DNA of 35,681 bases from Candidatus Bathyarchaeota archaeon. Its GTDB lineage: Archaea > Thermoproteota > Bathyarchaeia > TCS64. Shown in pieces: positions 1 through 35,681 of the stretch. Every line of letters starts with the position of its first letter. Position 1 is the stretch's first letter. Position numbers and translations under genes: made by a program. The notes below the pieces were generated by a model, which worked only from the letters and a program-made list of their open reading frames with translations, had not been told where the DNA came from and made no database searches. Where the stretch lies: positions 1 to 35,681 of the forward strand of contig JAFGHP010000057.1 in assembly GCA_016930055.1 (NCBI GenBank), in the 5' to 3' direction.

Positions 1-106
1 ATATATTGATATTTATAAATCAATTTTACATGGTATTAAAAAATCTCTTTAATCTAGATATGGTTTTCCACAACAATATTTATGTTTTCTTTAATTTCGA
101 TACTAA

Positions 107-117
107 ATTATTTAAAC
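107..117 (+). promoter_or_regulatory. TATA-like box of the Lrp gene
   Basis: An ATTATTTAAAC element is centred about 23 nt before the first ATG of the Lrp gene. That spacing puts the predicted transcription start at or next to the start codon, so the mRNA is probably leaderless. No Shine-Dalgarno sequence is seen. This is inferred from spacing only. Confidence 0.4.
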
Positions 118-135
118 TCATTAATAATATATTAA

Positions 136-591
136 ATGAAGTCAATGTCGATGGATATTCTTGATATGAAAATAATTCAACATTTAACAGATGATGCTAA
201 AAAAACATATCGCGAGATTGCTTTGGATACCGGTGTAAGTGAGGCTACAATAAAAAATCGTATAGATAGATTAATTGAGATAGGTGTAATTAAGAAATTT
301 ACTGTTATGTTGGATTATCATAAATTGGGTAGAGCTATTAAGTCGTTTATAGGATTAAAAGTTCGTCCAACTGATATCCAAGCCATTGTTGAGCATATAG
401 GAAAAAATCCTGATGTTCATGTTTTGTATCGAACTAGTGGTGATGTTGATTTATTATTTGAAGTAATTTTTGAGAAAATGGAAGATCTCAACGATTTCTT
501 AGAAAAAGAACTAGCTCTCGATGGAATATTAGGTACAGTTGTAACAATTGTTATTGGTCCATACAAGCGTTGTCCTTGGACAGGTCTTTAA
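136..591 (+). CDS. Lrp/AsnC family transcriptional regulator
   Basis: A DNA-binding regulator of the feast/famine family, usually responding to amino acids. Residues about 5-55 form the AsnC winged helix-turn-helix (LDMKIIQHL, then YREIALDTGVSEATIKNRI). Residues about 70-145 form the RAM/AsnC ligand domain, including the RTSGDVDLLFEV strand. At 151 aa it has the usual family length. Three ATGs lie close together (136, 145, 151); homologues normally begin just before LDxKI, so 151 is possible, but the TATA spacing supports 136. The 3' end overlaps the convergent gene by 4 nt. The regulated genes and the effector cannot be told from sequence; self-regulation is common in the family. Confidence 0.9.
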   Translation: MKSMSMDILDMKIIQHLTDDAKKTYREIALDTGVSEATIKNRIDRLIEIGVIKKFTVMLDYHKLGRAIKSFIGLKVRPTDIQAIVEHIGKNPDVHVLYRTSGDVDLLFEVIFEKMEDLNDFLEKELALDGILGTVVTIVIGPYKRCPWTGL

Positions 592-1124
592 CGCCATGTT
601 TCTAATTTTGTTTCTTTGACTATGAATATTGTTAGTCCCTCAATTTTTATTTGATGTTCTTCGAATTCAACTTTAAACATTGTTTCTAAATACCCTCTTA
701 AATAATTTGTAGGCACAGCTAAAGATTCAATTTTTATTTCGTTATCAACTTTAAAAAATTTACCCCAGCCTAAATTTTCTAATTCTTTAAGTACAATTAA
801 CCAATTTGCTGGCTTAACTAAATTAATATCACGATATTCAGGTTTCATTACCTTTCTTTTCATTGCAGTTAATTGACCTGCTCTATATGTTTCTGAGTCT
901 GTAAGTAATTCAAAAATATCCAGAAGCATCCCTCTATCCATTAATATTATTCTATCGTTTCCTATTCTATAAATATCAGGAAGCCAATCATGCATTGAAA
1001 ATTTTTTAAAGAAAACCATGGCTTTTTGTATTGCTTCTTCTTTATTTTTAATAAATCTAGTACGTTCTAAAAACTCCAAAAAATTATAGGCATCATCATC
1101 GAGGGAAATTTCTATGCTTCTCAT
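588..1124 (-). CDS. Hypothetical protein, possible ribbon-helix-helix N-terminus
   Basis: I do not recognise this 178-residue soluble protein. The first 35 residues (a beta strand RSIEISLDD, then two helices) could fold as a ribbon-helix-helix DNA-binding domain, which is inference from pattern only. The rest alternates charged helices and strands with no Cys motif and no membrane segment. It converges on the Lrp gene and overlaps its stop codon by 4 nt. The divergent neighbour is the HtrA protease, about 120 nt away. The ATG at 1124 is the only sensible start. Confidence 0.6.
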   Translation of the reverse strand: MRSIEISLDDDAYNFLEFLERTRFIKNKEEAIQKAMVFFKKFSMHDWLPDIYRIGNDRIILMDRGMLLDIFELLTDSETYRAGQLTAMKRKVMKPEYRDINLVKPANWLIVLKELENLGWGKFFKVDNEIKIESLAVPTNYLRGYLETMFKVEFEEHQIKIEGLTIFIVKETKLETWR

Positions 1125-1247
1125 TCTCTCTCATCAAAACAATCCGTCTATAGCTTAAGTCTTACTAATATTATTTTAAAATAGCGGAAATATTTCGAAT
1201 ATAGAGAATAGAATTTATTTTAGGTTTATGACAATTATTTGTTTAAT

Positions 1248-2471
1248 ATGAGTGATGATTGGTTCTTTGGTAGAAGTTATAAAAAAACTTCAAGGATTAA
1301 CCTATTAGTTGTGTTTTTAATTGTTTTAAATGTTATAGTATTAGGATATAGTTCATTAATTTTAGAAAAAGCTAATCAAAAATTGGAGGATAATGAAACA
1401 TCCTTAATTTTTAGTATTGAAGGTCTAAGAGTTGAGTTAAATGAAGCTAAACGAGAATTATTAGAGCTTAAAAACTTAGTAGAAGATGGCGTTGTTATTG
1501 ATATTGATAATATTACTATTGGAGATCAAATTAATCTTATCAAGTTATACAATCAAACTATCGAAAGTGTTGTATTAATTTCTGTTAACACCCCGTTAGG
1601 TAGAGGTACTGGAAGTGGATTTATTTATGATCCTTATGGAAGAATAATTACTAATAATCATGTAGTAGAAGATGCAACAAAAATTACTGTCACTTTTTTG
1701 GATGGAACTATTTTAAATGCTAAAGTTATTGGTCAGGATAATTATTCTGATTTAGCTATATTAGAATTGGAATCAGGATTTCCTAATGGTTTATTAAAAC
1801 CGGTCATTATGGGAAATTCTTCAGAACTACAAGTTGGGCAAACCGTTGTTGCTATAGGTAATCCATTTGGATTAGCGCATACTATGACTTCTGGGATAAT
1901 CAGTGCTCTTGGTAGGGAACTTACTGCGGGGAATTATGCTATAGTCGATATTATTCAGACTGATGCAGCAATTAATCCTGGTAATAGTGGAGGACCATTA
2001 GTAAATTTAATGGGTGAAGTAATTGGAATGAATACAGCAATTATTAGTGAATCCACTGGAGTAGGTTTTGCAGTACCAAGTAATACAATATTAAGAGAAA
2101 TACCTAGTCTTCTAGCAATTGGAACTTATGAGCATGCATACATTGGAATAACTGGAGTAGATGTCACGCCTTCTATTGTTAGTGAAATGAGTTTACCTTC
2201 TGACACTAAAGGAACTTTAGTTGTGAGTGTTATCAAGAACGGGCCTTCAGATAATGCTGGGATTAAGGGAGGTACAACAAATAAAGTAATTGATGGTATA
2301 AACTTGGGTGGAGATATAATTTTAGCTGCTGATGGAATTAAAATGAAAAGTTTTTACGATTTAAGAGTTTACATTGAAAGAACTAAAACCCCTGAAAAAA
2401 TAATTGAGTTTACATTATTACGTAATAATTCAACAATAAATGTTACTGTTATCCTTGGAAAAAGACCGTAA
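1248..2471 (+). CDS. htrA: HtrA/DegP-type trypsin-like serine protease with PDZ domain
   Basis: A membrane-anchored quality-control protease acting outside the cytoplasmic membrane. The triad is visible: His in TNNHVVEDA (about residue 138 from the ATG), Asp in NYSDLAILEL (about 168) and Ser in INPGNSGGPLV (about 247). One transmembrane helix (about residues 18-38) is followed by a probable coiled coil (about 40-80), then the protease domain, then a single C-terminal PDZ domain (about 300-405). The ORF track opens at a TTG (1239), but the ATG at 1248 (MSDDWFF) is the better start. The next gene is convergent and ends 5 nt away. Confidence 0.92.
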   Translation: MSDDWFFGRSYKKTSRINLLVVFLIVLNVIVLGYSSLILEKANQKLEDNETSLIFSIEGLRVELNEAKRELLELKNLVEDGVVIDIDNITIGDQINLIKLYNQTIESVVLISVNTPLGRGTGSGFIYDPYGRIITNNHVVEDATKITVTFLDGTILNAKVIGQDNYSDLAILELESGFPNGLLKPVIMGNSSELQVGQTVVAIGNPFGLAHTMTSGIISALGRELTAGNYAIVDIIQTDAAINPGNSGGPLVNLMGEVIGMNTAIISESTGVGFAVPSNTILREIPSLLAIGTYEHAYIGITGVDVTPSIVSEMSLPSDTKGTLVVSVIKNGPSDNAGIKGGTTNKVIDGINLGGDIILAADGIKMKSFYDLRVYIERTKTPEKIIEFTLLRNNSTINVTVILGKRP

Positions 2472-2476
2472 CTTAT

Positions 2477-2926
2477 TCAACTATTTTTAATAATTAAACT
2501 CCTAATTTTCTCTGGGCTATAACTCAATAATTTTCCAAACTTCCAGGCAATCTCTTCTTCTACGTTTAATAAATTATTTTCTTTTATTGATTTTTCTTTC
2601 ATATTTTTAAGATTATGATATTCTTCTAATACTAAATCGTCAGCAGCAAGAAAAATCACTGACTTCCCTTCAGTGAGTTCAGGTGGAAAAAGTTTAGTAG
2701 TAAGAAAATCTTTTTCAACAAAAATTTTTACATTATATTCTTGTGCAACAATCTCTGTTGGTTTTAATAAAATATCTAATTCACTTTGAGTTAAAGGTGA
2801 GCTTAAAGCTAGTTTTTTACAGCCTGCACCAACAACTTCAGCAAAACCAGCATTTATTCCGAGATAATACGAATAGGTGTCAAACCCTTCAAGATATTTA
2901 GCCAATTTATGATTAGTCATAATCAT
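2477..2926 (-). CDS. Hypothetical protein
   Basis: An unrecognised 149-residue soluble protein. The N-terminal half contains GINAGFAEVVGAGCKKLALSS and a following helix-strand pattern that looks like a small alpha/beta domain. The C-terminal third is a charged helix with a possible short DNA-binding-like end (SPEKIRSLI). There is no metal motif, membrane helix or signal peptide. It is convergent with htrA and divergent from the cytochrome-like gene. A second ATG at codon 3 (2920) could also start translation. Confidence 0.55.
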   Translation of the reverse strand: MIMTNHKLAKYLEGFDTYSYYLGINAGFAEVVGAGCKKLALSSPLTQSELDILLKPTEIVAQEYNVKIFVEKDFLTTKLFPPELTEGKSVIFLAADDLVLEEYHNLKNMKEKSIKENNLLNVEEEIAWKFGKLLSYSPEKIRSLIIKNS

Positions 2927-2999
2927 TAAATTACCTATAATCTTATATTTTTTATTCCTTATTTTTTTAATTTATTATTTAATATAACTTTAAACATAC

Positions 3000-3008
3000 T
3001 TTTTAAAT
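3000..3008 (+). promoter_or_regulatory. TATA-like box upstream of the cytochrome-like gene
   Basis: A TTTTTAAAT element is centred about 26 nt upstream of the ATG at 3030. This spacing predicts a leaderless transcript. No Shine-Dalgarno sequence is present between the box and the start. Confidence 0.4.
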
Positions 3009-3029
3009 TAGTAATAACTAGTTAAAATC

Positions 3030-3548
3030 ATGGGTTCTACGAGTAAATTAAGTAACAACTCTCCATTTTTGGTTGCTTTTACCATAATCTTAGCTACATT
3101 TATAATTGTGACGCTAATTTTTTTACGGATTTATAGAATACCTTTCTATTATATAGAAATATTGGGGATTAGTAATTCCTTGGTACATTGGTTAGGTTGG
3201 ATTGGTACTTTATTTATTGCTATAACTGTACCAATATATTTTTTCATTAAAAGAAAAATGCCAAAAAAAATTAGAGGTATGTTAAAAATTCATGTTTTTG
3301 GAAATCTTTTATCAGTTACCATGATCTCTATACATTTTGCACATCAAGTTACAAGACCTGCTAGCAATTATCAAGAACTTGGAACAGGTATTGTTTTATA
3401 TGCTGCTATGATTTTATTGGTTTCTTCAGGTTTTCTTCAATACTTTGGCTTAGCCAAATCGAAAATAAAATCAATGAAATTTTTACATCCCGCGATAGCT
3501 TTAACTTTCTATTTAACAATAATAATGCACATTCTACATGGAATATAA
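3030..3548 (+). CDS. Membrane protein with two H-x13-H helices, cytochrome b / ferric-reductase-like
   Basis: A 172-residue integral membrane protein with four or five hydrophobic helices (about residues 13-35, 50-73, 84-105, 118-138, 150-170). One helix carries His88 and His102 and another His153 and His167, both with 13 residues between. That is the spacing used to hold two stacked b haems in cytochrome b and ferric reductase/NOX-type membrane domains. Further histidines are at 53, 105 and 170. No flavin or NAD domain is attached and no redox partner is adjacent, so the electron donor and acceptor are unknown. The haem-binding role is inferred from the histidine pattern. Confidence 0.6.
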   Translation: MGSTSKLSNNSPFLVAFTIILATFIIVTLIFLRIYRIPFYYIEILGISNSLVHWLGWIGTLFIAITVPIYFFIKRKMPKKIRGMLKIHVFGNLLSVTMISIHFAHQVTRPASNYQELGTGIVLYAAMILLVSSGFLQYFGLAKSKIKSMKFLHPAIALTFYLTIIMHILHGI

Positions 3549-3664
3549 TAATCCTCGTATCTTAAATAAAAAACAGAATATTTTTCAACAATTTGTAAAT
3601 ATAAAACATTATTAAAAAAATATTTTTATTATATTAAAAAACCCTTTTTCCAAGTCTATATCCT

Positions 3665-3678
3665 GAAACTTTTAAAAG
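3665..3678 (+). promoter_or_regulatory. Promoter of tRNA-Arg (BRE/TATA)
   Basis: GAAA followed by CTTTTAAAAG lies about 32 nt upstream of the first tRNA base. This is the expected place for an archaeal BRE/TATA element if the primary transcript starts a few bases before the mature 5' end. Confidence 0.55.
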
Positions 3679-3704
3679 TTAGGTGTTAATATTCCTTCCA
3701 CTGA

Positions 3705-3812
3705 GGGCCCGTGGCCAAGTCAGGATACGGCACCTAGCTGGTTGCCAATATTTGACACCAGCGTGCAAGCCTTCTAAGCCGGAGATCGTGGGTTCAAATC
3801 CCTCCGGGCCCG
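3705..3812 (+). tRNA. tRNA-Arg (TCT) with a non-canonical intron in the anticodon stem
   Basis: The acceptor stem GGGCCCG pairs perfectly with CGGGCCC, and G is the discriminator base. The D-arm (GCC...GGC) and T-loop TTCAAAT are clear. The anticodon loop CTTCTAA at 3771-3777 reads TCT. The 3' half of the anticodon stem, GCCGG (3778-3782), has no contiguous 5' partner; instead CC (3733-3734) and GC (3769-3770) are separated by extra sequence. Two mispairs remain after splicing: 29-41 (U/C) and 50-64 (U/U). The 3' CCA is not encoded. The isotype call is strong and the splice sites are inferred. Confidence 0.85.
3736..3768 (+). other. Predicted 33-nt tRNA intron at about position 29/30
   Basis: The intron contains the hairpin GCTGGT/ACCAGC (3737-3742 with 3757-3762). 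Outside it, GCAC (3730-3733) pairs with GTGC (3763-3766), giving a 4-bp helix flanked by 3-nt bulges CTA (3734-3736) and AAG (3767-3769). This is a bulge-helix-bulge. Cutting between the second and third bulge bases removes 3736-3768 and joins CCT to GC. Introns at 29/30 are a known non-canonical class in archaea. The exact ends are predicted, not measured. Confidence 0.6.
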
Positions 3813-3851
3813 CTTAATATTAGATTTAATAAATTTTATATTGGGGGATTT

Positions 3852-4274
3852 TTATTTGTCTTTAATAAATTTTGATACTAATCTTTGGTAAATAGATTTA
3901 GTATCTGTGATCTCAATTTCTTTTGAATAATCAGATTTTGTTGTACAATCCGCGTCGCATCCTGTTTTAACCAGTTTAATATTTAATTTTGCTACTGGTT
4001 CAGGAGAAAAATCACTTAATGGAGTACAATATTTACAATATTCGATTAGTCCACTTATTTTATTATTTTTAAGCCATCGAAGTGCTTCGCCAGGACTATT
4101 AAATTCTATCCATCCCCCATCATCTCCAAGCATCCCAACTTTTTTAGTAGGGATATCTGATGGAACAGAATGTATACATTCGCTTCTATGAAGCGTGTTA
4201 TATCCTGATTTGAAGTCTACATCGATAATATACATAAACATTTTCTTATGATCGTTATTAAAAAGGTTTAACAT
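3852..4274 (-). CDS. Small protein with an Ada-like metal-binding motif
   Basis: A 140-residue soluble protein of unknown role. The central part (about residues 24-85) matches the layout of the Ada-type metal-binding fold: YNTLHRSEC, then a spacer, then IEFNSPGEALRWL, ending in YCKYCTP. In that family the paired cysteines bind zinc; here the likely ligands are Cys33 and the two Cys of CKYC, plus His29. The C-terminal 55 residues contain two more Cys (GCDADC) that have no family match I know. It is divergently transcribed from iorA with a gap of about 120 nt. The fold call is inference from the motif. Confidence 0.5.
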   Translation of the reverse strand: MLNLFNNDHKKMFMYIIDVDFKSGYNTLHRSECIHSVPSDIPTKKVGMLGDDGGWIEFNSPGEALRWLKNNKISGLIEYCKYCTPLSDFSPEPVAKLNIKLVKTGCDADCTTKSDYSKEIEITDTKSIYQRLVSKFIKDK

Positions 4275-4393
4275 TGTTTCTTTAAATTTATCAAGAAAAT
4301 TAATTTTGTAAGATAGTTCCTAATAATATCATATTGATATACAAACATCTGTAACAAAGGTTTATCAAAAACAATTCAAAAGAAATTCTTGAT

Positions 4394-6280
4394 ATGTCTT
4401 TTCAAGATTTAATTGATCCAAAGCCTAAGAAAGTTTTTTTGCTAGCAAATGAGGCTATTGCTCGAGCCGCTTTAGAATCTGATGTTAAAGTTGCTGCTTT
4501 TTATCCTGGTTCTCCTACTAGTGAGATTCTTGACACAATGTACCTTCTCTCTGGTAAATATGATGATATTAAAATGGAGGTTTCTATTAACGAGAAGGTA
4601 GCTCTAGAGACCGTCGCTGGGGCTTCAATGGGCGGTTTCAGAAGTTTAACTAGCATGAAAAGTGTAGGTCTGAATGTAGCTAGTGATACATTCTATACTT
4701 TAGGATATACCGGAGTAAATGCTGGGTGTGTTCTTGTAGTAGCAGATGATCCACACGCACATTCGAGTCAAAGTGAACAAGATGGAAGATATTTTGCTCA
4801 AACGGGTCATGTACCAATGCTTGAACCTTCAACACCAGAAGAAGCATATCAAATGATAAAATACGCTTTTAACTTATCAGAGAAATTTAAAATTCTAGCT
4901 CTAGTGAGGACATCTACTAGAGTAAACCATCAGTATGCACCAGTAAATATTGGTGAAGTTAAAAGAAGACCCTTTATAAAAAATAAATGGAATGATGTCA
5001 AAGGTAAGTATTTTACTTTAAGTGATACAGCTAGAAGACTTAAAAGTGAAGCAATTGAAAAGTTGATAAAAATTGAAGAAGACTTCAATAGTCTTCAATT
5101 CAACAAAATTATTGATGGAGAAGGTAAAGTCGGAGTAATTACTAGTGGGGTATCATTTTTATACACTCTTGATGCTTTAGATAATCTAAATCTTAAAATC
5201 CCAGTGCTTAAATTAGGAACAACATATCCCATTCCTAAGAAATTAGTTTCTACTTTCATTAAGAATTTAGATAAAATTATTGTTATAGAAGAATTATTAC
5301 CATATTTAGAGCAACATATCAAGATTATTGCTAAGGATTCTGATTGTGGTTTAGAAATATTCGGTAAAGAAACAGGTCATTTACCATATGTTGGTGAGTA
5401 TAATGTCTCAATTGTAATAGATGTACTATCAAAAATATTTGAAAAAAATATTAAAATTAATTATAAAGAAATTTTGAAGAGAAGTGAAGAACTTAAGAAG
5501 GTTATCCCGAAAAGATTCCCCGTTTTTTGTGCTGGTTGTCCACATAGGTCAACTTTATGGTCTCTTCAGCAAGCAGTTAAGGGAACTAATTTTGTGTTAA
5601 ACAATGATATTGGATGTTATTCGATGTTACAGTTAGAACCCTACAATTTAACTGACATGATGCTTTGTATGGGGGCTTCACAAGGTATTAGTAGCGGAAT
5701 GCAACATGTTCTCAATGATAAAATTATTTCATTAGTAGGTGACTCCACTTTTTTCCATGCCGCTTTACCTGGTTTAATTAATGCAATTCATAACCAACAT
5801 GATTACACTGTTTTCATATTAGATAATAGTGTTACTGCTATGACTGGTCAACAACCTAACCCTGGATCCGATTTTGGACCCAATAAGGTTGTAGAGATAG
5901 ATATAGAATCTGTTGTAAGAGGTATAGGTGTACAGAATATCCTTTCAATAAATGCGTATGATTTGAAGAACAACGTTGAACTAATAAAGCAATTCTTAGA
6001 TAAAGAAGGAGTAAAGGTAATTATTAGTCATGGACCATGTGCACTCTATAATGATCGTAAAAAAAGAGCATCTGGTGTACCAATAATTCCTAACAAGGTA
6101 AGCTCAGAGGCATGTAAAACAATTTATGCTTGTGTAAGAGATTTTTATTGTCCTGCAATTGAATTAAATATGGATACCCGTCAAACTGAGATTCAGTTAG
6201 ATGTTTGTAATGGATGCATGAGTTGCGCGAAACTTTGTCCAGTTACAGCTATAAAATCGGTGGGAAGTGAATTAAAATGA
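4394..6280 (+). CDS. iorA: Indolepyruvate:ferredoxin oxidoreductase, alpha subunit
   Basis: The catalytic thiamine-diphosphate subunit that oxidises aryl pyruvates (from aromatic amino acids) to aryl-acetyl-CoA, reducing ferredoxin. The N-terminal pyrimidine domain (about 20-180, with FYPGSPTSEILD), the CoA/transketolase C-like domain (about 240-350) and the PP domain (about 370-545, GDSTFFHAALPGL and VTAMTGQQPNPG) are in the expected order. The C-terminal ferredoxin region has one complete motif, CNGCMSCAKLCP (Cys605, 608, 611, 615). The first motif, CKTIYACVRDFYCP, has Ile577 where the second Cys is expected. The 628-aa length is normal. It overlaps iorB by ATGA, so the two are translationally coupled. 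Confidence 0.95.
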   Translation: MSFQDLIDPKPKKVFLLANEAIARAALESDVKVAAFYPGSPTSEILDTMYLLSGKYDDIKMEVSINEKVALETVAGASMGGFRSLTSMKSVGLNVASDTFYTLGYTGVNAGCVLVVADDPHAHSSQSEQDGRYFAQTGHVPMLEPSTPEEAYQMIKYAFNLSEKFKILALVRTSTRVNHQYAPVNIGEVKRRPFIKNKWNDVKGKYFTLSDTARRLKSEAIEKLIKIEEDFNSLQFNKIIDGEGKVGVITSGVSFLYTLDALDNLNLKIPVLKLGTTYPIPKKLVSTFIKNLDKIIVIEELLPYLEQHIKIIAKDSDCGLEIFGKETGHLPYVGEYNVSIVIDVLSKIFEKNIKINYKEILKRSEELKKVIPKRFPVFCAGCPHRSTLWSLQQAVKGTNFVLNNDIGCYSMLQLEPYNLTDMMLCMGASQGISSGMQHVLNDKIISLVGDSTFFHAALPGLINAIHNQHDYTVFILDNSVTAMTGQQPNPGSDFGPNKVVEIDIESVVRGIGVQNILSINAYDLKNNVELIKQFLDKEGVKVIISHGPCALYNDRKKRASGVPIIPNKVSSEACKTIYACVRDFYCPAIELNMDTRQTEIQLDVCNGCMSCAKLCPVTAIKSVGSELK

Positions 6281-6888
6281 AATCTTATAATATTTTATTA
6301 ACTGGTGTTGGAGGGCAAGGATTAATGCTATTATCCCAAATTTTAGGCGATGCTTGTACTTCGAAAGATTATCCAGTAGTCGTAGGTGCTCAACATGGTC
6401 TAGCTCAGAGAAGTGGAAGCATTTCAGCACATGTAAGAATGGGAGACGTTTACTCGCCCCTCATACCATATGGCTCTGCAGATATGATAATTGCTATGGA
6501 GGGGATGGAGGCTTTGAGGTACATTGAATATCTAAAAGAAGGTGGTGTTATAGTCATGAATAGTAGAATTATGCACCCACCTCTAGAAACTGCTCCAATT
6601 GTTAAAAATAGACAAGAAAAAAAGGAGTATATAACGATAGATCAGATATTTCAGCAGTTGAAAAAAGTCACTAATAAAATTATTAGTCTCGATGCAAACC
6701 TTCTTGCTCTAGAGGCAGGTAATCCTCGAACAGAAAATATTGTATTACTGGGGGCAGCTTCAACACAAAAAGATTTCCCATTAGATTCAGAAACCTTAAC
6801 CAATGCTATAAAACGTAATGTTCCAGAAAAAACGATCGAAGCAAACTTGAAAGCTTTAGAAATAGGTCGTCGTCAAGCGGAGATATAA
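6277..6888 (+). CDS. iorB: Indolepyruvate:ferredoxin oxidoreductase, beta subunit
   Basis: The gamma-type subunit of the 2-oxoacid:ferredoxin oxidoreductase family, 203 aa, the usual size. The N-terminus NILLTGVGGQGLMLLSQIL is the family signature, followed by GAQHGLAQRSGSISAHVRMG. The ATG overlaps the iorA stop as ATGA, which secures both the start and the 1:1 pairing. With IorA it should form the soluble IOR complex that makes reduced ferredoxin during amino acid use. Confidence 0.95.
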   Translation: MKSYNILLTGVGGQGLMLLSQILGDACTSKDYPVVVGAQHGLAQRSGSISAHVRMGDVYSPLIPYGSADMIIAMEGMEALRYIEYLKEGGVIVMNSRIMHPPLETAPIVKNRQEKKEYITIDQIFQQLKKVTNKIISLDANLLALEAGNPRTENIVLLGAASTQKDFPLDSETLTNAIKRNVPEKTIEANLKALEIGRRQAEI

Positions 6889-6953
6889 CCTATTTTTCTT
6901 TTACTAAATACTTGTTAGTTAATGCTAAATTCCTAGAGATACTTTCATAATTT

Positions 6954-7934
6954 ATGTTAAAATCAGTTATAGATAATGCTGAATTTCTAGAATTATATCG
7001 TTTAATGATTAGAATACGAACATATGAAACAACAATGAGAAGTCTTGCTAGAGAAGGTAAAGTTCCTGCAAGATTTGGCATGTATACTGGTCAAGAAGGA
7101 GTCGCAGTAGGTGTATCTGCGCATCTTAAAAAAGAAGACCAGATTGGTAGTACACACCGTCCAGTGGGGCACTTAATAGCGAAAGGCATAAACTTAAACA
7201 AACTTACTGCGGAATTATGTGCTAAATCAACAGGTTTCAACAAAGGTAAAGCTGGTTCTTATCACGTTTTTGATCCAGAATCTGGATGTTTAGGTGCAAA
7301 TGGGATAGTTGGTGCAAGTGTTCCAATGTGTGCTGGCTATGCATTAAGAAACCAAATTAAAAATGATGGATTAATCACGGTTTCTTATTTTGGTGAAGGA
7401 GCAAGTAATCAAGGAGGTGTTCTTGAAACCTTGAATTTAGCTGCTTGTTGGAACTTGCCAATTGTTTTTATATGTGAAAATAGTAGCCCAATTATTCAAA
7501 GAATGCTGGGTCACGAAATTGATTATCCCCAACTTACTATAGAAAATGTTTCAATTCGTGCAGATGGTTATGGTATACCTGGTTATACTTATAATGGATG
7601 GGATGTTGAAGAAGTTTATAGAGTCGCAGGAGTAGCGATTGAAAGAGCTAGATTGGGAAAAGGACCATCACTTCTTGAATTCAAAGTTCATCAATTTGAG
7701 GGAAATTTAGAAGGAAGATTGGAAGCAAACGAAAAAGACAGACCTTACTGTCCTATCGATTTTCTTACAAAAAAATTAAGAATAAAAGGAGTTTTAGACA
7801 AGGAGATCGAAGAAAAAATTAGATCTCAAGAAGTAGAGTTAGTTCAAAAAGCAGTAGACTTTGCTATATCAAGTCCTGAACCCGAAATTAGTGAGGCTTA
7901 TACTGATGTTTTTGGAGGTGCTTTTAATGTCTGA
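6954..7934 (+). CDS. Thiamine-dependent 2-oxoacid/acetoin dehydrogenase E1 component, alpha subunit
   Basis: E1 alpha decarboxylates a 2-oxoacid or cleaves acetoin on ThDP and passes the acyl group to a lipoyl E2. Family motifs are LGANGIVGASVPMCAGYAL and the ThDP motif GEGASNQGG (about residue 147) followed by LNLAACWNLPIVFICEN. The 326-aa length is normal. The loop that in many relatives reads HRGHGH is HRPVGH here, and after CEN the sequence (SSPIIQRMLGHE) departs from the common NNxYAIS form. It overlaps the beta subunit by 8 nt. The substrate cannot be assigned, and no E2 or E3 gene lies in the window. Confidence 0.85.
   Translation: MLKSVIDNAEFLELYRLMIRIRTYETTMRSLAREGKVPARFGMYTGQEGVAVGVSAHLKKEDQIGSTHRPVGHLIAKGINLNKLTAELCAKSTGFNKGKAGSYHVFDPESGCLGANGIVGASVPMCAGYALRNQIKNDGLITVSYFGEGASNQGGVLETLNLAACWNLPIVFICENSSPIIQRMLGHEIDYPQLTIENVSIRADGYGIPGYTYNGWDVEEVYRVAGVAIERARLGKGPSLLEFKVHQFEGNLEGRLEANEKDRPYCPIDFLTKKLRIKGVLDKEIEEKIRSQEVELVQKAVDFAISSPEPEISEAYTDVFGGAFNV
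7914..7920 (+). promoter_or_regulatory. Ribosome binding site that fixes the E1 beta start
   Basis: GGAGGTG inside the 3' end of the E1 alpha gene sits 6 nt before the ATG at 7927. It decides for MSERIITM rather than the TTG at 7861 offered by the ORF track, and indicates coupled translation. Confidence 0.75.
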
Positions 7935-8898
7935 ACGAATCATTACGATGGCTGAAGCCTTAAATGAAGCAATGTTTAGTGAGATGAATAAAAACCCAGA
8001 TATTATTTTGTTAGGTGAAAATGTTTCAAGTAGCTTTAGGGGACCTACTAAAGGACTAAAAGAAGCTTTTGGTAGAGAAAGAGTTAGAGATGCACCTATT
8101 TCTGAAACATCATTTATAGGTGCAGGAATTGGCGCAGCAATAACTGGTCTTAGACCAATAGTTGAGCTTATGCTTGTTGATTTTGGTTTAGTAGCTATGG
8201 ATCAAATATTAAATCAAATGGGAAAGACAACATACATGAGTGGAGGTATTGTTAACATCCCGTTAACTTTACGCGCAGTGATTGGCGCAGGTACAAGTTC
8301 AGGAGCAACTCATAGTGAGAGCCTATATTCTTTATTTGCTCATATGCCTGGAATAAAAGTGGTTATACCCAGTACCCCTTATGATGCTAAAGGTTTACTA
8401 ATAATGAGCATCAAAGAAAACTGTCCAAAAATCTTTCTAGAGCATAGATTACTATACAACTTAAAAGGGGTTGTACCTGTTGAGGATTATACAATTCCTT
8501 TAGGGACAGCTAAAACATGTCTTGAAGGAACGGATGTTACTATAGTTGCTTGTGGTTTAATGTTGCATGAATCTCTGAAAGCTGCAGAGCTGATGAAGAA
8601 TGAAATCGATGTCGAAATAATTGATCCACGTACAATATATCCCCTTGACGAAGATACTATCTTAAAGTCCTTAAAAAAGACTGGTAGGTTAATTGTGGTT
8701 GATGAAGATTACCGTTTCTGTGGATTTAGTGCCGAAATTGCAGCTCTTGCAGCAGAGAAAGCCTTTAAACATCTTAAAAACCCTGTACACAGATTAACCA
8801 CACCTAATATTCCTTTCCCGTTTAATCCTAGACTTGAAAGAGAATTATTACCTAACGCGAAAAAAATTGCAGACATTATTAAAAAAATTGTTCAATAA
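7927..8898 (+). CDS. Thiamine-dependent 2-oxoacid/acetoin dehydrogenase E1 component, beta subunit
   Basis: Partner of E1 alpha in an alpha2beta2 thiamine enzyme. From the chosen ATG the protein is 323 aa, the normal length. It begins MSERIITMAEALNEAM and shows the family's GENV, FGRERVRDAPISETSFIGAGIGAA and GAGTSSGATHSESLYSLFAHMPG stretches; the His of GATHSES is in the active-site region. The C-terminal transketolase domain follows (about 200-320: VEIIDPRTIYPLD and VDEDYRFCGFSAEIAA). It is followed by T-rich sequence that probably ends the operon. Confidence 0.9.
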   Translation: MSERIITMAEALNEAMFSEMNKNPDIILLGENVSSSFRGPTKGLKEAFGRERVRDAPISETSFIGAGIGAAITGLRPIVELMLVDFGLVAMDQILNQMGKTTYMSGGIVNIPLTLRAVIGAGTSSGATHSESLYSLFAHMPGIKVVIPSTPYDAKGLLIMSIKENCPKIFLEHRLLYNLKGVVPVEDYTIPLGTAKTCLEGTDVTIVACGLMLHESLKAAELMKNEIDVEIIDPRTIYPLDEDTILKSLKKTGRLIVVDEDYRFCGFSAEIAALAAEKAFKHLKNPVHRLTTPNIPFPFNPRLERELLPNAKKIADIIKKIVQ

Positions 8899-8914
8899 AT
8901 ATTCCTTATTATTA

Positions 8915-8941
8915 ATTTTTTAGAATTTTTATAAAATTTTT
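8915..8941 (+). terminator. T-rich termination region after E1 beta
   Basis: Three runs of five or six T follow the E1 beta stop codon within about 45 nt. Archaeal transcription often ends at such U-tracts without a hairpin. The remaining gap up to 9102 is AT-rich with no ORF and probably holds the promoter of the next gene. Confidence 0.4.
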
Positions 8942-9102
8942 AAATAATTAACTTGGAAACTTTTCGTATTTATAAAAGTATATTTAATTATTTTTAGTTT
9001 TTATATATTTTCATTACTGAAAAATATAAATTTATATTTACAGTCTAAAATTTTTCCAAATACTTAATATTCTATGTTTATTTTAATTCGAAGGAGTACC
9101 AC

Positions 9103-9903
9103 TTGGTTAAATGTGATAAATGCGGAAAAGAAACAGTCATGCCATATAGATGCAATTATTGTGGTGGATATTTTTGTGATGAACATAGGCTTCCAGAATT
9201 TCATAACTGTTCAGGAGCTTTTAATCGTCCAAAAAATACTATACCAATTGGTAGTTATACTACCTCCAATAATTCTTATGGAGGCTCTTATACAAGTTCT
9301 AGGATAATAAGACCTTATTGGTTCAGCAAACAAGAGATAAGAGACTTGTTTTTTGGAATGTTAATAATTTTATTTGCGCCATTAATTAGGCTATGGGAAT
9401 ATTTTTTTGAGTTTCCTGTTATTGTGGTTAGTGCTATGTTAATATTGACATTAGCTTTTATTCTTCATGAATTAGCTCACAAATTTGCCGCTCAAAGATT
9501 AGGATTATGGGCTGAATTTAGGTTGAGTGTCTCTGGTATTATTCTTACTCTTCTTTCATTTTTGCTAGTACAAACCTCGATTTTTCCGGTGATGTTTGTA
9601 GCTCCTGGTGCAGTTGTTATTGCAGGAATGTTGAGGTGGGATGAATATGGCAAAGTATCTGTAGCTGGGCCTGCAATTAATATTCTACAGGCAATAATTT
9701 ATTTCATTATATTCCTATTTACTAATAACTATTCTATAGCTGAATTATCAGTTTATGGAATGGCTGTAAATTCTGGTTTAGCACTATTTAATTTAATACC
9801 ATTCGGAATCTTTGATGGTATGAAGATTTTTAAATGGAATTGGAAAATATGGATATTACTGGTACTTATAGCTGGTTCTATTTTCGCATTTATATGGTTC
9901 TAA
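9103..9903 (+). CDS. AN1-type zinc finger fused to M50 site-2 protease
   Basis: An intramembrane metalloprotease with a cytoplasmic-type zinc finger. The AN1 finger is complete: Cys4, Cys7, Cys17, Cys20, Cys25, His28, His34 and Cys36 in the spacing C-x2-C-x9-C-x2-C-x4-C-x2-H-x5-H-x-C. A Ser/Thr/Asn/Gly-rich linker (about 45-70) leads to several membrane helices carrying the zinc site HELAH (His122, Glu123, His126) and the second M50 motif NLIPFGIFDG (Asp238). The start is a TTG preceded by AAGGAG 6-7 nt upstream. AN1-M50 fusions are known in archaea; substrates are unknown. Confidence 0.88.
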   Translation: MVKCDKCGKETVMPYRCNYCGGYFCDEHRLPEFHNCSGAFNRPKNTIPIGSYTTSNNSYGGSYTSSRIIRPYWFSKQEIRDLFFGMLIILFAPLIRLWEYFFEFPVIVVSAMLILTLAFILHELAHKFAAQRLGLWAEFRLSVSGIILTLLSFLLVQTSIFPVMFVAPGAVVIAGMLRWDEYGKVSVAGPAINILQAIIYFIIFLFTNNYSIAELSVYGMAVNSGLALFNLIPFGIFDGMKIFKWNWKIWILLVLIAGSIFAFIWF

Positions 9904-9910
9904 TTATAAA

Positions 9911-9920
9911 CTTATTTAAT
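9911..9920 (+). promoter_or_regulatory. TATA-like box of prs
   Basis: CTTATTTAAT is centred about 28 nt before the prs ATG, with no Shine-Dalgarno sequence in between. This suggests a leaderless or near-leaderless transcript. Confidence 0.35.
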
Positions 9921-9943
9921 TACATCGACTATATTAAGAAGAT

Positions 9944-10834
9944 ATGTTCCTCATTTCTGGTCCCGCTTCGAGAGAGCTTGGAGAAAGAGTGGCAAAATTT
10001 TTGGGTGTTAATGTACATCCTGTTGAACACCGGTTTTTTCCAGATGGAGAGAGTTATATTAGAGTAAACTTACCTTTGCAGGATAAACATGTAATTATTA
10101 TTCAAACAACTACTCCAAATCCTGATCAGAAATTAATGCAATTATTTATGATAGCAAAAACTGTAAAAGATTATGGAGCAAAAAAAATTACAGCAGTTGT
10201 CCCTTATTTATCTTATTCAAGGCAAGATAAAAGATTTTTAGAAGGAGAAGCATTAACTTTAGACGTAGTTTTTAATCTTCTTGATGCATCAAATGTAGAT
10301 AATTTAATAGTATTTGATTCGCATAATCCTGATTCTCTAAAAACTATTGAAGAAAAACATAATATAAACGTATATGAATTATCTGCAATTCCTTTATTAG
10401 CTAAATATTTTGAGTCAAAAAGTTATCAAGGAGCATTTAGTTTATCTCCTGATAAAGGAGCTATTCGTTTAGCTAAAATAGCCTCTGATCTTTTGAAGGG
10501 TGGTTATGGTTATTTCGAAAAGGTTCGTGACCGTAAAACGGGTCAAATAACTATGATAGTTAAGGATTTTGATGTTATTGGTAAAAAAGCAATTGTTTTT
10601 GATGATATTATAAGTACTGGTGGTACAATGGCTCAAGCTGTTGCTGGGTTAAAATCACAGGGTGCAACTAAAGTGGGTGTCTCTTGTACCCACGCACTTT
10701 TCATGAGTGGCGCTGAGGAGAGAATCATGAACGCTGGCGCTGATTATATAATTGCATCAGATAGTGTTGAGACCGCTTACAGTAAAGTTACAATAGCCGA
10801 ATCAATTGCTCAAAAAATATTGGAATTAGTTTAG
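9944..10834 (+). CDS. prs: Ribose-phosphate pyrophosphokinase (PRPP synthetase)
   Basis: Makes PRPP from ribose 5-phosphate and ATP for nucleotide, His and Trp synthesis. The sequence shows the N-terminal HRFFPDGESYIRV ATP-binding segment, the flexible loop PYLSYSRQDKRF, the catalytic EKVRDRKTGQ stretch and the PRPP-binding loop VFDDIISTGGTM. Its 296 residues match the shorter archaeal enzymes rather than the bacterial ones of about 315. It sits alone between the M50 protease and a small unknown protein, with about 45 nt gaps on both sides. Confidence 0.95.
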   Translation: MFLISGPASRELGERVAKFLGVNVHPVEHRFFPDGESYIRVNLPLQDKHVIIIQTTTPNPDQKLMQLFMIAKTVKDYGAKKITAVVPYLSYSRQDKRFLEGEALTLDVVFNLLDASNVDNLIVFDSHNPDSLKTIEEKHNINVYELSAIPLLAKYFESKSYQGAFSLSPDKGAIRLAKIASDLLKGGYGYFEKVRDRKTGQITMIVKDFDVIGKKAIVFDDIISTGGTMAQAVAGLKSQGATKVGVSCTHALFMSGAEERIMNAGADYIIASDSVETAYSKVTIAESIAQKILELV

Positions 10835-10880
10835 TTACCGATACCTATTATATCTAGTTCTCTCTATTTTAAGTTAGAAT

Positions 10881-11225
10881 ATGATAAGCTCTAGAATTAG
10901 GATAAAAGTACAGTCTGTGAAATCAGTTAAAGATCTTGAAGGAAGAGAATGTTTCCAGATAGAGTTTGCTGAAGTACGTCAAAGACCACCCGTAATGATG
11001 GTAAGTAATCCTGATGTCCCAGATGAAATTGGACAAATGGTAGTTCAAGTAACTAAAAGTTTCCAAAACATGATGCCTGGCATGGGTTCTAAAGATTATG
11101 AACTACCCAAATTAACTTTAATTTTAACAGGTGATGAACTGGAAAGTTTCAAGCTTCGTCCCTATCCAAATCAGATATATGAGCTTACTATTAATGATGG
11201 CACATTAACCTTTTCAGAAGTTTAA
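10881..11225 (+). CDS. Small archaeal protein, possibly arcadin-1-like
   Basis: A 114-residue soluble protein. The layout (N-terminal strand, IEFAEVRQRPPVMMV, a helix with an MMPGM segment, LPKLTLILTGDELESF, then a final strand NDGTLTFSEV) recalls the arcadin-1 family linked to archaeal actin homologues. I rely on memory of the family pattern, so this is tentative. No actin-like or other arcadin gene is adjacent. It has no Cys and no membrane segment. Confidence 0.35.
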   Translation: MISSRIRIKVQSVKSVKDLEGRECFQIEFAEVRQRPPVMMVSNPDVPDEIGQMVVQVTKSFQNMMPGMGSKDYELPKLTLILTGDELESFKLRPYPNQIYELTINDGTLTFSEV

Positions 11226-11265
11226 CTGAAAACTATTATAACCAACGCTTTATTAATAATTTTTA

Positions 11266-11625
11266 GTGATTTTAGTGTCTATTTATAACCTTCAATCGAA
11301 TGAGTGGGACTCTCTTGTTCTTAAAGAAACACTCCCTGTGGTTGTTGAATTCTGGCATCAAAACTGTGTTACATGTTTAAAAATTGAGTCTTATGTAAAA
11401 GAACTACCTCAAAAACTAGGCTCTAAAGTTAAATTTATGAAAATGAATGTTCTTGATAATAAAGAAAATAGACGTTTGGCGATACAAAATGGGGTTATGG
11501 GTACCCCCACATTCAAAATTTATTGTCGTGGAGTTGAAATAGGTGAAATAATTGGTTTAGAAGCAACAACAGAACTTTATGAAAAAATTTTACAGATACT
11601 AAGTAAATGTTCAAACATAGGGTGA
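11266..11625 (+). CDS. Thioredoxin
   Basis: A small dithiol reductant. The active site is CVTC in FWHQNCVTCLKIE, replacing the classical WCGPC; the cis-proline loop GTPTFKIY and the final helix are present. 119 aa, normal length. Two GTG codons (11266 and 11275) could start it; there is no ATG. It ends in TGA and the very next codons, in the same frame, run into thioredoxin reductase. The gene pair implies that TrxB reduces this thioredoxin. Confidence 0.88.
   Translation: MILVSIYNLQSNEWDSLVLKETLPVVVEFWHQNCVTCLKIESYVKELPQKLGSKVKFMKMNVLDNKENRRLAIQNGVMGTPTFKIYCRGVEIGEIIGLEATTELYEKILQILSKCSNIG
11620..11625 (+). promoter_or_regulatory. Shine-Dalgarno-like GGGTGA spanning the thioredoxin stop codon
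   Basis: GGGTGA includes the TGA stop of thioredoxin and lies 6 nt before an ATA codon that would begin M-L-Y-D-V of TrxB. A similar arrangement, GGTGA overlapping a stop and placed just before a start, is found at 24861 on the minus strand. Confidence 0.5.
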
Positions 11626-11631
11626 ACTTCA

Positions 11632-12543
11632 ATATTATACGATGTTATAATTTTAGGTGGCGGATCTGCTGGTTTAACTGCAGCAATTTATACTTCTAGA
11701 GCTAAATTAAAGACTCTCGTCATTACTGGTTCGTTAATTGGTGGTCAAATATCATATACGTTCCAAGTTGAGAATTTCCCAGGTTTTCCTGAAGGAATAA
11801 CTGGTCCAGAATTATCTAAAAGATTTATGTCTCAAGCATTAAAATTTGGTACTGAATTTATTGAGAAAGAAGCTACTGAAGTTAATTTTTCAACTAGACC
11901 TTTCAAAATTTTTGTAAATGAATCAATCTATGAATCAAAAGCTGTTATTGTAGCAACTGGTATGATTCAGCGAAAATTAGGCTTAGATTCTGAAGATAGG
12001 TTACTGGGTCGAGGAGTATTTGTTTGTGCTACATGTGATGCTCTATTATATGAAGATAAAAAAGTAGCAGTAATTGGGGGAGGCGATTCAGCACTACAAG
12101 AAGCCCTTGATCTCAGTAAATATGCTAGACAAGTGTTTTTAATTCATAGAAGATCAAATTTTACTGCCAATAAAGACCTTATCGTAAAAATTAAAAATAA
12201 TTCAATTATTCAAATTTTAAAAAACACAATAGTTGAGGAAATTTTTGGAGAAAAAAAAGTTGAAGCAATTAAAATAAAAAATTTAGAAAGTAACATTATT
12301 ACTGAAATAAAGCTTGATGGAGTTCTTATTGCTATAGGTTGGATTCCAAATACTAAAATTTATAAAAATCAACTTGAGTTAGATTCAAAGGGTTATATTT
12401 TTTCTAAAGGAACTAAAACGAGTGTCAAAGGAGTTTTTGCTGCTGGTGAAATAATTGATCCAGTTTATAGGCAAGTAGTTACAAGTTGTGGAAGCGGAGC
12501 CATGGCAGGAATAGATACAATTCGATATCTCGAATCATTTTAA
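11632..12543 (+). CDS. trxB: Thioredoxin reductase with a non-standard start codon
   Basis: FAD/NADPH enzyme that reduces thioredoxin. The full protein needs about 65 residues upstream of the ORF-track ATG (11827): the FAD motif ILGGGSAGLTAA and the segment VENFPGFPEGI lie there. The CATC redox site, the NADPH motif IGGGDSALQEA and the C-terminal GVFAAGEIID motif follow. From ATA at 11632 it is 303 aa, the normal size. Between the thioredoxin TGA (11623-11625) and 11827 no ATG, GTG or TTG occurs in frame. The ATA matches the usual position of Met (MxYDVIIxGGG). Alternatives are stop readthrough or a sequencing error. Confidence 0.85.
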   Translation: MLYDVIILGGGSAGLTAAIYTSRAKLKTLVITGSLIGGQISYTFQVENFPGFPEGITGPELSKRFMSQALKFGTEFIEKEATEVNFSTRPFKIFVNESIYESKAVIVATGMIQRKLGLDSEDRLLGRGVFVCATCDALLYEDKKVAVIGGGDSALQEALDLSKYARQVFLIHRRSNFTANKDLIVKIKNNSIIQILKNTIVEEIFGEKKVEAIKIKNLESNIITEIKLDGVLIAIGWIPNTKIYKNQLELDSKGYIFSKGTKTSVKGVFAAGEIIDPVYRQVVTSCGSGAMAGIDTIRYLESF

Positions 12544-12593
12544 CCATCTACTTTTAATCTATATATTACATATTTTGTTAAGTTGAAGCAATT

Positions 12594-13502
12594 ATGAAGA
12601 TTACATTCCTTGGAACAAGTGGAAGTATGCCTACCCCTTCTAGAGGATCATCTTCAATTGCTGTCAAGCTGGGTTCAGAAGTTATTCTTTTTGATTGTGG
12701 TGAAGGTACCCAAAGACAAATGGTTTCTGCTCATATTAGTTTTATGAAGATTTATAAAATTTTAATTTCACATCTTCATGGAGACCATATTTTAGGACTC
12801 CCTGGGCTATTACAGACAATGAGTCTATTACATAGAGAAGACTCACTTGATATTTACGGACCTAAAGGAACTCATAATTTTTTACAATCAATCTTCGATA
12901 GTCTTGGAGGTCCAGGATTTAAAGTTACAATACATGAATTAATTGAAAAAGGAGTAATATACCAATCGAAATCCTATCATATAGAAGCAATTCCCGCGAT
13001 TCATCGAATTGAAGCCTGGTCCTATGGTTTATTTGAAGAGCCTAGACCAGGACGTTTTTACCCAGAAAAAGCTAGAGCACTTCACATCCCTGAGGGTGTT
13101 TTATGGAAAAATCTTCAAGAAAATCAGAATATCGAGATTAATGGTCGTATTATTAATTGGTCTGAAGTAGTAGATCCTCCTCGTCGTGGACGACGTTTAA
13201 TTTATAGTGGAGATACAAGTTACAATGATAATTTAATAAATTTAGCACAATTTGCTGATGTTCTAATTCATGAAGCAACTTTTACTGAAGATTTAATTAA
13301 TAGAGCTACTGACGATGGTCATACTACGGCAAAACAAGCTGCAGAATTAGCATTAAAAGCTAATGTAAAATTATTAATATTAACACATATTAGTTCAAGA
13401 TATAGTAATCCTGAGCAAATCCTTCAGGAAGCACAAACCATTTTTCCTAATGTTAAAGTAGCTCATGATCTTTTAGAACTTGAGATACCTTTCACCGATT
13501 AA
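12594..13502 (+). CDS. rnz: Ribonuclease Z (tRNA 3'-processing endonuclease)
   Basis: Removes 3' trailers from pre-tRNAs before CCA addition, in line with the two tRNA genes here lacking an encoded CCA. The metallo-beta-lactamase motif SHLHGDH is present, with the N-terminal ITFLGTSGSMPTPSRG typical of the family, a GxxPRPGR-like arm (EEPRPGRFYPEKA) and the later histidines in HEATF and LTHISSRY. 302 aa is the usual length of the short archaeal/bacterial form. The start is ATG 12594. Confidence 0.94.
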   Translation: MKITFLGTSGSMPTPSRGSSSIAVKLGSEVILFDCGEGTQRQMVSAHISFMKIYKILISHLHGDHILGLPGLLQTMSLLHREDSLDIYGPKGTHNFLQSIFDSLGGPGFKVTIHELIEKGVIYQSKSYHIEAIPAIHRIEAWSYGLFEEPRPGRFYPEKARALHIPEGVLWKNLQENQNIEINGRIINWSEVVDPPRRGRRLIYSGDTSYNDNLINLAQFADVLIHEATFTEDLINRATDDGHTTAKQAAELALKANVKLLILTHISSRYSNPEQILQEAQTIFPNVKVAHDLLELEIPFTD

Positions 13503-13556
13503 CCAAGAACCCTTTTTAAGTTTTGAATACTCACAAATTTAACATAGGTTGGTATA

Positions 13557-14732
13557 ATGATCAAACTTAAAGAAAATATATATTGGGTAGGTGCCGTAGA
13601 TTGGAATATTAGGAACTTCCATGGTTATGTTACACATAGAGGTTCAAGTTATAATTCATATTTGATTATTGATGAGAAAATAGCTTTAATTGATTTTGTT
13701 AAAGCATCTTTTTCAGATGATCAAATTACTCATATTAAAGAAATAATTGATCCAAGTAAAATTGATTTTATAATAGTGAATCATGCTGAACCAGATCATT
13801 CAGGTTCAATCAGAAAGTTAATTGAAGCAGCTCCGAAAGCAGAAGTTATCGCAACAGAAAGATGCATTAAAACATTGAAAAAATATTATGGTTCAGATTT
13901 AAAAATAACCTCTATAGAACAGAAACCAGCAATTAAATTAGGTAAAAGAAGTTTATCTTTTGTACCTGTGCCAATGGCTCACTGGCCTGATAGTATGGTT
14001 AGTTATATGCCGGAAGAAAAAATTTTATTCAGTAATGATGCTTTTGGACAGCACTTAGCTTCAAGTGGAAGGTTTGATGACGAAGTGGATTCTTCTGTGT
14101 TAATGTTTGAGGCAACCACTTATTATGCAAATATTTTGATGCCTCTCTGGAGAAGTGTAAAAAACGCATTAAAAGCTCTTGATGGTATTCCCATTGACAT
14201 GATAGCTCCTAGCCATGGTGTTATATGGAAAAAAGATTTAGGAAAAATTATCTCTGCTTATCAGAAATGGGTTGCTGGAGAGACTAAACCCAAAGCAGTG
14301 ATTGTTTATGATACAATGTGGGGAAGTACTGAAAAAGTAGCTAAGGCTATAGCTGAGGGTATAATTTCTAAAGATGTTGAGTTAAAGGTTTTCAACCTTG
14401 GTGCTAATCATAATAGTGATGTCATTGCAGAAATTTTGGAAGCTAAAGCAGTTTTAGTAGGAGGACCTACTTTGAATAATAATGTGTTCCCAAGTGTTGC
14501 GTCTTTTCTTGCATATCTGAGGGGATTAAAACCTCTAAATAAGATTGGAGCTGTTTTCGGAAGCTACGGTTGGGCAGGAGGGGCAAAAAGGATAACTGAA
14601 TCAGAGATGCAAGCTGCAGGCATTGAATTAATTCCTAATGAACTAGACTTCGTTTATAGACCAGATGAAAATGAATTAAAGGCTTCATATTTTTTTGGTC
14701 AATTAATTGGGGAAAAAATTCTTAATTCTTAA
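13557..14732 (+). CDS. fprA: Flavodiiron protein (O2/NO reductase, FprA family)
   Basis: Reduces O2 to water, or NO to N2O, protecting anaerobic enzymes. The di-iron site is complete: HAEPDH (about residues 79-84), His of MAHWPDSM (about 145), Asp of FSNDAFGQH and His of PSHGVIW. The C-terminal flavodoxin domain begins about residue 252 with VIVYDTMWGSTEKVA. 391 aa is the basic two-domain length, so an external rubredoxin-type donor is needed; none is adjacent, although a desulforedoxin lies at 31441. The gene is convergent with the PAP2-like gene, 5 nt apart. Confidence 0.94.
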   Translation: MIKLKENIYWVGAVDWNIRNFHGYVTHRGSSYNSYLIIDEKIALIDFVKASFSDDQITHIKEIIDPSKIDFIIVNHAEPDHSGSIRKLIEAAPKAEVIATERCIKTLKKYYGSDLKITSIEQKPAIKLGKRSLSFVPVPMAHWPDSMVSYMPEEKILFSNDAFGQHLASSGRFDDEVDSSVLMFEATTYYANILMPLWRSVKNALKALDGIPIDMIAPSHGVIWKKDLGKIISAYQKWVAGETKPKAVIVYDTMWGSTEKVAKAIAEGIISKDVELKVFNLGANHNSDVIAEILEAKAVLVGGPTLNNNVFPSVASFLAYLRGLKPLNKIGAVFGSYGWAGGAKRITESEMQAAGIELIPNELDFVYRPDENELKASYFFGQLIGEKILNS

Positions 14733-14737
14733 TATTT

Positions 14738-15331
14738 TTAAAATAAGACTAGTCCTCTCATGTAAAGACTCATTTGCAACCATGTAAGCATTGTACTAAT
14801 TATTGCTCCTGCTGTAACTTGCATAATCGTATGTGCTTTTAATTCAACTCTTGCCCAGGCAACAGGAATAACAAAAAGGAATAGTGGAATCATAGTTAAA
14901 CCTAATAAATACACTAGTGCAGTTACTGGTCCAGTTATGCCTGAAGCGTGTATACTAATTTTCCATTTAAAAGTTATTATAGTTAATACTAAACTATTAA
15001 CGAAGTAACAGGTCATTAATGCGGTGACCATTATTGGAGCTTCAACCCAAAAGAGTGAAAGTGAACCCATTAAGTAAAATAAACTTGTCCAAAGAAACGG
15101 AATAAAACGTTGTTCTTTATTGTATGCATAAAAATCTTCAATTAAGTTTAGTTTTAAAAGTATGCCTACCATTATTAATGGTAAAACACACCCAAATAAA
15201 CTAGTTATTCCTATTAATAATGGTGTTTTAGGTGTACTTTGTCCTAATATTAAAAGTATAAATGTTATCATGGTAATTAAAGGTGCGTTTAATGCCGCAG
15301 ATACCACGGACGCAATTCTTTTTTTGTTCAA
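14738..15331 (-). CDS. PAP2-like membrane phosphatase
   Basis: A 197-residue protein with about six membrane helices. Degenerate PAP2 (lipid phosphatase) motifs occur in order: NKEQRFIPF for the first, SIHASGITG for PSGH, and ARVELKAHTIMQVTAG matching the R-x5-H of the third. The usual final Asp is not obvious. Such divergent forms are known among bacterial and archaeal PAP2 proteins. It probably acts on prenyl or lipid phosphates, which is inference. It lies downstream of the iscSU operon on the same strand but separated by about 36 nt. Confidence 0.65.
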   Translation of the reverse strand: MNKKRIASVVSAALNAPLITMITFILLILGQSTPKTPLLIGITSLFGCVLPLIMVGILLKLNLIEDFYAYNKEQRFIPFLWTSLFYLMGSLSLFWVEAPIMVTALMTCYFVNSLVLTIITFKWKISIHASGITGPVTALVYLLGLTMIPLFLFVIPVAWARVELKAHTIMQVTAGAIISTMLTWLQMSLYMRGLVLF

Positions 15332-15367
15332 AAAGCATTCTCCATAAGAGATATTTACTACAACAAA

Positions 15368-15511
15368 TTACTTACTGCTTTTTAACACTTGTCTTTTTAA
15401 GTGTTCACAGCAACATATTTTTATACCTTTTTCATTTTTACCAACCATTAACTCGCATTCTTCTGCTGTTGATACTATACACATAGGACATTTTTCTATA
15501 CTTTCTTTCAT
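15368..15511 (-). CDS. 47-residue Cys-rich protein coupled to iscU (missed by the ORF track)
   Basis: The sequence reads MKESIEKCPMCIVSTAEE and continues through ICCCEHLKRQ to a TAA. Six cysteines occur: Cys8 and Cys11 (CPMC), Cys19, and Cys33-35 followed by Glu-His. The ATG overlaps the iscU TGA as ATGA, and a strong Shine-Dalgarno sequence AAGGAGAT lies about 6 nt upstream inside iscU. These features argue for a real gene. The cysteines suggest a zinc or Fe-S binding protein or a persulfide carrier for IscSU. I know no family that matches. Confidence 0.7.
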   Translation of the reverse strand: MKESIEKCPMCIVSTAEECELMVGKNEKGIKICCCEHLKRQVLKSSK

Positions 15512-15885
15512 TTTTTTATCTCCTTTTTTTCTTTAAAATTCTTTATCGCTTCATGAAGAGCGTCTGCTGCAAGATTACTGCAATGCATTTTTACAGGTGG
15601 AAGCCCATCTAAAGCATCAGCAACACTTTGACGCGTTATGTCCATTGCTTCCTCAAGTGTTTTACCTTTAGCTAATTCAGTTGTCATGCTACTTGTAGCA
15701 ATTGCTGCTCCACATCCATATGTTTTAAATTTTATGTCTTCGATGTGGTTATCTTTAACTTTAATGTACATGGTCATCATGTCGCCACATACTGGATTAC
15801 CGACGCTACCGATTCCATCTGCGTTTTTAATTTCACCAACATTTCTAGGATTTTTAAAGTGATCTAATACTTTGTCACTATACAT
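15508..15885 (-). CDS. iscU: Iron-sulfur cluster scaffold IscU
   Basis: Scaffold on which Fe-S clusters are built before transfer. All three ligand cysteines are present: Cys33 (GNPVCGD), Cys58 (YGCGAA) and Cys102 (MHCS), together with Asp35 and His101. 125 aa is the standard length. It follows iscS with no gap, preceded by GAGGAG within the iscS end, and its stop overlaps the start of the 47-residue Cys-rich ORF. The three genes form an operon with no IscA, HscAB or ferredoxin. Confidence 0.95.
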   Translation of the reverse strand: MYSDKVLDHFKNPRNVGEIKNADGIGSVGNPVCGDMMTMYIKVKDNHIEDIKFKTYGCGAAIATSSMTTELAKGKTLEEAMDITRQSVADALDGLPPVKMHCSNLAADALHEAIKNFKEKKEIKK

Positions 15886-17052
15886 TTATTTTAGCTCCTC
15901 TGGGGTAATTGGGGACATTGCTCTGAGCTTTTTTACTATAGCTGGGAGTTTTGCCATAATGTAATCTACTTGCTCATTATTATTACCTTTTCCAAGTGTA
16001 AATACTAGGCTACCATGAGCTTCTTCATGTTTTAAACCTAAAGCAAGTAAGCAGTGACTAGGTTCAAGTGTTTTTGCTGCACAAGCAGAACCTGTACCAA
16101 GCTGGATGCCTTCTTGATCTAAACTAAGGATTAGAGCTTCCCCCTCAATATAGTTGAATCTAATATTTGCATTATTTGATAACCTTTTAAGAGGATGGCC
16201 ACTTAAATAAGATTCTGGTATAGTGCTAGTAATTCTTTCTATTAATTCGTCTCTAATTTTTTCAAGTCTTGTGGTTTCTTTAAACATATCTTTTTTAATG
16301 ATTTCTGCTGCTGCACCAAAACCAACTATACCAGGTGTATTTTCGGTTCCGCTTCTTAATCCTTGTTCTTGTCCACCTCCAATAATTATTGGACGTACAC
16401 GCAGACCTTTCTTTATATAAAGCGCTCCTACTCCTTTAGGTCCATATATATCATTACTACTTAATGTTAAAAAATCAATGTTTAGGTCTTTTACATCTAT
16501 CTCCATTTTCCCTAATGCAGCAGTTGCATCTGAATGTATGTAGGATCCTTTCTTATGAGCAATTTCAGAAGCTTCTTTAACAGGTTGAATTGTTCCAATT
16601 TCTCCATTAGCAACCATTACGCTAGTAATAACTGTCTTTTCATTAACGAGTTCTTCAAATTTATCTAACATAATTATCCCACTCGAATCTACTGGACATT
16701 GGAACATCTCAAAATTTTGTTTAGTTAATTCTTTGCAAATATTTATAGTACTGATATGTTCTATTGCCGTTGTTACAATCCTGTTACCTTTATTTTTGTA
16801 ACGAATGGCACCTCCAATAATAGCTAAATTTGATGCCTCTGTAGCACTACTAGTAAAAATAATTTCGGAAGGTTCAGAATTTATGAGAGCAGCGATTTGT
16901 TCTCTTGCTTTATTTATCGCTTTTAATGCTTTGAAACCTTCACTATGAAAACTGCTTGGATTACCAACATGTTCATTAAAGAAGGGTAGCATTTCTTTAA
17001 TTACACGTGGATCTACATTAGAACCCGAAGCATAATCCATGTAGACTTTCAT
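15886..17052 (-). CDS. iscS: IscS/NifS-family protein lacking the PLP-binding lysine
   Basis: By fold this is a class V cysteine desulfurase of normal length (388 aa). TEASNLAI, EH (His99), HSDATAALGK (Asp175) and GTGSACAAKTLEPS with the mobile-loop Cys324 are all kept. The lysine that should bind PLP is missing: the usual HK before xYGPKG reads ND (Asn200-Asp201). The same kind of Lys-to-Asp change is known in Archaeoglobus fulgidus IscS, which is inactive as a desulfurase but lends a Cys ligand to the cluster on IscU. A similar non-desulfurase role is likely here. It is the first gene of the iscS-iscU-Cys-rich operon. Confidence 0.9.
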   Translation of the reverse strand: MKVYMDYASGSNVDPRVIKEMLPFFNEHVGNPSSFHSEGFKALKAINKAREQIAALINSEPSEIIFTSSATEASNLAIIGGAIRYKNKGNRIVTTAIEHISTINICKELTKQNFEMFQCPVDSSGIIMLDKFEELVNEKTVITSVMVANGEIGTIQPVKEASEIAHKKGSYIHSDATAALGKMEIDVKDLNIDFLTLSSNDIYGPKGVGALYIKKGLRVRPIIIGGGQEQGLRSGTENTPGIVGFGAAAEIIKKDMFKETTRLEKIRDELIERITSTIPESYLSGHPLKRLSNNANIRFNYIEGEALILSLDQEGIQLGTGSACAAKTLEPSHCLLALGLKHEEAHGSLVFTLGKGNNNEQVDYIMAKLPAIVKKLRAMSPITPEELK

Positions 17053-17192
17053 ATTAGAACGCCCTTTGATTGTTTATTGTATTGTTGTTTTAAAACGTTG
17101 GTAAATATTCATTAAAATTTATGTATTTTTATAGTTGTTTCTTCATTTTTATATAATAGTAGCTAGTATTTAGCTGCACTAATGTGGTATTA

Positions 17193-17753
17193 ATGGAGTC
17201 GTTAAAAGTTTTTCCAAACCTAGAAACTAGGGTTTTGTATCTAAGAGAGATGACTCAAAATGACCTTGAGTTTTATTATAATCATTTTAATAAACCAGAG
17301 ATTGTTATTGGCACTTGTTTTCCTGGTCCTGCTTCTTTGGATATTGCTAGAAGAGAATTTGAAAAATTTATTCGAGGTCCTTGGATTAACAACACTGGTT
17401 TAAGATGGGGAATTATGATGAAAAATGAAACAAAATTAGTTGGTACGTGTGGTTTTTATGATTGGAATCATGACTCTAAACGTGCTGAAATCGGTTATGA
17501 TCTTGATCCTGCTTATTGGGGAAAAGGAATCATGACAGAAGCTTTAACAGAAATTATTAATTATAGTATAGAAAAAATGGATTTAAACCGGATTCAAGCT
17601 ATAATAGACTCTTATAATTTAAGATCAATGAGGTTAGTTGAACGGCTAGGATTTAAAAAAGAAGGAGTTTTTAGGCAAAGAAGCTATTTTAATGGTGAAT
17701 TCCATGATGATGTATGTTTTGCTTTACTGAAAAAAGATTGGATTAAACGATAG
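17193..17753 (+). CDS. GNAT family N-acetyltransferase (RimJ/RimL-like)
   Basis: Transfers an acetyl group from acetyl-CoA to an amine, probably a protein N-terminus or a small molecule. The acetyl-CoA site is in IGYDLDPAYWGKGIMTEAL (about residues 100-120 from the ATG), followed by NRIQAIIDSYNLRSMRLVERLGFKKEGVFR, the normal C-terminal motif of RimJ-like enzymes. The ORF track opens at GTG 17184, but ATG 17193 (MESLKVF) is better. The gene is divergent from iscS; the region 17053-17192 holds both promoters. Confidence 0.88.
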   Translation: MESLKVFPNLETRVLYLREMTQNDLEFYYNHFNKPEIVIGTCFPGPASLDIARREFEKFIRGPWINNTGLRWGIMMKNETKLVGTCGFYDWNHDSKRAEIGYDLDPAYWGKGIMTEALTEIINYSIEKMDLNRIQAIIDSYNLRSMRLVERLGFKKEGVFRQRSYFNGEFHDDVCFALLKKDWIKR

Positions 17754-17805
17754 CTAATAATTGTTTGGTATCCTTTTTATCTAAGCTATATTAAGTTAAT
17801 CAAGC

Positions 17806-20670
17806 TTGTCTGAGGTTAATGTATTCAAGTCCCTATGCCGACCAGTTCAACGTCTTTTAGATGAAAGAGGATTCAATGAACCAACAGAACCTCAGAAGAG
17901 AATTATTCCTCTTATTCTTGAAGGTAAAAATGTTTTATTAATCTCAGCAACTGCTACTGGGAAAACTGAGGCTGCAATGCTTCCAATTATGGATAGATTT
18001 TTAATGTCCCCAGAAAAGATTACAGGGATTAGTATTCTATACATTACACCTTTGAGAGCTCTAAATAGGGATATATTGGATAGAATGACCTATTGGTGTA
18101 ATAGACTTGATATTAAATTAGGTATAAGGCATGGTGATACTGGAACAAAGGAGCGGAATTGGCAACGCATCAGTCCACCTAATATGTTAATTACTACTCC
18201 TGAGACTTTACAAGCAATTATACTTGGTAGAACCTTAAAACAATATCTTCGTAGTGTAAGATGGATAATAATAGACGAAATTCATGAGTTAGCTGATAAT
18301 AAACGTGGTAGCCAACTGAGCTTAGCTTTAGAACGGATAAGAGAATTAGCTAATAACCCTCCTCAAATGATTGGTTTAAGTGCAACAATTGGTAGTCCCG
18401 AAAAAGTTGCTAACTTCTTAGTTGGAGTAGGACGTCCAGTAGAAATTATTCAGATTTCTGCTCTTCGTGAAACAATGTTTGAAATTATTTTACCTGAGCC
18501 AGATATCCAAGACTATGAAATTGCTACTCAATTATTTACTCATCCAGAAGTTTCAGCTCGATTAAAAGCTATGAGAAATTTAATAGAGGAACATAAAACA
18601 ACTCTAATTTTTACTAATACAAGATCAACAAGTGAGGTTTTAACTAGTCGATTTAATCTTTGGAACACGAATTTCCCACTTAGTATTCATCATGGAAGTT
18701 TAGCTAAAACAAGCCGGATAGCTACTGAACAAGGATTAAAAAGTGGTGAATTAAGAACAGTAATATGCACTAGTAGCCTAGAACTGGGTATTGACATTGG
18801 GAATATTGATTTAGTTATTCAATATAATAGTCCAAGGCAAGTTACTCGACTCTTACAGAGAGTAGGTAGAAGTGGGCATCGGTTAGGAAGAGTGTCGAAA
18901 GGTATAATTGTCAGTTTAAACAGTGATGATGCCTTTGAATCTATGGTAATATGTCGTAGATCCCTAGACGAGATAATGGAGCCTTTAAGGATCCCGGATA
19001 AACCATATGATGTTTTAGTGAATCAAATAACTGCTGAGCTTTTACAGAGAGGTCGAATCTATTTCCTACAGGTTCTTAATTTATTTAAAAATGCATATCC
19101 TTATGCTAATCTTACTATTGATGATATTAAACTTGTAGCAAACTACATGCATGATAGATATCCTCGTCTAGCCTGGGTTAATCCTGAGGATGAAGTCATC
19201 CTCCGTCCAAGAGGAACTCGTAAGACAATCTACAATTATTTCTTCAACAATCTTAGTATGATACCAGACGAAAAAGATTATCTTGTATTAGATGGAAAGG
19301 ATGATAGCCCTGTAGGTATTTTACAGGAAGCATTTGTAGCTGAATATGCAAAACCTGGTGTTAAATTTACTTTAAGAGGTAGTGTTTGGCGTATTTTAAA
19401 TATATATAATGATAAAATATATGTTAAAGCTGAAGATGACCCAACAGGAGCTATACCAAGTTGGATTGGAGAAGAGATACCAGTACCATATGAAGTAGCT
19501 CAAGAAGTTGGTGAAATTAAGGCAAATATAGAGTCTAAATTAATTTCTGGTTTTTCTCCGCAACAAATTTCTGAAATGCTTTCAGAAAAGTACCCTGCTA
19601 AACCCGAGACTATAATGAAAGCGATGAAAGGAATTGTCGAACAGAATGATTCAGGTTTTCCTGTTCCCACAAATAAACGAATAATTCTAGAAAATTGGGA
19701 GGATAATGTGTTAATTCACGCAAACTTTGGTACTCTAGTAAATCGTACTTTAGCTAGGTTAATTGGGTATGTCCTTAGTGAAGAAATAGGTTATCCTGTA
19801 GGTGTCCAACAGGAAACTTATATGATCTCAACACAGACTGTTGGAGAAGTTGATGGAAGATATATTTTAAAAATGTTAAAAACTCTAAGCAAATCTGATT
19901 TAGAAACAAAGTGTATTGAAGCAGTTTCTAAGACAGGTATGTTTAAAAGAAGGCTAATTAATGTAGCCAGAAAAGCAGGCGCTCTTAGTAAGTTTGCTGA
20001 CTTTAGCAATGTAACCTTGGGTAGATTAATAAAAAGCTTCGAAAATACTGCAATTTACGAAGAAGCTTTGAAAGACACAATAAGGTTAGATATGGATATT
20101 AAGCAGACAATTACAGTTTTAAATGAAATATCATCTGGAAATTATGAAGTTATTTTGTCAGAATCCGATGAACTTTCTCCTTTAGGAAAAATTGGTGTTG
20201 AAAGCATTAGTATGAAAACCGACATTATTCCCCCAGATAGAATAGATAGAATAATTTTAGAATCTGCAAAGGTTCGTCTATATAGTGAAACAAGGGTATT
20301 AGCATGTCATGGAAAAAACGATTGGTTAGATGATAAAAGGATTAAAGATCTAGAAGAAGTGCTAATTTGTCCGATCTGTGGTTCTAAAGAAATTGGTATC
20401 TATGATAGAAGCATTGAAGAAGTACAAGAAATGCAATATCTCGAGAAGAGCCGTAGTAAAAAAGAACGCCCTAAATGGTGGGATAGAGGCAAAGACATTA
20501 GTAAGCTGGTATCAATTTATGGACGACGTGCAGCAATAATTGGTGCTGCAAAACGAGTTGATTTAACCACAGCTTGGGATATATTAGCTGAAACTGAGGG
20601 AGAATCAGACGAATTCTTTACTCATATAATTGAAGCTGAACGAGAATCTTTAAAGAAAAGATTCATATGA
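17806..20670 (+). CDS. lhr: Lhr-type superfamily 2 DNA helicase
   Basis: A large ATP-dependent helicase linked to DNA repair in archaea. Motifs visible: the Q-motif (FNEPTEPQKRI), Walker A SATATGKTEAA (about 47-57), Ia YITPLRALNRD, motif II DEIHEL, motif III SATIG, motif IV IFTNTRSTSEV, and motif VI QRVGRSGHR. The remaining 500 residues match the winged-helix and Lhr-specific core. 954 aa is typical of Lhr-core proteins. A single CPICGS pair near residue 864 could bind metal together with Cys of LACHGKND. The start is TTG with no good alternative nearby. Confidence 0.93.
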   Translation: MSEVNVFKSLCRPVQRLLDERGFNEPTEPQKRIIPLILEGKNVLLISATATGKTEAAMLPIMDRFLMSPEKITGISILYITPLRALNRDILDRMTYWCNRLDIKLGIRHGDTGTKERNWQRISPPNMLITTPETLQAIILGRTLKQYLRSVRWIIIDEIHELADNKRGSQLSLALERIRELANNPPQMIGLSATIGSPEKVANFLVGVGRPVEIIQISALRETMFEIILPEPDIQDYEIATQLFTHPEVSARLKAMRNLIEEHKTTLIFTNTRSTSEVLTSRFNLWNTNFPLSIHHGSLAKTSRIATEQGLKSGELRTVICTSSLELGIDIGNIDLVIQYNSPRQVTRLLQRVGRSGHRLGRVSKGIIVSLNSDDAFESMVICRRSLDEIMEPLRIPDKPYDVLVNQITAELLQRGRIYFLQVLNLFKNAYPYANLTIDDIKLVANYMHDRYPRLAWVNPEDEVILRPRGTRKTIYNYFFNNLSMIPDEKDYLVLDGKDDSPVGILQEAFVAEYAKPGVKFTLRGSVWRILNIYNDKIYVKAEDDPTGAIPSWIGEEIPVPYEVAQEVGEIKANIESKLISGFSPQQISEMLSEKYPAKPETIMKAMKGIVEQNDSGFPVPTNKRIILENWEDNVLIHANFGTLVNRTLARLIGYVLSEEIGYPVGVQQETYMISTQTVGEVDGRYILKMLKTLSKSDLETKCIEAVSKTGMFKRRLINVARKAGALSKFADFSNVTLGRLIKSFENTAIYEEALKDTIRLDMDIKQTITVLNEISSGNYEVILSESDELSPLGKIGVESISMKTDIIPPDRIDRIILESAKVRLYSETRVLACHGKNDWLDDKRIKDLEEVLICPICGSKEIGIYDRSIEEVQEMQYLEKSRSKKERPKWWDRGKDISKLVSIYGRRAAIIGAAKRVDLTTAWDILAETEGESDEFFTHIIEAERESLKKRFI

Positions 20671-20713
20671 TTTTATTAAATCACTTTAATACTTTGTATA
20701 TGCAAGTAAATTT

Positions 20714-21379
20714 ATGAAACTTATTGGAATGCTTACAATTGGACAAACACCGAGAAATGATATTCTTTCAAGTATAGAAAGTGTATTAGATAAAGATATT
20801 AAAGTAATAGAAGCAGGTGCATTAGATGACTTTACGACTAATCAGATTCAAGATTATGAGAAACATCCTGACGACTATATTCTAGTAACAAAAATCAAAA
20901 ATGGCAAAGAAGTAAAACTACCTAAAAGAATTTTAATACCTTTATTGCAGAAAAAAATTCATGAATTAAATGCAGTAGGTGTAAATGTAATTGTCATAAT
21001 GTGTACTGGTAAATTTCCACCATTTATATCAAATTGTCCTGTTGTTACTCCCTCAGAAATTTTACATGGAGTTATTGAAGGCGTTTTAAAGAAAGGAAGA
21101 TTAGGAGTAATATATCCCACTCATGAACAAGTCACATTTCTAGAATCAGAATTTAGTAGAGAGGGTATAAGCCTTTATGGAGATTGGTATTCACCTTATC
21201 TCAATGATGGATCCCTAAATTCTTTAATTCAAAGACTACTAAAAGAAAACCTGGAATTAGTTTTTTTAAATTGTTTTGGATTCGATAAAGAACTAAAAGA
21301 TATTATTTATAAGAATTTAGGAATACCTGTTATACAAGCAAATACTCTTATTGCGAGAATACTTAACGAATTGGTTTAG
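20714..21379 (+). CDS. AroM family protein
   Basis: A 221-residue protein of the AroM family, whose biochemical function is unknown. The family start MKLIGMLTIGQTPRND is clear, followed by EAGALDD and the VIMCTGKFP segment. The fold resembles Asp/Glu racemases, which suggests small-molecule chemistry, but this is inference. The first AroM was named for its place beside aroL in E. coli; no aromatic pathway gene is near here. The 3' end overlaps rlmE by 17 nt on the opposite strand. Confidence 0.85.
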   Translation: MKLIGMLTIGQTPRNDILSSIESVLDKDIKVIEAGALDDFTTNQIQDYEKHPDDYILVTKIKNGKEVKLPKRILIPLLQKKIHELNAVGVNVIVIMCTGKFPPFISNCPVVTPSEILHGVIEGVLKKGRLGVIYPTHEQVTFLESEFSREGISLYGDWYSPYLNDGSLNSLIQRLLKENLELVFLNCFGFDKELKDIIYKNLGIPVIQANTLIARILNELV

Positions 21380-22094
21380 ATGTTTTATCATCATCAAATT
21401 CTGGAAGTTGATCTCCAGGAATTGGCCCTTTCTCCTCCTCCTCATTAATTAATAATTCATTTTTTATAGCAATTTTTGGTAAGTTTCTCTTTTCTTTAAG
21501 ATTTTTTGCTACTAAATATATTTCTGCACTGCTTTTCCTGCTAGCTTTAGGTTTTACTATATGGACTTTCTCAAATATATTACGGATATCTTTAATATAT
21601 GAATCATGTTCTGGACCCATGAAAACTTTAACAATCATCCATCCATCTTTTTTTAGAATTTTGTCTGCGATCATTAATGCTATTCTAGCTAAGTATATTT
21701 GTTTAATATCATCTAGCTCCCAAATACCAGTGACATTTGGTGCCATATCGCTGAGAATTAAATCTGCTTTTCCTTCAAATTTTGCGATAATTTCATTTTG
21801 TATTTCAGGATCAGTTACATCACCTTGAATAGTCTCAACATTTTCAGAATCTAGTGGGTCAATCTCTTTTAAATCAACTCCTAACACTAGGCCTTCTCCT
21901 TTAATTGATTCAGAAGCTACTTGTAACCATCCCCCTGGTGCGGCACCTAAGTCAAGAACCTTTTTAGCATTCTTAAAGAACTGGTACTCTTTGTCAAGTT
22001 GTTTAAGTTTGTAGCTAGCTCTACTTCTATAGCCTTCTTCCTTAGCTTTCTGGTAATAGTATTCAGTTTTTCGCTCATGAATCCATCTTGGCAT
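21363..22094 (-). CDS. rlmE: 23S rRNA 2'-O-methyltransferase RlmE/FtsJ
   Basis: Methylates the ribose of a 23S rRNA uridine using SAM. The SAM motif LDLGAAPGGWLQ and the K-D-K-E tetrad are visible: Lys of RASYKL, Asp of ILSDMAPN, Lys of MIVKVFMG and Glu of SSAEIYLV. The N-terminus RWIHERKTEYYYQKAKEEGYRSR is typical of archaeal forms. ATG 22094 fits homologues best; GTG 22103 is the alternative. The last 40 residues are a charged tail rich in Glu and Asp. It lies directly downstream of trm1. Confidence 0.93.
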   Translation of the reverse strand: MPRWIHERKTEYYYQKAKEEGYRSRASYKLKQLDKEYQFFKNAKKVLDLGAAPGGWLQVASESIKGEGLVLGVDLKEIDPLDSENVETIQGDVTDPEIQNEIIAKFEGKADLILSDMAPNVTGIWELDDIKQIYLARIALMIADKILKKDGWMIVKVFMGPEHDSYIKDIRNIFEKVHIVKPKASRKSSAEIYLVAKNLKEKRNLPKIAIKNELLINEEEEKGPIPGDQLPEFDDDKTSKPIR

Positions 22095-22117
22095 CTTATT
22101 CACAAGTTCCGATTTTA

Positions 22118-23305
22118 TTATACCTTAAGAATGTTTTCTAATTCTAAGATATTTGCGTTTGTTTTAATTCCTCTTTCATTAAAATGTGTTCTAACCGCTT
22201 CAAATCCAGAATCTTTTATTTTTTCAATAAATTTCTCTAACGAAGTCGAAGACTGGTTTATTTTAGAGCAGATTTCATCTATATTATAAAAAGTTATGGG
22301 TGCATTAACTTCTTCCTTTAATGAATGTAAAAGTCTAGCAAGTCTCGGGTCACAGTAAATATTACTATTAGAATAATGTTTTTGGATTTCTTCTAGAAAA
22401 CATGAATCAGATAATTCACCTAACCACATTGGACCTCCAACCATCATTTTATTTCCACATACATTGCATTTCCTAGATATTTTGAGGTAAGGTCCTTTCA
22501 TAATTTCTCTATGTAAGCATTTTTGACAGTGGACAATATATCCTAATTCAGAAATAGTAGAATCTGCATTTTTTGCACCATATTTCATAGATAAATTTAC
22601 CCTCCCATAATGGTCTATATAGTAACTTAAAACGGGTCTAGCACTCATCTCATGAATTGCTGCAGATTTTACTGATGCACCTATAATTAATCTAAGAGCA
22701 ACTTCATGCGAGTATGATACTTTTAATGGTTTTCCTCCATACTTTCTTAAACATGCAAGAGGACTTACTCCACAAAGTGGAGCCATATCGGTTGCTGTTA
22801 AAGCAATTAAACCCTCGTCTTTAATGCTTCTAATAGCAGAATCTAAAAAAGGAGTAGGAGAACCATATGGGTCAACATCTATGTAATCAAATCGATTCAT
22901 TGGATTACTATGTATATTCATTAATAGATTAGCGTCCATTAATCTTACACGAATTTTTTCTCTTACATTATTTCTATTTATATTCTCAACTGCTAGATTA
23001 ACAGCACTTGGATTTAGGTCGCCCATTACAATATTTTCTGCTTTCGCTTCCAAAGCTAAACGGACTCCCCGTACACCGCTACCACACATTGGTTCACAAA
23101 TTTTTATTGGTTTAGATATCTTGTTTTTTAAATATTGAAGACTTAATACTGCTGTGTCTCTGTTTAACCTCATATTTGGATTATAAAATACGGCTGCACG
23201 ACTTCTTAAATGATCAATTGGTTCATTATTTTTTTGTATAAGTTTCGGAACTAGTATTCTTGCATTACCTTCAGAGACCTCTTCTATAGGAAACCAGAAA
23301 CTCAT
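22118..23305 (-). CDS. trm1: tRNA (guanine26-N2)-dimethyltransferase Trm1
   Basis: Makes m2,2G26 in tRNA using SAM. Characteristic segments: FYNPNMRLNRDTAVL, CEPMCGSGVRGVRLALEA (SAM motif I) and DVDPYGSPTPFLDSA, then the C-terminal zinc-binding cysteines C-x2-C...C-x2-C (CQKCLH and CNVCGNK). The ORF track starts at 23368, but ATG 23305 (MSFWFPIEEVSEG) matches the usual N-terminus; ATG 23314 is also possible. Both tRNAs in this window have a purine at position 26 (A in Arg, G in Ala). It forms an RNA-modification operon with rlmE. Confidence 0.93.
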   Translation of the reverse strand: MSFWFPIEEVSEGNARILVPKLIQKNNEPIDHLRSRAAVFYNPNMRLNRDTAVLSLQYLKNKISKPIKICEPMCGSGVRGVRLALEAKAENIVMGDLNPSAVNLAVENINRNNVREKIRVRLMDANLLMNIHSNPMNRFDYIDVDPYGSPTPFLDSAIRSIKDEGLIALTATDMAPLCGVSPLACLRKYGGKPLKVSYSHEVALRLIIGASVKSAAIHEMSARPVLSYYIDHYGRVNLSMKYGAKNADSTISELGYIVHCQKCLHREIMKGPYLKISRKCNVCGNKMMVGGPMWLGELSDSCFLEEIQKHYSNSNIYCDPRLARLLHSLKEEVNAPITFYNIDEICSKINQSSTSLEKFIEKIKDSGFEAVRTHFNERGIKTNANILELENILKV

Positions 23306-23506
23306 TATAGTCATTAAGGTGTTAAAGAATTTAATCTTTCTTTTTAGTATCCATTTTAATTTTAACAAATTTTAATTAAGTAAAAATCTGGAATTTACTA
23401 TTTTTAAAAATTTAATGCTTTATTAGTAATCTATTTTATTGACTTATAAAATAAATAATTAAGTTAAAATTATTTTATTACTTTTTGCCAAATGATGAAG
23501 GTCTAG

Positions 23507-24157
23507 CTAACGATATCTTTCAATACGTTTTAAAGCTATTTTAATATTATTTTCAGCTTCTTCGTAAACTGGAGCTCCATGACCCGCTAATATAATATCT
23601 ACTTTAAGTACTGAAAGTTTTCTAATTGAATTAATTAGTTGTTTGTAACTTCCTGATTCTCCCATAAAAGTACCAAAGTTGCCTTCAGGAAAAACCGTGT
23701 CTCCACTGAATAATATTTTCTCTTCTTTAGCATAAAGGCACATCCCTCCTTCTGTGTGCCCTGGCGTCCAAATTACCTCTAAAGGCCACAATTCTGTTTG
23801 AATTATATCACCTTCTTCGACTTTAACTAATGTGTCACCGAGATAAGTAGCAATATATTTTGTGTCTTCTAGATGAACATAGATTTTAGGTTTTGCTTTT
23901 TCTAATATTAAAAAAACACCTGATGCGTGATCGTGATGTGCGTGAGTAATTATGACTTTATCTACATTCTGAGGTTTTATGCCAATTTCCGTAAGTTGTG
24001 GCCATACTGGATTCATCCAGTTACCTACACCGGTATCAATTATTGTTGCTTTCTCTTTACCTATAACATAAATATTGCTACAAAGTCCTTCTCCATATAT
24101 CATATGGACTTGTTTTAGTTTTGGGTGTTGATCCCCAAGATTAAATATTTTAGGCAA
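23507..24157 (-). CDS. Metallo-beta-lactamase-fold hydrolase
   Basis: A 216-residue single-domain zinc hydrolase. Metal ligands are HAHHDHASG, His of PGHTEGGM, Asp of LFSGDTVF and His of LAGHGAPV, which is the complete MBL set. The short length without further domains fits the glyoxalase II/RNase J-like group with no clear substrate. A hydrolase for thioesters such as S-lactoylglutathione analogues is possible, but nothing in the neighbourhood supports it. It is preceded by a zinc-finger/membrane pair and followed by about 200 nt holding the trm1 promoter. Confidence 0.85.
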   Translation of the reverse strand: MPKIFNLGDQHPKLKQVHMIYGEGLCSNIYVIGKEKATIIDTGVGNWMNPVWPQLTEIGIKPQNVDKVIITHAHHDHASGVFLILEKAKPKIYVHLEDTKYIATYLGDTLVKVEEGDIIQTELWPLEVIWTPGHTEGGMCLYAKEEKILFSGDTVFPEGNFGTFMGESGSYKQLINSIRKLSVLKVDIILAGHGAPVYEEAENNIKIALKRIERYR

Positions 24158-24198
24158 ACTTATCTCTACCTCTAAAGTAAAAGTAGGTTAAAAACGTT

Positions 24199-24861
24199 CT
24201 AGCTTTCTTTTATTAAATGTAATTTTAGAACTAGAAAATTATCTTCATAGTCATAATCTATAGCATCTAAAATGAATCCTTTTGGTATTTCGTATGTTTT
24301 ATTGAAGTTTTTATCTATGTTGCTTTGAAGTAAAATTTTTGTTTCTTCTGTTTCTATAAATAATGTTCTTTTTATTTTTTCTGGGAGTTCAGTGGTTATA
24401 ATGTATTCAACTGAAGCGATACTCTCTCCACTTTGAGTTTTGCCTTCTTGTATTGTCATAGTACTTTCTTCAACATTATGATTAGGTTTTAAATGCGTGT
24501 GAATATACCATGGTAATAAGCTTGCTAATATTACTATACTAAAAAAAATAAAACTGTATAAACTAGCGATACCTGTATTCACGTTACCAATTATGAAAGG
24601 GAATATTATAGTAACTGTTTCAACTGGTAGGCCTGCAACAATCGATGAAGCCATTAATGATAATCCTAATAAAATAAATAGGATTCCCGTCGCTAAAATT
24701 ATTCTTTTTTGGTGTCTCTTTTCTTCAACCTGTTGTTCAAGGCAATCTAAACACATTTGAGCATCTTCATCATAACAGTCCAAGCATACTTTACATCCAC
24801 ATTTTGGGCAAATTATATTTGCATTATCTCCCCCACATACTGGGCAATCGTTGTTTTTCAT
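24199..24861 (-). CDS. Zinc-finger membrane protein of unknown function
   Basis: The N-terminus has a dense zinc-binding region: CPVCGG, CPKCGCKVCLDCYDEDAQMCLDC, up to two zinc sites. Two membrane helices follow (about residues 55-80 and 95-125), then a C-terminal soluble domain of about 90 residues rich in strands. The start is ATG 24861, 4 nt after a GGTGA Shine-Dalgarno sequence that overlaps the stop of the upstream gene; the ORF track start (24900) is too early. It is translationally coupled to the 80-residue membrane protein, so the two probably act together. No known family. Confidence 0.65.
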   Translation of the reverse strand: MKNNDCPVCGGDNANIICPKCGCKVCLDCYDEDAQMCLDCLEQQVEEKRHQKRIILATGILFILLGLSLMASSIVAGLPVETVTIIFPFIIGNVNTGIASLYSFIFFSIVILASLLPWYIHTHLKPNHNVEESTMTIQEGKTQSGESIASVEYIITTELPEKIKRTLFIETEETKILLQSNIDKNFNKTYEIPKGFILDAIDYDYEDNFLVLKLHLIKES

Positions 24862-24865
24862 TAAG

Positions 24866-25108
24866 TCACCACTTGATAATGCCAGCAAATGTCGCAACAA
24901 ATATTATGCTTGTTATTATAACTCCTATAGTTAGAGCAAAAAGAATTAGTTTACGACTATCATTAATTTTTTTTACTGTTTTACTTAAAAAACCAATCTT
25001 TGAATGTTCTACCTCTATTTTTTCTTTGCGTAAACTAAGATATACCATTATTGCACCTAGCCATGCTACAAGAAAACCGACACCAAAGAGGACACCTGAG
25101 AAGCTCAT
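24866..25108 (-). CDS. Small two-helix membrane protein
   Basis: 80 residues with helices at about 4-25 and 52-76 and a basic loop between (RKEKIEVEHSKIGFLSKTVKK). Its TGA is part of the GGTGA ribosome site of the next gene, with 4 nt between stop and start. Such coupling suggests a two-component membrane assembly with the zinc-finger protein. Function unknown. Confidence 0.65.
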   Translation of the reverse strand: MSFSGVLFGVGFLVAWLGAIMVYLSLRKEKIEVEHSKIGFLSKTVKKINDSRKLILFALTIGVIITSIIFVATFAGIIKW

Positions 25109-25151
25109 GTAAGTCTCCTCAAGAAAGTTATGAGGAACATCTTAAACCTTT

Positions 25152-25802
25152 CTAGATCCTCCATAGTGAAGCTTTTCCTAAATATTCGCTGACCTCCCAT
25201 TCTTTCACAGTAACATTGTCTACATCAACAATAAAGATTGAGTGTAATCGTGCATTTCTAATTTCTTCTAGGGTTACTGGAGGATGTGTATAGTATAAGT
25301 CGCAAAGTTTTTTAATAGCTAAAATTTCCTCATCGGTTCTGAATCTTGGTGGTTTTGTCAAGCATGGTGGTATTTGTAGAATATAATATGGTGGTGTGCC
25401 TAAAACAAATTTACTTGAATATCCACTATATCTTACTATTTTACTCGCTACTCTTGCTTTCAAATAATAAAGAGGATCAACTGCATTTTCTGGCGGTACA
25501 AAACCAGTTTCTAATTCAACCATGAGCGTTCCTAGACCTTTTTCAGCTGCAACATCTACCGAGATCCCATTCACACCTTCTTCAATTTTAACATTAAATC
25601 CTGATTCAATAAGGTGTGCTGCACAGATTAACTCCATTACAGAATGATTAATTTTAATCCTATTCTCTTTGTGTTTCTTCTCTAGATCATTACGTAATTC
25701 AATAATTTTAGATATATATTGAGAATCAATTGATTTCAAAATTTTTTGTACAACTGAGTCTATATCTTTCATAAATACTTCTGTTGCGTCTTTAGAACCC
25801 AT
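25152..25802 (-). CDS. Archaeal protein with PD-(D/E)XK-like core
   Basis: A 216-residue soluble protein from ATG 25802 (the track extends 13 codons to a TTG at 25841). The middle, HSVMELICAAHLIESGF followed by ISVDVAAEKGLGTLMVELETG, has the helix-strand-Asp-strand-ExE layout of PD-(D/E)XK nuclease folds, with Glu where Lys is common. The rest (YYLKARVASKIVRYSGYSSKFVLGTPPYY) is reminiscent of conserved archaeal proteins with no assigned role. Nuclease activity is inference. It neighbours a DUF123 GIY-YIG gene on the same strand. Confidence 0.5.
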   Translation of the reverse strand: MGSKDATEVFMKDIDSVVQKILKSIDSQYISKIIELRNDLEKKHKENRIKINHSVMELICAAHLIESGFNVKIEEGVNGISVDVAAEKGLGTLMVELETGFVPPENAVDPLYYLKARVASKIVRYSGYSSKFVLGTPPYYILQIPPCLTKPPRFRTDEEILAIKKLCDLYYTHPPVTLEEIRNARLHSIFIVDVDNVTVKEWEVSEYLGKASLWRI

Positions 25803-25910
25803 CTTAGCACGCTTGCCTTTATTCTCATCATATGAGAACAACTAATAAAAATAATCGGTTGCTATTATAAAATTTTAATAAAAATCATTAAAATTGGATA
25901 AATTATTCAA

Positions 25911-26333
25911 TTATTTTGTGACCATTATTTTTTTTGGAAATCCATAACTTTCAATGAATAAACAATTACTTACTTTGTAAAGATGGCTTTTACATTTACA
26001 ATCTGAGCATCCAAAACCATTTATTGGTACACCTACTTTGGATATTTCTTCAGAAATTAAGCACTCCAACTTCTCTACAGATTCTTTAATAAATACAGAA
26101 TCTAAGTTAACATTCGGTGATTTTAAAAGATAATCTATATGCCAATGTGTTACTGTAGTCTTATTTTTGTTTGTTTTTATATGCCTTTTTACTCTAGGTT
26201 CAATTCCGTTCATAGCAGATCCAACATAAATGTAGGTTCCTTTTTCAATGAGTTTTTTACCTAATGCTCCAATGGTTATTTCTATATCTTGTAAAACTTG
26301 AATACATAAACAATAGGTTCCTGGTTTACTCAT
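25911..26333 (-). CDS. DUF123 GIY-YIG family protein
   Basis: A 140-residue protein of the archaeal/bacterial DUF123 family. The GIY-YIG-like pair is GTYCLCI and GTYIYVGSAMNG, followed by RVKRHIKTNKNKTTVTHWHIDYLL and the C-terminal GFGCSDCKCKSHLY, the usual family end. In some archaea this domain is fused or adjacent to endonuclease III, suggesting a repair role; here it stands alone. The catalytic Arg is probably in RVKRH. It is divergent from the aminotransferase gene. Confidence 0.88.
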   Translation of the reverse strand: MSKPGTYCLCIQVLQDIEITIGALGKKLIEKGTYIYVGSAMNGIEPRVKRHIKTNKNKTTVTHWHIDYLLKSPNVNLDSVFIKESVEKLECLISEEISKVGVPINGFGCSDCKCKSHLYKVSNCLFIESYGFPKKIMVTK

Positions 26334-26426
26334 CTTAGTATATTGATTTGTATAGTTATAAATAAGGGCAAGTGAAAATATCCTTTAACTTCTTATTCTT
26401 ATAATGTAATTATTCATAGATTGAAA

Positions 26427-27602
26427 ATGGGCCTAAAACTGAGGGACGAGTTTCCTTTATGTAAAAAGTATATTTATTTTGATTGTGCTGCACAAGGTGC
26501 AATGCCTCTTACGACAATAAAAACAATTCAAGAATATGAAATGGATTTAGTAGCTTTGTATAAAGCAGAAACACCTTGGAAAGATTCGTTGAAAAAATGG
26601 GAAGAAAAACGATCTAATTCTAAGAAATTATTTGCAGAGATTATTGGGTGTCAATCTGAAGAAGTTGCTTTTGTTAGTAATGCTACTAATGGGTTAAACA
26701 CAATTTTTGGTATGATTCCAATCAAGAGAGGACAGAATGTTGTAACAACTGATATGGAATTTCCTATGTGCAATGCATTAGTAAATAGTCAAAGACGTAA
26801 AGGTGCTGAACCACGTTTTATTAAGAGTAAAGATGGTATAGTAACTCTTGAACAATTTGAGAAAACCGTAGACGATAAAACTGCAGTTGTTATGGTGGAT
26901 CATCCTACTTGGTTTAATGGCTACACTTATGATTTGAAAGCTCTAAGTGAATTAGCTCACAATCACGGTGCTAAACTTGTAATTGATGTTACACAAGGTG
27001 TTGGAAGCATTAATTGGGAAGCTAAAAAATGGGGTGTAGATTTTGCAGCTACTAGTACTTATAAATGGCTTATGGGTGGACCTTATTCTCAATCTGCTGG
27101 CTTTATGTATGCTAATAAAGAATATTTCGATGACTATCTACCTCCTGTTGTAAGTGCCTCAGCATATGAATTAACCCCTAATAAACAATCAAAAAACTCT
27201 GTATATTTCACCTATAATGTCAAATCTAAAAAAGGAATTAACCGATTTGAAGTTTATAACCGTTCAGAAATCGCTTACGTAGCTGTTGAAAATTCAATGA
27301 AGCTTATTTTGAGTCATGGAAAGAAAGAAGTTGAGAGACAAGTTAAGGATGTAGATAATGCTATAGTTAATGGTGCCTTAGAAGCTGGTTATGTTTTAGG
27401 TACTCCTGAAGATGAGTCTCAAAGAATGTATGTAAGTCTTAAAGTACCTGAACCTGAAAAAATTCCAGGTAAACTCTATGAACATGGAGTTATAGCGAGT
27501 TATCGTGTTGGCGGTCTCCGAATTTCTCCGCATTTTTATAATACTGTTGATGAAGCTGAGAAGTTTATCTCTATTCTGAAAAAGGTAGCTCCTATTAACT
27601 AA
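26427..27602 (+). CDS. Class V PLP-dependent aminotransferase
   Basis: A PLP enzyme of the cysteine desulfurase/isopenicillin-N-epimerase superfamily. From ATG 26427 it has 391 aa; the track adds a TTG two codons earlier. The PLP lysine is in TSTYKWLMGGP, with Asp of LVIDVTQGVG and His of VDHPTWFNGY nearby, so this one keeps the lysine that IscS lacks. No C-terminal SAC-type cysteine loop is seen, so a desulfurase role is unlikely; amino acid cleavage or transamination is more probable. It is followed by purD 47 nt later. Confidence 0.85.
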   Translation: MGLKLRDEFPLCKKYIYFDCAAQGAMPLTTIKTIQEYEMDLVALYKAETPWKDSLKKWEEKRSNSKKLFAEIIGCQSEEVAFVSNATNGLNTIFGMIPIKRGQNVVTTDMEFPMCNALVNSQRRKGAEPRFIKSKDGIVTLEQFEKTVDDKTAVVMVDHPTWFNGYTYDLKALSELAHNHGAKLVIDVTQGVGSINWEAKKWGVDFAATSTYKWLMGGPYSQSAGFMYANKEYFDDYLPPVVSASAYELTPNKQSKNSVYFTYNVKSKKGINRFEVYNRSEIAYVAVENSMKLILSHGKKEVERQVKDVDNAIVNGALEAGYVLGTPEDESQRMYVSLKVPEPEKIPGKLYEHGVIASYRVGGLRISPHFYNTVDEAEKFISILKKVAPIN

Positions 27603-27649
27603 ATACTTTTCAATCCTCTATACCTTCTTTTTTTGTTGGGTGGTTCTTA

Positions 27650-28888
27650 TTGAAGGTGCTTGTTGTTGGAAATGGTGCTCGTGAACATGCAATTGCTAAA
27701 AAACTCTATAATGATGGAGCTGAAATAGTTTCAGCAATGTCTAAACGTAATCCTGGGATAATCTCAATCTCAACCCGTTTCGAGATAATCAATATTAATG
27801 ACCCTTCAAATTATGAGAAGTTTAATTCTCTTGATTATGCAGTTATTGGTCCGGAAGATGTTTTAGCAAATGGTGTCTCCGATTTTCTAGAAAAAAAAGG
27901 TATTCCTGTTATTGGCCCAAGAAAAGCTTTAGCTCGTTTAGAATGGAGTAAAGGTTATGCAAGAGAACTTCTAACAAATTATAACATCCCAGGTAATCCC
28001 CAATATAAAATATGTAGAAATACTGATGATGTTAAAGAGTTTCTAAAACAACATACTGAAGTTGCAGTTAAACCAGACGTTCTAACTGGTGGGAAAGGTG
28101 TTAAACTTACAGGTGAACACCTGCACTCATACAATGATGTAGTAAATTATGCTGATGAATGTATAAGTCGTGATAGTCTAGTAGTTCTTGAAGAAAAACT
28201 AATTGGTAAAGAATTCACTCTTCAAGCTTTCGTAGATGGTAAACATGTTGAGGTAATGCCCATGGTTCGTGATTATAAACGGGCTTATGATGGTGATAAG
28301 GGTCCAAACACAGGTAGTATGGGAAGTTTCAGTTGCCCTAATCATCTCTTACCAGATATTCCAATTACTGCAGTTAAAAAAGGAGAAGAAATTATGAAAA
28401 AAACCATCGAGTCTCTGAATAAAAATGTTGGTGAATATAAAGGGTTTCTTTATGGAGGGTTCATGAATACTAGCAAAGGGGTATATTTGATCGAATATAA
28501 TGTTAGGCTCGGAGATCCTGAAGCAATTAATGTCTTATCGATATTGAATACACCTTTCACAAAACTAACTGAAGAAATTATTGATGGAAGATTATCTAAA
28601 CCTCATTTCAAAAATGAAGCAACTGTATGTGTATATCTTGTACCCGAAGGATATCCTTTGAACCCTAAAAAAGATCACACAATCAGTATTAAGGAACCAG
28701 CCTCATCAGAACTTTATTTCGCTTCAGTCTATACAGAAAATGGACTAATTAAAACTACAAGCAGTAGAGCAATAGCACTTTTGGCTAAAGGAGAATCCGT
28801 AAAATCTGCACGTAAACTAGTTTATTCTGATGTTAACAAAATTTCTGGCGACTTATTTTATAGAAGTGATATAGCTGCGGATTTCTAA
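27650..28888 (+). CDS. purD: Phosphoribosylamine-glycine ligase (GAR synthetase)
   Basis: Second step of purine synthesis: joins glycine to phosphoribosylamine with ATP. It begins KVLVVGNGAREHAIA, the family start, with the ATP-grasp core VKPDVLTGGKGVKL, GKEFTLQAFVDG, GPNTGSMGSF and NVRLGDPEA. 412 aa is close to the family norm. The start is TTG 27650, with a GGGTGG stretch 7-8 nt upstream acting as a weak ribosome site. No other pur genes are adjacent, but prs in the same window supplies PRPP to this pathway. Confidence 0.93.
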   Translation: MKVLVVGNGAREHAIAKKLYNDGAEIVSAMSKRNPGIISISTRFEIININDPSNYEKFNSLDYAVIGPEDVLANGVSDFLEKKGIPVIGPRKALARLEWSKGYARELLTNYNIPGNPQYKICRNTDDVKEFLKQHTEVAVKPDVLTGGKGVKLTGEHLHSYNDVVNYADECISRDSLVVLEEKLIGKEFTLQAFVDGKHVEVMPMVRDYKRAYDGDKGPNTGSMGSFSCPNHLLPDIPITAVKKGEEIMKKTIESLNKNVGEYKGFLYGGFMNTSKGVYLIEYNVRLGDPEAINVLSILNTPFTKLTEEIIDGRLSKPHFKNEATVCVYLVPEGYPLNPKKDHTISIKEPASSELYFASVYTENGLIKTTSSRAIALLAKGESVKSARKLVYSDVNKISGDLFYRSDIAADF

Positions 28889-28991
28889 ATTTGAATAATA
28901 CTATAAAAAACTAATAGGGGGAGATTTTACATCAACTTATTTATTCGGTGGATTTTTACTTATCAACCTCATATTTTTAGAAGGTGAATAT

Positions 28992-29537
28992 ATGAGTACT
29001 ACCAAAGATGTTAGACTGGCACCCCTCGAAGCTATTCTTTATGCAATTGGTAAACCAATAAGTCTTACAAACATATGTGCTCACCTTAAACTTGCTGATG
29101 AGCTAGAAGCCTCTAATTTGATAAAAAAACTTGCAGAAATCTATGAAGTTGATGGAAGTCCCCTTGAGATAAAATTTTTAGCAGAAGAACGTGTAGTACT
29201 TCAACTAAAACCAGATTATTCGAAACAAGCTAAATTTAGTATGAAACCCCCCCTCACAACTGGCCCTCTTCGAACCCTTAGTTATATTGCTTATAATCAA
29301 CCAGTCGAAAAAAAAGAAGTAGCAGATGCTAGAGGAAGCCAAGCTTACAAACATATTAAACAACTTGAGAGTATGAATTTAATAAACTCAGAAAAAACAG
29401 GTAAAGATACCATTTTAAGGACAACAGACGATTTCGCTGATTACCTTGGGTTAAGTAGAGATAGAAGTAATATGAAGAGACAGTTAAGTAGAATTTTTAA
29501 GAAATTAGAAGATGATTCGAAAAAGAAAAAAAAGTAA
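28992..29537 (+). CDS. scpB: Segregation and condensation protein ScpB
   Basis: A winged-helix protein that binds ScpA as part of SMC-type condensin. The N-terminal wing (PLEAILYAIGKPISLTNICAHL) and second wing (LRTLSYIAYNQPVEKKEVADARG) are in order; a charged Lys-rich tail ends it. 181 aa is normal. The start has AAGGTGA 5 nt upstream. Neither scpA nor smc is in the window. A 43-residue membrane ORF follows. Confidence 0.88.
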   Translation: MSTTKDVRLAPLEAILYAIGKPISLTNICAHLKLADELEASNLIKKLAEIYEVDGSPLEIKFLAEERVVLQLKPDYSKQAKFSMKPPLTTGPLRTLSYIAYNQPVEKKEVADARGSQAYKHIKQLESMNLINSEKTGKDTILRTTDDFADYLGLSRDRSNMKRQLSRIFKKLEDDSKKKKK

Positions 29538-29593
29538 AGGATCTATAATCGGTCATCTTTTTATACTACAACGAATTTAATTGAACGACAGAT

Positions 29594-29725
29594 ATGAGTG
29601 ATACAGGTATTAATGTGCAATTAATTGCGTTTTTTATTGGAATGATACCAAGTATTTATTTTGCTTACATGGTAATTAAAGGAATATATTATACATTAAC
29701 TCAGTCTAAAGACGAAGATCTGTAA
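29594..29725 (+). CDS. 43-residue single-helix membrane protein (missed by the ORF track)
   Basis: It reads MSDTGINVQLIAFFIGMIPS and continues to TQSKDEDL before TAA. A single membrane helix spans about residues 9-34, with an acidic C-terminus. It lies 56 nt after scpB and 73 nt before the AIM24-like gene. Coding is supported by a clear ATG, hydrophobic-then-charged composition and the lack of any other feature in this gap, but not by homology. Function unknown. Confidence 0.5.
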   Translation: MSDTGINVQLIAFFIGMIPSIYFAYMVIKGIYYTLTQSKDEDL

Positions 29726-29798
29726 AATATATAGTACTATTTTTCCTAAATTACTTATTTTTAAAAGAAAGTTCATACAATATTTTTAATGTGATTCC

Positions 29799-30500
29799 AT
29801 GAAGTATGAAATAAAATATAGTCCAAGTTATTCAATGTTAGTTGTCAATCTTGAAAATGGTGAAAAGATTACAGGAGAAGCTGGTGCTTTAACGTATATG
29901 ACACCAACGATTGAAATTGTCACTCGAATGCGTGAAAAAAGCATTTTGGGTTCTTTAGCGACAACTTTTCTTGGTGGGCAAAGCTTCTTTGTAAATGATT
30001 ATGTGGCTGCACTTGGAGCTGGGGAGGTTGCTTTAGTAGCAGCTCCTGTGGGTGATGTTAAACAATTATCTGTAACTCCTGATAGAGGGTATATTGTTCA
30101 AAAATCATCATACCTTGCTTCAACACAGCAAGTTGATTTAGATGTAAGGTGGGAAGGCTTCACTAGAGGAATATTTGGTCAAGGATTATTCATGATAAAA
30201 ACCACTGGCGTTGGTGATCTCTTCATTAATACTTTTGGTGCAATAGACAAACATGATCTTAAGCCTGGTGAAGAATTGGTGGTGGATAACTTTCACTTAG
30301 TATGTTTTAGCGATCGATGTGACTATAAAGTTGAGAAATTTGGTGGTTGGAAAGAAACAATACTCAGTGGAGAAGGCTTAGTAACTAGAATAAGGGGACC
30401 AGGAGAGGTATATATTCAAACAAAGAATATTCGTGAATTTACTGAATGGTTATGGACATTAATAGGTCCACGAGTTCAAAATAGAAACCGTTCAAGATAA
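29799..30500 (+). CDS. AIM24/TIGR00266 family protein
   Basis: A 233-residue beta-rich protein of the widespread TIGR00266/AIM24 group. Recognisable segments are ENGEKITGEAGALTYMTP, SILGSLATTFLGGQSFFVNDY and GVGDLFINTFGAI. Its biochemical role is unknown; the mitochondrial homologue affects inner membrane organisation. No membrane helix or signal peptide. The 3' end overlaps the HAD gene by 9 nt on the opposite strand. Confidence 0.85.
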   Translation: MKYEIKYSPSYSMLVVNLENGEKITGEAGALTYMTPTIEIVTRMREKSILGSLATTFLGGQSFFVNDYVAALGAGEVALVAAPVGDVKQLSVTPDRGYIVQKSSYLASTQQVDLDVRWEGFTRGIFGQGLFMIKTTGVGDLFINTFGAIDKHDLKPGEELVVDNFHLVCFSDRCDYKVEKFGGWKETILSGEGLVTRIRGPGEVYIQTKNIREFTEWLWTLIGPRVQNRNRSR

Positions 30501-31181
30501 TCTTTTAAATATTTTTTCATCTACTGTTTTCACAATTTCGTAAAGATCTTTAACCATGTTTTTACAGCCCGCTTCCATTAGTCTTTTTGCCCACTCATCG
30601 TTACGCCAATATCCAATGAAAGAGACCTTTGCTGATTCAGCTGTTTTCATATCTGTTGTTGTATCACCAACATAAAATACTGTATCAGGTGTAGCTCCTA
30701 ATTCTTTTATAACGTCAAGAAGATGTCTTGGATCAGGTTTCGGATATGGCACATCGTCTCTTGCTAAAAGTTTATCAATGTATGAATAAATTCCAGTTTT
30801 TTCCATACTTTGAACAGCATATTCGTGACATCCTCGTGTTGCTATCCCAATTCCTAGTCCTCGATTTTTAATCTCTTTAAGAGTAACTTCAGAGTTTTTT
30901 ATGGGTTTAGCGAGATGCACACCTTCAAGTTCCACAGAATTCATTACTGATTCGATTTTTTTCATTAAAACTGAGATTTTCTCTTTTGATATTCCTAATT
31001 CAATGAGTGCTTTTTCTCCTGCTTGGATTACTTGATATGTTCTTCTTCCTTCGTTTGGATTGTTAGGGGATACTCCCTCCGCAATGAGTAATTCTTGAAC
31101 CATTTGTGACATTTTACCATAATTAATAGTTGAGTCAATAAGTGTACCATCCAGATCTAAAACAACTGCTTTGAGTTTCAT
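30492..31181 (-). CDS. HAD-superfamily hydrolase (phosphoglycolate phosphatase-like)
   Basis: A Mg-dependent phosphatase. HAD motif I is VVLDLDGTLIDS, motif II is IATRG, motif III is the Lys of PYPKPDPRHL, and motif IV is VGDTTTDMKTA. A helical cap lies between motifs I and II (about residues 15-90), as in PGP-like enzymes. ATG 31181 (MKLKAVVLDLDG) is preferred over the track's 31202. 229 aa is typical. Substrate unknown. Confidence 0.88.
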   Translation of the reverse strand: MKLKAVVLDLDGTLIDSTINYGKMSQMVQELLIAEGVSPNNPNEGRRTYQVIQAGEKALIELGISKEKISVLMKKIESVMNSVELEGVHLAKPIKNSEVTLKEIKNRGLGIGIATRGCHEYAVQSMEKTGIYSYIDKLLARDDVPYPKPDPRHLLDVIKELGATPDTVFYVGDTTTDMKTAESAKVSFIGYWRNDEWAKRLMEAGCKNMVKDLYEIVKTVDEKIFKRLS

Positions 31182-31232
31182 ATAGCGTTTCTGAAACGTC
31201 AAAGCTTAAGAAGTCTACGTTTTTTCCAATAT

Positions 31233-31240
31233 CTTAAAAT
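31233..31240 (+). promoter_or_regulatory. TATA-like box of tRNA-Ala
   Basis: CTTAAAAT lies about 31 nt before the first tRNA base, the same spacing as the box of tRNA-Arg. Confidence 0.4.
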
Positions 31241-31267
31241 TCTATGCGATTAGTATCTGGTGGTGCT

Positions 31268-31340
31268 GGGCTGGTAGATCAGGGGTATGATCGCCTGACT
31301 TGCAATCAGGAGGTCGGGGGTTCAAATCCCTCCCAGTCCA
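31268..31340 (+). tRNA. tRNA-Ala (TGC)
   Basis: A complete intronless tRNA. The acceptor GGGCTGG pairs with CCAGTCC including the G3-U70 wobble that marks alanine tRNAs; the discriminator is A. The D-stem GATC/GATC, anticodon stem CCTGA/TCAGG with loop CTTGCAA (anticodon TGC), and T-arm GGGGG/CCCTC with TTCAAAT are all in order. CCA is not encoded. Confidence 0.97.
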
Positions 31341-31440
31341 CTTAATATTTTTAATACAGAAATATATTGAGTAAAATTATTTTTAGGTCCATAATTTGTG
31401 AAATATTATATTGTTGTATTCCTCTTATTTCTTGATCTTT

Positions 31441-31554
31441 ATGACTAAGGTTAATGAAGTGTACTTATGTGATATCTGCGGTAATAAAGTTAAGGTAATT
31501 GAATCAGGTGCTGGACAACTGGTTTGCTGCGGACAACCTATGAAGAAAGTATAA
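31441..31554 (+). CDS. Desulforedoxin (37 aa, missed by the ORF track)
   Basis: A minimal rubredoxin-like iron protein with Cys10, Cys13 (CDIC) and Cys29, Cys30 (CCGQPM), C-x2-C-x15-CC. This matches desulforedoxin and the N-terminal domain of desulfoferrodoxin; the ORF ends immediately after, so no superoxide reductase domain is attached. It may carry electrons to the flavodiiron protein or a superoxide reductase elsewhere, which is inference. It follows tRNA-Ala by 100 nt and converges on the RDD gene 16 nt away. Confidence 0.9.
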   Translation: MTKVNEVYLCDICGNKVKVIESGAGQLVCCGQPMKKV

Positions 31555-31570
31555 AAAAAGCTTCTTCTTA

Positions 31571-32107
31571 CTAATACCTATTCTTTTCTTTTGTTACAAT
31601 TGTTTTAGCGAGCATTGTAAATAGTCTTTGACTTTTTTCACCTAAGAATAACCAACCAATTATTAAATCTAAAGGTAGGAGAAACGCTTTACCGAATGCT
31701 TGAATTAATGATTGAGTAATGTCAATGGCTCCTCCTTCAAGGTTTGTCACTCTAATTTTCATTACCATTTTTCCTATACTTTGACCATATTCGTAATCCA
31801 TGAATGCAAAATATATGAATTGGAATAAATTATCGAAGCCAAAATCTGACCAAGGAATGTATCTTGGTATACCTACATATCCTCCTATGAAAAAGCTTGG
31901 CAAAATAATTATCGCTTTTAATACTCCAATAACAATTCCTACTAAAATCATGTCAATAATGAAAGCAATTATTCTGTCTCCCCAACTAGCCAAATCAATG
32001 ACTTTAGAACCAGAGAAACTCGTTGTATTTGTAACCGGAGCACCACAATGCTGGCAAAAAGCAGCATCTTCCAAAAGTTCAGCACCACATTTCTCACATC
32101 TAACCAT
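31571..32107 (-). CDS. Zinc-ribbon RDD family membrane protein
   Basis: 178 residues: an N-terminal zinc ribbon (CEKCGAELLEDAAFCQHCGAP), a short linker, then an RDD domain (ASWGDRIIAFIIDMILVG) with about three membrane helices and the GQSIGKMVMKIRV segment typical of RDD proteins. Function is unknown; RDD proteins are suspected transporters or membrane sensors. The start is ATG 32107. About 170 nt of AT-rich, apparently empty sequence separates it from the FDH gene. Confidence 0.85.
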   Translation of the reverse strand: MVRCEKCGAELLEDAAFCQHCGAPVTNTTSFSGSKVIDLASWGDRIIAFIIDMILVGIVIGVLKAIIILPSFFIGGYVGIPRYIPWSDFGFDNLFQFIYFAFMDYEYGQSIGKMVMKIRVTNLEGGAIDITQSLIQAFGKAFLLPLDLIIGWLFLGEKSQRLFTMLAKTIVTKEKNRY

Positions 32108-32281
32108 GCAATATCCTTCCTAATACTAAAAGAAAAAGAAATGCTCCTTATAATCTTAACGAGTTAACATAATAATTAATACTTTTTATTTTTATGTAGA
32201 ATTTTAAAAATTTTTTACATAAATTTAAATAAAAATCTATATTAAACTTGGTAAAAACTGTTTAAAACATATTAAGTAATT

Positions 32282-34720
32282 TTATATTATTTCAGAAATT
32301 AATTCTACTTCTACTGCACATACTTTGTATTCTGGTATACGTGCTTCTGGATCTATAGCTATATTTGTAAGAATGTTTGCAGCTGCTTCAGAGAAGTGGA
32401 ATGGGATAAAAACCACACCCGGTAGTATTCCTGATGTTATGTTGGATTTAACAATAATTCCTCCTCTTCTACTTCTAACTCTAACTAAACTGTTTTCGGT
32501 TATCCCTCGTTCTTTTGCATCAACTGGATTAATTTCTATGAATGCTGTGTTACCTTGTTTTACTAATGTTGGTGAACGACGTGTCATTGTGCCAGTATGC
32601 CAATGATTTAGAACTCTTCCAGTAGTTAATATTAATGGAAATTCTCTATCAGGTTCCTCGGAGGGGGGTCTATAATTAACTATATGAAATTTGCCTTTAC
32701 CATTAATGAAATGACTATTATGCAATATTGGTGTACCAGCGTGATTAATGTTGTTAACAGGCCAACGTAAATCTCCGTTTTCAAGCCTTTTATGACTGAC
32801 ACCAGCATATATTGGGGTTACTCGAGCAATTTCATCCATTATCTCAGATGTCGACCCATACACCATATTGTATCCAAGCCTATTGCTCAATTGCTGTATC
32901 ATCCACCAATCAGGTTTTGAATCGCCTATAGGTTCGATACCTTTTCTCAAAAGCTGTATTCTTCTATCAGTTGCTGTGAATGTTCCATCTTTTTCTGCGA
33001 AACTTGCTGCAGGTAAAACTACATCAGCAAGCTTAGCAGTCTCGCTCATAAAAAGTTCTGAAACAACCAAAAAATCGAGTCTCTGCAACTGTGCTTTAAC
33101 ATGATTACTGTCAGGATCAGACATTACTGGATTTTCACCAATAATGAACATTACTTTTACTTTATCTCCCGCTCCCTGAATTTTATCTAGTAAGGTTAGT
33201 CCTGGCTCTCTTGAAAGTGATACTCCCCATTCAGCCTCAAGTCTATTAATTGCTTCTTGGTCTGTTAATTTTTTATATCCCGGAAGAAAATCTGGAAGAG
33301 CACCAACATCACATGCTCCTTGAACGTTATTTTGTCCTCGTAACGGATTTACTCCTGAACCAGGTTTCCCAATATTTCCAGTAAGCATAGCTAGATTAGC
33401 AATAGAAATAACATTATTTACTCCTGTAATATGCTGTGTTATACCCATTGAAAAGAAAGTTGAAGCTTTTCCAGAAGCATAAAGTCTCCCAGCTGCTTTA
33501 ATTTCATCTGATGAGACGCCAGTTATTTTTTCTACTATTTCAGGAGAATAATTTTTAATGTTATCTTTAAAGGCTTCAAATCCTTCAGTTCGTGAAGATA
33601 TGAATTCTTTATCTTCTAATCCTTCTTCAAAAATAATATACATTAAACCGTTTAAGAGAGCTATATCTGTTCCTGGTCTATGGCGTAAATGCTGCGTTGC
33701 ATAAACTGTTAAAGGTATATTCCTTGGATCTGCTACAATTAGTTTTGCACCTTTTTTTACTGCTCTAATAATTCTTCTTGATAGCAGTGGATGCTGCTCT
33801 GTTGTATTGGATCCTATAACAAAAATTACTTCAGCTTCTTCAATGTCTTCTTGGCTATTAGTCATTGCTCCACTACCGAAGCTCTTCATTAATCCCGTTA
33901 CAGTACTTGAGTGGCATAGCCTAGCACAATGATCAATATTGTTTGACCCAATTACAGCTCTTACGAACTTTTGTATAAGATAATTCTCCTCATTAGTTGC
34001 CTTAGCTGAAGCAAGAACAGCAATAGAATTTGAGTCAAACCGTTCTTTTGCTTCAAAAATTTTTGATGACACTAGATCTAAAGCTTCTTCCCAAGAAGCT
34101 TCTTTAAAGCGATTTCCATGCTTAATTAACGGCTTAGTAAGTCTATCTTTATGATGGATAAATTCATTGATACTCCATCCTTTAATACATAATTTGCCAT
34201 CACCTGGTCCCGACTCGCATGGCTGTATTCCCGTCACTTTCCCATTTCTTATGAGCAAGTATATGTTACAGCCTACTCCACAGTACGGACAGATTGTAGC
34301 AATCTTCTCTCCATGCCAGGCACTGAACCTTCCAGAACCCCATCGTCCAAAAGTTTTTTTTGCTACAGATTGATATACATCACTAATCTGGGTTTTTTCT
34401 CCTGAGATGAATGGTTGAATTAATCCATGTTTCAAAGCTTCTGCTTTAGCAACATCAATAAAATTTACTGGAGAAACATCATAGGGGCACAGATCCTCGC
34501 ATCTTCTACAAGAAATGCACCTCCAAATGTTTGGATTAGCAGCAGGGAAATCTGATTCTAGACAATTATACACAAAAGTATATGTTGGAGAAAATTTTCC
34601 ACGTTGAGCTGGGCAACCATATTTCGTTACACAACATACTCCACATTTTAAACAAATTTCGGGACTTTTATTTATACCATATTCTTTGTATTCCCTTGGG
34701 TATTTCGCAATAATTGGCAA
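32282..34720 (-). CDS. fdhA: Formate dehydrogenase-like molybdopterin oxidoreductase with HdrC-like N-terminal domain
   Basis: Residues 1-110 carry two HdrC-type Fe-S motifs: CLKCGVCCVTKYGCP (from Cys23) and CISCRRCEDLCP (Cys68, 71, 74, 78). The FdhA part starts about 137 with the 4Fe-4S set CPYCGVGC...C (Cys144, 147, 151, 178), then the Mo site HCARLCHSSTV, where Cys269 (codon TGC, not Sec) is the predicted Mo ligand. The C-terminal cofactor-binding domain (LTTGRVLNHWHTGTMTRRS) is complete. It probably oxidises formate or reduces CO2 and links to a heterodisulfide-reductase-type partner. No fdhB, fdhC or hdr gene is adjacent. 812 aa. Confidence 0.88.
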   Translation of the reverse strand: MPIIAKYPREYKEYGINKSPEICLKCGVCCVTKYGCPAQRGKFSPTYTFVYNCLESDFPAANPNIWRCISCRRCEDLCPYDVSPVNFIDVAKAEALKHGLIQPFISGEKTQISDVYQSVAKKTFGRWGSGRFSAWHGEKIATICPYCGVGCNIYLLIRNGKVTGIQPCESGPGDGKLCIKGWSINEFIHHKDRLTKPLIKHGNRFKEASWEEALDLVSSKIFEAKERFDSNSIAVLASAKATNEENYLIQKFVRAVIGSNNIDHCARLCHSSTVTGLMKSFGSGAMTNSQEDIEEAEVIFVIGSNTTEQHPLLSRRIIRAVKKGAKLIVADPRNIPLTVYATQHLRHRPGTDIALLNGLMYIIFEEGLEDKEFISSRTEGFEAFKDNIKNYSPEIVEKITGVSSDEIKAAGRLYASGKASTFFSMGITQHITGVNNVISIANLAMLTGNIGKPGSGVNPLRGQNNVQGACDVGALPDFLPGYKKLTDQEAINRLEAEWGVSLSREPGLTLLDKIQGAGDKVKVMFIIGENPVMSDPDSNHVKAQLQRLDFLVVSELFMSETAKLADVVLPAASFAEKDGTFTATDRRIQLLRKGIEPIGDSKPDWWMIQQLSNRLGYNMVYGSTSEIMDEIARVTPIYAGVSHKRLENGDLRWPVNNINHAGTPILHNSHFINGKGKFHIVNYRPPSEEPDREFPLILTTGRVLNHWHTGTMTRRSPTLVKQGNTAFIEINPVDAKERGITENSLVRVRSRRGGIIVKSNITSGILPGVVFIPFHFSEAAANILTNIAIDPEARIPEYKVCAVEVELISEII

Positions 34721-34825
34721 ATGGAACCGCGTTAAGGCTGTTGAAGTTGTGTATAACCTTTTCTAAAAAAAATTGAGACTCATAAAAATAATAATTATTT
34801 AAACTTTACATATTGATTATGAATT

Positions 34826-35281
34826 TCATATATTTTGATTATTAATTATTTCTATAGTTTTTTTAACAGCCCAGTCTACGTAGTCTCCACAATGAGTTAA
34901 TCCCTGCTCATTTAATTCAGTAAAACGTTTGAATCTTTCATCAGGTGTACACCCTTCACAACTTAAAAGTCCTCTGCATGTGATATATCCCCAATGTTCT
35001 CTGAAAGATAGTAAAAACTCTTGAGTTAGTTTTTTCTCTTTTAGTCTCATGTCTTCATAAATTTGTTGAGGTTCAGAACCATCTGTACCATATATTAAAG
35101 CAATAGCCATAGCAGCTGCTGAAGCTGCTCCACACATATCACCCCAGCCAGCTATACCCCCACCAAAGTTACTAGCTATTTTTAAAATATCTTTATTAAA
35201 TCCAGGAAGTTGATGTTTATAATTAATTTTAATAAGTGTGCTTTCACAGCAGTTCCTTCTTAGTCTCCCTTCATATATCAT
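34826..35281 (-). CDS. C_GCAxxG_C_C family redox protein
   Basis: A 151-residue protein of the putative redox-active C_GCAxxG_C_C family. The signature cysteines are Cys11-Cys12, Cys50 in MCGAASAA, Cys102, Cys108, Cys111 and Cys131, with the GGGIAGWGD glycine stretch before the central motif. The family is found in anaerobes near redox enzymes and is thought to bind a metal or form disulfides, but no function has been shown. It lies 105 nt upstream of fdhA on the same strand and may be co-transcribed. Confidence 0.85.
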   Translation of the reverse strand: MIYEGRLRRNCCESTLIKINYKHQLPGFNKDILKIASNFGGGIAGWGDMCGAASAAAMAIALIYGTDGSEPQQIYEDMRLKEKKLTQEFLLSFREHWGYITCRGLLSCEGCTPDERFKRFTELNEQGLTHCGDYVDWAVKKTIEIINNQNI

Positions 35282-35361
35282 GATTTTTATTGCTTAGAAT
35301 TATTAGAAAAATGTATTGAATTTTTATAATATATTTCATTAAATAGTAAATAGAATTACGT

Positions 35362-35681
35362 ATGTTACCTAAAAGGCGAACACTTGAACTTAGCAATGAT
35401 CTATTGAAAGGTGCTATTGATATTCATGTACATGCAGGTCCTCATATCTTTAGTAGTCCAAGGAGAGTTGATCCTATTGAAGCAGCATTAAGTGCGCGAG
35501 AAGCTGGTATGCAAGCTATCGTCTTTATGGATGTTTTTAAAATGAGTAATGGCACATCATGGCTAGTAAATAAAGCAGTCACAAACTTTCAAACCTATGG
35601 TGGAATTATTCTAAATACTGTATATGGTGGACTTAATCCTAGAGCTGTTAAAACTGCGTTAAGTTATGGTGATGGAGCTAA
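35362..35681 (+). CDS. DUF6282/amidohydrolase-like protein, cut by window end
   Basis: 106 codons of a longer gene, open to the last base. After MLPKRRTLELSNDLL it reads GAIDIHVHAGPH, the metal-binding HxH of amidohydrolase-like proteins in the DUF6282 group, then PIEAALSAREAGMQAIVFM. The remainder is outside the window, so the other ligands cannot be checked. It is divergent from the C_GCAxxG_C_C gene with an 80-nt shared promoter region. Confidence 0.75.
   Translation, partial: MLPKRRTLELSNDLLKGAIDIHVHAGPHIFSSPRRVDPIEAALSAREAGMQAIVFMDVFKMSNGTSWLVNKAVTNFQTYGGIILNTVYGGLNPRAVKTALSYGDGA

Follow-up and report, generated by a model that had tools for sequence, protein, structure and literature searches.

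The IscS-like protein encoded in the window (the whole 35,681-nucleotide stretch analyzed here) is, on the basis of its sequence, an addition to the lysine-less IscS proteins already known as the A. fulgidus type, with which it shares an Asp at the lysine position, a retained cysteine, membership of a single clade, and an adjacent IscU. Genes specifying such acid-type IscS proteins are linked to tusA and dsrE, a new result which makes the group an ISC variant whose source of sulfur can be tested.

Gene organization and predicted fold of the window IscS

The gene which the initial annotation had placed at positions 15886 to 17052 is a genuine ORF, although its strand is to be given as minus: the plus strand across this interval is full of stops, and the coding sequence runs from 17052 to 15886. 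The relevant features are as follows.

15886 to 17052, minus strand: iscS, acid-type IscS-like protein of 388 amino acids with a desulfurase fold, predicted to be dead (ORF, model, and PDB match)
16519 to 16521, minus strand: codon of Ala178, which replaces Gln183 of E. coli IscS
16450 to 16455, minus strand: codons of Asn200 (16453 to 16455) and Asp201 (16450 to 16452), which replace His205-Lys206 (PLP Schiff-base lysine) of E. coli IscS
16081 to 16083, minus strand: codon of Cys324, the mobile-loop cysteine, equivalent to Cys321 of A. fulgidus IscS
16003 to 16005, minus strand: codon of Val350, which replaces the Arg of the HGSLR motif (SSIRF in E. coli; the putative substrate-carboxylate Arg)
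15508 to 15885, minus strand: iscU, scaffold protein of 125 amino acids with Cys33, Asp35, Cys58, and Cys102 present, starting right after the iscS stop
14738 to 15331, minus strand: 197-amino-acid hydrophobic protein, syntenic downstream of iscS-iscU in genomes G002, G003, G005, and G006

The iscS product matches Pfam family Aminotran_5 (PF00266) with 247 bits, placing it among the class V aminotransferases of fold-type I, and its predicted model (mean pLDDT of 91) is most similar to the A. fulgidus IscS-IscU structure 4EB5 (TM score of 0.94; 53% identity). The top solved structures are all of A. fulgidus origin (4EB5, 4HVK, 4R5F, and 4EB7; TM scores of 0.93 to 0.95), while TM scores of 0.92 to 0.95 were obtained against 4EB5 and E. 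coli IscS. The protein nevertheless falls below all NCBIfam equivalog cut-offs for desulfurases, scoring 475.2 against 530.75 for TIGR03402 and 392.4 against 643.2 for TIGR02006.

The IscU-type partner reported in the initial annotation is complete and adjoins iscS, exceeding the cut-off of NCBIfam NifU_clost (214.5 bits versus 187.9), and no second IscU was found in the genome from which the window derives, an archaeal MAG of 1.79 Mb and 94% completeness. The organism is a bathyarchaeon, since G006, which belongs to the same family, encodes an IscS identical to one from a named Bathyarchaeota MAG (L026/L048). The 197-amino-acid hydrophobic protein returned no match in a Pfam search, and its homologues display 56 to 70% identity. 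Elsewhere in the window, positions 26421 to 27602 harbor a class V aminotransferase-like gene which retains the lysine (STYKWLMGG) and which, by score, is neither IscS nor SufS.

Active site of the window IscS

The active-site motif reads LSSNDIYGPKGVGAL, in which Asn200-Asp201 occupies the place of the PLP-binding His-Lys pair. This replacement had been recognized previously and is confirmed here, but the extent of the loss was understated, as the Gln that contacts PLP and the HGSLR Arg are also missing. Alignment with E. coli IscS, the numbering of which was verified at 404/404 residues against 1p3w, identified four replacements (H205 to N200, K206 to D201, Q183 to A178, and N155 to G150), while T76 (T71), H104 (H99), D180 (D175), S203 (S198), T243 (T236), and C328 (C324) are retained. 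We take the Gln183 position to be the PLP hydroxyl contact, and the HGSLR Arg to be the holder of the substrate carboxylate, in cysteine desulfurases generally. Of the residues expected in a catalytic desulfurase, the window protein therefore retains the persulfide cysteine of the loop and lacks the PLP lysine, the Gln, and the Arg.

The equivalence to A. fulgidus IscS that had been suggested is exact: the proteins share an identical SSNDIYGPKGVGAL motif (4EB5 and 4HVK; 4R5F represents the D199K mutant) and, although they belong to different lineages, both have lost the Gln and Arg residues, have kept the Cys, and are partnered by IscU. A. fulgidus IscS is cited in PMC7585200 as being devoid of desulfurase activity and as ligating the cluster through its Cys, and the crystal structure of the A. 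fulgidus IscS-IscU complex shows Cys321 as a ligand of the IscU-bound cluster (PMC9769115). For the A. fulgidus protein both the inactivity and the [2Fe-2S] ligation have been measured, whereas for the window IscS they are predicted. Methanosarcina acetivorans IscS1, which is accompanied by IscU1, is described as similarly lacking the catalytic lysine (PMC7585200), a likeness known from that description.

Conservation and selection across the acid-type clade

Among 143 distinct IscS-type homologues, 45 carry an acidic residue at the lysine position (Asp in 43 and Glu in 2), and in all 45 of these the Gln and the HGSLR Arg are absent and the loop Cys is present, in agreement with the earlier observation that Cys324 is intact. 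Normal lysine-type sequences possess Lys, Gln, and Arg together in 82 of 84 cases, the other two being without the Gln alone, such that the Arg is present in 84/84. The remaining homologues comprise 12 sequences of an “NHE” type, in which the Lys is kept and the Gln and Arg are not, and two with other losses.

A tree constructed without the active-site columns separated 30 acid-type sequences from 44 others on one branch (ultrafast bootstrap of 100; SH-aLRT of 99.6), and the alternative of many independent lysine losses within the acid type was consequently rejected. The clade includes A. fulgidus IscS and representatives of the Bathyarchaeota, Hadesarchaea, other Thermoproteota, Methanocellales, Methanomicrobiaceae, and Thermoplasmatota, as well as one Nitrospinota MAG. 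The acid is constant even where the residue beside it varies (Asn, Trp, or Gly), and the same acid residue was found in same-genus and same-family genomes of the window organism; this, coupled with its occurrence in 45/45 acid-type sequences, argues against a sequencing slip.

Close acid-type pairs exhibited dN/dS values of 0.02 to 0.13. Since the catalytic residues are lost while the Cys is invariant and dN/dS is low, the catalytic site appears to have been dismantled in a protein which is still under selection. The protein keeps its contacts to the phosphate, ring, and pyridinium nitrogen of PLP, and four further positions (R84, S101, N104, and T328), some of which adjoin the PLP-stacking His in sequence, are fixed at 100% each in the acid clade, which indicates a pocket that has been remodelled and conserved rather than one in decay. 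These findings suggest that acid-type IscS represents an ancient archaeal paralogue clade which stopped taking sulfur from cysteine. The prior proposal of selection for a non-desulfurase role is accordingly supported by the existence of one conserved clade, purifying selection, the invariant Cys, and the adjacent IscU.

Three acid-type proteins (G147:C20 [L213], G105:C1:1146280 [L225], and G117:C16 [L215]) exceed the curated cut-off of TIGR03402, “cysteine desulfurase NifS,” and automatic annotation would therefore label them as active desulfurases. Two isolated lysine losses, L093 and L125, are separate from the acid clade; the latter (L125:6001-7152), a Rokuibacteriota IscS, has Leu at the lysine position with the Gln and Arg kept, and may reflect a recent loss or an error.

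Linkage of acid-type iscS to tusA and dsrE

A tusA gene is located at most 1 kb upstream of iscS, on the same strand, at 32 of 41 acid-type loci as opposed to 0 of 80 lysine-type loci (Fisher test, 1.9e-21, uncorrected for kinship), these counts being restricted to loci having at least 900 nt of upstream sequence, including among the lysine-type loci paralogues from genomes that also carry the acid type, and being phylogenetically non-independent, as they concern one clade with a minimum of three linkage changes among 28 tips. Similarly, a DsrE-family gene is present within 3 kb at 16/41 acid-type and 0/80 lysine-type loci. Pfam scores for these neighbors were 77 to 86 bits (TusA) and 68.6 bits (DsrE), and the gene orders observed were tusA-iscS-iscU, tusA-dsrE-iscS-iscU, dsrE-tusA-iscS-iscU, and tusA-iscS-iscU-dsrE. 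TusA is encoded by 40/40 acid-type genomes searched, although tusA is non-adjacent at about a quarter of acid-type loci.

The gene directly 3′ of acid-type iscS is iscU in 40/44 cases, with a median gap of 5 nt. In L051, L054, and L065 iscU does not follow immediately; the L054 contig stops 768 nt downstream of iscS, and iscS of L051 is followed by what resembles, by eye, an iron-permease ORF. Just after iscU, L053 and L248 harbor a conserved 57-amino-acid protein with two CxxC-type motifs, which by eye is metal binding and TRASH-like.

Directly upstream of iscS, no tusA is present in the window genome, while the arrangement is intact in G002 and G003 (members of the same genus), in which the order is dipeptidase, 238-amino-acid protein, tusA, iscS, iscU, and the 197-amino-acid hydrophobic protein, with a gene for a flavodiiron protein (FprA) on the opposite strand. 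In the window genome, the dipeptidase, 238-amino-acid protein, and tusA genes lie on contig C104 beside proS, and iscS, iscU, and the 197-amino-acid protein gene lie in the window. The window genome thus carries the same tusA-iscS-iscU block, split between tusA and iscS, and it is for this reason that the link is invisible from the window. The only DsrE match found in this genome is marginal (24.9 bits). The 238-amino-acid protein (L237:9962-10678; homologues in L238, L239, and L241) is encoded directly upstream of tusA in the genus and family and has no Pfam match; L052 has an ORF resembling it, a likeness noted without alignment, which separates iscS from iscU and runs on the opposite strand (7240-7971).

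The IscS of a Clostridia MAG (L093:3532-6006) displays replacement of the Lys by Gln and of the Arg by Leu, and its gene forms part of an iscS-iscU-dsrE-tusA arrangement beside rubrerythrin-type genes; this lysine loss is independent of that of the archaeal clade. The “NHE” proteins (L040 to L047, L168, L169, L172, and L173; e.g., L173:2615-3835) form one clade with a VNHEIG motif and an adjacent IscU, and retain the lysine with Gln183 replaced by Asp and the HGSLR Arg by Leu. Their loci carry dsrE-tusA directly upstream in L040, L041, and L047 and sufS in the same cluster in L173 and, as judged by coordinates, in G224, G295, and G307, and these proteins are possibly also noncanonical or externally fed. 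In a literature search that covered papers other than the key A. fulgidus ones, no statement was found that connects lysine-less IscS with operons containing TusA or DsrE.

Sulfur source for the IscU scaffold

Targeted searches of the window genome identified a SufS on contig C102 in which the Lys, Gln, Cys, and Arg are all present (SGHK, DGAQ, RSGHHC, and NVRAS motifs), its TIGR01979 score of 448 bits being slightly below the cut-off of 475.1. The search for another true desulfurase that had been recommended thus returned a canonical SufS, and the idea that the organism possesses no true desulfurase was rejected. SmsC- and SmsB-like genes are located on contig C45. In a census covering the phylum of the window organism (299 genomes) and 80 named loci, a lysine-type desulfurase was detected in 24 of 26 acid-type genomes of good quality (completeness of 90% or more, contamination of 5% or less), this being SufS in 19 and a lysine-type IscS in 5, of which three were read directly and two were deduced from near-identical matches. 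In G012 and G117 (95% complete), no other desulfurase with both the Lys and the loop Cys was found, which missing sequence may explain. The coexistence of SufS with a dead IscS means that the latter does not imply a sulfide-only economy; the earlier suggestion that sulfide is the direct sulfur source is therefore not established and is not needed.

The presence of a tusA partner, often together with dsrE, suggests instead that sulfur is delivered as persulfide. It is proposed, as a reading to which we give an even chance, that acid-type IscS functions as a platform for docking, where IscU would receive its sulfur from a TusA persulfide relay and not from IscS-bound cysteine. TusA would obtain its sulfur from a DsrE-family protein, SufS, or a rhodanese, or else from sulfide or polysulfide, and would hand its persulfide to IscU on the platform, probably via Cys324, which may additionally coordinate the nascent [2Fe-2S] cluster as a fourth ligand in the manner of A. 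fulgidus Cys321. Sulfide can persulfurate DsrE in vitro (PMC3397948), and the sulfur reaching DsrE/TusA could ultimately stem from sulfide, which could alternatively react directly with Fe-IscU. The platform is favored by the joint loss of the catalytic residues, the single clade, the purifying selection, the adjoining IscU, and the tusA linkage, as well as by the independent Clostridia case, in which lysine loss is likewise accompanied by dsrE-tusA. E. coli IscS, a hub for TusA and IscU, shares its fold, partner types, and mobile-loop Cys with the window protein, and in the E. coli complex IscS Cys328 lies 4 Å from TusA Cys19 (PMC11302665). However, in E. coli IscS is a working catalyst from which sulfur passes on to TusA, and TusA and IscU dock on it at different, competing sites (PMC2854127, PMC11302665), both of which points argue against the platform; as catalysis is lost in the acid type, the flow from IscS to TusA would have to be reversed. 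Conservation specific to the acid clade was sought at the positions that correspond to the TusA footprint on E. coli IscS and was not found. Also weighing against the platform are the non-adjacent tusA of the window genome and of about a quarter of acid-type loci, the marginal DsrE match, and the phylogenetic non-independence of the linkage counts.

A possible, if doubtful, alternative is that sulfide reacts directly with Fe-IscU, as modeled for A. fulgidus, with the dead IscS lending only the Cys324 ligand and TusA serving tRNA thiolation or molybdopterin synthesis. The inactive, cluster-ligating A. fulgidus protein bears the same change (PMC9769115 and PMC7585200), IscU can be supplied by H2S in E. 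coli lacking functional iscS, an effect that requires IscU (PMC13015791), and the SMS system, to which the SmsCB-like genes of the window genome are related by similarity, can use sulfide (PMC12192291); yet this model leaves unexplained why tusA, and often dsrE, is linked to the acid type and not to the lysine type, and a canonical SufS is present. It is unlikely, in our estimation, that cysteine remains the source through SufS acting in trans, either via TusA or directly on Cys324 and thence to IscU, with catalysis and docking divided between two proteins. This possibility overlaps the platform proposal, in which the charger of TusA is left free, and it agrees with the distribution of SufS and lysine-type IscS among the good acid-type genomes and with the sufS genes clustered at several loci of the related, Arg-less “NHE” type; in the window genome, however, sufS is not linked to the operon of the acid type, and no such enzyme was found in G012 and G117, though their incompleteness can explain this.

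We attach little probability to a PLP- or PMP-dependent activity on another substrate without a Schiff-base lysine. The retained cofactor contacts, the pocket's own conserved residues, and the PLP contained in the A. fulgidus crystal (PMC9769115) would suit such an enzyme, but the Arg for the amino-acid carboxylate is absent in every member and no other enzyme gene is linked consistently. The missing catalytic residue might also be ascribed to a decaying pseudogene or an assembly error, an explanation that we consider refuted by the intact ORF, the single clade extending over several phyla, the low dN/dS, the invariant Cys, and the same residue in related genomes.

Implications for ISC systems of anaerobes

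The window unit resembles the minimal ISC system (MIS) in consisting of IscS and IscU only, with no HscA, HscB, or ferredoxin gene alongside. The MIS is defined as including a cysteine desulfurase (PMC12192291), and the window unit, in which both genes are present and the desulfurase residues are absent, therefore falls outside that definition. More broadly, a desulfurase-free IscS-IscU system fed by TusA/DsrE, with a noncatalytic IscS and with TusA as the Fe-S sulfur donor, may operate in anaerobic archaea and, independently, in a lineage of Clostridia, a generalization which we advance tentatively and rate somewhat short of an even prospect. The whole acid-type clade would be mislabeled by database names like “cysteine desulfurase NifS.” Ever since the crystal structures were obtained, it has been a puzzle how an A. 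fulgidus-type IscS that releases no sulfur contributes to Fe-S assembly, and the fact that tusA and dsrE accompany precisely the lysine-less IscS, and not the lysine type, offers a concrete, testable sulfur supply. If the proposal is true, the usual step between IscS and TusA would be reversed, and the ISC scaffold would run without a desulfurase of its own in these anaerobes.
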